From: an uncultured Armatimonadota bacterium
GTDB taxonomy: Bacteria; Armatimonadota; Fimbriimonadia; Fimbriimonadales; Fimbriimonadaceae
Direction: 5' to 3'
Assembly (NCBI GenBank): GCA_903927025.1
Contig: CAIYLG010000018.1
Span: 1 to 55,104 of the forward strand
Length of the DNA stretch: 55,104 nt
Numbering within the stretch: the stretch's first letter is position 1; every line of letters begins with the position of its first letter. The notes beneath the pieces were generated by a model that was not told where the DNA came from, ran no database searches, and saw only the letters and a program-made list of their open reading frames with translations. Shown here one piece after another: positions 1 through 55,104 of the stretch. Position numbers and translations under genes: made by a program.

Positions 1-4
1 GAGA

Positions 5-18
5 GCGAGCAAGCTCGC
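5..18. repeat. short palindrome GCGAGC-AA-GCTCGC
   Basis: A perfect 6-bp inverted repeat with a 2-nt centre lies at the window edge. It is too tight to form a good hairpin. A 15-bp direct repeat (gcttcggtcggtttt) follows at 73-87 and 109-123, with a period of 36 bp. Bases 1-126 show no convincing gene. Confidence 0.3.
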
Positions 19-126
19 CTATGCTCTGTACACTCATCTCATGCCTCCGCTCGCTCGCCATAATGCAAGCCTGCTTCGGTCGGTTTTAGTTTTGACGGAA
101 CAACCCTAGCTTCGGTCGGTTTTCAT

Positions 127-411
127 ATGAGGGAATGCGGGAATACCGAAAATGACAAAGTTGAAGTTATCATGCCGGGAAGCTTCGGATGGAGTATCCC
201 TAACGGGCGGCAAGAATACGTGGTCGAAAGTTATTTCGTGCATCCAAAGGACGGCCTCAAATATAGGGGGCATCTTCTTGCTTGGGAAAAGAGCAGAGAC
301 CCATCTGCCAAGATGCAATTGTCGATTAAAAGCATTGAAATCGTGCCGGGTGAGTCCGTTACGGGTTGGTATGACTACGAGTCGGGCGAGACCACACCTT
401 CAGCACTTTGA
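127..411 (+). CDS. small hypothetical protein
   Basis: A 94-residue reading frame starting with ATG right after the second copy of the 15-bp direct repeat (109-123). The predicted protein is soluble and mixed in composition, with aromatic and charged residues spread as in a folded domain (SFGWSIP near residue 20, YVVESYFVHP near 35). No signal peptide, membrane segment or family is recognised. No clear Shine-Dalgarno sequence precedes it, and overlapping frames are open on both strands, so coding status is uncertain. Bases 412-564 hold nothing recognisable. Confidence 0.35.
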   Translation: MRECGNTENDKVEVIMPGSFGWSIPNGRQEYVVESYFVHPKDGLKYRGHLLAWEKSRDPSAKMQLSIKSIEIVPGESVTGWYDYESGETTPSAL

Positions 412-564
412 GTTGCCATGCAGCAGAGTGCGACAAATTATCAGGCCGCCAACCGAGGTCGAATTGCATCCCCGGTGGGAAGCAGATACTTGAAATGAGG
501 ATCGGAGTGTCGCTACCATCTTCCCGGCTGTAAGCGAGGACTGACGCTTGCCCAGCATCGGTGT

Positions 565-1011
565 TCATTTCTTAATTTTCGGAACGTACTCGATGCGGAT
601 GGGCCCCCACGCATTGGGCTTCTTGACGAACTCGGTGTCATCGAGGGGATGCTTGTTCTTCGTCGCGTCGTAGGTCACTATTAAGGTTCGGCTGTCCTTC
701 CACACTTGAGCGGACAGCCCCTCGTCTGCAACTTCGATAACATCCGGATCGGATTCGTCCGACGTATTCGACTGAATGCCTATGTGATAGAAGCCATAAG
801 TAATTGCCATATTATAGCGATAGAGAAGCTTGGATGTATAGCGGCCGTCGGGGGACTTATCCTCGCGCATCAGGGTGTCGGTCTCCGCTACAAATGGGTT
901 TACCGAGGTCATTCCGAGGCGAACTTTGACCCAGAGCGCGGCAAGCACCAAGATCGACGTGATCACAAGGCAAACGAGGGCCCTTCTGATCCATTTGGGC
1001 CCTCTTCGCAT
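565..1011 (-). CDS. membrane-anchored hypothetical protein
   Basis: 148 residues. A basic N-terminus (RRGPKWIRR) is followed by one hydrophobic segment at about residues 10-28, so the protein is probably anchored in the inner membrane with the rest outside. The exported part contains KSPDGRYTSKLLYRY, a pattern seen in small DUF5412-like extracytoplasmic proteins. That family link is tentative. It stands alone. The start is the ATG just before the basic stretch. No function can be assigned. Confidence 0.7.
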   Translation of the reverse strand: MRRGPKWIRRALVCLVITSILVLAALWVKVRLGMTSVNPFVAETDTLMREDKSPDGRYTSKLLYRYNMAITYGFYHIGIQSNTSDESDPDVIEVADEGLSAQVWKDSRTLIVTYDATKNKHPLDDTEFVKKPNAWGPIRIEYVPKIKK

Positions 1012-1291
1012 GACCTGAGTATCGCATCAAAAAATCGACCCAGATCTCATTTAGCCGGCGACCCCAAGGTTGCACCTGGTTCTGGGATGCTGAGGTCCTA
1101 CCGTCGACGGTCGCGTCGATTCAATCTTCGGTTCCGCGCAGGTCCGACCGTCGCTATTGGTGGGAGACTGCCAGGGCCGATACGTTAGCGCCCAATGCAT
1201 CCGTATAGCGCAAAATGTCTCAATGGCTTCCGCCGGGTCCCGCAAACCGCAACGTTTCTCTATTGTTCATGCCTTGGAAGGCGGAGACGGG

Positions 1292-1735
1292 ATGGCTCAC
1301 TACCTTGTTGCCGTCCTGCTCTTAGTGCTTGCGGTGGCGATTCTGTTGGGGAGTACGGGGCGCTTTGTCTTTGAGTTGGCTACAGGGCACATCCATAACT
1401 TCGCCCAAGGCGCCCTGGATTACTTGAGTGACATCCTCTTCGGAGTCATCGTGCTGGAGCTGTTGAGCACGATTATCACCTACATCACGGCAAGGAAATT
1501 GGAGTCCACCATCAAAGACTTCCTGGTCGTCGGGCTCATCTCCTGCGTGCGGAAGATCCTGCTGACCGGCGCTCAGTCATCGATTGTAAAGCCATCGACA
1601 ACTGAGTTTGTCCAGGAGTCGATCGGCACCCTGATCACCATCGGCGGCATCTGCTTGATGGTCGGAGCCCTGGTCTTCCTTGATCGACGTCAGAAAGCCG
1701 AAGACTCCGAACCCAGCCTCCCTGCGCACGAGTAA
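1292..1735 (+). CDS. PsiE-family integral membrane protein
   Basis: 147 residues from the ATG at 1292, which follows a GGCGGAG ribosome-binding site. An upstream in-frame start at 1157 would add 45 residues of atypical sequence and is not preferred. There are four hydrophobic segments (about residues 3-20, 36-55, 70-90, 113-131). The central part, FGVIVLELLSTIITYITAR followed by the conserved basic turn CVRKILL, matches the phosphate-starvation-inducible PsiE family. The biochemical role of that family is unknown. The C-terminus is a short charged cytoplasmic tail. The gene is monocistronic. Confidence 0.75.
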   Translation: MAHYLVAVLLLVLAVAILLGSTGRFVFELATGHIHNFAQGALDYLSDILFGVIVLELLSTIITYITARKLESTIKDFLVVGLISCVRKILLTGAQSSIVKPSTTEFVQESIGTLITIGGICLMVGALVFLDRRQKAEDSEPSLPAHE

Positions 1736-2025
1736 CCCTAAAGGGCTCGCCCTTTTAAACTCTTGTCGAAGAAGCGCTTTGGCGCTAAACCTCTTTGAAG
1801 CCTTGAAAGGCAACCGTTGCGGCTGGCCACTGCGCTTTGAGTTCACGTACCTCATAAACCGTGTCCAGGATCGCGCAGTCGATCTGCTAAAAACGCCGCA
1901 CACCAAACAAGCTAACCTCTCGGGAGATCGAGAAACCCGTAGGGACCGATATCCGCCAAGGTGGCGGAGGCGCTGGGCCAGAAGCTCACAAAAGCTAAGT
2001 TGCAATCCGGAGCCATCAGGGAAGC

Positions 2026-2724
2026 CTAGATGAACGAGGTGTTTGGTGTCCAAAGTCCATTTCCAGGGGGATAGTTTTTAATCACCACGATAAAGGTGTT
2101 TCTCGACGGATCTGCGTAAGAAAACATCCCCCAGCCATTCGGGCCAATTCCCACAATCGGGGCGGCAACGCCAGCGGGACATGTGAGGAACTGGGTGTTG
2201 ACAGGGCCGTAGGCCGCCGGGACAAATATTCCCGGGGCACTTGCCGCCAAGGCGCTCGCCTGTGATTGGGTGAGAGGTGCAGCGATGGTAGGCACTAGTG
2301 TTGACCATTTTCCGAAGGAACCGTTCTGGTCATTTCGCCAGGTGCCGTTTGCGCTTGGCACGCCTGGTAAGGTCCCGCCAACTAGATTTCTGTTCAGGTG
2401 AAAATCTGAATTCGGCGAGAAGTATCCGGCAAAGACCATTTTTCCTGCCGAGTCCTTGAGTGCTCCGATGCCAGTTTCCGCGTTCACTCTTCCTGTAAGG
2501 TTCCCCAACACACGTGAAGCCGCATCGTAGACGGTCATGGAAGCCGAATAGTCTGCGTTGACCACCAGTGACATTTTCCCCGTGAGGGGTCGCCCGGCGG
2601 CGCTTGTGCCCGAGATACGACCCTCATAGGTTGCGACGACTTGCATAGGGGCCTTGGACAACCCACTTCCGCCACACCCCAGCAAGAACATCGTGCCGCT
2701 CGCGCAGAACGCCAACTTCTTCAT
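2026..2724 (-). CDS. secreted lipoprotein, unknown function
   Basis: 232 residues from the ATG at 2724; a frame start 15 bases upstream lacks the basic n-region. MKKLAFCASGTMFLLGCGGSG is a lipoprotein signal peptide with lipobox LLGC, so the protein should be lipid-anchored. The mature part has repeated short beta-strand patterns (TYEGRISGTSAAGRPLTGKMSLVVNAD, ASRVLGNLTGRVNAETGIGAL), typical of small beta-sandwich surface proteins. No enzyme motif is visible. Bases 1736-2025 upstream of its stop show no convincing gene. Confidence 0.75.
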   Translation of the reverse strand: MKKLAFCASGTMFLLGCGGSGLSKAPMQVVATYEGRISGTSAAGRPLTGKMSLVVNADYSASMTVYDAASRVLGNLTGRVNAETGIGALKDSAGKMVFAGYFSPNSDFHLNRNLVGGTLPGVPSANGTWRNDQNGSFGKWSTLVPTIAAPLTQSQASALAASAPGIFVPAAYGPVNTQFLTCPAGVAAPIVGIGPNGWGMFSYADPSRNTFIVVIKNYPPGNGLWTPNTSFI

Positions 2725-2955
2725 GGCAACAATGCACACAGCCGTATTCTACGACAAGCAAAAAGTGCTTCCAATCGGCTCACCTGCAAGTGGGCTCTTG
2801 GCGCCGGTCTAGGCTGACTGCCCAGGGCTGCCAGCCAAATCTCCCTCTTTCCTGCCCGATTCATCGCACAGACAGTCCAAGGTCTACCGGTAACAGTTGA
2901 TGAATTCCTCCCCGATGAGGTCCCTCTCTTTGGCTAAGATTTCGTCAGCATCTGC

Positions 2956-3165
2956 TTAGAACCCGAGTTTCCTGAGTGCGGCTCCGTAATTTTTTAGCAC
3001 TCTCGACCGCATCGGGTGGGTTGGAGGAAGAAAGGTCTCCGTGATCTCTACCGCCCTCTGGAAATTGGGTGACGATCCTTCGAAGTCGCCTTCAAGGCAA
3101 GAAAGCCCCGCAAGATTGTTCAAACAGAACGCAGTCTTCGGATGACTGGGACCGAATGTCGCCAT
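2956..3165 (-). pseudogene. TPR-repeat protein remnant (C-terminal fragment)
   Basis: About 69 residues of a kinesin-light-chain-like tetratricopeptide protein. It contains FGPSHPKTAFCLNNLAGL, then EGDFEGSSPNFQRAVEITE and LPPTHP, the repeating GP-x-HP-x-TA-x-x-LNNLA pattern of TPR_10/TPR_12 repeats. Such proteins normally have many repeats. Here only about one and a half remain, with a TGA shortly upstream in the same frame, so this is probably the tail of a decayed gene. The rest of 2725-3326 holds no other recognisable feature. Confidence 0.6.
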
Positions 3166-3326
3166 TCGACAAGGGTATGGCGTCGGAGCCTCTAACCCAT
3201 CGCTGGACAGAAATCACACCGTTGCGGTGATGAGTTTGGACGTGCCCCAACGGGGCTGATTCTGCGAAGCAAGGGATGCGCATTTGAATCGATCACTATC
3301 CCCTGCCTGCTTTCAATCGAGGCACT

Positions 3327-5129
3327 TTACTGAACAGATGGAGTCTTCATCATCAGCCACTTCTCGCCGAGCGCCTTGCGCTCAGGAGTCGCGGCAGGGT
3401 CGGCGACCACGGTGTGGATAGGGCGCGTTGCGGAGACCGGAACGATCGTCACTTTGACATCCGCGCTGCCGCGCTTGACCACTAGTTCGATTGGTGTCCC
3501 GACCTTCGCTCCGGTAATCGCTGTCTGAACCAAGCCGACGGCATCTCGCATGTCCTTCCCATCGATGGAAGTCCCGTTAACTGACTTGATGATGTCGCCG
3601 GTCTCCAGTTTGCCTGCCGCTGGCCCTCGGATTCCGCCTACTCCAATTCCGCCGCCGCCGAAGGATGGCGCTGCATTGAATCCGACCTCCGTGAAGCTCT
3701 CGTCGCGGGTTTCCAGCTTGAGGCCCATCTTCGCCAATTGGTCTGCAATCGGCTTTTCACCTGGTTGGTTGACGACCGAGTCATAGAACGGGCCGAGCGC
3801 GGAGCCACCGAACTTGATGCACAGCTTTCGAATCTCACCTTCCTGGAATCCAGGCTTGTCGTCTTTGCACTCATTGAAGAGCGCATGGGCGACATCGTCA
3901 AGCGAATGTTTGCCGTTTGTTTGGGTGCGGATCTCGGTGTCCAGGCACAACCCGACGAGCCAGCCGAGGTTGTAGTAGCTGATCTGAAAGCCGTTGCTGT
4001 TGCCTCGGCCCCCGTTCGCCTCGCCCACTCGAAGGCTCGCGTCGTTTGCGGAGACGGTCAGCCGTGCCGGGTTGTTCTGGATCGCCCTCATGTTCTGGAC
4101 GATCTCTGCGTAGAACTGCTGCCGCGTCCACGCGCCGTATCGGTATGGCAGCAGGCTGGCGTAGTAGTCGGTTACGCCTTCCAACCACCACAGGGCGCCC
4201 GTCTGCGGGAGCTTTGTGTAGTCGAAGGGGCCAAGAACACTTGATCGAATGCGCTTGACGTTCCACAGGTGGAAATACTCATGAGCCAACAGGCCGAGAG
4301 TGCTCGGCGTCAGGTCACTGGAGAGAGTAATTTGCGTGCTGCTGAGATGCTCCAGACCGCCACCGCCGCGGCCGTGCGGCGTCACGACGAAGTGCCAAAC
4401 ATACTTGTGGTAAGGCGCACCTCCCCAGAAATCCGTTTCCGCCGCGCTGACAAATCGGCAATTCTTTAGGATCAAGTCCTTATCGATCATGTCCTTGCCC
4501 GCGCCCTCTAGGACGATCGTGTGGGTTTTGCCGCGCAGATTATAAGTCTCGACATTGACCTGTCCCGTGCTCATCGGGTTGTCGGCGAGAACGTCATAAG
4601 TCGGCGCAGTGAAAGTGTTTGCGGGCCCGGACGCGGGATCCAACCCTACCAAGCATGGCCAACCCGACGGAACGTCGAAGGTGACCCTGCACCGCTCCTT
4701 CTTGCGATCAACCACATATAGGTAGACCGAGGGACCGGAAAGCTGAAGGTAGCTTTCGTCCACCGGGCCGCGTCCACCACCCCCGAAGCCACCGCCTCGT
4801 GTCGGGGCCCAGTATTGAATCTTTACCGTCCCGGGCGCGGCCGCTGCGATCGCCCACGTGTTTCCGTCTGGATGTGTGACGGCCAGCGCCGTCCCCGAAG
4901 CGTCGGTTACCGCGAGATCGTGGACGCTCTGCCCGCCGTCTCGCTGAAAATAGGCACCTGGCGACCAATTGGGAATCTGGACATTCAGCGGCCCAGCCCC
5001 CGAAACCGGCACTGACATCGTCACCTCGAACCTGTGCTCCGCTGAATTAACTTTAACCCGGTAATCAATCTCCGCCATGGCAGAGGCGGTCCAAATACAG
5101 GCAAGGGAGGCAAAAAGCAGACGGCGCAT
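3327..5129 (-). CDS. M61-family metallopeptidase with PDZ domain, exported
   Basis: 600 residues from the ATG at 5129; a GTG 15 bases upstream is less likely because MRRLLFASLACIWTASAMA is a complete signal peptide. The family is glycyl-aminopeptidase-like, zinc-dependent. An N-terminal beta domain comes first. The catalytic domain carries the zinc motif HEYFH at about residues 283-287 followed by LWNVKRIR, which is diagnostic for M61. WLEGVTDYY supplies the third ligand Glu. A C-terminal PDZ domain (about 470-580, LETGDIIKSVNGTSIDG) would bind peptide termini. The protein is likely periplasmic. A glycine-rich insertion (GGGFGGGGRG) lies near residue 115. Monocistronic. Confidence 0.92.
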   Translation of the reverse strand: MRRLLFASLACIWTASAMAEIDYRVKVNSAEHRFEVTMSVPVSGAGPLNVQIPNWSPGAYFQRDGGQSVHDLAVTDASGTALAVTHPDGNTWAIAAAAPGTVKIQYWAPTRGGGFGGGGRGPVDESYLQLSGPSVYLYVVDRKKERCRVTFDVPSGWPCLVGLDPASGPANTFTAPTYDVLADNPMSTGQVNVETYNLRGKTHTIVLEGAGKDMIDKDLILKNCRFVSAAETDFWGGAPYHKYVWHFVVTPHGRGGGGLEHLSSTQITLSSDLTPSTLGLLAHEYFHLWNVKRIRSSVLGPFDYTKLPQTGALWWLEGVTDYYASLLPYRYGAWTRQQFYAEIVQNMRAIQNNPARLTVSANDASLRVGEANGGRGNSNGFQISYYNLGWLVGLCLDTEIRTQTNGKHSLDDVAHALFNECKDDKPGFQEGEIRKLCIKFGGSALGPFYDSVVNQPGEKPIADQLAKMGLKLETRDESFTEVGFNAAPSFGGGGIGVGGIRGPAAGKLETGDIIKSVNGTSIDGKDMRDAVGLVQTAITGAKVGTPIELVVKRGSADVKVTIVPVSATRPIHTVVADPAATPERKALGEKWLMMKTPSVQ

Positions 5130-5503
5130 AAGCCATTCTGCCACTCACAAGTAGTTAACCGCAAGCTCAGATCGTGGCCGAGTTCGTCGTTCCATCTGCT
5201 GATGTTCCCATGTAGCCGGAATCCATTCCGTGCCGATTGAAAAAGGCTGATTCTCCTAAGAACTCGAACTTAACCTATCCGACATAACAATGAGTATTTA
5301 GCCCTGGCTTTGCAACGAACAGGGAACAATCTCACAGAAAACGCAAGTGAAGTCCCAGGACTAACTGCCCGAAGGTACCGCTGGGACCTTTTGGATCGCA
5401 GATTGCTTGGTCTACAGTCGTCCACACCCCACTAGGGGCAAATCATGGCGGCTCTCCAAATGTGGGGAGGAAAGTTTCGATGATTTGAAAGGAGTGTTCG
5501 ACT
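5130..5503. other. divergent intergenic region with a leader hairpin
   Basis: This 374-bp spacer separates the leftward M61 peptidase from the rightward WD40 giant and should hold both promoters. No convincing -35/-10 pair was found. An inverted repeat GTCCCAG (5352-5358) / CTGGGAC (5381-5387), followed by CTTTT, could form a leader hairpin or weak terminator ahead of the WD40 gene. Confidence 0.35.
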
Positions 5504-8500
5504 TTGAACAAAAAACACAATAGCTTTCAAGCCAGGCCGGCAAATGGAAAGCAACGCCCGCGTCTTACGAAGGCGCTGACGCTGCTCTCGGTTGCTTCAG
5601 CCTGTCTCGCACCCGGTCTATCAAGTGCTCAGAATCCGTCGGTTCAGTGGCAGTACATGCCGATCTGGCAAGTGTTGAGCAGCACCTATTCTCCCGACGG
5701 TTCGATGCTTGCGGTTTCCGGAATGGACTCGCTCCAGGTCTTCAATGCAAAGACCGGCACGCTCATTCGATCGCTCCCCACGATCAATAACGAGTTCGTG
5801 GGATCGGTCGCCTTTTCACCAGACAGCAAAACGCTCTACGACGCAGGGCAGGGGTACACGGGCTACTTCCTGGAGTCTTGGAACGTGTCGACTTGGACGC
5901 CAACCAATCAAGTTTCTCTAGGCAGCCAAAACCCCAACAACATCTCCGTCTCCCCAGACGGAACTCGACTTGCCGTGGGAGGTGCGGCCGGAGCCAATCT
6001 GCTGAATGGATTTATGGAACTTCACAGCGCCTCCAACCTCGCGCTGAGTTCCAAGATCAGCCTTCCACCGAACATGATCACCGTGTATTGCGTCGGCTTC
6101 TCACCAGACGGCTCGAAGCTGGGCTTTACCGGAGCGACGCAGGTGGGATCCAACCAAGAACAAGGCTCCGCTAACGTCTACAACCTGAGTTCGGGCATCA
6201 CCACTGCCATCCCAACCGCCTCTCAGTGGACGACCAGTATGGCCTTTATGCCAGATGGCTCAACCCTGGCAGTGGGTGGCGGCGGCTACACCGGCAGCAG
6301 CTACTTCGGAACTCTGGAGCTGACCAACCTATCCACCAAGGCTCAGACAAGTCTCAGCACAGGCACCACAGGGCCGTCTTCGGTCCAGTTTTCTAAAGAT
6401 GGAAAGACCCTCCTGGATGCAGGTCAGCACACTTCACTGCCCAGTGGCCAGTCCACTCCGGTCGTGGAGTTCTGGAACGTTTCCACTGGAAACGTGAGCA
6501 TGGTGACGCCTGAGAAATGTTCCTCAGTCTCGGTTGCACGGTTCTCACCAGACAACTCGACATTCGAGCTTGCCGGTACTGCTACTGGACCTTCCGGAAG
6601 CACTTACGGCGTCGAGGAAATCTGGACCACAACCACCAAGACATTCAGCCAGACCTTCAACCTCAACTACTTCACGTCAAACATGCTGGCCTCAGGTCCA
6701 AACTCGATCAGCTTTTCACCTGACGGGAAGTGGATGACTTACTCTGGAACCAATCCGCTTGGCTCGCCCGCGGTAGGACTGTTCACTTCTACCGGCCAAT
6801 CCGGACCGGTCTTCCCTTCGATGGCCACCTTTGTCGGCACCACAGCGATGTCGTCTGATGGCGTCACGGTAGCAGATGGTGGATACGTGAGTGGCTCCAC
6901 TCAAAAAGGAGCCCTAGAGCTGTGGAATGCCAACACTGGCAACCTTATTTCTTCCCTGCCCACGACCTCAAGCGTGATCAACCAGGTCGCTTTCTCCCCA
7001 GATGGCAAGACCCTTGCCGCGGCAGGACTCAATGCATTGAACGGCGTTGAACTCTGGAACGTTTCCACACAGAACCTGCAGGCGCACCTACAAGCCCCTG
7101 GAGTCGTGCTTGGGATGGCTTACTCGCCAGACGGCTCGATGATAGCGATTGGTGGTTCCGCCGTAATGGGCCTCACACAATCTGGCTATGTCGAGACGTG
7201 GAACATCGCTTCTCAACAGAAGCTGGTGATCAGCAGCAACTGTCACAAAGTAATCAGCGTTTCCTACTCACCAGATGGCAAGACGATCGCTGACGTGGGC
7301 CCAAGCACTCAGGGTCAATACCTCGTGGAGCTTTGGGACGCCGCTACCGGCAACCTCATCACAAGCTATCCGCTTCAGAGCGGATGGACCGCAAGCTCCA
7401 TCTCATTCGGTGCAGACTCCAGCTCCTTCTTCGTGGGAACCAGTGCGGGTCTCTATTCCATCAGCACCTCAGGCAACACTCTCTATAACAATGGGCTTCT
7501 CGGCGTCGTCCCAGTTCAGTGTCTGTCCGTCTCATCCGACGGATCAAGCGTGGGTGTCGGTGGCGGAATCACTTGGCCATTCGTCGGCTGGGTGGCGGCT
7601 CTTAAGAATCCACTGTACAACCCTTACAGCGTCACAGGCGTGACATTCAACCCATCCACGGTAACCGGAGGAGTCAACTCGACCGGCACCGTCACCATCG
7701 CGAACGCAGCGCCAAGCACAGGAATCTCCATTTCGTTGGCCGCAAAGCAGGGTACGCCAGTCAGCGTTCCATCAACCGTGGTCATCGCGGCTGGGCAAAA
7801 GTCTGCAGTGTTTACTGTTGGAACGATTCCCGTCTCTTCAACGGTCGCTGCGCCGATCAGTGCCACTTACCTTTCCTCTACTCGCAGCGGCAACCTCGTG
7901 GTTGCGGCTCCGAAACTCTATAACTCAACCCTCAACCCCAGCTCCGTCGTCGGTGGAAAGAGTTCTACTGGCACGGTTTCGCTCGACGGCGCCGCCCCAT
8001 CTGGTGGGGTCTTGGTCACTTTGTCCAGCAACAGCCCTTCGGCGACGGTTCCGACAAATGTCACCGTCGCTGCTGGAGCTACTTCGGCTACGTTCACGGT
8101 TAACACCTCTGGCGTTGCAAGCACCGTGACCGCAAGCATCGCCTTTGCCAGCGGAGGTCTCACCTCCAGCGTGCCCCTTACCATCACTCCTGCCACCCTC
8201 AGTGCGGTGAGCTTCAACCCGTCCTCGATCTCCGGAGGCAACCTTTGCCAGGGAACGGTGACCCTCAACGGAATTGCTCCTTCAACCGGAGCGATCGTCT
8301 CGCTTTCCGTCGCCAAGCAGCTTCCAGGAGTGACGGTTCCGTCCACAGTAACCATCCCAGCCAATTCAAGCTCGGCAAACTTCCCGGTCACTTCTCAGCC
8401 GGTATCAACCGATGAGACCCTTTCGGTAACGGCCTCCTTTGGTGGCCAAAAGGCATCCGCCTCACTCACGATTCGTGCGGCAACTCTTCAGAGTGTGTCT

Positions 8501-9334
8501 GTGAGTCCCAACTCACTCACCGGAGGCCAGAGCGCTACGTTGACCATCACGATGACCGGCCTGGTAGCAAAAGCCCAGACAGTCGCCCTGACCAGCAGCA
8601 GCTCTGCGATCAAGACCCCGACAAGCGTGACCGTTCCCGCCAACCAGTCTAGCGTTCAGGTACAGGTCAAGACGTCTGCCGTCAAATCCGTAACCACAGT
8701 GATTCTGACTGCCGCCAGCGGCACTCCAAAGACTAAGGTGACCTGCACGGTTACCGTGAATCCGGCAGCGGTCTCTAGCATCAGCGTCGATCCATCCTAT
8801 GTGGTCGGCAGCCAATCGGCGGTGGGAACCGTCCAGCTAACGAGTATCGCTCCCGCCGGGGGCCTTGTCATCAACCTCACGTCAAGCACTTCGAGTGCAA
8901 AGGTGCCGTCATCCGTGACCGTTCCAGCCGGCGCAACTTCGTCGACGTTCATCGTCAAGACGACGCCAGTCGGAGACTTTGAGACAGCGAAGATCACCGC
9001 CACAAGCGGTCAGCAGTCCACAACTGCAACGCTCGTCGTGATGCCACCAGCCATTGAGGACATCAGCCTGAGCACTTCCACTGTCTTGGGTGGCCAAAGT
9101 CTGACGGGAACCGTCGTCCTAGATGGCCCCGCACCCGCAGGTGGAATGGTGGTTGAAATCCAGAGCAGCACAAGCCTGGCAACGGTACCGGCAACGGTCA
9201 CCGTTCCAGCAGGACAGCTGAGTGCTCAGTTCCTCATTAAAACCAGTGCGCCTCAAGCGAACACGGTTGCCACGATCACTGGGACGTGCGGAGGCGTCAC
9301 AGGCTCCATCTCCTTCACGATTCGAAAATCGTAA
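5504..9334 (+). CDS. secreted WD40 propeller protein with six C-terminal Ig-like repeats
   Basis: 1276 residues starting at a TTG placed 7-8 bases after the strong ribosome-binding site GAAAGGAG; no ATG fits. A long signal peptide ends near residue 43 (GLSSAQ). Residues about 50-700 hold many WD40-like units marked by FSPDGKTL and VELWNVST, enough for two propellers. From about residue 711 to the end there are six tandem beta-sandwich repeats starting near 711, 804, 899, 995, 1090 and 1184. Each begins like F-N-P-S-S-V-x-G-G-x-x-S-T-G-T-V and contains VTVPAGATSATF. The protein is probably a cell-surface or extracellular scaffold. No catalytic residues are evident. A perfect terminator hairpin follows the stop codon. 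Confidence 0.92.
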   Translation: MNKKHNSFQARPANGKQRPRLTKALTLLSVASACLAPGLSSAQNPSVQWQYMPIWQVLSSTYSPDGSMLAVSGMDSLQVFNAKTGTLIRSLPTINNEFVGSVAFSPDSKTLYDAGQGYTGYFLESWNVSTWTPTNQVSLGSQNPNNISVSPDGTRLAVGGAAGANLLNGFMELHSASNLALSSKISLPPNMITVYCVGFSPDGSKLGFTGATQVGSNQEQGSANVYNLSSGITTAIPTASQWTTSMAFMPDGSTLAVGGGGYTGSSYFGTLELTNLSTKAQTSLSTGTTGPSSVQFSKDGKTLLDAGQHTSLPSGQSTPVVEFWNVSTGNVSMVTPEKCSSVSVARFSPDNSTFELAGTATGPSGSTYGVEEIWTTTTKTFSQTFNLNYFTSNMLASGPNSISFSPDGKWMTYSGTNPLGSPAVGLFTSTGQSGPVFPSMATFVGTTAMSSDGVTVADGGYVSGSTQKGALELWNANTGNLISSLPTTSSVINQVAFSPDGKTLAAAGLNALNGVELWNVSTQNLQAHLQAPGVVLGMAYSPDGSMIAIGGSAVMGLTQSGYVETWNIASQQKLVISSNCHKVISVSYSPDGKTIADVGPSTQGQYLVELWDAATGNLITSYPLQSGWTASSISFGADSSSFFVGTSAGLYSISTSGNTLYNNGLLGVVPVQCLSVSSDGSSVGVGGGITWPFVGWVAALKNPLYNPYSVTGVTFNPSTVTGGVNSTGTVTIANAAPSTGISISLAAKQGTPVSVPSTVVIAAGQKSAVFTVGTIPVSSTVAAPISATYLSSTRSGNLVVAAPKLYNSTLNPSSVVGGKSSTGTVSLDGAAPSGGVLVTLSSNSPSATVPTNVTVAAGATSATFTVNTSGVASTVTASIAFASGGLTSSVPLTITPATLSAVSFNPSSISGGNLCQGTVTLNGIAPSTGAIVSLSVAKQLPGVTVPSTVTIPANSSSANFPVTSQPVSTDETLSVTASFGGQKASASLTIRAATLQSVSVSPNSLTGGQSATLTITMTGLVAKAQTVALTSSSSAIKTPTSVTVPANQSSVQVQVKTSAVKSVTTVILTAASGTPKTKVTCTVTVNPAAVSSISVDPSYVVGSQSAVGTVQLTSIAPAGGLVINLTSSTSSAKVPSSVTVPAGATSSTFIVKTTPVGDFETAKITATSGQQSTTATLVVMPPAIEDISLSTSTVLGGQSLTGTVVLDGPAPAGGMVVEIQSSTSLATVPATVTVPAGQLSAQFLIKTSAPQANTVATITGTCGGVTGSISFTIRKS
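7636..9331 (+). repeat. six tandem ~285-bp coding repeats
   Basis: Six in-frame repeats of about 94-95 codons encode the Ig-like modules at the C-terminus of the WD40 protein. The copies are diverged in DNA but keep the GG-x-x-S-T-G-T-V and TVPAG-x-x-SA-x-F signatures. A seventh, diverged copy ends the kelch protein at about 10660-10933. Confidence 0.8.
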
Positions 9335-9340
9335 CAACCC

Positions 9341-9375
9341 CCACCTCCCATCTGGCTTTGCCAGATGGGAGGTGG
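9341..9375 (+). terminator. intrinsic-type terminator hairpin
   Basis: A perfect 15-bp stem (CCACCTCCCATCTGG / CCAGATGGGAGGTGG) with a CTTTG loop begins six bases after the stop codon of the WD40 gene. It is followed by only a weak T-rich stretch (TCGTATTT). Position and stability make it the likely 3' end of that transcript. Confidence 0.8.
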
Positions 9376-9393
9376 TCGTATTTAGCCCAAGGG

Positions 9394-9618
9394 GCTATCC
9401 AGATGGAGCGCTGGGTTTACCCGGCTTGCGGAGCGGTGCTTCAGCCCGCGAAAAAAGTGTCGGAAGTATCCACGGCGTGTCGATAAGGACTAGGACGCCA
9501 TTCGAGTAAACAACCGCGTTGCGGAAGGTTCGTGGCGGGCCGACATACACCCGGGTAAGACGCCGGATTGTCTAACCCATCGCTAAATCAGAGAAGCCCA
9601 TCGAGCTATCCAGATGGA
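9394..9618. repeat. segment bounded by 14-bp direct repeats
   Basis: The sequence gctatccagatgga occurs at 9394-9407 and again at 9605-9618, enclosing 197 bp of GC-rich DNA with no convincing gene. Its core ccagatgg also forms part of the terminator stem at 9341-9375. The direct repeats could be a target duplication or recombination footprint around a small non-coding element. The interior has no clear terminal inverted repeats. Confidence 0.4.
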
Positions 9619-9679
9619 TAGAGTAGCCAAAACTCCCACCGCAACCGGAAGTGGGTTAGACTCGCACCGGGAGTCAAAG

Positions 9680-10936
9680 TTGAACCGTAATCTCATTGCC
9701 TTATTCCTGCTGGGTGCTGTCACCGCCTGCGCGCATGCCGATTGGAAGCTTGTCGCGACGGGTGGGCCGGATGTTCGATATGAATCGGGCATCTGCTACG
9801 ACAGCAGCCGCGGAGTCACGGTGATGTTTGGCGGCTCCAACTTTGGCGGTCTGCTGAACGACACTTGGGAATGGAACGGCACCCAGTGGACGCAGACAGC
9901 GACGACAGGGCCGGTTCCGGGACCGAGATCGATGGCGTATTTCGCCTACGATTCGGACCGAAAGGTCACCCTCATGTATGGCGGCTACGGCAGCGGCATC
10001 AACGGCGCGATGAACGCAGAGACCTGGGAATACATCGGCACCAAGTGGACGCAAATGAATGTCCAGGGCCCCAGCGGTCGTCAAGGTGGCGGCATGGCAT
10101 ACGACCCCATCCACCACGTGATGGTGCTATTCGGGGGATCCGTCGCACGGGATGGTTCGGGCATCGTCAACCAGACGTGGACTTGGAACGGTACTCAATG
10201 GACGCTGGCCAGCACCACCGGACCGTCTGCTCGCTACAACTTCTCCATGGCCTACGATTCTATGCGTCAGCGTGTGGTGCTGTTTGGTGGGTCCGATGCT
10301 AACCAAAACGAACTTGGCGATACTTGGGAATGGAACGGAGCGCAGTGGATCCAAACCTCTGATCAGGACATCCTCCCGAGAGCCGAATTTGGCATCGTCT
10401 ACGATAGCAGCATGAATCGCACCGTCATGTTCGGAGGTCTGATCGGAAGCGAGAGCGGACCGACCCTAGCCGGCATGGAGACGTGGGACGGCAACACATG
10501 GAGGTCTGTTCAGACCCAGCAAAGTGGCGTACCCGCGATGCGAAACCCAGGCCTGAGCTACGACTCCAAGCGAGACCGAATCGTCATGTTCGGTGGCGAG
10601 AAGAGCAACGGCAACTACGACTTTGTGAACACCACCTGGGAGTGGGTACCCGAGCCCGTCCCGCTAACCCTACACCTGCCCTCTCTCGTTGGAGGGAAAC
10701 AAGGGGTTGGAACCGTCGTCCTCACAGGACCTGCCGGGGCAGACGGCACGGTTGTCAATTTCTCCTGCACGAAGGGATCCGTGACGGTCACCTCCTTCAT
10801 TCGAATTCCTGCCGGTCAGAGTCAGGGGACGTTCACCTATCAGGCGCCGAAGTCTTTATCAGCGGTATCTACCGTTCAGGTCACGGCAACCGTCAACAAT
10901 GCCAGTGCCGTTGGAATTCTCCGAATTATCGGCTAG
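9680..10936 (+). CDS. secreted kelch-repeat protein with C-terminal Ig-like module
   Basis: 418 residues from the TTG at 9680, which follows GGGAG by six bases and opens a signal peptide (LNRNLIALFLLGAVTACAHA). An ATG at 9614 would add 22 atypical residues. Residues about 25-340 hold roughly six kelch units of the form MVLFGGS...NDTWEWNGTQWTQ, expected to fold as one six-bladed beta-propeller. The last ~90 residues (SLVGGKQGVGTVVLTGPAG, IPAGQSQGTF) are a copy of the module repeated in the upstream WD40 protein. The two genes are therefore related by module sharing. The stop overlaps the convergent DUF218 gene by 11 bases. No active-site residues are visible. Confidence 0.88.
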   Translation: MNRNLIALFLLGAVTACAHADWKLVATGGPDVRYESGICYDSSRGVTVMFGGSNFGGLLNDTWEWNGTQWTQTATTGPVPGPRSMAYFAYDSDRKVTLMYGGYGSGINGAMNAETWEYIGTKWTQMNVQGPSGRQGGGMAYDPIHHVMVLFGGSVARDGSGIVNQTWTWNGTQWTLASTTGPSARYNFSMAYDSMRQRVVLFGGSDANQNELGDTWEWNGAQWIQTSDQDILPRAEFGIVYDSSMNRTVMFGGLIGSESGPTLAGMETWDGNTWRSVQTQQSGVPAMRNPGLSYDSKRDRIVMFGGEKSNGNYDFVNTTWEWVPEPVPLTLHLPSLVGGKQGVGTVVLTGPAGADGTVVNFSCTKGSVTVTSFIRIPAGQSQGTFTYQAPKSLSAVSTVQVTATVNNASAVGILRIIG

Positions 10937-11693
10937 TTTGAGGATTGACCTGGTTAAGTCTTTGATGCGCCTCAAGAACCGCTGTGGGAAGCTCGACGTG
11001 CTCGATGAAGTCTCTCCCCTTCGGTCCGTATCCAGTTGGATGGTCGATGAGTCTGGGGATCTCGCCAAGGATCAGCGACATAAACCTCTCAGATGACCAA
11101 GCATTAGGATTCAGTTCCCATTCCCCGTCCGCGGTCAAACCCGTCTTAGTAACGAACGGTGCGTAGCTAATGAACTCAACATCGCTGTGCCCCCGCCAAG
11201 CTCTCTCGAATGAAGCGTGAGTTCGGCGCTGCATCGTCGGGTCTTGAATGAGCAGCAGTCGGTGATAGGAAACTCGTCCCTCCTCGAGCACCCGCTTAGC
11301 CTCCCAAGCATTTGATCCGCAGTTCGTCGACCGGTTCTCAATGAGCATCGCCGAAGCCGGCACCCCATGCCTCAAGCTGAGGACGTCTCTGAGTATTTCA
11401 GCCTCTGGCCTGCCTTCCACCTCAATTGACGAAAGGTCCGCTTGTGTTCGGACGGCTTCCCACAGGTGGTTCGTCGAGTGGCCAACTCCGCCCACCACGA
11501 GAATCCTCTCAGCAATACCTATCGCAAAGGCTTCAGAGGCGACCTTTGCCGTCTGCAGAACGCTGCTTCCAAGGAGAACAATCACGTCAACGTGGGTCAG
11601 GAGCGACAGGGCAGGGACATCTTGCCTCGCAAGGAAACTCGAGAGAGCGTTGATATCATCAACAACTTGCAGTGGGTCGACGCCTTGGTTCAT
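10926..11693 (-). CDS. YdcF/SanA-like DUF218 domain protein
   Basis: 255 residues. VDVIVLLGSS near residue 35, ILVVGGVGHST near 68, EAEILRDVLSLRHGVPASAMLIENRSTNCGSNA near 100-132 and HRLLLIQDPTMQRRTHASFERA follow the DUF218 (ElyC/SanA/YdcF) order. Members bind nucleotides such as S-adenosylmethionine or act in envelope biogenesis. No signal peptide or membrane segment is present, so it resembles cytoplasmic YdcF rather than ElyC. The specific substrate is unknown. It overlaps the convergent kelch gene by 11 bases. Confidence 0.85.
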   Translation of the reverse strand: MNQGVDPLQVVDDINALSSFLARQDVPALSLLTHVDVIVLLGSSVLQTAKVASEAFAIGIAERILVVGGVGHSTNHLWEAVRTQADLSSIEVEGRPEAEILRDVLSLRHGVPASAMLIENRSTNCGSNAWEAKRVLEEGRVSYHRLLLIQDPTMQRRTHASFERAWRGHSDVEFISYAPFVTKTGLTADGEWELNPNAWSSERFMSLILGEIPRLIDHPTGYGPKGRDFIEHVELPTAVLEAHQRLNQVNPQTSR

Positions 11694-11820
11694 GCGAGGG
11701 ATGGTTGACCTTAGGCGGTCTGAGGCGGGACGGCTGAAGCCAACTTGGCGTCTTCCGCGGTAAGTGCGTAGGTTATCGCAATAGAGATGGTCGCAACAGA
11801 GGCGTCTAAGCCAATTCGTC

Positions 11821-12042
11821 TCAGAAGCGACTTCCTACTTCAATCAACGACCGAAACTCCCGAATTACATGGATGACTTCCTTCAAATCTGGTGTCGCCT
11901 GTTCAGGGTCTCCTGGCACAATCCGAGCAATCGCCTTCCTGTGTCGCGTGATCCAGATGGATTCCCCCTGGGCAACATGTTCCAGAAGCGCTGATAAATG
12001 TGCTTTCGCCTCGAGTGCCCCGACCGTAATCAATTGAACCAA
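11821..12042 (-). CDS. Phd/YefM-type antitoxin, apparently orphan
   Basis: 73 residues from a TTG. ITVGALEAKAHLSALLEHVAQGESIWITRHRKAIARIVP is the classic Phd/YefM fold, which binds DNA through its N-terminus and neutralises a partner toxin through its C-terminus. A PIN or Fic/RelE toxin normally follows directly. Here only 127 bases separate the stop from the next gene on the same strand, and no toxin could be read there. The C-terminal tail (LKEVIHVIREFRSL) is present. It is either an orphan or the survivor of a degraded pair. Confidence 0.8.
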   Translation of the reverse strand: MVQLITVGALEAKAHLSALLEHVAQGESIWITRHRKAIARIVPGDPEQATPDLKEVIHVIREFRSLIEVGSRF

Positions 12043-12204
12043 TATAGATTAGCTCCAACCCATTGGGAAGCAACTTCTGCCTGACAGGGGGGCATTTGCG
12101 CCATGTGTCCCAAAGCCGGGGGGCCCTCACCCAGTAGAACCAACCCACCTGCAGTGTCTATCCACTGGCCACACGGATTCATCTCGGGGCGATAATATCG
12201 CAAG

Positions 12205-12882
12205 GTGCCTTTCTCAGATCACAAGCTAAGAGTTGTCCTTCCTGAACTTGGCGATGCGAGCCTGTCTGTAGAGGACCAAGCCAGAACCGTCCTGCACCTT
12301 TTGCTTGACTGCATCGAGAACCCAGGACCGCTTCAAATTGCGCTCGAAACCTCCGACCGTTGTCCGAATTGCGACGGACCGACGGAAAGCACCACGAGTC
12401 CCTATTGCTCGGAGACGTGTCGAGATCAGGCGGCCTTCGTCCGACAGCTTCGCGCCGCCTTTGCCACCGACGCGATTCTGACGCCCGAGAAGCAGATCGT
12501 CTTTGGTGAGAGGCTGTGGTGGCTTCTGGGCGGTGGACTTCCAATGCGCGAAAGCCGGATCCCGGAGAGTGCCAAGCGGCAAGTTTCCAAACGCTCGGGC
12601 GGCAAGTGTGAGACGTGCGGAGAACCGATGACAGCTGTCGAAAACGTGGGGAGCGGCTGCAACCGTCCCCTCCACCTTCTCGCCGTCTGCGGCATCTGCT
12701 CCAAGACAAAAGCGTTTGGGGATGTCGAGTTCAGTAGGAATCCTTACGTCATTCAGCAACTCAGTGAACTCGCCAACAGAGTCGGCGCCGAGACACCGCT
12801 CAGGCAGTGCGACGACGCCAACAGTTGGGATTGGCGAGCGTTCGTGAAAGCGCGGCGGAGCCTTCACTCAGAAGCGACATAA
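12205..12882 (+). CDS. zinc-finger protein with HNH-like cysteine pattern
   Basis: 225 residues from a GTG. Two cysteine clusters are seen. The first is CPNCDG...YCSETCRDQA at about residues 53-74, resembling small FCS-like zinc ribbons. The second is KCETCGEP...HLLAVCGICSKTKAFGD at about 133-172, resembling the zinc knuckle framing an HNH fold. The canonical catalytic His pair of HNH nucleases is not clear, so nuclease activity cannot be claimed. No membrane segments are present. Nothing in the neighbourhood suggests a pathway. Confidence 0.6.
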   Translation: MPFSDHKLRVVLPELGDASLSVEDQARTVLHLLLDCIENPGPLQIALETSDRCPNCDGPTESTTSPYCSETCRDQAAFVRQLRAAFATDAILTPEKQIVFGERLWWLLGGGLPMRESRIPESAKRQVSKRSGGKCETCGEPMTAVENVGSGCNRPLHLLAVCGICSKTKAFGDVEFSRNPYVIQQLSELANRVGAETPLRQCDDANSWDWRAFVKARRSLHSEAT

Positions 12883-12932
12883 AGCTCAGCCCATCCTTGA
12901 TTCTCACAAGGTTCGAGCGCAAAGGACGGGAA

Positions 12933-13571
12933 TCAGGATGCTCGCGCAATGGTTGCCTTAATGGTTACGCGGGCGCTCTCGATCATCTTGCGCGTATCCC
13001 GATCCGGACGGTGAAATACCATTAAGACGTTCACCGAGCCGCTCTGATCGAGACCGTCAGCCAACCGGACCGAGATCTCGCCTCCGCCAGTGATGCGGGC
13101 GCCACCATATTCCGTATCGAGCTTGATGCCGACCCGAACGCACTTCGCCCCGGCGACTGTCGATGAACCCAGTACACGAAAAGCCGCCTTGACGCCGGCC
13201 GGCATCGGCGTAGGACCGACGATACTTGCAGTCCATGTGTCACCAGCCTTGATTCCTGGACCGGGTAACGGAACAGCAAGCAAGAAGGGTGCGCGACCGT
13301 ATGGATCTCCTCGCAACGTTCCTTGCGGCGTCAAGGAGATATGTCGTTCCTTCGGATGTCCAAACGTGCGACCGGCCGAAGAGAACGGACCCATTGTGAA
13401 ATTCGCGGCCAGGTCTTGGCCGACCGAAATCTCGAAGCGAGTGCCGAGTACGGAATGTGTATTGCCCTCCGTCCGGTCTTCAACCGTGTTGAAGACAACA
13501 GCCTTCGGCGTCGGGTGGACACGCAGGTCGATTGCCTGCGCCGAAAACGCCATCGCGGCAACTACGATCAT
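12933..13571 (-). CDS. secreted hypothetical protein
   Basis: 212 residues. A short hydrophobic N-terminus ending AFSAQA is a probable signal peptide. The mature part is beta-rich with GIKAGDTWTASIVGP and VRVGIKLDTEYGGARITGGGEISVRLADG, reminiscent of bacterial periplasmic proteins that record a wrapped beta-sandwich (DUF6263-like). That family link is a guess. Its ATG overlaps the TGA of the upstream lipoprotein gene (ATGA, 13568-13571), so the two are translationally coupled in the operon headed by the GntR-LacI regulator. Confidence 0.7.
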   Translation of the reverse strand: MIVVAAMAFSAQAIDLRVHPTPKAVVFNTVEDRTEGNTHSVLGTRFEISVGQDLAANFTMGPFSSAGRTFGHPKERHISLTPQGTLRGDPYGRAPFLLAVPLPGPGIKAGDTWTASIVGPTPMPAGVKAAFRVLGSSTVAGAKCVRVGIKLDTEYGGARITGGGEISVRLADGLDQSGSVNVLMVFHRPDRDTRKMIESARVTIKATIARAS

Positions 13572-13813
13572 TGGCCCGATTTCTCTCCGCCCTTCTGCGC
13601 GGCCGCCGCCTTCGCCTTTAAAGCGGTGATTTCGGTTTCTTTGTACTCGGGTGGAATCATTTTGTCGTTCCTAATCATGGCAATCTGCTCGTCGAGAGAC
13701 TTGCCTTCGAGCTTGAGAGAGGGCTTGAGACCAGCACCGGTCTCCTCCTTAGGGCCACATCCGGCCAAAAGAAGCGACAAACCCGCAACAGTGAGGGGGA
13801 TCATTTTCTTCAT
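13568..13813 (-). CDS. small lipoprotein
   Basis: 81 residues. MKKMIPLTVAGLSLLLAGCGPKEE is a lipoprotein signal with lipobox LLAGC. The mature ~60 residues are charged and mostly helical (SLDEQIAMIRNDKMIPPEYKETEITALKAKAAAAQK), possibly a coiled-coil adaptor. The ribosome-binding site sits within the palindrome AGGAATTCCT just before the ATG. Downstream it overlaps the secreted protein by 4 bases. A hairpin separates it from the prepilin gene, so its level may be lower than that of the prepilin. Confidence 0.75.
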   Translation of the reverse strand: MKKMIPLTVAGLSLLLAGCGPKEETGAGLKPSLKLEGKSLDEQIAMIRNDKMIPPEYKETEITALKAKAAAAQKGGEKSGQ

Positions 13814-13830
13814 AGGAATTCCTGAGGGTT

Positions 13831-13854
13831 TCTCTCCCCAAAAATGGGGAGAGA
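13831..13854 (-). terminator. intercistronic hairpin
   Basis: A perfect 10-bp stem (TCTCTCCCCA / TGGGGAGAGA) with an AAAA loop lies between the prepilin stop and the lipoprotein start. On the transcribed strand no U-tract follows, so it is more likely a processing or attenuation hairpin that stabilises the prepilin mRNA than a full terminator. Confidence 0.55.
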
Positions 13855-13865
13855 AGTATTGAGAG

Positions 13866-14711
13866 CTACTTAACGTCCGTGTTGGCTTTCATCTGGGTCA
13901 AGATGTCCTGAACGTTGCTGAAATACCACCAGCCGTGAGCGTTGATATAGTTGTTGGCGTCCCAAGCGTTCGAGGCATAGGCCTGGCTAATCTTCATGTT
14001 CTTCGCGTGACCGTCAAAGAAGGCGAAGTTGCTTCCGCCCTGTCCATCGGTCATGAGGCATGAGAGACCAGTTCCACCCCAAGGCTGACCCGCCGCATTG
14101 CATTGCGCCGCCGCGTAGGAACCTTCAAGATCGGGGAACGGCATTTTCGTGCCCATGATCATGATCGTGCCAGCGGGGCTCTGAAGAATCTGGGACTGAC
14201 CGTTGCCGCCAGAGTCGTTGACGTTGGGCCACAGTCGACCACCCTGCTCGTCATACCCTGCCATCATGTTGACGGCGTAGGAGCGAGGGAATCGGGTGGT
14301 TTCGTCGCCGTCACCACCGGTAATCGTCCACCAAACCGGTGCTGACGACCAAGGATTCAACGAGAGCGGCGACTGGAAGATGCCGCCGTTGCCTGGAGTC
14401 GAGTAGGTTGTGCCGACGGTACCTCGGTTGCCATTTTTGATGTACGGATAGGTCAGGTCCTTCCAGTTCATCATTCGGTTGGTCCACCAATCGCCACCGT
14501 TTAGAACGACGCGATTGAATGGCAGGGCGTCATCGTAGTCGTTCTCGTACAGCATAAAGCCCAACCCGATGTTTTTGACGTTTGAAAGATCTTGGGTCTT
14601 CTTAGCGGCCTGCTTTGCTTGGGCGAAAACAGGGAACAGGATGGCGGCAAGGATTGCGATAATTGCGATTACGACAAGTAGCTCAATAAGAGTAAATGCT
14701 TTTTTCATCAT
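13866..14711 (-). CDS. type IV prepilin-like protein (DUF1559-like)
   Basis: 281 residues. KKAFTLIELLVVIAIIAILAAILFPVFAQAK is a class III (prepilin) signal with the conserved Glu at +5 after cleavage. The extracellular part includes YENDYDDALPF and a C-terminal NFAFFDGHAKNM, the DG signature of the abundant DUF1559/pseudopilin proteins of Planctomycetes and Armatimonadota. These are thought to be surface pilin-like proteins; their function is unknown. Its ATG overlaps the TGA of the upstream regulator (ATGA, 14708-14711), so expression is coupled to that regulator. A GGAGG lies about 13 bases upstream. Confidence 0.9.
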   Translation of the reverse strand: MMKKAFTLIELLVVIAIIAILAAILFPVFAQAKQAAKKTQDLSNVKNIGLGFMLYENDYDDALPFNRVVLNGGDWWTNRMMNWKDLTYPYIKNGNRGTVGTTYSTPGNGGIFQSPLSLNPWSSAPVWWTITGGDGDETTRFPRSYAVNMMAGYDEQGGRLWPNVNDSGGNGQSQILQSPAGTIMIMGTKMPFPDLEGSYAAAQCNAAGQPWGGTGLSCLMTDGQGGSNFAFFDGHAKNMKISQAYASNAWDANNYINAHGWWYFSNVQDILTQMKANTDVK

Positions 14712-15832
14712 TGGAAATGGGCCTCCGTTGGCCTATCAGGGAACGCGACAGTGGATACCTGCTCGGGTCCAGGGACGAGAAGCTGCGCGGGAACACGCAC
14801 GAGCCGAGGCTCGGGCGAGATGCCGCCAACGTTATCGAGTAAAAGCTTTGCGGCCTGCAGGCCGATGGCATGCGCCTGCTGAACGATGCGCAAGGTGCCG
14901 GGAGGCGTCCTGAGCATGGCAGCTGGCCAATCATTAAAAGTGGCGAGGGGAAGGTCGATGCCGTGACGATTCAGTGCCTCGATGGCACCTGCCGCGAACA
15001 TGTCCTGCACGCAGAACAGCGCGGTGATCGGATTCGGCCCATGGGTCAGGGCGATGATGGCATCGGAAATCGCAAGGAAAAGCCGCGGGGTGTCGCTCTC
15101 CAGGTCGGTTGAAAACCAACGCTCATGGGGAGCGTGATCCGTCAGGCCGACCTCTTCCAGAGCCGAAACATACGCCGCGTGGCGCTCCCGGACAGAGGAG
15201 AACCCTGGCTTGTAGAACGAAAAGAAGCCGATGCGGCGATGTCCGCGGGCTTCCAGTGCATGGAGCGCGTCGAGGGTCGCCGTTTCATTGTCACTGGTTA
15301 CAGCATCTGCACGCAAACCTTCTGGAAGACGGTCTAAAACGACCACAGGAAAGCCATCGTCCACCAGCCTCTGGAGTCGCGGTGTGTTCGCGGGGTCGGC
15401 TGTCGGCACCACAATGAGCCCATCCACATCTCCAAGGTCCTTGAGGCGCCTGGCCTCTACGGCAGGGTCGCTTCGGGCGTCGATCACAACCAAGTCGATG
15501 CCTTCGCCAAGACCGTCGCTGATACCGCGAAGCATCTCAGCAGGTGGGAAATTTACGGCGGGGGCGAAGCGGTCCACCATCAGGGCCACTCGGCCAACAG
15601 CTTTTCGCTCTTGAGAGGCAACGACGGTCCCCCACCTTCGCTGGCGGACAACTAGACCCTGCCGCTGCAGTTCCTCGATGGCTCGGTGAGCGGTGTGGCG
15701 ACTTACGCCCCATTCAGCAGCAATATCTTCGCCAGAGGGGATCCGCTGGCCGGGCGCAAGGTTTCCCGTTGCGATCTTCCCCGCCACATCCTCTGCGATG
15801 CTTTTCCAGCCCTTCAAGATGCTACTTTGCAT
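14708..15832 (-). CDS. GntR-type HTH fused to LacI-type sugar-binding domain regulator
   Basis: 374 residues. Residues about 5-75 form a winged helix of the GntR family (LAPGQRIPSGEDIAAEWGVSRHTAHRAIEELQRQGLVVRQRRWGTVV). Residues about 80-370 form a periplasmic-binding-protein-like effector domain (LMVDRFAPAVNFPPAEMLRGISDGL, GLIVVPTA, RRIGFFSFYK). This is the AraR-like architecture, so a sugar ligand is likely. The gene heads an operon with the prepilin, lipoprotein and secreted gene. A near-perfect inverted repeat lies just upstream (15839-15863) and is a probable autoregulatory operator. Confidence 0.9.
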   Translation of the reverse strand: MQSSILKGWKSIAEDVAGKIATGNLAPGQRIPSGEDIAAEWGVSRHTAHRAIEELQRQGLVVRQRRWGTVVASQERKAVGRVALMVDRFAPAVNFPPAEMLRGISDGLGEGIDLVVIDARSDPAVEARRLKDLGDVDGLIVVPTADPANTPRLQRLVDDGFPVVVLDRLPEGLRADAVTSDNETATLDALHALEARGHRRIGFFSFYKPGFSSVRERHAAYVSALEEVGLTDHAPHERWFSTDLESDTPRLFLAISDAIIALTHGPNPITALFCVQDMFAAGAIEALNRHGIDLPLATFNDWPAAMLRTPPGTLRIVQQAHAIGLQAAKLLLDNVGGISPEPRLVRVPAQLLVPGPEQVSTVAFPDRPTEAHFQ

Positions 15833-15838
15833 ATCTCA

Positions 15839-15863
15839 CCGGAAATATAACGGATATCTCCGG
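15839..15863. promoter_or_regulatory. candidate operator of the GntR-LacI regulator
   Basis: The inverted repeat CCGGAAATAT-N5-ATATCTCCGG has arms that match at 9 of 10 positions. It begins 7 bases upstream of the regulator's start codon, so binding there would block transcription or initiation. Spacing and symmetry suit a dimeric winged-helix repressor. The assignment to this regulator rests on position only. Confidence 0.6.
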
Positions 15864-16257
15864 AAAAACAAAGAGGAATCGTCGGAATATGCGCAAATCT
15901 CGAAATTGAGTCTTTCCTAGACCCCAAAATACGTGACCTTCGGGATTTGAGTATGGGTATTCACCCAGCTTTATACTATTGAGACACTGGGCATACCCGT
16001 TATAGCACTGGCTATTTTCTACCGATAAACAGATTCTCGAGGCTGGATCAGGCTCGGAGCCTGCCCTCCAGGCGTGTGCACGACTGAGTCAGATCAACGT
16101 CGAATACAGCCTGAGGAGGGCCCGAAATGCGGCAAATCAGCCATTTCGATCCCAAAGCCTAACCTCACATGGCTTCTAATCCGAACATCTTGATATATAT
16201 CCTCAGATTAATAACTCGCACTGTGGATTAACTTCATTCTGCGTCGTTGATCGCAAC
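15864..16257. other. non-coding intergenic region
   Basis: About 390 bp without a convincing gene between the regulator promoter and the cytochrome terminator. It contains two small perfect inverted repeats, TGGGT-attc-ACCCA (15954-15967) and CAGGCTC-g-GAGCCTG (16049-16063), and an AT-rich patch (16190-16220). No tRNA or known riboswitch core was recognised. Confidence 0.4.
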
Positions 16258-16307
16258 GCAAAACAGGCTCAACTGACCGTCATCACGGTCAGTTGAGCCT
16301 GTTTTGC
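16258..16307. terminator. perfect 23-bp bidirectional terminator hairpin
   Basis: Bases 16258-16280 and 16285-16307 are exact reverse complements with a CATC loop. Each strand has an A-tract entering and a T-tract (GTTTTGC) leaving the GC-rich stem, so it can end transcription in either direction. It lies 18 bases after the stop codon of the leftward cytochrome gene. Confidence 0.85.
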
Positions 16308-16325
16308 CACCGAAGTGTTCAGCGC

Positions 16326-17180
16326 TTACTGAGAAAGTCCGCCTGCCTCTTTGGGAGGAGCGAGCGAATGAATCCAGTCCCAAACGAGCCCAGCATCGCT
16401 GTCCGAGAGAGGAGGTCCGCCTTTGGGCATCGAGCGATCCGCGATGCGCAGGTAAAGCGAGCTTCCAGCCGGCTTACCTTTCACAACCTGCTTCAATCCA
16501 GCCAGCGCGGTGAGGTCACCGGTCAAATCCAATCCTGCCGCTGGATTTGTGGCGCCGTGACACTTCACGCACTTAGCAGTGAACAGGGCGCGAGGGTCAG
16601 GCTGGAGACTGTTCAGCCAATCACGAACACTGGAGAGTTCATCGTCTGTCAATTTGGTGCCGCCCTTAGGCATGGATCCGTCCGCCAGTCGCTTATAGAG
16701 AACGGCGGTTGCGGCACCCTCATCTCCAAACTTTGCCTGGGGCAGCTTGCCAAGCGCCTTAAGGTCACCCGACAGATCCAGGGCAGCGGCTGGACTTGCC
16801 CCGCTGTGGCAGCTGATGCAGCGAGCCTTGAAGAGCGCTGTCGGATCGGGGCGTAGGCTCATGATCCAGTCCCGCAGTGTAGTGAGGTCATCATCGCTCA
16901 GCTTGGGTCCGCCCTTGGGCATTTCTCGGTCCCGGACGACTTTGTAGAGGGAGCTTGCCTGAGGTCGTCCCCGGACAACGTCCCTGAGCCCCGCAATTGA
17001 AGCTAAGTCACCCGACAAGTCAACGCCGCCGGCCGGCTTTTCTCCGCTGTGACACTTTGCACATTGGCCCTGAATCAGGGTTTTGGCATCGGCCTCCTGT
17101 CTAGGCTTGGGGGCACTCCCGGCAAAGGAGGCGGTAAGGACTCCAAGTCCAGCAAATAGGTAAATCCACGAGGCTCTCAT
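16326..17180 (-). CDS. triple-domain c-type cytochrome (Planctomycete-type)
   Basis: 284 residues from the ATG at 17180. Longer forms would run into the divergent acetyltransferase and bury the signal peptide (MRASWIYLFAGLGVLTASFAG). Three tandem ~80-residue units each have a haem motif, CAKCH (about 40-44), CISCH (121-125) and CVKCH (204-208). Each is followed by LDLSGDL, then a MPKGG with the likely axial Met, then LSDDDL-x-x-LRDWI. This resembles the Planctomycete cytochrome c domain (PSCyt1-type), here as a free multihaem electron carrier. It is probably periplasmic. No oxidase or dehydrogenase partner lies nearby. The strong terminator at 16258-16307 follows. Confidence 0.88.
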   Translation of the reverse strand: MRASWIYLFAGLGVLTASFAGSAPKPRQEADAKTLIQGQCAKCHSGEKPAGGVDLSGDLASIAGLRDVVRGRPQASSLYKVVRDREMPKGGPKLSDDDLTTLRDWIMSLRPDPTALFKARCISCHSGASPAAALDLSGDLKALGKLPQAKFGDEGAATAVLYKRLADGSMPKGGTKLTDDELSSVRDWLNSLQPDPRALFTAKCVKCHGATNPAAGLDLTGDLTALAGLKQVVKGKPAGSSLYLRIADRSMPKGGPPLSDSDAGLVWDWIHSLAPPKEAGGLSQ

Positions 17181-17266
17181 TATGTTGAGCTTAAACGATG
17201 CCCTCAGAATATTCAAGAGTCCCATCCAGGCTGTTTGCATGCGCCGCATGAGTAACCTGATTGGCC

Positions 17267-17800
17267 ATGTTGATTCGTCCGGCAGTGTCCGACGATACCG
17301 ATGAGCTGGCGGCTTTGGCGAGCCGTGCTGTGGCAGGGTTGAGTTCGGGGTTTTATGACGCATCCCAGATTCAGTCCGCCTCGGAATGCATCACCGTTCC
17401 TGACGCCGACCTTATCGCGGACGGAACAATGTTTGTCGCCGACGTCGAGGGGCGAATTGTCGGCTGTGGGGCATGGAGCAAACGAAAGAAGCTGTATACC
17501 GGCTCAGGGGCAAAAGCTGGTTCCAGCGCCTGGCTAGATCCCGCCACCGATCCGGCGAGAATACGAGCGTTCTTCGTCGATCCCGAATTTGCGAGGCAAG
17601 GTATTGCCCGAAAGATCTACGAGGCATGTCGGGAGGGTGCGGTACGCGAAGGGTTCACGCGATTGGCGCTGATGGCAACCCTTCCCGGAGTTCCTTGCTA
17701 CGAACGACTGGGATTCGCTGCTGAGCAGCCGGTTGAGCTGGATCTGACGGACGGCACCAACTTGCCAGCGGTTCAAATGGGCATCAGCCTCGCGCGCTAG
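17267..17800 (+). CDS. GNAT-family N-acetyltransferase
   Basis: 177 residues from the ATG at 17267 (a TTG two codons earlier is possible). The N-terminal MLIRPAVSDDTDELAALASRA and the acetyl-CoA motif RIRAFFVDPEFARQGIARKIYEAC near residue 100 define a GNAT fold. CYERLGFAAEQPVEL closes the domain. GNATs move an acetyl group from acetyl-CoA to an amine; the acceptor here is unknown. It is cytoplasmic. Only about 20 bases separate it from the DUF2809 gene, so the two probably share a transcript. Confidence 0.88.
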   Translation: MLIRPAVSDDTDELAALASRAVAGLSSGFYDASQIQSASECITVPDADLIADGTMFVADVEGRIVGCGAWSKRKKLYTGSGAKAGSSAWLDPATDPARIRAFFVDPEFARQGIARKIYEACREGAVREGFTRLALMATLPGVPCYERLGFAAEQPVELDLTDGTNLPAVQMGISLAR

Positions 17801-17821
17801 CTGACCGTGCCAAACTCGATC

Positions 17822-18232
17822 ATGAATCCGCGATCCGGACAAGCCTTAGTTTGGACCGCGATCATCGTCGCCGCCGGGCTTGTCATCCGTCGGGCTCCGC
17901 TCCACCTGCCGCAGGTCGTGACCAAATTCGGAGGTTCCGTTCTTTGGGGAGCGATGGTCTATGCCAGCTTCGTCGTTCTTCTCCCAAGACGACGCCCACT
18001 GGAAGTTGGCATTGCCGCAAGCCTATTCACCCTCGCGGTCGAACTGTTTAAACTCGTTCATGCGCCCGCGCTAGACTCTTTTCGGCTCACCCTCGCGGGT
18101 CAGCTCCTCATCGGGAGATTCTTCTCCTACGCAGATATCCTCGCCTATTGGGTCGCGATTGCAGTGTTCGCCGTGGCGGACAATTCGAGGGGATCGCGAG
18201 GGAACAAGGGTCTGGCTGAGCGGATCGAGTGA
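17822..18232 (+). CDS. DUF2809 membrane protein
   Basis: 136 residues from the ATG at 17822 (GTG at 17807 is an alternative). Four membrane segments are predicted. The patterns GLVIRRAPLHLP, FGGSVLWGAMVYASFVVLLPRR, AVELFKLV, LDSFRLTLAGQLLIGRFFSYADILAYWVA are typical of DUF2809, a small inner-membrane family of unknown function. It likely forms an operon with the preceding acetyltransferase. It ends five bases before the convergent WD40 gene. Confidence 0.82.
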   Translation: MNPRSGQALVWTAIIVAAGLVIRRAPLHLPQVVTKFGGSVLWGAMVYASFVVLLPRRRPLEVGIAASLFTLAVELFKLVHAPALDSFRLTLAGQLLIGRFFSYADILAYWVAIAVFAVADNSRGSRGNKGLAERIE

Positions 18233-18237
18233 ATGCC

Positions 18238-20070
18238 TCACTTTGTCCCGGCGGTACTTGGAGCCGATGCGGTGGGGATCATGGCATCGGTCGACGTGTC
18301 TGCATTGATGAGTGGCGAATCTGCCTGGAATGAGTAGGTTCCGCGATTGATTCGATCAGCAAGGTTCGGCACATAGTAGCGCGTTCCAACAACCTCGCTA
18401 AACGGAATCCCGAGGGCACCGGTGGGAATGCGGAGCGCAAAGTGACCATGACGGGGATGGGCGCCTTCTGATGAATCGTAACGTCCGTCTCGAGAAATTG
18501 TCAGCCAAGTGTCGTCTCGAAAACTGAGCGTCCGATAGAGAAACTGGCCCGTCTTGAGGTCCCAGAATCGGAAGGTGCCGTCATTCGTTGCGACACGGGT
18601 GCCATCTTGCGAGAAGAAGGCAAATTCCCCTTCCCCTGTCTGTACGCCAAGATTGTGCAGCAGCCTGCCGCTGCGAACATCCCAAAGCTTTATCGCTCGG
18701 TCGGCTAACCTCGTCACCACTCGCTTTTTGTCTGGAGACAGTCGTGCGCCGGTGAAGTTAGATGACCGCACGTTTGGGCAAAGGGCCCGGACATCCTCCC
18801 AAGGCTCAAGATAGCCGCCTGCATAGGTCGCCCGAGGTTGCTTGGAAAGTGGCAGGACAGCGCCAAGTGCACCGGAAGGTTGGTACTCCACCTGCCTGTA
18901 AGGAGTCTCACTGCTTAGTTCCTTCAGAATTCCGCCAAGGTTCTCAAAAGTGAATCCCTGAAGAACTTGGATCAAGCGCCCACTATGGACGTCCCAGATT
19001 CGTGCGGTCCCATCCTTGGAAGCACTCAGAAGACGCTTTCCGTCGGGCGAAAAACGTACGGTAAGGAGCCTCAGTGTGTGGCCCCTCATGCGGTGAAGGA
19101 GCTTTCCGGTTGCAATATCCCACAAGACCACGGTCTTATCGAGCATGCCCGCCGCCAAGGTCTTGCTGTCGGGAGAGAACCGACACTCCTGCGCCACCCA
19201 ATCTGGATTCCCGAAACTACGGAGGAGCTTTCCGGTAGCCAGCATCCAGACCTTAATTGAGTGGGCATCGGCCGCCGCAATATATCGCCCGTTCGGCGAA
19301 TACTGTGGTTCGCTCAAATCGTCGACGTGTCCCCCAAGCGTTCTTATTGCCTTTCCAGTTTGCGAGTCCCACAACTTAATGTGACCGGGAAACGTGACGA
19401 GTCGATCCCGCTTAAACTCGTCGGCCTTTCTCACGACGCCGACAATCAATCGCCCGTCAGGAGAAAAATGCTCATCGTCACGATCATCTGAGTCGTCGAC
19501 GCTGTATCGAACCAATCCGGTTTTGAGATCGACGACGTCGGTCGTGTGTTCCTTACGACCTTGTATCGGAATCAATGAGCCCGCGTTCGAAAAATCTCCG
19601 ATGAGCGGGCGATGGGGCTTTCCATCAATGACCTCAATAAGCTTCCCGGTTCGGTCATCCCAAACACGAGATCGCCCATCATCGTCGGTGGTGAACACTT
19701 TGGAAGAATCGTTGGAATACCAGGCGCTGCTGATTTGTAGGTAGACGTTCCCATAGGTGTGAATCAGCTCTCCAGTGGCAACATCCCATTCCGGTGCTCC
19801 AACGTACTTTCCATAGGCGATGACTCGTGAGCCATCAGGGGAAAGATGAACATTAGCCGGGTAGTACATATCGCCCTTCAGCGCATAGAGCATGTCTCCA
19901 GTGACTGGATCCCACACCCTCGGACCTCCTTCCCCAAAAGTAATGACCCGCGACCCGTCCTTGGACCAGATGGCGAGGTTGATCCAAGCATCATCAACCA
20001 CCAGCTGTGCCTTTCCTTGAGGCAATACTCCACCTTTACAAATCCAAATTGCTAAGAATGCCAGCACCAT
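18238..20070 (-). CDS. exported WD40-repeat protein
   Basis: 610 residues from the ATG at 20070, chosen because MVLAFLAIWICKGGVLPQGKA is a plausible signal peptide; a TTG at 20169 would add 33 residues. About a dozen WD40 units follow (FSPDGKRLLSASKDGTARIWDVHSG and similar), enough for two propellers. The C-terminal FRDDTWLTISRDGRYDSSEGA...VVGTRYYVPNL is the tail usually found in bacterial WD40-caspase proteins, but no caspase or other effector domain is present. It may be a scaffold that partners with another protein. Confidence 0.85.
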   Translation of the reverse strand: MVLAFLAIWICKGGVLPQGKAQLVVDDAWINLAIWSKDGSRVITFGEGGPRVWDPVTGDMLYALKGDMYYPANVHLSPDGSRVIAYGKYVGAPEWDVATGELIHTYGNVYLQISSAWYSNDSSKVFTTDDDGRSRVWDDRTGKLIEVIDGKPHRPLIGDFSNAGSLIPIQGRKEHTTDVVDLKTGLVRYSVDDSDDRDDEHFSPDGRLIVGVVRKADEFKRDRLVTFPGHIKLWDSQTGKAIRTLGGHVDDLSEPQYSPNGRYIAAADAHSIKVWMLATGKLLRSFGNPDWVAQECRFSPDSKTLAAGMLDKTVVLWDIATGKLLHRMRGHTLRLLTVRFSPDGKRLLSASKDGTARIWDVHSGRLIQVLQGFTFENLGGILKELSSETPYRQVEYQPSGALGAVLPLSKQPRATYAGGYLEPWEDVRALCPNVRSSNFTGARLSPDKKRVVTRLADRAIKLWDVRSGRLLHNLGVQTGEGEFAFFSQDGTRVATNDGTFRFWDLKTGQFLYRTLSFRDDTWLTISRDGRYDSSEGAHPRHGHFALRIPTGALGIPFSEVVGTRYYVPNLADRINRGTYSFQADSPLINADTSTDAMIPTASAPSTAGTK

Positions 20071-20228
20071 ATCCAACCGCTCCAAGTTACGGACGTTTTG
20101 GAGCCTGAGGAGCCACATGAATATTGATGAAACGGCATCCCAGAACTGGTTTCCGATTTTTCTGGCCAAAGTCAGGGGCCAGCACTCAGGATTCGGACCC
20201 AGCCAAATTACAGTGATATGATAGGACG

Positions 20229-20894
20229 ATGAGGCGTTCCTTCATCTGTCCGGCCGCAGCCGCCCTAATTGCCGCCATCGCCTTAGGCTGCAAGCACTCA
20301 GATTCTGGAGCCGTCGTTACCGCGCCCCACAAGCAATCGGCGTCATCACGTGCTGGTTGGATGGACGTTTCGAGTTCTGGCTTCACGATCTCGCTTCCTG
20401 CAGACATGAAGGTCAAGGACTTGAGCCAGGCGGATGTCGACAACATGATGGACAAGGCTAAACAGAAGCGCCCCAACGAGGTCAAAGTGCTAAACGCACT
20501 GAAGAAGGATGCCGCCAAGGGTGAACTCAAGTTGGTTGCCACGCTTAAACATGCTTCGGCAACTGGATTCCACAATGCCTTTTCCGTTTTGGTCGTGCCC
20601 AATTCGAGCGCCAAATCGGACGACGATCTCCTAAATGCCAACAAGAGGTCTCTCGAGAAGATTTCGGAGCCTGGCTCTGTTGTTGGGAGCAAGGTTACGT
20701 TGCCCAGCGGCCCGGCTGTCATGATGCAGTCGAGCCGATCTCGCCCGAATGGAGCCAACACGGAAGCAACCTCCTACCTGATCGTTCATGACAATCAGAT
20801 TTATGTCTTTAGCTTCGTGAGCCGCTCCGGTGACAAGGATGAGTGGAGAGCGACAGCCCAGTCTTCAATGGAATCCGTGAAGTTCGGCCCTTAG
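20229..20894 (+). CDS. lipoprotein with DcrB/PsbP-like domain
   Basis: 221 residues. MRRSFICPAAAALIAAIALGCKHS is a lipoprotein signal (lipobox ALGC). The mature part contains GFTISLPADMKV near residue 53 and YLIVHDNQIYVFSFVSR...WRATAQSSMESVKFGP at the end. This is the layout of DUF1795/DcrB and PsbP-like alpha-beta domains. They are envelope proteins without known catalysis. The ribosome-binding site AGGA precedes the ATG. It is divergent from the WD40 gene. Confidence 0.8.
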   Translation: MRRSFICPAAAALIAAIALGCKHSDSGAVVTAPHKQSASSRAGWMDVSSSGFTISLPADMKVKDLSQADVDNMMDKAKQKRPNEVKVLNALKKDAAKGELKLVATLKHASATGFHNAFSVLVVPNSSAKSDDDLLNANKRSLEKISEPGSVVGSKVTLPSGPAVMMQSSRSRPNGANTEATSYLIVHDNQIYVFSFVSRSGDKDEWRATAQSSMESVKFGP

Positions 20895-20937
20895 GCGTTA
20901 AGTCTTCACAGCGCCCAGCAAGCGCTCAGCCGTCATG

Positions 20938-21945
20938 TCACTGCTTTTCAAGGTGCTTGGTTATCACATTTCTCAGCACCCAGCCCGACTTCTGCTTCAC
21001 TAATTGAATGACGACTCCGTACCGAGGATGACGCCTCGAGACAAGCGTTGCCTCGCCGGATGGGTCGACATTAATAGCTTCATGGTCGATGGCAGATCTC
21101 AATCGGCTGAGGAAAGCCTTGCGATTGGAATTGTCCGGGACCATCGCCTTCAGTACGGCACGGTTGTTCTGTGAGACGGCCGTTACGAGCCGATCGATCG
21201 CCCAAAGCTGGTCGTGATTGGGCGTCGTCCTCACCAAGACATACCGCCCGCCTTGAAACTCCCAGGTCTTTTCACATGTCGGCAAGGACAGCCGTCCCGC
21301 CTGGATCGTTACGTAGTCCTCTTTCGCGGATTGGCGGCATTCCACCGTAAGCGAAGATCCGTTGACGAACCCGAATGGCAGCCCATCACCCTCAATTTGA
21401 ATACGCTGATCCATTCTTGGCCCCTTCACGGTGTCCTTGAAAACATAGATCTCAGCATCCATCCACTTTTGCGAATGGTAGACGGCATCGTGACCCACGC
21501 CGACAAGGTGGGTGCCCCGCCGGCGCCAAACTCCATAAACCGGTCCGATCATGCGGTCGGGATTCAGCGGAATGGCACGCGCCCCAACGCGCCCATGGAG
21601 CACGCCTATCCAGTAAGTGAGTCTTGGCGAATCTGCGGCACCCGTCGGCTCTAGGACCGCCATCGCTTCTCGTTGGGAGCCATCGACCTTAGAAAGCCCA
21701 GGCATCGGCACGTCTTCTGACCTGTCTTCTGCCACCTGGAATAGGTTTGAGTCCTCCCCAATCGCGTTGAGCTTTTCTCTCAGCTGAGCGGTTGGCAAGT
21801 CCAAATCTGCAGGCTTCAGGCGCTTCGTGAGAGCATAGACAATCTTCGGCGATACATCGGGTCCGATCGACTGTGCTGATGAAATTCCAGAAAGAATTGA
21901 AGGGCCAAATGCCAGCAGTAAACCAACCCGCCAGCTCAACCTCAT
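20938..21945 (-). CDS. secreted hypothetical protein
   Basis: 335 residues from the ATG at 21945, where MRLSWRVGLLLAFGPSILSGISSAQ forms a signal peptide; upstream starts would add atypical sequence. The mature protein has AVSQNNRAVLKAMVPDNSNRKAFLSRLRSAIDHEAINVDP and ends with a domain that looks NTF2/DUF4878-like (ATLVSRRHPRYGVVIQLVKQKSGWVLRNV). That comparison is weak. No catalytic motif is seen. It is divergent from the large glycoside hydrolase gene. Confidence 0.7.
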   Translation of the reverse strand: MRLSWRVGLLLAFGPSILSGISSAQSIGPDVSPKIVYALTKRLKPADLDLPTAQLREKLNAIGEDSNLFQVAEDRSEDVPMPGLSKVDGSQREAMAVLEPTGAADSPRLTYWIGVLHGRVGARAIPLNPDRMIGPVYGVWRRRGTHLVGVGHDAVYHSQKWMDAEIYVFKDTVKGPRMDQRIQIEGDGLPFGFVNGSSLTVECRQSAKEDYVTIQAGRLSLPTCEKTWEFQGGRYVLVRTTPNHDQLWAIDRLVTAVSQNNRAVLKAMVPDNSNRKAFLSRLRSAIDHEAINVDPSGEATLVSRRHPRYGVVIQLVKQKSGWVLRNVITKHLEKQ

Positions 21946-22095
21946 TCCTCGTGTTTTACCCACGAACCTCGCTGCACAATTGGACTGGTGTTTCATTGAG
22001 ACCTTCGTGTACATCCCTTCAGCCAAAGCGGCATCGGTACAACGCCAACTCCCTTCACTCCACACTCTCATCACCATTTGCACCTCAGAGCAACC

Positions 22096-22101
22096 TATAA
22101 T
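22096..22101 (+). promoter_or_regulatory. consensus -10 box TATAAT
   Basis: A perfect TATAAT lies 17 bases before the TTG at 22113 and 32 bases before the TTG at 22128. The spacing suits transcription start near 22108 and a very short leader for the glycoside hydrolase gene. No good -35 element is visible. Confidence 0.4.
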
Positions 22102-22112
22102 CCCAACGTGAA

Positions 22113-24434
22113 TTGGGTGGGCAACCGTTGATCGTTTCCTGTTTTGCTTTGATCGCCGCGATGACTGGCTCTTCGGGAGCCTTGCTGAAGGGGGGAGACT
22201 TTCAGCTTCAGCTTGATGAAGCCGGATACGTAAGCTCGGTTCGTATCGACAGTGGACCGAACCTTGTCCCCTCCGGAACCCGGTCACCGATTCTCAGTTT
22301 GCGGTCGGCCGGTCAGCTTCTTGCCCCCACTTCTGCTCATTGGAATCCAAAATCGAGCTCCCTCACCTTGGATTTCAAGGGACATCGCGTCCAACTCAAA
22401 GTTGTCGAGAAGCCTTCCCATATCGCCTTTGAGATCACGAAGGTGACCCCCGCCTTTGACGTAGACGTCGCCGTCTGGGGAAGCTACGCAACGACCTTGG
22501 GAGATGAGATTGGAGAGACCATCGGCGTCGCCCAGGGCAAGGGATACGCGGTCGGACTTCAGGTTCTGAATCCCAAGACGCTCGGAGGGTTGCCATCCGA
22601 TGAGGACGATGTCGAGCACGGGTTTCAATATCCCGACCCAGCTTCTAACCCAACAAGCCACATCGAAAGTTACCGAGGCGATACGGCTAAGCCAACCGCT
22701 TTCGGATCCGTGCTCCAGGCATACGTCCGAAATCGAAGCAAGACTCGCGTGATTGCCAACTGGGGGCACGCCTTCTACACCGCTCCCGGGTTCAAAGATG
22801 GAGGGCTGATCGGCAGCAGGATCGCGCTCTTCGGATGCCGCTCAGCAGATGCATTGGGGACGATTGGGAAGATCGAACAAGCAGAAGGGCTTCCCCACCC
22901 GATGATGGACGGCGTCTGGGCAAAACACAGCCCAACCGCACATGAGTCGTATCTAATCATGCCGTACGACGTGAAGAACCTGAATGAGTGCCTGGCCGTC
23001 ACCAAGGCAGCAGGGTTGAAGTACCTCTACTCGCCCGATGACGGCTTTGAGAGCTGGGGACACTTCGTCTTGAAAAAGGATCGATTTCCCGATAACTGGA
23101 AAAGCCTTAAGGAGTGCGTCGACCGCGCCAAGACAGAAGGAGTTCGTTTGGGAATCCACACCCTCTCCAACTTTATCACGCCAAATGACCCTTATGTAAC
23201 GCCGGTTCCTGATCGCCGTTTGGCACAAGTTGGGGCCTCCAAACTCGCCCAGGGTCTAGCGGAAAAAGCCGGCGAGGTCTTAATTGAAGACCCCAGGTTC
23301 TTCAACCAGATGTCCAACAATACGCTGAAGACCGTTCGAGTTGGCGATGAGCTGATCCAATACGACTCCGTCTCAACAATGGCGCCATGGAAACTCCTCA
23401 AATGCAAGCGAGGAGCGTTTGGTACCCACGCTCGCACTCACCGAAACGGTGCAGAGATTGTGAAGCTGATGGATCACGGCTACGGCACGTTCCTCACCAA
23501 CGCTGCGCTCAGCGCGGAGGTAGCTTCCAACGTCGCGAAGCTCTTCAGCGAAACAGGATTACAGCAGCTTTCGATGGACGGCCTCGAGGGCAATTGGTCG
23601 ACCGGCATGGGGCAATATGGCCCTGCCCTGTTCGCCAAGACTTGGTACGACCATCTTTCGCCTGAACTGCATGGTCAGGTCATCAACGACGCAAGCATGC
23701 CGGGCGCCTATATCTGGCACATCCAAACCCGCGACAACTGGGGAGAGCCCTGGTACGCAGGGTTTCGGCAGAGCCAGACCCAATACCGGCTGGACAACCA
23801 GCGATACTTCCACCGAAATCTGATGCCGGGGATGCTGGGCTGGTTCAGCCTCCGGCCTGAGACGACCCTTGAGGATGTGCAGTGGCTCTTGGCCCGCGCC
23901 GCCGGTTTTGATGCCGGTTTCTGTCTCGTGACGGATCTCAAGTCAATCAGTGCCAACCCGCAGTCAAGCGAGATCCTTGCGGCCGTGAAGGCGTGGGAAT
24001 CCGCGCGAAGGAGTCACATTTTTTCAAAGGAGCTCCTCATCGGGCTCCAATCGGTTGCCGAAGAGTTTGAGCTGTCGCAGGTCGGAAGGCATCATTGGTC
24101 GCTTCAGCGCATCGAATCGCTCAAGGCCGAAGTTCGCTCCTCACCGTTCGAGACCAAGTTCAACATTTCGACCTCGGGTTTCGGGTTAAGAACGATCCTC
24201 CAAATTCCTGCTGAAGCCTCCCTGGCCGACTGGAATGTTTCGGTGGACGGGGTCCCCATTGGAGGGGGTCATTCGACGACCGAGCGTACCCAGCGAATGA
24301 CCTTTGACCTCGCCCACCTGTCGATCGGGGAACATACGCTGAGAATTGAGGGGAAGCTCAAGGGCGCGATAAACCTCGAAATTCGTAGTCCGCGAGGATT
24401 GCCGCGCGAGCTTGAGTCGTCACTCGGCGTCTAG
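22113..24434 (+). CDS. exported clan-D-like glycoside hydrolase
   Basis: 773 residues from the TTG at 22113; the TTG at 22128 after GGGTGGG is equally possible. A signal peptide ends near residue 23. After a beta-sandwich N-terminal domain, residues about 270-620 form a probable TIM barrel: GLKYLYSPDDGFESWGHF, VRLGIHTLSNFITPNDPYVTPVPD, LSMDGLEGNWSTGMGQYG. These resemble alpha-galactosidase-like (GH27/31/36-type) barrels found in Bacteroidetes and Verrucomicrobia. SPDDG and MDGLEG are candidate catalytic acids. The substrate is unknown; the exact CAZy family could not be settled. It overlaps the next convergent gene by 15 bases. Confidence 0.75.
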   Translation: MGGQPLIVSCFALIAAMTGSSGALLKGGDFQLQLDEAGYVSSVRIDSGPNLVPSGTRSPILSLRSAGQLLAPTSAHWNPKSSSLTLDFKGHRVQLKVVEKPSHIAFEITKVTPAFDVDVAVWGSYATTLGDEIGETIGVAQGKGYAVGLQVLNPKTLGGLPSDEDDVEHGFQYPDPASNPTSHIESYRGDTAKPTAFGSVLQAYVRNRSKTRVIANWGHAFYTAPGFKDGGLIGSRIALFGCRSADALGTIGKIEQAEGLPHPMMDGVWAKHSPTAHESYLIMPYDVKNLNECLAVTKAAGLKYLYSPDDGFESWGHFVLKKDRFPDNWKSLKECVDRAKTEGVRLGIHTLSNFITPNDPYVTPVPDRRLAQVGASKLAQGLAEKAGEVLIEDPRFFNQMSNNTLKTVRVGDELIQYDSVSTMAPWKLLKCKRGAFGTHARTHRNGAEIVKLMDHGYGTFLTNAALSAEVASNVAKLFSETGLQQLSMDGLEGNWSTGMGQYGPALFAKTWYDHLSPELHGQVINDASMPGAYIWHIQTRDNWGEPWYAGFRQSQTQYRLDNQRYFHRNLMPGMLGWFSLRPETTLEDVQWLLARAAGFDAGFCLVTDLKSISANPQSSEILAAVKAWESARRSHIFSKELLIGLQSVAEEFELSQVGRHHWSLQRIESLKAEVRSSPFETKFNISTSGFGLRTILQIPAEASLADWNVSVDGVPIGGGHSTTERTQRMTFDLAHLSIGEHTLRIEGKLKGAINLEIRSPRGLPRELESSLGV

Positions 24435-24824
24435 GTGAACTTCTTCGAAATCTGCCTCGCCTGCCAGAAGCTTCTCAACTTCAATAGCAAGGGTGTTCTC
24501 TGAGGTCCTTTTGAGCAGGCGGTCCTTTAGCGATGGTCTCTGTTCGATGAAGATACGCCATTCACCGTAGTCAGGTCGTTTTGGATCTCCATCAGATACC
24601 CCTGAAGACCCCACAAAGTAGTTATCTGCGCTACGACGAGGCATCAATGCCCAGCCCCAATCTTCTTGAAAGGGTTCGTCGACAACGTATCCGGCCAACG
24701 CCAATTTATCGTGAAGCCAAGCCAAGAAGTCTTCACCAAAGCAACAGTCGTTGATAAAGTCGGGACCGATTTTGCTGAGGTTGAATCGACCCGTCTTAAA
24801 GAGGATGTTCACCATCTTAGGCAT
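24420..24824 (-). CDS. conserved hypothetical cytoplasmic protein
   Basis: 134 residues. FNLSKIGPDFINDCCFGEDFLAWLHDKLALAGY, then PFQEDWGWALMPRR and EWRIFIEQRPSLKDRLLKR, give a compact alpha-beta protein that recurs in diverse bacteria without a known role. There is no signal or membrane segment. It follows the serine hydrolase by 27 bases on the same strand, so both may be one transcript. The 3' end overlaps the glycoside hydrolase gene by 15 bases. Confidence 0.75.
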   Translation of the reverse strand: MPKMVNILFKTGRFNLSKIGPDFINDCCFGEDFLAWLHDKLALAGYVVDEPFQEDWGWALMPRRSADNYFVGSSGVSDGDPKRPDYGEWRIFIEQRPSLKDRLLKRTSENTLAIEVEKLLAGEADFEEVHLDAE

Positions 24825-24851
24825 AGTCCTATTTACTCAATCGTGAGGGTC

Positions 24852-26201
24852 TTAGCGCTCCCAAACTTCAAAAAGCAGGCGCCGGACCCGCCCGTTGTCC
24901 AACCTGAAGCCGGTGATTTTCTCACTCTGCCGTTCAAAGGTCATCTCCCCGATTGGATGGGCGTTGAAAATATCCTCACCCACAGGCTGCAGCATGGCAA
25001 CACCTTTCGGGAAAGCCATCTTGAGTCCGTCCTCGGACTGCGAGATGCGGTAAATCACACCAAGTTCATCACTGTAGTAGTCCCCAACATAGCCGGAGTG
25101 ATCGTCGATGCCTAGGTGGAATTCAGCAGGTGTCATGGGCGCGTCGCTGGCGCCCTCCACAACAGAGTTCATCAGGTCACCGAGGAAGAGGTCAGCGACT
25201 TTGTTGACGATCAGATTCGCATTGAATGAACCCAGATTTGCGAAAGCAATGACTGTAAACCTCTGATCGGGAAAGCGCCGGTAGGCGGTCCTAAACCCGG
25301 CGTCAGCCCCATCATGGCCCACCGTTCGGAGACCGCGATAACGACCGTGAATGATCCCTGAAGCGTAGTCGAGTTCGCTTCCATCGTTCAGCCGTCCACC
25401 CTTGTGCATCTCCGCGATGAGGGCGGCATCGCCAACCGTGGGAGTGTCGAAATTCTGGTCCCACAGTGCCAGGTCGTTCACCGTGGTGAAGAGGCTAGTA
25501 GCCCCGATGTTGGCAAATTGGAGCGGAGAGTTGGCAAACGTGCCGTCCGATTTGGACGCATAGCTATAGGCGCGGCCCTTCACGATTTCGGTGTTGTCGT
25601 CATGAAAGTGGGTGTGCGCCATGCCCAGTGGAACAAAGATTCGCTCCTGGCAGAACTGCCGCAGAGAAAGCCCAGAAACCCGCTTGGTGATGAGACCCAA
25701 CAGGGTGTAGCCGGTATTCGAATAGCTCATCTCAGTTCCGAGTTCGAAGTTGAGCTCCCGCTGACGCCACACCATCTTGAGGATATCTTCCTCCGTAATC
25801 ACGTCTCCCGACCTCCAGCCAGCAAGCCCAAGCAGGTTCCACTGATCCCGCAAGCCGCTGGTGTGGTGAATCAAGTGGCGGATCGTCATGCAAGATCCAA
25901 AGTCGTCAAGTTCAGGCAGGTGCTTTCGAACGTCGTCGTCCAGGCTCAGCTTCCCCTCAGAGGCGAGGAGCTGAACGGCAAAGGCAGTGAACTGCTTCGA
26001 AATGGAGGCCACGTGGTAAATCGTGTCGGGCTCGTTGGGAATCCCATACTCAAGGTTCGCCATCCCAAAACCCTTCTGATAGATCACTTCACCGTTGCAG
26101 ATGATCGCAACCGTGCACCCCGGGGAATCGGGCTTATCCCACTCCGCAAACAGGGTGTCGACCAACGGTGTGAGTTGTGGCAGGTTGAGGGAAGGAGTCA
26201 T
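24852..26201 (-). CDS. beta-lactamase class C-like serine hydrolase
   Basis: 449 residues. The penicillin-binding/class C fold is shown by the S-x-x-K motif SISK at residues 66-69 and by Y-S-N at 160-162. HDGADAGFRTA supplies the KTG-equivalent H-D-G. A C-terminal lipocalin-like domain (YVGDYYSDELGVIYRISQSEDG) follows. Such enzymes hydrolyse esters or peptides, often D-amino acid peptides. A true beta-lactamase role is unlikely because there is no signal peptide. It is probably co-transcribed with the 134-aa gene downstream. Confidence 0.9.
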   Translation of the reverse strand: MTPSLNLPQLTPLVDTLFAEWDKPDSPGCTVAIICNGEVIYQKGFGMANLEYGIPNEPDTIYHVASISKQFTAFAVQLLASEGKLSLDDDVRKHLPELDDFGSCMTIRHLIHHTSGLRDQWNLLGLAGWRSGDVITEEDILKMVWRQRELNFELGTEMSYSNTGYTLLGLITKRVSGLSLRQFCQERIFVPLGMAHTHFHDDNTEIVKGRAYSYASKSDGTFANSPLQFANIGATSLFTTVNDLALWDQNFDTPTVGDAALIAEMHKGGRLNDGSELDYASGIIHGRYRGLRTVGHDGADAGFRTAYRRFPDQRFTVIAFANLGSFNANLIVNKVADLFLGDLMNSVVEGASDAPMTPAEFHLGIDDHSGYVGDYYSDELGVIYRISQSEDGLKMAFPKGVAMLQPVGEDIFNAHPIGEMTFERQSEKITGFRLDNGRVRRLLFEVWER

Positions 26202-26278
26202 CTGTGAGAAGCATATCCCTTTAACTGCGATAGGACCCTATTCGCTCGAAGGCGGCAAGAACACGGACTACTCGCTGG

Positions 26279-26602
26279 TTAGGCCTTCTCAACGGTAGCT
26301 TTCAAGGTCTCAATACCTTGATAAAGCCTCATTGAGCCTGGATTCAGCGAGGAGAAACCGCGCCCTAGATACCAGTCGAAAGCCTGATCGCTGTCAGCGA
26401 TGGGTTCAATTGCAAAACATCCCACAGTCTCTGATGCTTCGATCGCCCTTTCAGCCGCGCATTTCAGCAAAAGTGATCCTATACCGCGTCCCTGAAGCGA
26501 CGAATCCGCAGCCAATTGCCCAACATGAAGCACCGGCATTGGATACCGCGGCAGTCGTGACCTTGCTTCATCGGTGAGGTTCTCGAAAACGACGCTTCCC
26601 AT
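26279..26602 (-). pseudogene. GNAT toxin, C-terminal part (interrupted)
   Basis: 107 residues that continue, in the same frame, the fragment at 26606-26788. They carry VVFENLTDEARSRLPRYPMPVLHVGQLAADSSLQGRGIGSLLLKCA, which holds the intact acetyl-CoA motif of TacT/AtaT-type toxins, and the C-terminal WYLGRGF. Such toxins acetylate the amino group of charged tRNA and stop translation. The two parts are separated by a single TGA (26606-26608). An ATG two codons later could let ribosomes restart. Confidence 0.85.
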
Positions 26603-26605
26603 CGA

Positions 26606-26788
26606 TCAGGTTACGTAGCCAAGAATCCGAGTTTGACCTTCCTCGACCGCGACCCAAGTCTTGCTGTAGTTCAGGTCAGCATGCTTTCTGGCGCGCAGCT
26701 GGAGGAAGTCGTTTTGTGCGGACTTTCTACAGTCAAATCCTCTGCAGTCGTGAGTTTTTGTGAGGAGCTCAACACCAACTTTTCCCAC
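26606..26788 (-). pseudogene. GNAT toxin, N-terminal part ending at premature TGA
   Basis: 60 residues from a GTG one base after the antitoxin stop. GFDCRKSAQNDFLQLRARKHADLNYSKTWVAVEEGQTRILGYVT is the N-terminal half of the DUF1778-associated GNAT toxin, normally continuing as GYYTLSxGSV. Here GYVT is followed by TGA, then S-M-G-S-V in the same frame, so one nonsense change splits an otherwise intact ~169-aa toxin. Confidence 0.85.
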
Positions 26789-26789
26789 C

Positions 26790-27065
26790 TCAGAGAGTTA
26801 CATGAGTGTGCATGAGCTTGACCAAAGACTTGGATGGCTTTGCCGGACTCTCTAAAATCTTGAGAAACGCGTCCCGCTCGCGGTCACTCATAACCGTCTG
26901 TTCAAATTCCAACTTGATCTGGCGGCCCTTTGCAACTAGAATCTCTGTTGCAAATGATGTGAATGACGCACCAACGAGCGCGGCCGCTTCCTCAACTTCG
27001 CTCTTGAGGTGGGCTGGCATCCGAAATTCCACACGCGCGGTTTCAAGGGATCGTGTGTTATCCAT
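26790..27065 (-). CDS. DUF1778 (TacA-type) antitoxin
   Basis: 91 residues. ARVEFRMPAHLKSEVEEAAALVGASFTSFATEILVAKG is a ribbon-helix-helix DNA-binding domain of DUF1778. The C-terminal tail (FLKILESPAKPSKSLVKLM) is the toxin-wrapping arm with the usual FLKxLxxPxKPxxxL pattern. It should repress its own promoter and neutralise the GNAT toxin that follows after one base. Its toxin is interrupted here while the antitoxin is intact. Confidence 0.92.
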   Translation of the reverse strand: MDNTRSLETARVEFRMPAHLKSEVEEAAALVGASFTSFATEILVAKGRQIKLEFEQTVMSDRERDAFLKILESPAKPSKSLVKLMHTHVTL

Positions 27066-27083
27066 CTTTGCCTAAGAATCAAT

Positions 27084-27102
27084 ATTCGGCAATCTGCCGT
27101 AT
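27084..27102. promoter_or_regulatory. candidate operator of the DUF1778 antitoxin
   Basis: The interrupted palindrome AT-t-CGGCA-atc-TGCCG-t-AT lies about 19 bases upstream of the antitoxin start codon. Position and symmetry fit autoregulation by a ribbon-helix-helix dimer. This rests on sequence symmetry only. Confidence 0.45.
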
Positions 27103-27114
27103 TCGCACTCCTCC

Positions 27115-27144
27115 GCTCAACGTGTTCCTCGAACATCGTTGAGC
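27115..27144. terminator. hairpin between membrane protein and antitoxin genes
   Basis: GCTCAACG-TGTTC-ctc-GAACA-t-CGTTGAGC forms a 13-bp stem with one bulged T. It lies 53 bases past the stop of the leftward 293-aa gene and upstream of the antitoxin. It lacks a clear U-tract but is a plausible transcript end. Confidence 0.5.
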
Positions 27145-27197
27145 AGCGGACTGATTCACAGGCGCTTTGTCCACACAGTCGCTCTCTTTTTCACACG

Positions 27198-28079
27198 TCA
27201 ATGAAGGCCGAGGTTCTGCTTCTGTTGGTCTACGGTCTCGCTCAGTTCTGTTCGCGCTTGACTTTCAATTCTGAGGTCATCGAGCATGCCTCGGAGAAGG
27301 GCGGCCTGTTGGGGGGCGGCGGTCAGAGTCTTTGCGGTCGCAAGACTGGCAACCAGGTTGGCCGCTTCGGTCAGGGCGGAGATGCAGGCTTCGGCGGAGG
27401 GCCTCAGTCGCTCGATATTCTCTGGATAGTCCTGCATGGCACTGGCAACCATTAGGGCGTCCAACATGGCCTGATCCGCTGCGACCTGAAGTTGCGGTGC
27501 CTCTCGAAGGGGTGTTCCCTCTGTTGAGGTCGCTTGGGCAAGGCATGCCTGAATGAGGTTGAACTGCTTGGCGGCAGCTTCCAGCAGGTCATAAACTCGA
27601 GGGTCCAGTATCTCGCGAGCACTTCTTGCGCTTGCTGAATGGATATCTCCCGGTTTCGCTTTCGGGGTCAGCTTCCACCCACTCCACGAATTAGACACTG
27701 GGTAGTAACCCAGATAAGAAGCGCGGAACGGATAGGACGGCCCGAGTGCGTGCGTCACCAATCCGTGCAAAAACGTCCACTGTGCATCGGAAAGGCTCGT
27801 GTCACCCGCCGTCTTGCGCGCTCGATTCCTCCAAGCACTGGAAATCAATAGGTTGGCGACTCCGCCGATAGCGGGACCGATGCCGAAAGCGAGGCCCAAA
27901 ACACCAACCGTCGCAAGGCCAACAACCACGAGGGCCGCAGAAAGGCAACAGAGTCCGATCCCAACGGATCGGTTGGTCGCGGAAGCCCTCGCCGCTGGGG
28001 TCGACCACAGCAGCAGCGGTGCTCGGTTGACTAGATACCGATCGAAAGAGCCGCCCAGCGGCGTAACTGGCTCGCTCAT
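27198..28079 (-). CDS. two-TM membrane protein, unknown
   Basis: 293 residues. Two hydrophobic segments (about residues 40-62 and 63-82) form a hairpin in the membrane. They are followed by a cytoplasmic domain of about 200 residues, mostly helical, with GWKLTPKAKPGDIHSASARSAREILDPRVYDLLEAAAKQFNLIQACL and a C-terminal coiled coil rich in Ala, Leu and Gln. No family is recognised. It shares style, but not clear sequence, with the zinc-ribbon membrane protein at 28981-30021. The VapBC pair lies between them. Confidence 0.7.
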   Translation of the reverse strand: MSEPVTPLGGSFDRYLVNRAPLLLWSTPAARASATNRSVGIGLCCLSAALVVVGLATVGVLGLAFGIGPAIGGVANLLISSAWRNRARKTAGDTSLSDAQWTFLHGLVTHALGPSYPFRASYLGYYPVSNSWSGWKLTPKAKPGDIHSASARSAREILDPRVYDLLEAAAKQFNLIQACLAQATSTEGTPLREAPQLQVAADQAMLDALMVASAMQDYPENIERLRPSAEACISALTEAANLVASLATAKTLTAAPQQAALLRGMLDDLRIESQARTELSETVDQQKQNLGLH

Positions 28080-28240
28080 TGCGGTCCTCCCGTTATCTTC
28101 ATTGAAGGTCTATACGGTGACTGAGGCACGGGGGTTCATTCAAAAAGCCCTGTGGGCACGTCTGCTCCCGGACGGGATTGGTGATTCCAACCGAATTCCC
28201 TGCAACTTACAGTTAGCGCACTCAGCGCCTGCACATCTAC

Positions 28241-28648
28241 TTACGCTGAACCAGAAGCAGAGAAAGGTGCGCATCGGACATCCGTCTGTTCAAAATCCTT
28301 TCCCGTGAACAGCAACTGGTCACCCTTATCGATGGCAAGGGCGTAAGTCGCACAATCACCAAAATTTAGGGCCGCAGGGTGCCTTCCCTTGCCGAACCGG
28401 GCATATGCGTTTCTTGCGAGTCGAGCATGTGCCGGAGTAAATGCGACGACGTTAATGCCGGCGGATTCGATCCAAGTGTCCAGTGCAGCGAGACTCCCTT
28501 CTCCGCGCCGACACAGCAAAACAATCGAGGCTTCCAACAGCGAAACGCTGGACATTTCACATATAGATTCCGCAATTACCTCTTCTAGCCGTGCGCGTTT
28601 GGGCTCGTTATCTAGGACCGCGACGACTGCCGATGTATCAATAATCAA
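28241..28648 (-). CDS. vapC: VapC-type PIN-domain toxin
   Basis: 135 residues starting at a TTG that overlaps the antitoxin stop by 4 bases (TTGA). MIIDTSAVVAVLDNE gives the first catalytic Asp (D4). SLLEASIVL supplies the Glu, and NFGDCATYALA and GDQLLFTGKDFEQTD the remaining Asp residues of the PIN RNase site. VapC enzymes cleave tRNA or rRNA and need Mg2+ or Mn2+. All key acidic residues are present, so it should be active unless bound by its antitoxin. Confidence 0.92.
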   Translation of the reverse strand: MIIDTSAVVAVLDNEPKRARLEEVIAESICEMSSVSLLEASIVLLCRRGEGSLAALDTWIESAGINVVAFTPAHARLARNAYARFGKGRHPAALNFGDCATYALAIDKGDQLLFTGKDFEQTDVRCAPFSASGSA

Positions 28649-28893
28649 TTTGGGAGACCCGCGTCATCGTATCCAAGAATCTCGTCCGAGGTGCGGTAAT
28701 CCAGGACAGGCAACTCAGAAACTCGGTCAGCAATCGCCCTCATACGAGAGAGTCGACTCGACCGAGCAGAGTCAATTCGTCCCAACTCATGATTGACTGC
28801 CGATCCAATCGCATGTGTCAAATCAACACCCATGCAGTCGGCAAGCTTCCTAACCGCAAACTCAACTTCTGCGTTCTTGATATTGATCGCCAT
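28645..28893 (-). CDS. vapB: VapB-type antitoxin
   Basis: 82 residues. MAINIKNAEVEFAVRKLADCMGVDLTHAIGSAVNHEL is the N-terminal DNA-binding part of the Rv0623/PSK-type VapB family. The C-terminus SELPVLDYRTSDEILGYDDAGLPN is the toxin-binding tail with the ILGYDxxGLP motif. It overlaps vapC by 4 bases, as is usual for translational coupling. AGGAG lies just upstream of the ATG. The pair should repress its own promoter; no certain operator was picked out. Confidence 0.92.
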   Translation of the reverse strand: MAINIKNAEVEFAVRKLADCMGVDLTHAIGSAVNHELGRIDSARSSRLSRMRAIADRVSELPVLDYRTSDEILGYDDAGLPN

Positions 28894-28980
28894 TTCTACA
28901 CTCCTATCTATAATTCTATACCGACCCTTCCAAGTTGCACCGAGAAATTATCGAATTCATACGCGCGATCGAAGCAAAAA

Positions 28981-30021
28981 TTATGGAGATTTGGGAAGTG
29001 TCGTGACCGAGCCGGCACCACAGGTTCCACAGAAAGGTGCGTAGAGGAGGCGATCCGAACCACACGTCGGACACTTTTCAGTCAGCGCATGGCCGCACTT
29101 CCAACAATGGGACTGTGTCTCAGTAAAGGGTGTTGCGCAAAGAGCGCATCGGCGTGAGCTGAGCCGGGCCAGGGCAAGCCGCTCCGGTGAATAGAGCCAT
29201 CGCTTGATGGCGACGATTGCAAAGATGCAGACGGCGGTGCCAATGCCCGCGACACCCAACGTCGCCACATCGGATAAGAACAGCTCCCAGCAGTAGCGGA
29301 TCAGCAGAAAGAACAGTTGGAGGATTGACGCAGTAAACAGTCCGGTCAAGATCGCCTGATATCGCCAGCGCCTGTTCCGACCCTTTAGCCAAAGAATCCA
29401 CGATAGAACGAGGCAGGCCGCGGCAAAGGAAAAGTGAAGGACCACCAGCTTGACATTTCGCTGAAAGGACCGGGCACCGAATACAGCCTGAGCTCGCTGG
29501 GCGGCCGCATTGACTTTTTGCTGCTCGGCGGCGACCTTACTCGATGCCTCGTCTGAGGCAGCCTGAAACTGCTGCAGCCTTGCCGCGGCTGACTCCAGTG
29601 CGGATCGCGACGATTCAAAGGCGGATCGCTGAGATGCAGACGCATTTCCTGCCTGCATCGCCGTCCGATATTCTTCGCGCCGGAATTTGTACTTCTCGTC
29701 GGCCTTACTCTTTGCGGCGAGGGCATTGGCTAGAGAGTCGTTTTTGGCGCCTTGTTCCTTCGAAAGCTTCTCAAGCTCCGTCCGTAGGGGAGTAACGCCA
29801 AGTTCATCCTCCACGCTGACTCCAGCTTGCTCGGAGGAATTCGAGGAATAGGGCTCCTTCCCATACGGCATCAGCGTTGGCGCAGGAAAGAAGCTCTCAA
29901 TACGGTCTTGGGCCCAAAAGCTACCTACTAGAAGAAATCCAACCAAAGCAGCGAGAAGAACCTTCTCGATCCTGGTCCCTTCCTGATCCTCAACCTCTGG
30001 GTAACCGTTAGAAATGGGCAT
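28981..30021 (-). CDS. membrane protein with coiled coil and double zinc ribbon
   Basis: 346 residues. There is one TM segment at about 20-38, then a long extracytoplasmic coiled coil (about 75-185, rich in Ala, Lys, Glu, Gln). Three more TM segments follow (about 195-212, 222-242 and 250-270). The C-terminal cytoplasmic tail has paired CxxC ribbons: CALCATPF...CWKCGHAL...CPTCGSDRLLYAPFCGTCG (about 293-335), a double zinc ribbon. The topology suggests a sensor or scaffold that links the periplasm to a zinc-binding cytoplasmic end. The partner is unknown. It is transcribed in the same direction as vapBC. Confidence 0.78.
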   Translation of the reverse strand: MPISNGYPEVEDQEGTRIEKVLLAALVGFLLVGSFWAQDRIESFFPAPTLMPYGKEPYSSNSSEQAGVSVEDELGVTPLRTELEKLSKEQGAKNDSLANALAAKSKADEKYKFRREEYRTAMQAGNASASQRSAFESSRSALESAAARLQQFQAASDEASSKVAAEQQKVNAAAQRAQAVFGARSFQRNVKLVVLHFSFAAACLVLSWILWLKGRNRRWRYQAILTGLFTASILQLFFLLIRYCWELFLSDVATLGVAGIGTAVCIFAIVAIKRWLYSPERLALARLSSRRCALCATPFTETQSHCWKCGHALTEKCPTCGSDRLLYAPFCGTCGAGSVTTLPKSP

Positions 30022-30127
30022 GGCCTGACCTACAGTCTAGGCCACTTCCACACATGCCGTGGTCTGACTTTCATGGGACCTTTCCTATCCGCAGAGTTCG
30101 GGATTCATCACGCCAGCCAGTTCTGAC

Positions 30128-30838
30128 TTAGCGATTCCCGCTGCCGATTTTTGAGGTTTCCTGCTTCTCAGTCCAGGGCTTGATCGCTTTGATCAGTCCG
30201 GCAACTCCAGCCTTTTGCATATGCGGCGCCTCTGCCCCGCCTGATACGAACGCGACAACTGGCGCGACGAGGATGGCAGCAGCTATTTTTACGGCTGAAT
30301 CGGCTTCAGTGTCGTCGGCCATGACTGCATTGGCATGCAGATCAAACTCAGATTTGCGAACATCAATGATCCACAAATCGACTTTGGCAGACGCTTTCGT
30401 TTTCAGCCCTGTGATGGTAACAATCGACTTTACGTGATATCGGCATCTCGGAACAATCACTAAATCAACGCCGAGGTGCTTGCCCAGGCGCACCATATCT
30501 TCTGGCTTTGGCATATCGCCATAGTGTTCGGTATCGAATGGCTGACCAGCCATTTGCGAGTAGGCGGAGTTCGTCGTGGCTTGGTCGACCCGATTAATTC
30601 CGTAATGCTCAAGCAGCGATTTGAGCACATCGCGGAACATATCCTGCGATTCCTTATGCACATCCAGCTTCAGGGCCTCATCGTCATTGAAGAATCCGAT
30701 TGGCAATACCGCGGCGGTCCTCAGTTTGTATGCAGAGGCCGTGTCAGATTTCCCGGCACCGATCTTCTGGGAAAGCGCGCTGCTGCTGAGCCCTAAGGCA
30801 AAAACGGCTAAAAGTGAAAGCTGGAGTGATGTTCTCAT
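30128..30838 (-). CDS. exported protein with CsgG/LpoB-like pattern
   Basis: 236 residues. MRTSLQLSLLAVFALGLSSSALSQ is a signal peptide. The mature part has AAVLPIGFFNDDE near residue 43, ESQDMFRDVLKSLLEHYGINRVDQATTNSAY, and LGKHLGVDLVIVPRCRY. This alpha-beta order is seen in CsgG-, TolB-N- and LpoB-like periplasmic proteins. Residues 180-210 are hydrophobic and may bury in the fold. The role could be outer-membrane assembly or export; this is inference from fold-like pattern only. Confidence 0.7.
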   Translation of the reverse strand: MRTSLQLSLLAVFALGLSSSALSQKIGAGKSDTASAYKLRTAAVLPIGFFNDDEALKLDVHKESQDMFRDVLKSLLEHYGINRVDQATTNSAYSQMAGQPFDTEHYGDMPKPEDMVRLGKHLGVDLVIVPRCRYHVKSIVTITGLKTKASAKVDLWIIDVRKSEFDLHANAVMADDTEADSAVKIAAAILVAPVVAFVSGGAEAPHMQKAGVAGLIKAIKPWTEKQETSKIGSGNR

Positions 30839-31119
30839 TTTTTCTGATCCTCAATCAACATCCGAGCTTTGGCAAAATTTCTCTTGCTACAAATGCAAGA
30901 GAAATTGAATCTGTTCGGTGCGTTCGCTACTATGCACTATTTATCCCAACGGCATTCGAACAGATTTTTCGGGTGAATCTCATAGGTTTAATCGAGCCGA
31001 TTACTATCGATATGATTGATTGAGTCAGCGCCGATTCTGCCGAGACTCGTCAATTTTGAACTTCTGGAAGGCCAACTGAGCCATCCAGCTCAATCCTCTT
31101 TCTATGGCGATTTCTCTCT
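30839..31119. other. non-coding intergenic region
   Basis: About 280 bp upstream of the leftward exported protein gene. It is AT-richer than its surroundings and shows no convincing gene, tRNA or terminator. It should hold the promoter of the gene to the left. Confidence 0.4.
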
Positions 31120-31170
31120 GACCATCATGTCTGCCCCCAGCGCGGTTTACGAGAGGCAAAGATGATGGTC
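31120..31170 (-). terminator. long imperfect hairpin after the DUF2330 gene
   Basis: GACCATCAT (31120-31128) pairs with ATGATGGTC (31162-31170), and the inner TCT-GCC and GGC-AGA add further pairs with small bulges. It sits 35 bases past the stop codon of the leftward DUF2330 gene. It lacks a clear U-tract. Confidence 0.5.
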
Positions 31171-31204
31171 TGAGCTTGGCGTCCTATTGATGCAGCCCGC
31201 ACTC

Positions 31205-32257
31205 CTAGCGGCGGCGGCGGACGACTGCAAACGCGCTGAAGCTTGCAAAGGTGGACAACAGCGCGATGGCAGGCAACGGCTTCGATGGGTCACCGGTGGG
31301 GACTTTCGGAGCCTTCACCAGATGGCGCTTGGTGAAGTAGATGTCATCGGCGGCCGCTCGCGGGAAGTTGTTGTCCACGAATGTTTCCACCTGGCAGTTG
31401 TCGGGAACTGCGTCGAATGGGAGTTCGGCCTGCTTCGCAAGCAGAGCGGCCGAGGCCTCCGGGATCGGCGAAGTCCATTGCGGAACCTGCCACGTTTCGC
31501 CACGTCCGATATGGGCATCGTAATCTCCAACCGACACGAAGTACACGCGGAGCGTCCCTCCACCGTTGATGGGGATATTCGTCTTGGGCACGTAAAAGGG
31601 GTTGTAAGGCTTGTCTGTCTTAAACGACATTCTCACTGTACCGGTTGTGGCGATGAGCTTGGATTTGTCGATCACCTTGAATGCGGTGAGATACCAGCCT
31701 CGGCTACAGTAGCGCTGCGCCCATTCCTCGACTTCCGGAGTGGAAACATATCCGTGTGCATTCATCCAATCGTTGATGGCGTGGGCGTCGGGGCACTTCA
31801 GAGTCGTGGCGTGATATCCAGCAACATCAGCTTCCTGTATCACCTGCACCTCTGCCCGCTTTGCACTTGCATCGGATTTCATCGAGCTGCGCGCTGCTCC
31901 CAGATACCTCCTAACGGGGGCAAGAGCCGCGAGGGTGTAGAAGGCACGGTTGGAGGCTTTGTTCAACTGTGGCTTTGCGGGAGTCGGGGCGATAAAGCCG
32001 AAGTCAGCGGCCCCAGATTTGAAGCTGGCATTCCGGATGAAGTGCTCAGTGTGATGCGCCTCATCCCAGATCACGATATTGGTCTGATCGCCAAACACAA
32101 CCGGTTGGCCGCGCGGGCCAACTCCAGAACAGGCCCAAGCACCTCCGAGAGTGGCGATGGCACTCAGCGCGATACCCCAAGCTCTCGAGCGGTTCAAGTT
32201 CGTGACGGTTCCGCTTTGGCTGAAAAGCAGATGTGAGGGAAGCTGTGACTTATCCAT
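31205..32257 (-). CDS. DUF2330 secreted protein with C-terminal anchor
   Basis: 350 residues from the ATG at 32257; a start at 32317 would add 20 unlikely residues. An N-terminal signal segment (SRAWGIALSAIATLGGAWAC) leads into PVVFGDQTNIVIWDEAHHTEHFIRNASFKSGAADFGFIAPTPAKPQL, which is the diagnostic DUF2330 start. The C-terminus PSKPLPAIALLSTFASFSAFAVVRRRR is a hydrophobic stretch ending in four Arg, resembling a surface-sorting tail. DUF2330 proteins are surface proteins of unknown function. The HTxHF pattern is conserved in the family. Confidence 0.85.
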   Translation of the reverse strand: MDKSQLPSHLLFSQSGTVTNLNRSRAWGIALSAIATLGGAWACSGVGPRGQPVVFGDQTNIVIWDEAHHTEHFIRNASFKSGAADFGFIAPTPAKPQLNKASNRAFYTLAALAPVRRYLGAARSSMKSDASAKRAEVQVIQEADVAGYHATTLKCPDAHAINDWMNAHGYVSTPEVEEWAQRYCSRGWYLTAFKVIDKSKLIATTGTVRMSFKTDKPYNPFYVPKTNIPINGGGTLRVYFVSVGDYDAHIGRGETWQVPQWTSPIPEASAALLAKQAELPFDAVPDNCQVETFVDNNFPRAAADDIYFTKRHLVKAPKVPTGDPSKPLPAIALLSTFASFSAFAVVRRRR

Positions 32258-32383
32258 GTTTGCTCCGATAGGCACGCCTTGACATTTCGATTGACGAGGC
32301 GACGCGCCTAAGTTCATCGAGTGGGTGACCGAGAATCCAGTCAGAGTTCAAATGGATCGCAGAGAAAGTTGACAAGCTCTGAT

Positions 32384-33157
32384 TTACACGACCGGGTTCG
32401 GAAAGGACGTGTTCGCGGCGATGCAAATTCCCTCAATGACCAGGCGATACAGATCATTGGTAGCGCCCTCATATTCTTCTTTGGCGGTGGGTATCGGGAT
32501 CACATCGTTCCAACTTCCCATGCCGCCAAACAGCCAAGCCTCGCCACAAGCGGCAAGAAGCTGCCCCGCTGGAAGGGAGAGATTTGATGGGCTCTCAAGC
32601 TCTGAATACATGAAGGGAGACTTAGGGCTGTCGGAGCTTAGAGCCGCAAGTGCACCCTTCAATCTCGTGTCAAACCAACTTAGCTGATCAGGATGTACGC
32701 CAAGCCGGTTAGGTTCAAGGAGAGATTGTGCACGCAAGATCGCGAGTTTGAGTTCCTCGGCCACCACGTCTAGCTGCCTCTCATGTACCGGGCACTCCTG
32801 ATCAGTCGATCTTCGCACGAAGCGGCACTCCCGAATGTCTCGCGAGACACGAATCCAGCACTCAATTTGGTCCTGATGGATCGCTTCGACCACCCACCTG
32901 CTTCCCCCGCCCGCAAACGCCTCTGCTATCGGGTGGCCTCCTCCACTGTGAACATGAAAGCCAACAACACCCCGCGAGCGCAACATGTCCACCCACGTTT
33001 CAGGATCCTCCGCTGCGAGGAAGCGACCGGTAAGAGCTTCAAACGTGATTTTATCCTTCCACTGAAAGACCACAGCGTTTGGCCAGAAGCCAGGACATTC
33101 CAGCCCGGCTAGGCGGCTATTGGCATAAATCGTGAGAGCGACTGCGTCCGAGTACAT
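32384..33157 (-). CDS. hypothetical protein
   Basis: 257 residues, cytoplasmic by composition. There is no signal or membrane segment. Visible features are FHVHSGGGHPIAEAFAGGG near residue 67 and RRSTDQECPVHERQLDVVAEELKLAILRAQSLLEP in the middle. The C-terminus contains GEAWLFGGMGSWNDVIPIPTAKEEYEGATNDLYRL. No family is recognised and no neighbour suggests a function. Confidence 0.6.
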   Translation of the reverse strand: MYSDAVALTIYANSRLAGLECPGFWPNAVVFQWKDKITFEALTGRFLAAEDPETWVDMLRSRGVVGFHVHSGGGHPIAEAFAGGGSRWVVEAIHQDQIECWIRVSRDIRECRFVRRSTDQECPVHERQLDVVAEELKLAILRAQSLLEPNRLGVHPDQLSWFDTRLKGALAALSSDSPKSPFMYSELESPSNLSLPAGQLLAACGEAWLFGGMGSWNDVIPIPTAKEEYEGATNDLYRLVIEGICIAANTSFPNPVV

Positions 33158-33311
33158 GGTCGAGTTCCACTTGTTCTATGGTCATTCTCAGAGCCATTTC
33201 ATTAACGGGAATAAAATTCACACGTAGGGCAGTGGTCACGGAGGCTTCCTGTGGAAAAACCCCACTACATAGAAGATTGCACTTACTGAAAGCGAGTCCT
33301 ATACTGCGCAC

Positions 33312-33971
33312 ATGGATGCCAGGTCGGAGGCAGATCGCAAATTCGAGACGTACCGGTTCACTTTTGAGCAGACGGGCCCGTTGCTGAACCAGCAGCTCCT
33401 GCCTCGCACTATCGATGATTTAACCGTCGGGGACGTGGCACGGGCACTTATCGACCCATCGCTGGGACTCATCCTTCATGAGGATGTGCTGAAGAACCTA
33501 GAGGGCGAGGGATTCTGGGATGGCGTCCAAAGGCTCCGTCTCCTAGAGACTGAATTTCGAAACATCCAACGCACGCTAGAAGCCCGAGGGGCGGCCTCAA
33601 CCAGCATGATGGTCGGCATATGCTTCGGTCGAAAATCGAAGGCCTGTGTCGACATCGGCCGCCTACTGTATCTGCGCTTTGGTCCCATCGAGGCGGATGT
33701 TGCGATCTCAGTTGCGGTGGCGCCTGCCGTGTTGGTCTGCCTCTTGCGGGCTTGGCAGCAGGCCGGTCTGGCAGGTCCCGGCAGCGCCATCTTCATCCCC
33801 GACAAGGTTGGGATGGGCCAAATTTCTGAGATCCAGAGGCTCTACGAAAAGCTTGAGAAGGTCGACATCATCGGCCCAAGCACCGCAAAATCGCTGAATC
33901 AGCTCACCCGTGGCATCGGTGCGCCTGTACTGCGAAGTATTGAGCGGCTTGTGGAACCAGATGCCGCTTAG
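33312..33971 (+). CDS. hypothetical protein
   Basis: 219 residues. The N-terminal half is helical and charged. The middle, SMMVGICFGRKSKACVDIGRLLYLRFGPIEADVAISVAVAPAVLVCLLRAW, is hydrophobic but seems part of a fold rather than a signal peptide. The C-terminus is helical (EIQRLYEKLEKVDIIGPSTAKSLNQL). No family is recognised. It stands alone between divergent and co-directional unknowns. Confidence 0.6.
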   Translation: MDARSEADRKFETYRFTFEQTGPLLNQQLLPRTIDDLTVGDVARALIDPSLGLILHEDVLKNLEGEGFWDGVQRLRLLETEFRNIQRTLEARGAASTSMMVGICFGRKSKACVDIGRLLYLRFGPIEADVAISVAVAPAVLVCLLRAWQQAGLAGPGSAIFIPDKVGMGQISEIQRLYEKLEKVDIIGPSTAKSLNQLTRGIGAPVLRSIERLVEPDAA

Positions 33972-34024
33972 TAATCGGTATCGACGAGTACGCTTTCAGC
34001 CCAGCCTGAACTGGGGAAAATCGA

Positions 34025-34750
34025 ATGGCACTCTCAATACTCATCGCGCTCGGATTTTGGCAAGCGAAGCCGAAATTAGTCGCAGTCCAGGTGTGGAAAG
34101 GCTTTGAGCCAGTTCGCGCCTGGTCCCCATACGGAACCGAAAAGGCAAAGACATTCTCTATTGATAGACCGGACGGTGGATTTCCGGACAAGCCAGGAGC
34201 GGTTGAAATTATCGCCGAAGTGGATTGCTCATCGGCGGAAGAATTTCCTTTCGCAAGGTGGAGCAATGTCAAAGGTCTAGGCGATTTCTATCCTTCATCG
34301 ACCTGGCAGGATAACGATCCTAAATCAAAGCATGCGATCTTCGGTCTGCTTGGCTATCCCAAATCGAACGAAGCCAGTGTCGTGTTGGAGCTCACGAAAG
34401 GCCCCCAAAAGCCGATTAGTCAACCCACTTTGCTTCACTTGAACCGATGGAAGAAGATCGCGGGCGGCTTCAGGGCAAGGGTCAGGAACCGCATCATCGA
34501 ACAGCAAGACGGAATGCGGGCAGAGCATGCGTTTGTGGAGCTAATCCTGCCCGCAAGGTATGAAAACTGGGACGTTGAACCCGTGATCTCGTCGAGCGGC
34601 TCGAAAGCATTGGTTGTAGGGTTCAACGAGTCTGGCCGCGATCGTGAGTTCACTCTTATGCAGGGTGTCGACAAAACCGTACAACTCGTCATCGTTGCAC
34701 GACCCTTTGTCGCCTACCCATTCAGCCATATCCGGTTAAAGCCTCGTTGA
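34025..34750 (+). CDS. exported hypothetical protein
   Basis: 241 residues. A short N-terminal hydrophobic stretch (MALSILIALGFWQAK) may be a signal peptide. The rest is beta-rich with IIEQQDGMRAEHAFVELILPARYENWDVEPVISSSG and TLMQGVDKTVQLVIVARPF. No family is recognised. Its stop overlaps the convergent XylR-like regulator by 15 bases. Confidence 0.6.
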   Translation: MALSILIALGFWQAKPKLVAVQVWKGFEPVRAWSPYGTEKAKTFSIDRPDGGFPDKPGAVEIIAEVDCSSAEEFPFARWSNVKGLGDFYPSSTWQDNDPKSKHAIFGLLGYPKSNEASVVLELTKGPQKPISQPTLLHLNRWKKIAGGFRARVRNRIIEQQDGMRAEHAFVELILPARYENWDVEPVISSSGSKALVVGFNESGRDREFTLMQGVDKTVQLVIVARPFVAYPFSHIRLKPR

Positions 34751-35914
34751 AACGCCGCTGGAAACTCCTTGCGACCCTTGCCTCCATTCGGTGGGGGTTA
34801 CCCCCGTCTCACGTTTGAACTGGACCATCAGGTACTCGGAGTGTTCAAATCCAGCATCCTCAGCGATCTGCCTTACGGAGCGGTTGGTGTCTCGGAGAAG
34901 CACCTTGACCCTAGCGATTCGTGCGCAAATGATTTCGTCGTGAGGAGAATGCCCGAGAGCCGCTCGAAACCTGCGCTCAAGAGTTGAGCGAGACATTCCG
35001 GTTCTCGCGAGCACGTCTTGCACCCCAATCCCAAGCCGTGAGTTCTCCCGGATAAATCGGCGAGCCCGTGCCACAACTGGATCCGAGATCGCGACCGAAT
35101 CCGTCGATTCTCTCGCCACAACACCTTTGGGACGAACCGAGATCGTTCCAGGTGCCAAGGGAAGTCCCCGCATCGATTGATCCAGCAGCGCCGCCGCATG
35201 ATAGCCAATGCTCTCGGCATCGGGAACCACACTGGAGAGCGGCGGATCGCAAAGCGCGCAGAACGTTGAGGCATTGTCCACCCCGATCACGGCTACTTCC
35301 TCAGGAACCGAAAGCCCAAGGGTTTTGCACGCATCGAGAACATGGTGACCCCGAACATCGTTGCAGGCAACAACTCCAAGTGGTTTGGGCATCGCCATCA
35401 GCCACTCGCAGATCAGGTCTCGTTCCTGCTCCCAGGCGTGCTCCCTCAGCCCTCGCCAAGGGGTCCGAAAGATGCTCACTGGCGTGACAAGTGCTCTCAC
35501 ACCCTCCAGCCGCGATTCGCACCAAGGTTCGCCCTCGAACCCGCAGTACGCAATCGTGAGAAAGTCGCGGTCAAGCAGATGCTGGGTGGCGGCTCTTCCG
35601 ATGGCGACCATATCTGAACTCACCCTGGGCAGTCCAAGGTCGCCATGACGATCATTCAGGTCTACAAATGCCATCCGCTTACTCTTCAGGCCGGCCGCCA
35701 GCGCGGGTGTGGTCGACCGACAGATGACGCCATCCCCTTCCCAGTCCAAAAGCCAGTCTGGGGGAGGAGTGTCTAATTCACGCTCATCCAGAAACACAGA
35801 CCACGGTTCGTGGGTGTTTCGATAGCGGGCAATCCCTTTGAGAATCTCGCGACCGTAGACGCCGGAGGTTTCCACAATGAGGGCAACATTCTTCCGTTTC
35901 ACGTCCTCACCCAT
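34736..35914 (-). CDS. XylR-like AraC-family sugar regulator
   Basis: 392 residues. The N-terminal ~280 residues are a LacI-type ligand-binding domain (NVALIVETSGVYGREILKGIARY, VIGVDNASTFCALCDPPLSSVVPDAESIGYHAAALLD). The C-terminal ~100 are a double helix-turn-helix of the AraC type (RARRFIRENSRLGIGVQDVLARTGMSRSTLERRFRAALG, RQIAEDAGFEHSEYLMVQFKRETGVTPTEWR). This is the architecture of the xylose activator XylR. It is divergent from the dehydrogenase genes, so it probably controls them in response to a pentose or related sugar. Confidence 0.92.
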   Translation of the reverse strand: MGEDVKRKNVALIVETSGVYGREILKGIARYRNTHEPWSVFLDERELDTPPPDWLLDWEGDGVICRSTTPALAAGLKSKRMAFVDLNDRHGDLGLPRVSSDMVAIGRAATQHLLDRDFLTIAYCGFEGEPWCESRLEGVRALVTPVSIFRTPWRGLREHAWEQERDLICEWLMAMPKPLGVVACNDVRGHHVLDACKTLGLSVPEEVAVIGVDNASTFCALCDPPLSSVVPDAESIGYHAAALLDQSMRGLPLAPGTISVRPKGVVARESTDSVAISDPVVARARRFIRENSRLGIGVQDVLARTGMSRSTLERRFRAALGHSPHDEIICARIARVKVLLRDTNRSVRQIAEDAGFEHSEYLMVQFKRETGVTPTEWRQGSQGVSSGVSTRL

Positions 35915-35949
35915 TGCTGATCTGGCTGATAAGAAATCTCAGTGCGCTG

Positions 35950-35968
35950 GCACATATTCTCATTGTGC
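35950..35968. promoter_or_regulatory. candidate operator in the regulator-dehydrogenase spacer
   Basis: The inverted repeat GCACA-tattctcat-TGTGC lies in the 95-bp spacer between the XylR-like regulator and the alcohol dehydrogenase, 42 bases before the dehydrogenase ATG. Its placement suits a shared operator. The short arms make it tentative. Confidence 0.4.
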
Positions 35969-36009
35969 GATACTGCGCCCAAGGTTCATAGTGGCTTTGG
36001 AAGACCCTG

Positions 36010-37053
36010 ATGTCCAACATAACCTCTCCGATTCCCACCTCGATGATCGTCCCTCAATTTCTTGGCGGGGGCAAGATCGGCACCATAGAAAAGTCAGTAC
36101 CGCAGCCGGGACCCGGTCAGCTTCTCGTGCGGGTTCATGCTAACGCGCTCTGCGGAAGCGAACGTCCTCAGTTCTACAACGGCACGTCGGTGACACCAGG
36201 ACACGAGGCGGCCGGCACGGTTGTTGCCGCCGGACCCAACACCAGGACAGCACCAGGCACACCAGGCGCGATCTTTCTGATGGACTTTTGCGGCGAGTGC
36301 CGATCCTGTCGAGCAGGTTATACAAACCAGTGCCTTGCCAAGCGTGGCGATATGGGCTTCAACCGCGACGGCGGCTACGGAGCCTACGAACTGATCAGCG
36401 AAAGCATTTTCTTTCCAGTCGATCCTGATGTATCTGCCACTGACGCCACCCTTTTGTTGGATGTGATGGGCACCGGCGGACACTCCATCAAGCGGGCTAA
36501 GCGCTGCCGTGATGATATTCAGTCCCTGCTGATTCCTGGTGCGGGACCAGTGGGCTTGGGCATCTTGGCGATGGCAAAGATTCTCATGGGTCCGCAATTA
36601 CCGGTCGTCATCTCGGACGTGGTTCCCTACCGCTTGGCCCTTGCCGAAAAGCTGGGAGGGCTCCCGGTCCTCACCTCAGAGAGGTCCCTCGCGGAGGGTT
36701 TGAAACATCACGGCCTGGGAGCACCGGACGTGGTTATCGATGCGGCCGGACGTGAAGATGTGCGGCACGAGTGCATGGCACTTCTTGCCCACCGGGGTGT
36801 GATTGTGAGTGTCGCTCACGGCGGAGGACTCACGATTCCCAACTTATACGGCGACTTCGTTGCCCGAGAGTTGACGTTGACGGCAAGCGAGTACTTCGCG
36901 TACGGTGAGCTCGCTGAGAACTATGAGCTGCTGAAGGCGAATAGGAGCTATCTCGCACAAGTCATCACCCACAGAATGGGGGTCGATGAAATTCAACACG
37001 CATTTGAGCTCTTCTTTGCGGGCTCTACCGGCAAGGTTGTGATCGAGCAGTGA
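36010..37053 (+). CDS. zinc-dependent medium-chain alcohol/polyol dehydrogenase
   Basis: 347 residues. Catalytic zinc ligands C48 and H65-E66 (ALCGSE, PGHEAAG) and the structural zinc set C94, C97, C100, C108 (CGECRSC...C) are all present. The Rossmann motif GAGPVGLG lies near residue 176. Members oxidise sugars or polyols such as xylitol, sorbitol or threonine with NAD(P)+. It shares a 4-base overlap (GTGA) with the next gene, so the two are translationally coupled. The XylR-like regulator is divergent. Confidence 0.92.
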   Translation: MSNITSPIPTSMIVPQFLGGGKIGTIEKSVPQPGPGQLLVRVHANALCGSERPQFYNGTSVTPGHEAAGTVVAAGPNTRTAPGTPGAIFLMDFCGECRSCRAGYTNQCLAKRGDMGFNRDGGYGAYELISESIFFPVDPDVSATDATLLLDVMGTGGHSIKRAKRCRDDIQSLLIPGAGPVGLGILAMAKILMGPQLPVVISDVVPYRLALAEKLGGLPVLTSERSLAEGLKHHGLGAPDVVIDAAGREDVRHECMALLAHRGVIVSVAHGGGLTIPNLYGDFVARELTLTASEYFAYGELAENYELLKANRSYLAQVITHRMGVDEIQHAFELFFAGSTGKVVIEQ

Positions 37054-37997
37054 AAGTTGCGCTGGTTGGCACCGGTGGCTGGGGTCGCCAACATGCCCGA
37101 GTTTTCAACGCCCACCCTGATGTGGAGTTCTGCGCAGTAGCGGGTCGTGACGAAGTGCGCACACGAAAGCGTGCAGAAGAATACGGCGTCCGTGGCTATA
37201 CGGACATCGACAGAATGCTGGAGTCGGAACAGCCGGATCTAGTCAGCCTATGCCTGCCCAATCAGGGGCACTTCGAGCCGACGATGCAGGTTCTTCGAGC
37301 GGGATTCCCTATTCTCGTGGAGAAGCCCCTTGTGTTTGAGATCGACGAGGCGGAACAGATGCTTGCCCTGGCTGGAGATCGATTCTTTGCGATCTGCTTC
37401 AACCACAGATACGCTAAACCGGTCCGGCTCGCTTATGAGGCGATTCAAAGTGGCAAGGTCGGAGAGATCCTGTTTGCGACATGGCGGTTTGGAGGCGAAG
37501 GCTCCAGCGACCATCCCTACGCCAACCTCATCGAGACCCAGTGCCACGGGTTCGATATGCTTGAGCACCTTTGCGGACCTATCTCCGCCATTTCGGCCGA
37601 GATGACCGACAAACGGTCCACCCTGGCGCTATCTCTACGCTTCGCGAATGGATCGGTGGGCAGTCTCGTCGGGTCCTATGACACCTCGTACGCCTATCCA
37701 GACACCCAACGTATTGAGGTCAGCGGGAGCTCGGGTCGAGTCTTGATAGAGGACACCGTTCGGAGGTTCACTTTCAATGCCGCCGGAAATGAGATGGGCG
37801 AATCATGGCAGGCGGGATATTTTAATGACTTTGATCGAGAATTCCATCGCACGTTTGACCTCTACATCGACGCAATGGTGAAGGCGTTCATGAACGGGGA
37901 TCCCCCTCCCGTTCACGCTCGAGCAGGTCTGCGCGCACTCCAATTGGCCCACGCCTCCATCCAGTCCGTTGAAACGGGACGCCGTGTGGAAGTGTGA
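37050..37997 (+). CDS. Gfo/Idh/MocA-family sugar oxidoreductase
   Basis: 315 residues from a GTG that overlaps the preceding stop. The Rossmann start VALVGTGGWGRQHARVF (residues 3-19), the motif ILVEKPL near residue 90 and the C-terminal beta-sheet domain are typical of the family. Such enzymes oxidise sugars or inositols with NAD(P). With the zinc dehydrogenase it probably handles the product of the facing glycosidase. It ends four bases before the convergent glycosidase gene. Confidence 0.92.
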   Translation: MKVALVGTGGWGRQHARVFNAHPDVEFCAVAGRDEVRTRKRAEEYGVRGYTDIDRMLESEQPDLVSLCLPNQGHFEPTMQVLRAGFPILVEKPLVFEIDEAEQMLALAGDRFFAICFNHRYAKPVRLAYEAIQSGKVGEILFATWRFGGEGSSDHPYANLIETQCHGFDMLEHLCGPISAISAEMTDKRSTLALSLRFANGSVGSLVGSYDTSYAYPDTQRIEVSGSSGRVLIEDTVRRFTFNAAGNEMGESWQAGYFNDFDREFHRTFDLYIDAMVKAFMNGDPPPVHARAGLRALQLAHASIQSVETGRRVEV

Positions 37998-38001
37998 CGG
38001 C

Positions 38002-40170
38002 CTAGAGCGCCGGGCGCAAACCTTCCCAGTGCACGCTCCATCCCGCGGCGGCAGACGGAAATCCGGGAGCGTGAGACTTGGGTCCATCCTTCCAACCCGC
38101 CGTCATCAGGGCAACTGCGAACAGTAAGCCGCCGTTGCCAGGCAGATACAGCGGCAAAATGTCTTGCTGAAAGTTGTGGCCGTTGGCTAGAAAGGAGTTC
38201 TTGGTAGTCTCCATGAGCAGCGCTTCAACCGCCTGATCGGGGCGACCTATACGCGCAGCCGCCATTGCGAGCATCGGGAAATCCCAGCCCCACATATCGT
38301 CTCGCGGCCAGCTCTTCGCTACAAGGTCGACCGTCTGCTGCATCGTCGGGTGGTCGACCTTGCCGGCTTCTGGAACCACGCCGAGTGCGGCGAGCATCGA
38401 AGGGTGTCCGCTGTGCCCGGCATCAACTTGTTCGATCTCACAGTAAATTCCCTCTCGGACCGGAAGGGGAGCAAGGTTCTTTCGAACGTGCTCCCAAGTC
38501 TCATCTCGATCCATCCCCAATCGTTCACGCCAATGCTGGGCGACGCCAAGCGCCCAAGCCCAGTAGGCAAGGTCAAAGCTTGGGTTCTTGGACGTTTTTC
38601 GCTCACGAAAGTTGTTCTCGTAGGGCGCCACGATGGGTGGCCCCATCTCAAAGCACTTTCGGTCGGGGCTCCAGACAACAAAGGAGGCCATGAACTCTGC
38701 GCTCTCCATCACGATCTCCTTGAAGAAGTCGAGAGTCTCTCGCGTTGGCCGAGCCTGGTACATCAGCTCCGCAAAGTGGATCGGGTGCGGCTGCTCCCAG
38801 GTGAGAAAAGGGTTGATCCGGTTCGGACTTTCTCGCCCTTCCGGCCCCACATTCTTTGGCCACCTCGCCCCTTTACACCCAATACGATGCGCGGTCTCGC
38901 GCGCGACAGGCAGAATTCTTCGATAGTAGCCAAGACTACGCATAAGGAGGTCTTCGCGACCCCAAAGCGCAAAATGCGCGGAATGCCACCAGTGCATTTC
39001 TAAATGAAACTTGCCGTGCCAGCTGTTTTGAACTAAACCCGTTTCCTGGGGCGGGAGCGAGCCGGCGCTGTTGATGGCAGTCTGGTACTGCGACAGCACG
39101 ATTCGGCGCTCCAGCTCAAACCACCGCGGGTCACGACTCTCAGAAAGATCAATTGCGCCGCCAGTGGACCAGAACTTCTCCCAATGCTGAGAAGAAGCTT
39201 TGCGGATCTGCACAAAGGTGGACTGGTTTAGATGGGCATTCGGGTCGGCACCTGGTGAGAAACCGATCACAAATTCATGTGTCTCCACCCCTTTCGCCAT
39301 CCAGGTGAACTCATGGGTTCCAAGTTCTACAAACGTCGATCCAGCGGAGGCCCCCGCTTGGGCAACATATTGGGTCGTACCGTCGAATTGTCGTGTGAAG
39401 CGAACTTGATGGTGCTCCTGGATAACATGAGTTGTATGGCGGTCCGACTGGTTCCAATCCGCCGCTCGTAGCCAATCGTCAGAGGCATAAGGGAAACGCA
39501 GCCGAATCCCAACTTGGCCGGTGGCAACCAGTGGCGATGTGATTCGCACCGCCAAGGCATCCTGGTGCGGGTGCGCAACCGTTTCAACCAGAACTTGCTG
39601 TCCGTGGAGTGTGAATCGGCTTGAGATCAACCCTGTCCAAAGGTTGAGCTCCTGGTGAACATCAGTGAGATCCTCAATCTTTACGGGTTGACCATCGCCC
39701 CCCGGGAGGATGAGGCCAATTTGCCCAAGGTCAAACCGGTGAGGATTGGCATTGAGCCATTGAGCTGCCGGCGATCCGTCCCCAAACCCATCGCCGCTCT
39801 CGTCACCACTTGGATACGGCACGAGTCGACCGTTGTACTCGTAGTCGTCGAACGTATCCGAAAGCTTATAGTTATGAGGATCGGGAGTCGAGTGGAACGA
39901 CCACTGCGCCATGGTCTGAAGCAGCATCCCGCCTTGGTGAAACTCTGGGAACGTCTGTAGCCCGGTGATATCTGCCGTAAACGCGAATTCCCCATTCCCA
40001 ACTGAAAGCGGTGATAGCCGCTCAGGTCGCGTGAGCACGACCTTGTGACGACCCACCAGCGCCTTGCGGTCGATCGCACGATTCGAACCATGTCGCTCGG
40101 TCCCCAGCCCAAACGACTTGACCCCAAACGCCGAAGCCCCCGCCGTCTTCAAAAAAGTCCGTCTGTTCAT
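38002..40170 (-). CDS. Tat-exported six-hairpin glycosidase (GH65/GH95-like)
   Basis: 722 residues from the ATG at 40170. MNRRTFLKTAGASAFGVKSFG is a twin-arginine signal (RRTFLK). The N-terminal domain is a beta-sandwich with LSVGNGEFAFTADITGLQTF. Residues about 340-700 form an (alpha/alpha)6 barrel with GKFHLEMHWWHSAHFALWGR, GARWPKNVGPEGRESPNR and EQVDAGHSGHPSMLAALGV. These features link it to GH65/GH95-type glycosidases. The catalytic acid could not be fixed, so the substrate is open. It faces the dehydrogenase operon. Confidence 0.78.
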   Translation of the reverse strand: MNRRTFLKTAGASAFGVKSFGLGTERHGSNRAIDRKALVGRHKVVLTRPERLSPLSVGNGEFAFTADITGLQTFPEFHQGGMLLQTMAQWSFHSTPDPHNYKLSDTFDDYEYNGRLVPYPSGDESGDGFGDGSPAAQWLNANPHRFDLGQIGLILPGGDGQPVKIEDLTDVHQELNLWTGLISSRFTLHGQQVLVETVAHPHQDALAVRITSPLVATGQVGIRLRFPYASDDWLRAADWNQSDRHTTHVIQEHHQVRFTRQFDGTTQYVAQAGASAGSTFVELGTHEFTWMAKGVETHEFVIGFSPGADPNAHLNQSTFVQIRKASSQHWEKFWSTGGAIDLSESRDPRWFELERRIVLSQYQTAINSAGSLPPQETGLVQNSWHGKFHLEMHWWHSAHFALWGREDLLMRSLGYYRRILPVARETAHRIGCKGARWPKNVGPEGRESPNRINPFLTWEQPHPIHFAELMYQARPTRETLDFFKEIVMESAEFMASFVVWSPDRKCFEMGPPIVAPYENNFRERKTSKNPSFDLAYWAWALGVAQHWRERLGMDRDETWEHVRKNLAPLPVREGIYCEIEQVDAGHSGHPSMLAALGVVPEAGKVDHPTMQQTVDLVAKSWPRDDMWGWDFPMLAMAAARIGRPDQAVEALLMETTKNSFLANGHNFQQDILPLYLPGNGGLLFAVALMTAGWKDGPKSHAPGFPSAAAGWSVHWEGLRPAL

Positions 40171-40258
40171 CAAGTTCTTGCTCTAGCTTGGCTGATATGA
40201 GCCATGTTGAAGGCATACACAACTAATCCGTGCCTTCACCCGTCCCATTGTCACTGCG

Positions 40259-41170
40259 ATGCGACTCTATGTGGGAGTAACGGATTCAAACTGGTTCAAT
40301 CGCTTGTCTGCTGCCCAACCAGACGAGGTGAACTTCTGGAAGCCGGGCGAAGGCGGTTCTTTCAACGTGCTTCAGACCGGAGAGCTGTTTCTGTTCAAAC
40401 TGCACGCACCCCAGAATTTCATCGTCGGCGGTGGTCATTTCGTCAAATTCTCCAAACTTCCTGCATCACTGGCTTGGCAAGCTTTTGGAGAGAAAAATGG
40501 GGTGGGTTCCTTTTCTGAGTTCCTTTCGAGAATTCGAAAGTATCGAAAGGAAGACCCTGGACACGACCCAACGATCGGCAATATTGTGCTCACTCAGCCG
40601 TTTTGGCTACAAAGAGATGACTGGATTCCAGCGCCAGCAGACTGGCCAAAAAGCACGGTTCAAGGAAAGGGCTACGATGCCCTTGATGGGCGGGGATTCC
40701 AGCTTCTTGCACAGGTTCAGGAGCGAGTTGGAGTCGCGTTTTCGGCCGGAACTATCCAAGAATCGACTCCAAGATACGGCACCGCGGTTGCGCAGTATCG
40801 GCTGGGCCAGGGCGGGTTTAAGGTTCTTGTCACGGACGCCTACCAACGTCGATGTGCCATCACCGGTGAGTCGACACTTCCCGTCCTAGAGGCTGCCCAT
40901 ATCAAGCCTTATTCAACCGAAGGTCCGCACGATCTCAGAAACGGCCTTTTACTCCGTTCTGATATGCATACGCTGTTTGATCGAGGATTCCTGACCGTTA
41001 CACCGGAGCTTAGGCTCGAAGTGAGTTCCCAGATTCGCGAGCAGTACTCAAACGGCAAGGTCTACTACAGCTACCACGGGGCTGAGTTGAAATCACTTCC
41101 AACATTTGATGCTGACAAGCCATCTTCAGAGTTCCTAGACTGGCACAACCAACACGTCTTCGTTCCCTAA
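40259..41170 (+). CDS. HNH endonuclease (HNH_2 type) with N-terminal domain
   Basis: 303 residues. The N-terminal ~130 residues (TDSNWFNRLSAAQPDEVNFWKPGEGGSFNVLQTGELFLFKL) form a domain that resembles PUA/ASCH-like nucleic-acid readers. The C-terminal HNH domain carries QRRCAITGESTLPVLEAAHIKPYSTEGPHDLRNGLLLRSDMHTLFDRGFL, with the metal-binding His and Asn in AAHI and RNG and the following H-TLFD. This is the COG3440 predicted restriction-endonuclease group. No methylase lies beside it. The HicB antitoxin starts 24 bases after it. Confidence 0.88.
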   Translation: MRLYVGVTDSNWFNRLSAAQPDEVNFWKPGEGGSFNVLQTGELFLFKLHAPQNFIVGGGHFVKFSKLPASLAWQAFGEKNGVGSFSEFLSRIRKYRKEDPGHDPTIGNIVLTQPFWLQRDDWIPAPADWPKSTVQGKGYDALDGRGFQLLAQVQERVGVAFSAGTIQESTPRYGTAVAQYRLGQGGFKVLVTDAYQRRCAITGESTLPVLEAAHIKPYSTEGPHDLRNGLLLRSDMHTLFDRGFLTVTPELRLEVSSQIREQYSNGKVYYSYHGAELKSLPTFDADKPSSEFLDWHNQHVFVP

Positions 41171-41181
41171 CAAAGGTCGCC

Positions 41182-41187
41182 TATAAT
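41182..41187 (+). promoter_or_regulatory. -10 box TATAAT for hicB
   Basis: TATAAT ends 7 bases before the TTG start of hicB, so transcription could begin at or next to the start codon. This would make the hicB message leaderless. The -35 region (41159-41164, TTCGTT) is weak. Confidence 0.4.
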
Positions 41188-41193
41188 TTTCTT

Positions 41194-41427
41194 TTGCACG
41201 GCAAGATCACGATCACTTACCAAGAAATTGCCGACGGCTGGATCACAGCATCAATCCCAGAATATCCAGGCGCAATCTCGCAGGGGAAGACTCGCGTTGA
41301 AGCCCGTGAGATGGTTTTGGACGCTCTGAACGAGCTCATGATAGCGGGCAGGGAAGCCGACATTCGCGCACCTGGAACAGCCAATGAGTCGCTTGACTTT
41401 GAAATCACCGTCGCGAAGTCGGCTTAG
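41194..41427 (+). CDS. hicB: HicB-like antitoxin
   Basis: 77 residues from a TTG. ITITYQEIADGWITASIPEYPGAISQGKTRVEAREMVLDALNELMIAGREADI is the HicB/UPF0150 partial RNase-H fold. The C-terminus ESLDFEITVAKSA resembles the usual end of this antitoxin. It should bind and silence a HicA mRNA interferase. A HicA-like frame lies just downstream, but on the opposite strand. There is no Shine-Dalgarno site; translation may be leaderless. Confidence 0.85.
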   Translation: MHGKITITYQEIADGWITASIPEYPGAISQGKTRVEAREMVLDALNELMIAGREADIRAPGTANESLDFEITVAKSA

Positions 41428-41451
41428 GGATTTCCAGCGCTTAGCAGATTC

Positions 41452-41601
41452 CTAAACTGTAAATTCCGCAAGCTCGTTATGTCGAGGAACTGCAGTTCGC
41501 TTTCCGGAGAGGAGTCGCACCCAAATGGTGTGAGCTCCTCCCTCTCGGCGTATTTCACACCCATTCGTTCGAAGGTGTCGCTCAAGATCGCCTCTTTTCA
41601 T
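41452..41601 (-). CDS. hicA: short HicA-like toxin frame, opposite strand
   Basis: 49 residues: MKRGDLERHLRTNGCEIRRE then GGAHTIWVRLLSGKRTAVPRHNELAEFTV. The double-stranded-RNA-binding-like fold of HicA, its G-x-H (here GGAH, the catalytic His) and the VPRH-NEL end are clear. A normal HicA continues for about 12-15 residues (RKIC-x-x-L), but here TAG follows. It may be a truncated remnant or a minimal active form. It is convergent to hicB with 24 bases between stops, which is unusual, because hicA and hicB are normally in tandem. Confidence 0.72.
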   Translation of the reverse strand: MKRGDLERHLRTNGCEIRREGGAHTIWVRLLSGKRTAVPRHNELAEFTV

Positions 41602-41710
41602 CTCTCGTCAGCAGTTTGTCAGGTGCCTTCCGAGCAGGCAATCTTCTCATCCGTATCCGGTGGACTTGTGAAAGTTTAGCTCGTCAGTGTGCCTGTAACG
41701 AGACGCATAT

Positions 41711-42724
41711 GTGAACGAAAGAGCCCGCAGTTGCGTTGTTCCTATTGTCTTGCAGAAAAGCCTTCATCCATCCGCCAGGCCGGCGATTGCTTTGGGGCTG
41801 ACCTTTATGTTGGTTGGCCTTAGCTATGCCCTGCCGATTCGGTTGGTTCCGGCATCGGTGGGAAAGCTATGGCTGGGGAATATGCCGACGGAGGTGCTCA
41901 ACGTTTACGCATGTGTGGCTTGGGCGGGGTGGGCCCACTTCTTATATGCGTTTCGTGGGCAGGCGCAGGGCCTTAAGCGGATGCAGTTTGGCGCGCGACG
42001 GGAGTTGCTGTATCTTGCCGCCTTGGCGGCCTCGCTGAGCCTCCTTGTTGGGTTGAGGTCGGCACTGGGCGTTACCCTGTTTGGTGCCGTCGTCTGGGCC
42101 ACATTCATCGACCACTTCATCAAAGCAGAGAGGACATTCGATGGGGTTTCTGTTCAAGCCGAAGGGCTTTTGAAGCGGTGGCTTGCTTCGTACCGATCCG
42201 TGTTTGCCTTCGCATGGGTTAGCGTCGTGCTTCTGAATATTGGTGATGTCGATCACCGCCGCTGGACACTCATCGGAGTATCGATCGCAGTCACCTTCGT
42301 CGAGTTAGCGGGTGGCGGATGGAAGGAGTTGGCGAGTGGGCACTTTCGAGGACCGCTCCTTTCCCTATTCTTCATCGGTGAGGCACTGGTTTGGGGCACA
42401 TTCAGCGCCTATGGAGGCCCCGTCTTCCTCACCGGCGTATACATCTTTCATATCGCCGCCGCCAGCTACTTCCACTACCTTGGCAGCTACCTGTACGCAT
42501 TCGAGCGAACCTCAGGAGTCGACCGCTTGCTGACTCCTTTGGCGGTCGTTGGCGTTAATCTCGGCGTCGTCATTGTCGGATGGGGTGCTGCCAAGTTTGA
42601 ATGGCTAGGCTGGCTAACTCCGATTATCGGGATCCAGTGGTTCACGCTCTGGGTTGCCGTGCATCTGGTTTCCAGCGAACTCCTCCCGATCTTTAAGCGC
42701 CGCCAATCTGCCAAGGTTTCATAA
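41711..42724 (+). CDS. polytopic membrane protein, unknown
   Basis: 337 residues from a GTG. About nine hydrophobic segments span most of the length. Loops are short, with FHYLGSYLYAFERTSGVDRL and a C-terminal basic tail (KRRQSAKVS). No transporter signature (ABC, MFS or SLC) is recognised. It ends eight bases before the convergent Cys-rich gene. Confidence 0.7.
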   Translation: MNERARSCVVPIVLQKSLHPSARPAIALGLTFMLVGLSYALPIRLVPASVGKLWLGNMPTEVLNVYACVAWAGWAHFLYAFRGQAQGLKRMQFGARRELLYLAALAASLSLLVGLRSALGVTLFGAVVWATFIDHFIKAERTFDGVSVQAEGLLKRWLASYRSVFAFAWVSVVLLNIGDVDHRRWTLIGVSIAVTFVELAGGGWKELASGHFRGPLLSLFFIGEALVWGTFSAYGGPVFLTGVYIFHIAAASYFHYLGSYLYAFERTSGVDRLLTPLAVVGVNLGVVIVGWGAAKFEWLGWLTPIIGIQWFTLWVAVHLVSSELLPIFKRRQSAKVS

Positions 42725-42732
42725 GGTGCGAA

Positions 42733-43719
42733 TCAGCATCCCGAACAAATGCACTCGCAACATCCAAATGAAGCTCCTTCGCAGCACATCTCCGCCTGGC
42801 AACAGCAAATGTCGGCACAGCAATCTGGGCAACAGCTGTCCATGATTCCGGGTCGACGATCTCGTACCACCACAACTCTGCCTGGACGCTGCCGTCGGAA
42901 CAAGAGAGGGGCAAGGTTAGCCTGAAGACGTGAAGAGTAATTCTCCTTTCGCGCTTCTTCGATCGGCAACGCTTCTAAGAGGCTGACCATTTCCTGTTGC
43001 TTCTCGCGAAGCAGCTTTCTCGCCCGCCTCGCGCTGGTCCGAGTAGCTACCAGCGCGTTGAACTCACGTTTCTTTGCGTCTTCCGGCTTGTCCCGAATCG
43101 CATCAGCCAAATAGGCAATCTCGCCAAACCTCGCCCCAAGATTTGCCATCGTCTCGGCCACCTCTGACGGTGCGCCGATGGAAATCGCTCCGTGGCGAAA
43201 TACGAGGCTTGTCGCCCCTGCAGTAGGTGCAGCGAGACGCTCGAGTCGGGGTGATGCTTCGCACTCCCTCACACTCTGAAGTGCCATAAGCGCCTCCAGA
43301 TCCTGGAACGGAAACTTCCAATCGGACAGTGCCTGGCTCGCCTTCTGAAACTCCTGAGAGTAGGCCCCCACCACCAATCGGATCAATTTCGACCCGGAGT
43401 CCGCAACATGATCCAAAAGCTTGAACTGGGCCAACACCACGTTTGCAGCAGCCGCGTACTCAAGCGGGAACGGAACCTGGTCCGACTGCGGAATCGAGAA
43501 GCAGCTCTTGGATACATATGCCGGGGCAAACTGAAGTGGACTCCCTTGAAGATCGGCTAGAACTTCGCCGAGAAACACGGCGTCGTAGTTGAGAAACACC
43601 CTCGCCTTTTGCCCGTACAGGCGGCCAATCGTCTTGCACGTCCCGCAGTAATGCATGCGCCGAAGCTCCCGTTCCTCCGAACCCTTGTGGCACGAACAAG
43701 CCTTCATAATCCCGAACAT
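42733..43719 (-). CDS. DUF5685 protein with very Cys-rich C-terminus
   Basis: 328 residues from the ATG at 43719; a GTG at 43752 is less likely. MFGIMKACSCHKG...MHYCGTCKTIGRLYGQKARVFLNYDAVFLGEVL is the DUF5685 start with the CxxC pair. The last 33 residues hold 14 Cys (CCPDCC, CCC, CC, CCECICSGC), a density like metal-binding or metallothionein-like tails. The middle is helical with VRECEASPRLERLAAP and ARRARKLLREKQQEM. No signal peptide is present, so the protein is cytoplasmic. It may bind several metal ions; the role is unknown. Confidence 0.85.
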   Translation of the reverse strand: MFGIMKACSCHKGSEERELRRMHYCGTCKTIGRLYGQKARVFLNYDAVFLGEVLADLQGSPLQFAPAYVSKSCFSIPQSDQVPFPLEYAAAANVVLAQFKLLDHVADSGSKLIRLVVGAYSQEFQKASQALSDWKFPFQDLEALMALQSVRECEASPRLERLAAPTAGATSLVFRHGAISIGAPSEVAETMANLGARFGEIAYLADAIRDKPEDAKKREFNALVATRTSARRARKLLREKQQEMVSLLEALPIEEARKENYSSRLQANLAPLLFRRQRPGRVVVVRDRRPGIMDSCCPDCCADICCCQAEMCCEGASFGCCECICSGC

Positions 43720-43803
43720 ACTTGGCGCTGACCTCCTCCGAAGCGCTACCAATATAGCCCGAGTCGAGATAGAAGGCCAAGCCCTCCAGGAGTGAGGAGA
43801 GGC

Positions 43804-44820
43804 TTACGGCGTCGGGGACCAGACTACGGCGTCGCTCTCCCCGCTGGAGCCGATGATTCCCTGACCGACGATCTGCTTGCTGGCGTTGATGTCCAGGGCA
43901 GAGGACTGTGTGTAGTTGGAGGGCAACAGCGAATGCAGGTCAATGAAAGCGGTCGGCGAAGGCTTGGTCCAAACCAGCGCGTGTGCGATTCCACCGGTGA
44001 TGCCGTATCCGACGATAAGTCCGCCACGAGTGGACCAGGCGCTGGAAGAATCGTAGCCAGCCGGGTGGATATCAATCGCGGTTGACGCCGTTTTGCCAGT
44101 CCAAGCGATCGCGTGAAGCGCCTTCGTGGAGGGGATCTCTCCCGAACCCACAATCAAACCTCCGTCAATTGCGATGCAAGTTGATGAGTAGAAGGAGGTG
44201 GGATGGATATCAACCGCCGAACCCGCGGTTCTGCTGGGCCAGATCACCGCATGCTGAATGGCAGAACCGGTTAAATTCCCACAGCCCACAATTAGACTGC
44301 CATACAGCGAGTTGGCATACGAGGCAGAAAATCCCGTTGGGTGGATATCAGTAAATGCGGCAGCGGAAGCCGAGCTCCATACCATTGCATGATTGTCCGC
44401 ATCGCCTACAATGGCGCCATTGAAAGACCAATTGGCATAGGATACGGTGTATCCGGCTGGATGAATGCTTACTGCAGACGAAGCAGTGGGGTTGGTCCAA
44501 ATATACGCAAGGTTATCTGCCTCTCCCACGATCAGACTGCCGCTGATCTTGTTGGCAAAGGAGAACGTCCTTCCCGTCGGATTTAAATCCACTACGCCCG
44601 CGCCAGATGAGTTGGCCCAGTACATCGCATGGTTGTTTGCTCCCACGGTAGCGTAACCCACGAGAGAATTCCCAGACGTTCCTTTAAGCTCAGCATTTGT
44701 CGCGGTTATAGAGCCCTGAAACTGATTAGGGCTGCCAGGCGACGTGCCGCCTCCGCCACCCCCGCATCCGGCTAAAGAAGCGAATGGTATCAAGGCAAGG
44801 AGGATGTTGCGGCGCTGCAT
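43804..44820 (-). CDS. lipoprotein with HAF-type repeats
   Basis: 338 residues. MQRRNILLALIPFASLAGCGGGGG is a lipoprotein signal with lipobox LAGC. Six or more repeats follow the pattern HAMVW...AAFTDIHPTGF...SLIVG, ending HALVWTKPSPTAFIDLHSLLP. These are the HAF family of extracellular repeats, thought to form a beta-propeller on the cell surface. No catalytic residues are apparent. Monocistronic. Confidence 0.85.
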   Translation of the reverse strand: MQRRNILLALIPFASLAGCGGGGGGTSPGSPNQFQGSITATNAELKGTSGNSLVGYATVGANNHAMYWANSSGAGVVDLNPTGRTFSFANKISGSLIVGEADNLAYIWTNPTASSAVSIHPAGYTVSYANWSFNGAIVGDADNHAMVWSSASAAAFTDIHPTGFSASYANSLYGSLIVGCGNLTGSAIQHAVIWPSRTAGSAVDIHPTSFYSSTCIAIDGGLIVGSGEIPSTKALHAIAWTGKTASTAIDIHPAGYDSSSAWSTRGGLIVGYGITGGIAHALVWTKPSPTAFIDLHSLLPSNYTQSSALDINASKQIVGQGIIGSSGESDAVVWSPTP

Positions 44821-44937
44821 GTCTCGATTATGCCGAGAACGGATATTTCTACCGAGTTGGAAATATCAAAGCCAATACAAGCACCAGTAAATCGCAACGA
44901 GTGACCGCAAAGGATGATCCAGGCTCTCAAACGAGAA

Positions 44938-44976
44938 AGCCCCAGAAATCGTTGCAGAGCTTCGATTTCTGGGGCT
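44938..44976 (-). terminator. intrinsic terminator after the galactose-oxidase-like gene
   Basis: A perfect 14-bp stem (AGCCCCAGAAATCG / CGATTTCTGGGGCT) with an 11-base loop lies 25 bases past the stop of the leftward gene. On the transcribed strand it is followed by TTCTCGTTT, a reasonable U-tract. Confidence 0.85.
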
Positions 44977-45001
44977 GACGCGCTTTGTCCTTTGGACTGA
45001 C

Positions 45002-46879
45002 CTAGCCGAACGCGAGTGTGATCACATCAATTCCCATCGAGAAATTGCTGGGGTTCAAACGAGTCGGCCTGAGGCCTCTGACCACAACCCGAACTTCACC
45101 GGTGGGGCCGACATAGTCCGAACCGTTTCCAGTTGGAACTCCGGTGACGTAGGTGTCCACCGTCTTGAAGGGAGTCGCCGCCACGAAGACAAAAGTCTTT
45201 GTCCTCCAGTTGTAGATGTAGATTTGCTCGGTAACGCCAACAGGCGCGATTCCGGCCGCTGTCGGCTTCACCATGGTGACTCCGAGCCCAACGTTGAAGT
45301 CTGCCTCGATCGCACAAAGCTCCTCATTGAGAGTCTTCTGCGATGTTGCGGAGAAGAGCATGTTGTCGATGAGCGAAATGCTGGTCAGATTTCCTCTCGG
45401 ACTGGTGCCCTGGTTCGGGAAGAGCGACACTGCGTAGGGCAACAGCTGAGGCTGAACCGTCACAGAAACGGGTGTGGATGCGATTCCGTTGGTGACAACC
45501 TGAATCGTCGCCGGTCCGAGCTCTAGATTGGATGGGACTGAGAAGTGGGTGGAAACCGTTTGGCTTCCGGTGCAGATCGCCATCGTGCTCGGGTTGTATT
45601 CCTTAGCGTAGTAAACATGCCCGGTCTGAGTCGATGTGATCTTGATGATCGGGTAGTTCGTGGCGCTCTGCTGGTCATCTCCAAATCCACTTCCTTGGGA
45701 GAGACCGTTGAACTGAGTTCCAGAGATCGTGTAGTTCGTCCCGAGATGAATTTCTTGCGGATAGGAAGTAATCGTTGGTGCCCAGGCAGGATTCGATGAG
45801 CCGCCGCAGGTGTAGACGTACACATTCGATGAGATATCGGTGTAGAGGACCTGACCGTTAGGAAGAAGCAGGAAGTTGCCGTAAAAGCCCGGTACAGATG
45901 CGGCGTCCGGAGAACCGGTGGTCTGCGTTAGTGTTGAGCCATTCCAAATGAAGAACATTGCCGAGCTGGCACCGTAACCCACTCCCGCATCCACAAGGAT
46001 GTTCCCGTTGGGCAGCAACACGGCTCCGCCGTCCGCAACGTCGACCTGAGTCGATGAGCTTCCTGGAAAGCTTGGGGTCGTAATCCAAGTGTTGTGAGCG
46101 GGATCGTACTGGATGTTCTTGCCGTTTCCGCCGAACTGCATCAAAATGCCGTTGTACTGAACGATCGCTGGCCCCATCTCTGCATCGGGCACGTCCAAAA
46201 CGTTGTATGGCATTGGCGGAAGCATCTGCCATTGAAGCGTGGTGGTGTTGAACACCTCAGCCGACGACTGGCTCCAGCAGTCGGCGCGGAAGATATTGCC
46301 GTTCGGCAACATCGTTAGGCCGGCTTCATCGTTGTACTGAAGCGCGTTGGATCCGTATGGGTAGATGAACTGATTCGTCGTCGGATTGAAGGCTGCCGTC
46401 TGGCTGGAAAGCGGATCCGCGATGTAAACCAATCCATTTGGCAACATGGTTGTTGCCGTATCTCCCATGCTCGTCCACGATGCCGGAACATTAATGGCAG
46501 TCCATACATCTTTCACGGGATCGTAGATGCCTGCGTGATTGGTCCAAACTGCCGGTCCGAGGTTGTATTCGCCTCCAACGGCGAACACGCGACCGTCTGG
46601 CATGACCTGCGAGCCAAAGTACAGAGGCCCCCAATTGGAAGGCATGCTGGCAATCTTCGTCCATGTCCCGGTCGCATAGTTGCCCGAACGGTCTGGCGTG
46701 AGCTTGTACCAGTCTGGGGTCATTGCGTTCTGAACGATGACCGTTCCATCTGTCATGAGGAGCGGATTATTGGCGCCGATATTCGGCGTGTTGTTGACAG
46801 CGGTCCATCCCTGACCGCATGCAAGGCTGGCTGCTATTGCGCAAAAGCCGGAAAGCGAATATCGGAAAAATTTGTTCAA
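45002..46879 (-). CDS. secreted galactose-oxidase-like kelch protein
   Basis: 625 residues from the TTG at 46879, which opens the signal peptide LNKFFRYSLSGFCAIAASLACGQG. Kelch-type repeats (PDGRVFAVGGEYNLGPAVWTNHAGIYDPVKDVW, LPNGNIFRADCW, LLPNGNILVDAG) form the propeller. SYPQEIHLGTNYTISGTQFNG then begins a DUF1929-like C-terminal domain. Galactose/glyoxal oxidases need a copper site with a Tyr-Cys cross-link. The required Cys and two His were not all found, so oxidase activity is doubtful. It could be a non-catalytic surface protein. A terminator hairpin follows. Confidence 0.82.
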   Translation of the reverse strand: MNKFFRYSLSGFCAIAASLACGQGWTAVNNTPNIGANNPLLMTDGTVIVQNAMTPDWYKLTPDRSGNYATGTWTKIASMPSNWGPLYFGSQVMPDGRVFAVGGEYNLGPAVWTNHAGIYDPVKDVWTAINVPASWTSMGDTATTMLPNGLVYIADPLSSQTAAFNPTTNQFIYPYGSNALQYNDEAGLTMLPNGNIFRADCWSQSSAEVFNTTTLQWQMLPPMPYNVLDVPDAEMGPAIVQYNGILMQFGGNGKNIQYDPAHNTWITTPSFPGSSSTQVDVADGGAVLLPNGNILVDAGVGYGASSAMFFIWNGSTLTQTTGSPDAASVPGFYGNFLLLPNGQVLYTDISSNVYVYTCGGSSNPAWAPTITSYPQEIHLGTNYTISGTQFNGLSQGSGFGDDQQSATNYPIIKITSTQTGHVYYAKEYNPSTMAICTGSQTVSTHFSVPSNLELGPATIQVVTNGIASTPVSVTVQPQLLPYAVSLFPNQGTSPRGNLTSISLIDNMLFSATSQKTLNEELCAIEADFNVGLGVTMVKPTAAGIAPVGVTEQIYIYNWRTKTFVFVAATPFKTVDTYVTGVPTGNGSDYVGPTGEVRVVVRGLRPTRLNPSNFSMGIDVITLAFG

Positions 46880-47081
46880 TGTGTTCTCAAAAGGGTTGGA
46901 TTGACGCAGTCGGACCCTGCGCAGTATATCAAGGACCGTCAAATCCGCACACTTCCACGACGCCACAGACCCACCATTGGTTCATTTCCCTCAGATCCCG
47001 AGGCCCGCGGTAGGACTATTCCGAATCCAACTGGGTTTTAGGACTCCTCACATCCACCCGACTCGGTGTAGTCTCATCTCC

Positions 47082-47972
47082 GTGTTGCGCTACAGCTTTG
47101 GAGAGGAATATCTAGAAAGCCGACCCGCCTCTGAAGAGGAGAAGCAGCATGTTCTCGGGATTCTTCTGATTGCTGAAAAGCGTTTCAGTCGACTGAGGAT
47201 GGCCCTAATAGCCTGCGGTGGGGGCTTCCTTTCCGGTTTCGTATTGATGTTCGCAGCCAGCAACTCGCCCGCAGGGCTCTTGACGACCATGGTCTCACTT
47301 CTCGCGATGGGTCGCTTTGCGTTGGAGTACCGAGACGCAAAGAAACCGCTGCCGCTGCTCCGAGAATCAGCCAATTTGACTGAATTGGCCCTTTATGGGA
47401 TGTCGTTCGATCCGCACTCCAGCGCGCTTCATCCAACCACCCACCTCGTCGTCCGAAAGGGCGGAAAGCTGGTTCACGCGGCAATTCGGATTGAAGGCGT
47501 GGATGACCGCGAAGTGCCTAAGCATCCGGAAGCCGGATACTTCTCTTCGACACGGGCGAGCGAAAGGAAATATGACAGCCGTCCACTTTCGGAGGCCGAA
47601 GTTGCAGAACTGAACAACCTGCGTGGTTTCGCCCCATGGAAGGCTGGCTGTTGGATTCTGATCGCAGCTTGGATATGCGTCGGTGGCATTCTCTCACCGC
47701 TTGACGCTAAGAACGCCCTTCCACCGCTTGGAATCGGGCTTTGCTCAGCCGGCCTGTTGGCCATCGGCTTCCTCCTGATTCGGTGGAACATGCCGGCGCT
47801 TCAGCTAATGAGGGACCGAAGAGTCAAGCGGGTCATCCGAGTTGACCATGATGGAACTCGCATTGAGTTCCTTCCTTACAGCCATATCATCTGGACCACG
47901 GAAGATGAGCCATCGGAAGTACGACGCGGCCACTCCGGGACGGCTTATGAGATTCCACGCTATCGACGCTGA
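47082..47972 (+). CDS. membrane protein, unknown
   Basis: 296 residues from the GTG at 47082; earlier starts add unlikely sequence. There are two membrane segments early (about residues 40-55 and 57-75) and two later (about 190-210 and 218-236). A soluble middle domain contains LVVRKGGKLVHAAIRIEGVDDREVPKHPE. The C-terminus is charged and cytoplasmic. No family is recognised. Confidence 0.6.
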   Translation: MLRYSFGEEYLESRPASEEEKQHVLGILLIAEKRFSRLRMALIACGGGFLSGFVLMFAASNSPAGLLTTMVSLLAMGRFALEYRDAKKPLPLLRESANLTELALYGMSFDPHSSALHPTTHLVVRKGGKLVHAAIRIEGVDDREVPKHPEAGYFSSTRASERKYDSRPLSEAEVAELNNLRGFAPWKAGCWILIAAWICVGGILSPLDAKNALPPLGIGLCSAGLLAIGFLLIRWNMPALQLMRDRRVKRVIRVDHDGTRIEFLPYSHIIWTTEDEPSEVRRGHSGTAYEIPRYRR

Positions 47973-48004
47973 ACAGGGCGTCCATCTTGGTGCAATATAG
48001 CCCT

Positions 48005-48949
48005 ATGATTCTCACCGGGTTGGTTGCAGCAGTCCTCAGTATTTCGGCAGCAGCACAGGAAAAGCTGCCGCCGAAGCCCATTCTCGATGGCAACACCGCG
48101 GATCCGGCGATTCGAGTGTTTGGGGACCGATACTATGTCTATCCAACTTCTGACAAACCCAATTGGCAGACGACCGACTTTTCCGTTTGGTCCTCAGCTG
48201 ACCTTGTCTCATGGAAGAAAGAGGGAATGATCCTGGACGTCACCAAAGAGCTGAAGTGGGCAAATATTGAGGCATGGGCTCCGGACTGCGTAGAGCGAAA
48301 CGGCAAGTTCTATTTTTACTTCTGCGCCCATGGCCAAATTGGCGTCGCCACCTCAGATCGCCCAACCGGACCTTTCTCCGATGCCCTGGGTAAGCCGCTG
48401 GTTGCAAAAGGAAGCGTTAAGACGTACCCGATCGACCCCTATCCCTTCATCGACGAGAACGGGCAAGCGTATCTCTACTTTGGAAACGGAACTCCGACCG
48501 TCTACAAACTGAACCCGGATATGACCTCGTTTGACGGTCCACCCGTACCCGTCCCGATTCACGAATTTCGAGAAGGAATTGTTGTCTTCAAGAGGAAAGG
48601 AATCTACTACTTCATGTGGTCTGTGGATGACGCCCGCAGCGACGATTATCGGGTGGCGTATGGAATGTCGAAATCACCGTTCGGCCCCGTCGAGATCCCC
48701 AAAGACAACGTTGTGATCCGCAAGAACGGCATCGTGAAGGGCACTGGACACAACAGTGTGGTCAACGTGCCTGGAACGGACCGTTGGTACACCGCCTACC
48801 ATCGCCACGCTATTCCAGATGGAAGCGGATTCAAGCGGGAAACCTGCCTCGCCCAAATGAAGTTCCGACGAGATGGCACGATTCTGCCGGTGGACGTGTT
48901 GTCATCGGTCACACGCCCGGAGCCAGTCCGCCACCCCCGAAAGAACTAG
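48005..48949 (+). CDS. GH43-family glycoside hydrolase (arabinosidase/xylosidase-like)
   Basis: 314 residues from the ATG at 48005 with signal peptide MILTGLVAAVLSISAAAQ. The five-bladed beta-propeller of GH43 is seen with the three catalytic acids: base D33 (DGNTADPA), pKa modulator D144 (YPIDPYPF) and acid E190 (FREGIVV). Family members release arabinose or xylose from arabinan or xylan with inversion. No carbohydrate-binding module is attached. It is exported, and lies beside the SGNH esterase and GH127 genes on the opposite strand. Confidence 0.92.
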   Translation: MILTGLVAAVLSISAAAQEKLPPKPILDGNTADPAIRVFGDRYYVYPTSDKPNWQTTDFSVWSSADLVSWKKEGMILDVTKELKWANIEAWAPDCVERNGKFYFYFCAHGQIGVATSDRPTGPFSDALGKPLVAKGSVKTYPIDPYPFIDENGQAYLYFGNGTPTVYKLNPDMTSFDGPPVPVPIHEFREGIVVFKRKGIYYFMWSVDDARSDDYRVAYGMSKSPFGPVEIPKDNVVIRKNGIVKGTGHNSVVNVPGTDRWYTAYHRHAIPDGSGFKRETCLAQMKFRRDGTILPVDVLSSVTRPEPVRHPRKN

Positions 48950-48963
48950 CGACAGCCGCGAGT

Positions 48964-49500
48964 TCAGTCGGAAACGGCGTAGTCGAGATGGATCGCTGAC
49001 GTCGATGCAACCGTGTCCATCTCAGGCTTGGTTCCCTTGGTCGTGAAGACCAAGTTGACCTGAATATACGGGCATCCCCTTGCCGTAAAGGTCTGCCGAG
49101 ATCGTGTGGAAAGACCGCCTTGCTCGGCCACAACCTTGAGGATAGAGGCCCGAGTCATTCCGGGACGGACGGCTTGAACAGACCGGTATTGGTTCCAGAA
49201 CCATGCCCAATGCTCCTTGTTGGAAATCGTGGACACAAGCAGGGAACCCACTTTCGGGTTCACCCTTGCGGGTCTTGGCCGTGGAGCTGGACTAACATGC
49301 TTTGCCGCAATTTGAAGAAATGGCAGCGTTGCCGGCGCGCTAAAGCCAGACTTGTCCCCATGGTCACGGGCGATTTGGATCAATCGCGGTCGCAAGTCGC
49401 CTATGACCCATGCCCCATGGTCACCATCCGAAACGGTAGATGCAGGTGAGGTGCCAATTGCCTGCATGCACAGAGCGCAAACGATCCAAGGTCCATTCAT
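48964..49500 (-). CDS. exported hypothetical protein with BamE-like segment
   Basis: 178 residues from the ATG at 49500, where MNGPWIVCALCMQAIGTSPA is a signal peptide. The C-terminal ~75 residues (VRPGMTRASILKVVAEQGGLSTRSRQTFTARGCPYIQVNLVFT) look like the BamE/SmpA fold, with the typical PGM-x-x-x-x-V turn. The middle contains SNKEHWAWFWNQYRSVQ. It might be a small envelope assembly protein. It follows the SGNH esterase gene by 44 bases on the same strand. Confidence 0.65.
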   Translation of the reverse strand: MNGPWIVCALCMQAIGTSPASTVSDGDHGAWVIGDLRPRLIQIARDHGDKSGFSAPATLPFLQIAAKHVSPAPRPRPARVNPKVGSLLVSTISNKEHWAWFWNQYRSVQAVRPGMTRASILKVVAEQGGLSTRSRQTFTARGCPYIQVNLVFTTKGTKPEMDTVASTSAIHLDYAVSD

Positions 49501-49544
49501 ATAGATTGAGTGTCCAGCGCAAAGCGAAAAGTTCAAAGAAGCCC

Positions 49545-50675
49545 TTATCGCAACGGTCCGATCAGCAGACTCGCCCGAGCTTGAACAATCTGAGCGCCAA
49601 GCATTGCGTGAAGGCTCGCCAACGGGTGCTGACCGTCCACGGAAAACAGCGTGGGGCCTGATGCCGTCAGGTAGGGGTTGTTCCCCAAGTCGATGAGGTA
49701 CGTCCTGGAATCCGCCTTTGCCACCGATTGATACGCTTTAAATCCGGCCAAGAGAGGGCTTCGAGAACGACCCGAGAAGGGAATGATCACGAAGATGTTC
49801 GTCCTGGCGCCGCTCGCCGCCCGGAGAGCGGCCAGGAGTTTTGGCACATCATCTCCGCTGGGCCCCGCATTCTCACCCATGTTGATGAAGATGTCATCAG
49901 GCACCTCAGAGAATTTTCCGCCTACAAGCCGTGAGTGGACGCTGTCCAACATCGAATTAAAAAGCATCAGACCAGGGGTGTGGCCATCGGCGGCATTGCC
50001 ATCCCACGAAGCGCCTCCATAGGCAACGATTCCGTACTCTGCTCCAATACCTGCCGCAACAACGGCGGGATATCCAAGCGTGGCATCCTGGGTATCGACT
50101 TCGTTAGTGATCCCTTTAACGTAGGTGGCAACATCGTCATCCCCGTTTGTGATGCTGTCTCCAAGGAAGAGGGCTCGCAATTTCCGAGGCTCGGCGGGTC
50201 CAAACGGACGGATCAAAGAAGCGCCAGGATCAACAGCCAAGCCAGCGATTCGGACGACGTTCACAGGAGTCCAGAAATCCAAGAACACATACCCGGACAC
50301 GTACTCCAACAACAGGGTGTGATTTCCGCTGGGAAGTCCTGCTGCCGCCTGAACCAAAGTTGTCGAAGGCGAGAGCTGCAACATTTTGCCGGGCCGACCA
50401 TCGACCGAAAACCTCACCACTGGATATTGAGTTGCCGGGACATTGGCAGACGTTAACGCTGATTCGTCCACACGAACTGCGATGCTGGTGCCCGTGAATC
50501 CCACCTTCAGGTAGGCACCAGGGTTCGAAGTCTGCACAAAACCGGAGCCAGATTGGAACCAGTTGAAGGGGCTGAAGACAATATTCGGATCTGAAACCGG
50601 AATGTTTGGGAAAGCCTTCGCTGCGATGCTGGACGCGAGGGCAAAAGTACACAGGAAGCGCGCAGACGTCGTCAT
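49545..50675 (-). CDS. SGNH/CE2-like carbohydrate esterase
   Basis: 376 residues. MTTSARFLCTFALASSIAAKA is a signal peptide. The N-terminal ~150 residues form a jelly-roll beta-sandwich of the CE2 type. The SGNH domain follows with GDSI (nucleophile S174), then GGASWDG and INMGENAG (block III, GENAG instead of GTND). The catalytic pair is DGQH at about 347-350. CE2 enzymes remove acetyl groups from xylan or other polysaccharides. Its place beside GH127 and GH43 genes supports deacetylation of hemicellulose. Confidence 0.88.
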   Translation of the reverse strand: MTTSARFLCTFALASSIAAKAFPNIPVSDPNIVFSPFNWFQSGSGFVQTSNPGAYLKVGFTGTSIAVRVDESALTSANVPATQYPVVRFSVDGRPGKMLQLSPSTTLVQAAAGLPSGNHTLLLEYVSGYVFLDFWTPVNVVRIAGLAVDPGASLIRPFGPAEPRKLRALFLGDSITNGDDDVATYVKGITNEVDTQDATLGYPAVVAAGIGAEYGIVAYGGASWDGNAADGHTPGLMLFNSMLDSVHSRLVGGKFSEVPDDIFINMGENAGPSGDDVPKLLAALRAASGARTNIFVIIPFSGRSRSPLLAGFKAYQSVAKADSRTYLIDLGNNPYLTASGPTLFSVDGQHPLASLHAMLGAQIVQARASLLIGPLR

Positions 50676-50717
50676 CGGACCTCCATTCTATCTGCCCTGC
50701 TCAGCTTCGTTGAGTCG

Positions 50718-53126
50718 CTATGGATAGATCTCGATCTCGCTTATCTGAGCGGCATTTGGATACTTCGAGTTCTCTGAGGACCGTATGGTTAGGCGGAACC
50801 GATCTGTGACTACTGCCCCAAACTTGGCCGTGTACTGATCAGACAGCCGATTCGCGACAACGTTGAACACACGATGTTGCTGACCGTTCACTCTTACCGA
50901 GCCATCAAACGTGACGGGAAATCCCTCCGGGTCCGCAAAGTGGATCACCACGCGGCCTATCTTGGTTGCCTTTGGCAAATGGATTTCCACCCAATGAGGG
51001 TGGGGAGTATCCAGAGAGGAGTGCCATCGGTTGGAGAAATCCTCTGGAGTCGCGATGATGCCGTCGATCACTTTTGCCGTGCCGCCCGGCTCCTTGGCAT
51101 ACTCGCTATCTGACGTCGCGGTGGCACCCTTTGCGGCAAGGGCTAAGTCCTTCTGTCGGTCGTCAACCTGGGGACGCGGCTTGGGCGGGTTGGTCCACGC
51201 TGGGGCATGGCTAAGGGTCTGCCAGGTTTGCCCAGTTTGGTAAATGGCCGCCAGATCGATGGTCTCTGGAAGCCAGGTTCGAAAGACGTTCGACTCACGA
51301 AAGCCGTTCCCAGCCGAAGCGTAGTCGCAGAGTGTCAGCCCGCCAAGATCAAACGCCATCCAGGCACCAATCTTTTTGGCCGCTGCCGGATCTGCCTTCA
51401 ATTCCGTGCTTGGGTCTATCGCGATCTGGCGCGCCATGGCTGGGGTCAGACGATTATCGAGAGAAAGGACAACCGGCCCCCGCAGAATCGCGGTTTGGCC
51501 ATTGAGGTGCTCGGCGCGGGCGGCCATATCAAAGGTAAGGCTCACCCGGTCTCCGGGTTGCCAAGTACGAAGAACCTTGGTGTAGCCCGCCGTAACTGGC
51601 CAAGATCGGCCGTTCACTTGAATCAGGGTTTTCTTGCTCCACGCCGGAATCCTTAGGGTTAGGGCAAACCTGGCCACCTTCGCAGGAGCCACCGCGATGT
51701 CGACTTTGTTGCTCACCGGGTAGTCGCCGGAGATGTCCAGCTTCACACTGCCCACTTGTGCCGATCCCGGCGCATAGAGGTTAACCACAGGTCCAGCAGA
51801 GCTCTTCATGTAAGCCCAAAACGGTGTCAGCATGAGCCCTCGCGGGCCGTTCACCACACAGCAGCTAAGGTTCACATCGCTATGCTGAACGTAGCTGGGC
51901 ACCCGAACTCCCATCAGTCCGCTGAAGTATGCCCACCAGTTGCCGTCCGGCATCATCGCTCCGAGGAGGCCGTTGTATAGGTTCTTCTCGAGTTCATCGG
52001 CGTATTGAGGGTCACCGGTTAGTCGAAGAAGCTGATCGCATAGCTTCATCCAAGTCACCGTCACGCAGGTCTCCATCGGCTTGGAAACCACGTCCGTTTG
52101 CTTGGACGACCCGCTGTACCAGACTTCTTGACTGGTACCGACTCCCACAAGGGTCGTTTCCGTCCGGAAGATGCTTTCGGCCAGCTTGACGGCCGCAACC
52201 AGATACGGTCTCTTTCCAGTTGCGCGATACAGTTCACAGAGGCCTTCGAAGCAGGACATCATCTCGTACGCCTTGGGCGCACACATCTGGTCCGGATTCT
52301 TCCCCGCGATGGCATCCTCGATCAGCTGCATTCCAGCCGGAAGCCGCTTGGACGGTCGGCTCCAGCAGGACACGATGTATTCGGCAAAGTCGAGATATTT
52401 CTTTTCGCCGGAACGCTCGTAAAGCAGCACAACCGGCTCCAGAACCGATGAGGCGGGGAGGCCGTTCCACTCTCCCACATCGGCGATATCGGTCTTGCCT
52501 GGTCCCATTTCGCTGATCAGGACGTCGGTTTCTAGGCACGCCGCCGCCAACACCGCGGGGTTATGGCTGCGGTCATAGTCGGCAATGAGTCCGAGCAGGG
52601 CGTACTTGCATCCCCAAACATCCCAGCCTTCCATTCGATGTGCGGGAATTCTGGTTCCGATATATCCGTCTGGCGCGGCCGTCTTGATGAGCGCCATCGT
52701 GGCCTGGTCGCGGAGGCTGCGCGTGGCCAAAGTGGACCGGTAGGCGTCGGCAAGGGCAAGAGACGTGAACCACTTTCCCCAGTACTCGCATCGCCAGTCG
52801 CCGCTCCCAATCTCGGTTTTGGATCGAAAGGGAGCGACGACCGCTTCCAAGTCTTGAGTCAGCAATCGGTTGGCAACACAAACGTCAAGCTTTTTGCCTA
52901 GCCTCCCCGTGATGTGAACTGAGCCGGGGACAGCGGGTGCGAAAACATCCGGGACGCCGGAATTTTGAGCCAAAGCATCCGACGCGACCGATAGGCCAAG
53001 AATTGAAAAGACAAAGAGATTGGTAGCCCGCCTCCCAACACGAGTTCTCAATTGGAGAGGGGGAATGCGGGATCTCTTGGTGAAGCTCACATCCCCTGTT
53101 TTAGCAGGAATCGCGCCACGAAGCAT
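50718..53126 (-). CDS. GH127 beta-L-arabinofuranosidase with discoidin-like C-terminus
   Basis: 802 residues from the ATG at 53126; longer forms would run into the divergent serpin. A signal segment (NLFVFSILGLSVASDALAQ) follows a basic n-region. Residues about 90-480 form the (alpha/alpha)6 barrel of GH127 (DUF1680). Zinc and catalytic residues are E352 and C354 (METCVT) and C422-C423 (LSCCVVNG). A Cys nucleophile is the hallmark of the family. The last ~130 residues (LALAAKGATATSDSEYAKEPGGTAKVIDG) are a discoidin-like F5/8 C domain that may bind sugar. It removes beta-L-arabinofuranose. Confidence 0.93.
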   Translation of the reverse strand: MLRGAIPAKTGDVSFTKRSRIPPLQLRTRVGRRATNLFVFSILGLSVASDALAQNSGVPDVFAPAVPGSVHITGRLGKKLDVCVANRLLTQDLEAVVAPFRSKTEIGSGDWRCEYWGKWFTSLALADAYRSTLATRSLRDQATMALIKTAAPDGYIGTRIPAHRMEGWDVWGCKYALLGLIADYDRSHNPAVLAAACLETDVLISEMGPGKTDIADVGEWNGLPASSVLEPVVLLYERSGEKKYLDFAEYIVSCWSRPSKRLPAGMQLIEDAIAGKNPDQMCAPKAYEMMSCFEGLCELYRATGKRPYLVAAVKLAESIFRTETTLVGVGTSQEVWYSGSSKQTDVVSKPMETCVTVTWMKLCDQLLRLTGDPQYADELEKNLYNGLLGAMMPDGNWWAYFSGLMGVRVPSYVQHSDVNLSCCVVNGPRGLMLTPFWAYMKSSAGPVVNLYAPGSAQVGSVKLDISGDYPVSNKVDIAVAPAKVARFALTLRIPAWSKKTLIQVNGRSWPVTAGYTKVLRTWQPGDRVSLTFDMAARAEHLNGQTAILRGPVVLSLDNRLTPAMARQIAIDPSTELKADPAAAKKIGAWMAFDLGGLTLCDYASAGNGFRESNVFRTWLPETIDLAAIYQTGQTWQTLSHAPAWTNPPKPRPQVDDRQKDLALAAKGATATSDSEYAKEPGGTAKVIDGIIATPEDFSNRWHSSLDTPHPHWVEIHLPKATKIGRVVIHFADPEGFPVTFDGSVRVNGQQHRVFNVVANRLSDQYTAKFGAVVTDRFRLTIRSSENSKYPNAAQISEIEIYP

Positions 53127-53183
53127 TCTTTCACGCAAGGCAACATCTCTTTCTAAAGGACGTCTGAACCCAAAGGGATCACA

Positions 53184-54437
53184 ATGGCACCAATAACTGT
53201 GGGACACGTTCACTCTCTCGCTAAAGGTGCCTGCCTCGCGGCCGGAGTCGCGGTGCTGAGTGTGGTCGGCTATGTGCAGGCTCAAAGGCCAAACACCAAG
53301 GAGTCGAACCCAAACCTCATGAAACTCGCTTCCGCCAATTCGGGATTCTGTTTCAAGATGCTGAATCTGTTGGCTGGGGGAGCTCAGCACGAAAACGTAT
53401 TCATCTCACCTCTGAGCATCAGCAACGCGCTCGGAATGGCTTTGAACGGAGCCCGTGGATCAACTCGCTCAGAGATTGCCGGCACGCTTGGGATCAGGGG
53501 GATGTCCCTTGAAGACGCAAATTCAGCCAACAAACTCCTTTTGGACAGCTTGGGCGCCCAACCGGACAAATCCACGGTTTCCATTGCGAACTCCGTGTGG
53601 TTTGACCGCAAGATTCGAGTGAAACTTGCGTTTGAGAAGGCCTGCTCGGACTTTTATAACGCGGGAGCCACCCGACTCAATTTCGAGGATCCAGCCTCAG
53701 CCGCTACAGTTAACTCGTGGGTTAGCGAAGCCACTCACGGTCGAATTCCAAAGATCGTAGCGCCAGACGACTTGGGTGGGCAGGCTGCCGTCCTCACCAA
53801 CGCCATCTACTTTAAGGGCACTTGGACGCACGCCTTCCAAGAATCCGAAACACAACAGTCACTCTTCTACCTCGCGTCCGGTCAGACCAAAAAAGTTCCG
53901 TTGATGCACCTTCACAAGAGCCTTGCATACGCTGACCACCCCAGCTACCAAGAGGTTGAGGTTCCCTACGGGACGGGGAGGTTGAATCTCACCGTACTCT
54001 TGCCTCACAAAGGAACCGCCACCGCTACAGTCATTCGAGAGTTGGCGGGCGAGTCGGAGTTGCCAACCGTTGGCGGCGCACAGGACGTTGAGCTCTATCT
54101 GCCTAAGTTCAAGGCTGACTATAAGGTTCAACTCAATTCCGTTCTCAAGACAGCTGGAATGCCAACCGCGTTCACCCGCAACGCTGACTTCAAGGACATG
54201 AGTCCGGATGCCGCGGAAATATCCAAGGTGATCCACATCGCCAACGTGGAAGTGGATGAAAAGGGCTCAACGGCAGCGGCGGCCACGGCAGTGACGGTCA
54301 GGGCAATGGCGGTGATGAGGCCACGGCCAGTGCAGCCGCCAATCATCGTTCGCGTGGATCGACCGTTCTTGGTCTTCATTCGAGACCGACAAACCGGGGC
54401 GATCCTCTTCGCGGGTGCCATCAACAATCCAGCCTGA
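53184..54437 (+). CDS. exported serpin-type protease inhibitor
   Basis: 417 residues. MAPITVGHVHSLAKGACLAAGVAVLSVVGYVQAQ is a signal peptide. The serpin core is full length with NVFISPLSISNALGMALNGARGST, LTNAIYFKGTWTHAF and the C-terminal DRPFLVFIRDRQTGAILFAGAI. The reactive loop hinge EKGSTAAAATAV has the small residues needed for inhibitory insertion. By the usual count P1 is Met in VRAMAVM, which would suit elastase- or subtilisin-like targets. It is divergent from GH127 and may protect secreted enzymes from proteolysis. Confidence 0.93.
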   Translation: MAPITVGHVHSLAKGACLAAGVAVLSVVGYVQAQRPNTKESNPNLMKLASANSGFCFKMLNLLAGGAQHENVFISPLSISNALGMALNGARGSTRSEIAGTLGIRGMSLEDANSANKLLLDSLGAQPDKSTVSIANSVWFDRKIRVKLAFEKACSDFYNAGATRLNFEDPASAATVNSWVSEATHGRIPKIVAPDDLGGQAAVLTNAIYFKGTWTHAFQESETQQSLFYLASGQTKKVPLMHLHKSLAYADHPSYQEVEVPYGTGRLNLTVLLPHKGTATATVIRELAGESELPTVGGAQDVELYLPKFKADYKVQLNSVLKTAGMPTAFTRNADFKDMSPDAAEISKVIHIANVEVDEKGSTAAAATAVTVRAMAVMRPRPVQPPIIVRVDRPFLVFIRDRQTGAILFAGAINNPA

Positions 54438-54449
54438 CCCAAGAGAGGC

Positions 54450-54962
54450 TTAGTGCCGATCCTTCTTGAGAGCCTTGAGAATTCCAAGCAGATTCTCCCC
54501 GCCAGGATAAAGGAAGTTCGAGAACCGCCAGGAGCCATTGTGTTTTTCGACCCTTGCCAGCACATCCGTCTTCGCGTAGGGTTTTCCGCCAGAGACAGCC
54601 ACTATCCAGTCGTTGCCTCTCTTCTCCACCTTGCCGGCAAAGTAATGACTCACCGGATCCTGACTGTTTAGGAAAGGATCGAAATCAAGGCCGACGATCT
54701 CACCCGGCGATTTCGCAGATGCTGCTGCATCTTCATGAAGCGCTTTGAGGAGTGCAGGGCTAAACCAGGAGCGTCTCGGCTTCAGGGTCGCATCCCATAG
54801 GGGTCCCGTATGCTGATTCAGAGCTTTGGCGACGTACCAATCATAGAATCCCTGAACAAAGTGTCTTGCAGACTTTGCTTCTGGGCGCTCGGGAGTTCTT
54901 GCAGCGATGGGTTGCGCGCACGTGACGGCGCAAAGGAATGCAAAAGTCAGTTTTATGTCCAT
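54450..54962 (-). CDS. DUF3828-like secreted protein
   Basis: 170 residues. MDIKLTFAFLCAVTCAQPIAARTPE is a signal peptide. FVQGFYDWYVAKALNQ, FSPALLKALHEDAAAS and DFDPFLNSQDP are typical of DUF3828, a small periplasmic family found in many Gram-negative bacteria with unknown function. The C-terminal KTDVLARVEKHNGSWRFSNFLYP completes the fold. It is convergent to the serpin gene, with 12 bases between stops. Bases 54963-55104 show no feature. Confidence 0.82.
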   Translation of the reverse strand: MDIKLTFAFLCAVTCAQPIAARTPERPEAKSARHFVQGFYDWYVAKALNQHTGPLWDATLKPRRSWFSPALLKALHEDAAASAKSPGEIVGLDFDPFLNSQDPVSHYFAGKVEKRGNDWIVAVSGGKPYAKTDVLARVEKHNGSWRFSNFLYPGGENLLGILKALKKDRH

Positions 54963-55104
54963 TTTCGTGGTGTGTTAAAACGCTAGCAGTGTTGGCAAAG
55001 CTGAAGCAATCATTCGTCCTGACGAATTACCTGTCCTCGGGCTTCGTTAAGAAGGTCTAGAACCCCAAAGAACCCTGCCCATCGATCTAAATATCGTTAT
55101 CCAG

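What the first reader, a model, noticed from the sequence alone, without database searches (positions are those of the whole stretch)
41194..41601. Convergent hicB and minimal hicA on opposite strands
HicA and HicB are nearly always in tandem. Here a 49-residue HicA-like frame with the catalytic GGAH lies antisense, 24 bases beyond hicB, and stops about 12-15 residues short of the usual end. Antisense overlap of the two transcripts could add RNA-level control, or the locus may be an inverted remnant.
Basis: partly seen in the sequence, partly recalled or inferred. Interest (0 to 1): 0.5.

Follow-up and report, generated by a model that had tools for sequence, protein, structure and literature searches.

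The report
Tail-to-tail hicB–hicA pair, toxin truncated
A bacterial toxin gene and its antidote gene, normally read one after the other in the same direction, face each other end to end in a group of related bacteria, and in this genome the toxin half has lost its tail while the antidote gene is still whole.

Summary
In detail: a 49-residue HicA frame (41452-41601, -) faces an intact small hicB (41194-41427, +), 24 bases apart, and matches PF07927 above its cut-off. It is not an inversion accident. Among fetched loci, 18 hicA/hicB pairs, all in the window's order, share this tail-to-tail layout; in all 14 with an open toxin frame the stop codons overlap or lie within 4 bases. The order also has ordinary same-strand pairs, and every fetched pair from outside it is same-strand. 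Convergent hicBs and solo relatives form one clade (nine long or odd rows left out). A TATAAT-like box stands 6-12 bases before 14 of 18 convergent hicBs but before 1 of 15 hicAs, suggesting a private, perhaps leaderless, antitoxin promoter. These HicBs show no DNA-binding domain, so antitoxin excess may come from promoter asymmetry, perhaps with antisense interference: inferred, not shown. The window's own copy is decaying: a frame slip and stops removed HicA's second helix. A 2024 survey of 14 HicA contexts names no convergent class (parts read), and TAfinder demands same-strand genes. New variant of a known kind.

The parts
41182..41187 (+). TATAAT, 6 bases before the hicB TTG: putative -10 box of a leaderless hicB promoter
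   Evidence: Boxes of this kind stand before 14 of 18 convergent hicBs but 3 of 34 window genes of 200 aa or more. Against: the consensus scan lists no promoter with both hexamers here.
41194..41427 (+). hicB-like antitoxin gene, 77 aa, small, no DNA-binding domain found, intact frame
   Evidence: (107.5 bits to a profile that includes it).
41428..41451 (.). 24 bases between the two stop codons; holds part of the out-of-frame hicA tail (IC*ALEIPKP in another frame, which runs on antisense to the end of hicB)
41452..41601 (-). hicA-like toxin gene, truncated at 49 aa; keeps the G-G-A-H histidine but lacks most of helix alpha-2

Best explanation
The window holds a decaying copy of a lineage-specific, tail-to-tail HicA/HicB toxin-antitoxin module. 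In relatives with an open toxin frame, hicB and hicA are read towards each other and meet at stop codons that overlap or nearly touch (shown). hicB, the antitoxin, usually has its own TATAAT-like box 6-12 bases before its start codon, so it is probably made from a private, often leaderless mRNA; hicA mostly lacks such a box and more often has a Shine-Dalgarno-like site (sequence statistics shown; expression inferred). HicB has the partial RNase H-like core and no DNA-binding domain was found, so it should neutralise HicA by direct binding and not repress an operator (fold predicted; neutralisation inferred from the family). The antitoxin excess would come from promoter asymmetry, possibly helped by hicB transcription running antisense through hicA, since a terminator was hardly ever seen between them (inferred). 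In this genome the toxin has lost its C-terminal helix and is probably dead, leaving an orphan antitoxin.
For: Layout: of 110 HicA stretches in fetched loci, 82 have same-strand upstream hicB, 19 are convergent (18 pairs, all in the window's order), 2 have a same-strand downstream match and 7 have no hicB found. Ends: all 14 pairs with an open toxin frame lie between 6 bases of overlap and 4 bases apart, 8 of them exact 4-bp overlaps. Selection: the 14 open-frame convergent hicAs (33-72% protein identity) differ mostly at third codon positions, 0.42/0.35/0.64. Clade: 30 convergent and solo hicBs are one side of a branch, SH-aLRT 99 (nine long or odd tandem rows left out). Promoter: box before 14 of 18 convergent hicBs, 1 of 15 convergent hicAs, 8 of 69 tandem hicBs, 3 of 34 window genes; Fisher 8.6e-7 against window genes. 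SD-like 4-mer: hicA 8 of 15 (shuffle mean 2.9), hicB 1 of 18 (shuffle mean 4.3). Fold: HicB E-E-E-H with no extra domain; an intact HicA alpha-beta-beta-beta-alpha, helix 2 at 46-56, first Foldseek matches 1whz and the HicA chains 6hpb_A and 6g26. The two profiles hit the two partners of one solved complex, 6hpb A and B. Decay: the window's tail reads on in another frame with a second stop.
Against: No RNA or toxicity data. The promoter pattern was noticed first and counted afterwards. The window's TATAAT has no -35 partner in the consensus scan, and only 6 of 12 solo hicBs have the box. hicA promoters were not found. The HicA tree does not itself recover one convergent clade: 6 label changes, 5 without seven long or odd rows; the one-clade tree is not rejected, AU p 0.42. 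With all rows in, two long tandem rows fall inside the HicB clade. Foldseek E-values are weak (best 4e-3 for HicA, 2e-2 for HicB). Other phyla were sampled through capped lists: 30 HicA loci each and 10 HicB loci.
Confidence: 0.72

Rival explanations
1. The orientation is neutral. The pair is an ordinary HicAB system that acts by protein-protein neutralisation only, and the facing layout arose once and was inherited without any regulatory role.
For: A single origin fits the HicB tree. Facing neighbours with 4-bp stop overlaps are common in compact genomes (recalled, no call). No expression data.
Against: Near-constant abutment in 14 of 14 open-frame pairs whose HicAs share only 33-72% identity. 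The antitoxin-side promoter box and the missing DNA-binding domain suggest that dosage control is arranged differently from the model operons.
Confidence: 0.35
2. Inversion accident: hicA of a tandem operon was flipped locally in this genome and then decayed.
For: Same-strand order is the rule in the other loci fetched and in PMC10865869. The window's hicA is broken.
Against: The same facing layout in 17 other pairs of the order. The window's HicB lies in the clade of convergent and solo HicBs.
Confidence: 0.03
3. The 49-residue HicA is a kept short form, not a remnant: its N-terminal part still binds RNA or HicB.
For: The tail lesions seen lie past codon 49, while the first 49 codons match the family at 83 bits (the profile includes the window row) with a coding-type mismatch pattern.
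Against: Helix 2 (residues 46-56) completes the fold; the Fig. 4 legend of PMC10865869 says HicB packs against HicA helix 2 in modelled Class 5 and 6 complexes. No other fetched locus carries this short form; the other three broken copies break elsewhere.
Confidence: 0.1
4. hicB is now an independent orphan antitoxin kept for immunity against HicA toxins of mobile elements; the facing hicA is irrelevant.
For: hicB is open in all four pairs where hicA is broken, and 12 solo hicBs of the same clade were at hand, two of them with weak facing hicA remnants (8.5 and 16.4 bits).
Against: Does not explain the 14 pairs with an open hicA.
Confidence: 0.3

Closest known systems
HicAB Class 2 (hicBA, small HicB without DNA-binding domain) of Gerdes 2024, PMC10865869
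   Same: HicA of about 60-65 aa with dsRBD-like fold; HicB of about 70-77 aa without DNA-binding domain; genes abut.
   Different: Class 2 is a bicistronic operon; here the genes face each other, so no one transcript can encode both proteins.
E. coli HicAB (PDB 6hpb)
   Same: The two protein profiles hit the two partners of this complex.
   Different: E. coli HicB carries a C-terminal HTH domain and represses its own promoter (PMC11594946, passages read); the operon is hicA then hicB.
Convergent type I systems (SprG/SprF; par of pAD1)
   Same: Toxin and antitoxin transcripts converge; SprF overlaps the 3' end of sprG (PMC4885055, passages read).
   Different: There the antitoxin is an RNA; here it is a protein, and an antisense role is only inferred.

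Membership tests
HicA toxin (PF07927) | Profile match above the gathering score | tested here: met
   30.8 bits vs 27; 20 of 20 aligned window and relative rows match at E<=0.01.
HicA toxin (PF07927) | Complete alpha-beta-beta-beta-alpha domain with catalytic histidine | tested here: not met
   Histidine present (column 24 invariant in 14 rows), but the window protein ends at residue 49 and lacks most of helix 2 (46-56 in the G021 model). The G021 relative meets it.
HicA toxin (PF07927) | Growth arrest by RNase activity | not testable with these tools
   No assay.
HicB antitoxin | HicB profile / partial RNase H-like fold | tested here: met
   Window protein alone sub-threshold in Pfam; family profile hits HicB 6hpb_B at 1.9e-4; Foldseek best hit HicB 6g1c, probability 1.00 but E 0.018.
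HicAB type II module, Classes 1-8 (Gerdes) | Bicistronic hicAB or hicBA operon | tested here: not met
   Opposite strands in the window and in 17 other pairs.
HicAB type II module | Adjacent HicA and HicB genes as a conserved pair | tested here: met
   18 convergent pairs.
HicAB type II module | HicB neutralises HicA by direct binding | not testable with these tools
   No complex prediction or assay was made.
Type I toxin-antitoxin system | Antitoxin is an antisense RNA | not tested
   No expression data; a role of the hicB mRNA as antisense is inference only.

The most novel reading that the evidence does not exclude
A hybrid toxin-antitoxin design: the antitoxin acts twice from one gene, as a protein that binds HicA and as a transcript that runs antisense through hicA and silences it, replacing the operator autorepression that these HicBs seem unable to perform. 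The whole subfamily is invisible to finders that require same-strand gene pairs, and facing protein TA pairs of other families may be overlooked too.
Probability: 0.3. Interest if true: 0.72.

Novelty: new variant of a known kind. Interest (0 to 1): 0.52.

Why it matters
Protein toxin-antitoxin pairs are described and searched for as same-strand operons: TAfinder in TADB 3.0 requires same-strand genes for types II to VII (PMC10767807, passages read), and the 14-context HicA survey describes operons and fusions in the Results parts read (PMC10865869). A conserved facing pair suggests that the operon is dispensable, that antitoxin excess can be set by separate promoters, and that other such pairs may have been missed. 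It also offers a natural test of how TA dosage is controlled without a DNA-binding antitoxin.

Tried and rejected
Chance ORF: rejected. Local inversion: rejected. Fixed synteny: among 24 loci compared within their stored flanks (about 1.5 kb each side), matching frames were hicA or hicB frames, and the ten other frames whose position I looked up all overlap hicB on the other strand; the window's two neighbours match no other fetched locus. So the pairs seem to sit in different places. Viral and plasmid carriage: HicB profile in viral contigs, no relative; one HicA protein there, none; one HicB protein in plasmids, none, another in phages, none; one HicA protein in plasmids, 1 record with same-strand upstream hicB, and in phages 3 unannotated records without a convergent hicB. 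Terminators: my scan of 17 of the 18 pairs (G043 left out) found one candidate on the hicB strand and one on the hicA strand; the tool's laxer scan of the window shows one inside hicB, at chance level. First codon-position count used ungapped rows, one of them (G173) out of register; one search repeats it on an alignment with all 14 open-frame rows and replaces it.

Dropped before counts: HicA rows under 50 bits or without hicB were left out of the trees (93 rows kept of 110 stretches); 7 tandem rows for the AU test; 9 for the final HicB tree; 3 of 18 convergent hicAs had no ATG/GTG/TTG near the expected start and are missing from start-site counts. Of 13 solo hicB regions fetched one, L100 of G032, was not used. 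G165 is counted as open-frame although its usual start position reads CTG. My notebook says 11 of 20 junctions with a 4-bp overlap; one search gives 10 of 20. The organism was not identified.

Full report
OBSERVATION. The window carries hicB at 41194-41427 (+) and a 49-residue HicA-like frame at 41452-41601 (-), with 24 bases between their stops. The HicA frame matches PF07927 at 30.8 bits (cut-off 27) and is the only such match at E<=1e-3 in the 5.25 Mb genome. HicB is below the Pfam cut-off on its own, but of 17 aligned window, relative and solo proteins 16 match UPF0150 and 14 HicB_lk_antitox at E<=0.01, and their profile hits solved HicBs. The 49-mer alone finds no PDB chain, and neither protein has an NCBIfam or PADLOC hit.

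THE TOXIN IS TRUNCATED. The other HicAs aligned have 60-65 aa. Past the window's stop, another frame reads IC*ALEIPKP, like the family tail with a slipped frame and a further stop. In the predicted structure of an intact relative (G021; mean pLDDT 92) helix 2 spans residues 46-56; the window protein stops at 49. It is therefore probably inactive. A published survey notes that HicB packs against HicA helix 2 in modelled Class 5 and 6 complexes (PMC10865869).

THE FACING LAYOUT IS CONSERVED. Searches of 101 genomes (100 relatives and the window's own) found hicA in 13 and hicB in 33. Profiles over 291 genomes of the phylum found hicA in 75 (E<=1e-3) and hicB in 104 (E<=1e-6). Mapping both in the fetched loci gave 18 convergent pairs, all in the window's order (families f1, f3, f5). 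Of these, 13 have a full hicA, 1 (G165) an open hicA frame without a usual start codon, and 4 a broken hicA (window G000; G171; G032 contig 226; G043); hicB is open in all 18. Junctions were read in 20 places (18 pairs plus two remnants): 10 have an exact 4-base overlap of the two stop codons, one a 6-base overlap, the other nine lie 0 to 24 bases apart. The 14 pairs with an open hicA all lie between 6 bases of overlap and 4 bases apart. Their HicAs share 33-72% identity and differ mostly at third codon positions (0.42/0.35/0.64). Of 12 hicBs used as solo (13 regions fetched), two show weak facing hicA remnants (G173 contig 4, 8.5 bits; G013, 16.4 bits).

THE ORDER ALSO HAS SAME-STRAND PAIRS, and outside it only same-strand pairs were seen. 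G032 carries three same-strand pairs beside a convergent one, and several low-scoring loci of the order are same-strand (L046, L048-L050, L052, L054). In the tables, 16 further contigs hold both genes close together without my having fetched the hicA locus; all 16 are same-strand (15 hicB first, 1 hicA first). The HicA profile hit 91 of 396 genomes of the phylum around an Acidobacteria MAG and 29 of 296 around a Spirochaete MAG (E<=1e-9); 30 loci each were fetched of the places listed. The genome-contig scan with the window HicA gave 4 loci. Over all fetched loci, 110 HicA stretches divide into 82 with same-strand upstream hicB, 19 convergent (18 pairs; one broken gene counted twice), 2 with weak same-strand downstream matches and 7 with no hicB found. 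The HicB profile in 257 and 247 genomes of those two phyla gave 10 loci at E<=1e-14; in 9 a hicA sits downstream on the same strand, in 1 none was found, none is convergent.

ONE HICB CLADE. With nine long or odd tandem rows left out, the 30 convergent and solo hicBs are one side of a branch with SH-aLRT 99. With all rows in, two long tandem rows fall inside. The HicA tree is poorly resolved (6 changes of label; 5 without seven rows); one clade is not rejected (AU p 0.42). A single origin of the layout is therefore likely but rests mainly on HicB.

SEPARATE, UNEQUAL EXPRESSION SIGNALS. A [TC]A[TC]A[AC]T box 4-12 bases before one of up to four candidate starts occurs in 14 of 18 convergent hicBs (6-12 bases), 6 of 12 solo hicBs, 1 of 15 convergent hicAs, 8 of 69 tandem hicBs, 1 of 68 tandem hicAs and 3 of 34 window genes of 200 aa or more; hicB against window genes Fisher p 8.6e-7. 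The TANNNT test gave 11 of 18 for hicB (shuffle mean 1.7, 0 of 500 as high) and 3 of 15 for hicA (shuffle mean 0.8, 24 of 500 as high). A box so close to the start suggests leaderless mRNA. SD-like 4-mers stand before 8 of 15 hicAs (shuffle mean 2.9, 1 of 500 as high) and 1 of 18 hicBs (shuffle mean 4.3). In the window the box is TATAAT at 41182-41187; a consensus scan lists no two-hexamer promoter there, which counts against a classical strong promoter. The hicB pattern was noticed while reading upstream sequences and then counted, so the test is post hoc. My scan for terminator-like sites in 17 of 18 pairs found one on the hicB strand and one on the hicA strand.

MECHANISM. Shown: layout, abutment, clade, sequence signals. 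Predicted: folds. Inferred: HicB binds HicA (family knowledge); HicB does not repress an operator, because it has only the E-E-E-H core and Pfam finds no DNA-binding domain; antitoxin excess is set by the private hicB promoter, possibly with antisense transcription through hicA. For the window itself: an orphan antitoxin beside a dying toxin gene.

LITERATURE. PMC10865869 (abstract, outline and parts 1-2 of 3 of Results read; main text searched for six words) lists 14 HicA contexts, Classes 1-10 as bicistronic operons; 'convergent', 'opposite' and 'divergent' do not occur in it. PMC11594946 (passages) describes hicAB and hicBA operons and says that HicBs lacking a DNA-binding domain are common. 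PMC2701414 (passages) calls HicAB a two-gene operon. TADB 3.0, PMC10767807 (passages), requires same-strand genes for types II-VII. The convergent TA systems met in passages are type I (PMC4885055; PMC6843646); the match in PMC5703827 concerns plasmid RNAs. Searches for a facing HicAB or type II pair: 17 papers, listing seen only; none; 24 papers, listing only; 4 papers, passages of 3 opened; 1 paper, passages opened. None that I saw reports one; unopened papers and subscription papers could.

VERDICT. The 'inverted remnant' reading is wrong for the layout and right for the fate of this toxin copy. The wider finding is a conserved facing type II pair found, so far, in one bacterial order.

Noticed in passing
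40259-41170 (+): HNH endonuclease-like protein ending 23 bases before hicB; its C-terminal part resembles phosphorothioate-DNA restriction enzymes (NF045808, 75.2 bits, below the cut-off of 180; PADLOC HNH 71.4 bits). Not found in the other fetched loci.
   Followed up: partly
42733-43752 (-): DUF5685 protein (107 bits) that ends in a strikingly cysteine-rich tail (CCPDCCADICCCQAEMCCEGASFGCCECICSGC).
   Followed up: no
L005, L015, L017, L018 (genome G032): One genome carries three same-strand hicB-hicA pairs and one convergent pair, with HicBs in different parts of the tree; two of the four toxins are split by frameshifts.
   Followed up: partly
L061 788-979 (genome G165): Convergent hicA with an open frame but CTG at the expected start: either a rare start codon or an early step of toxin loss.
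   Followed up: partly
43804-44820 (-): Lipoprotein-like protein with repeated IHP(A/T)G-type motifs and no Pfam match.
   Followed up: no
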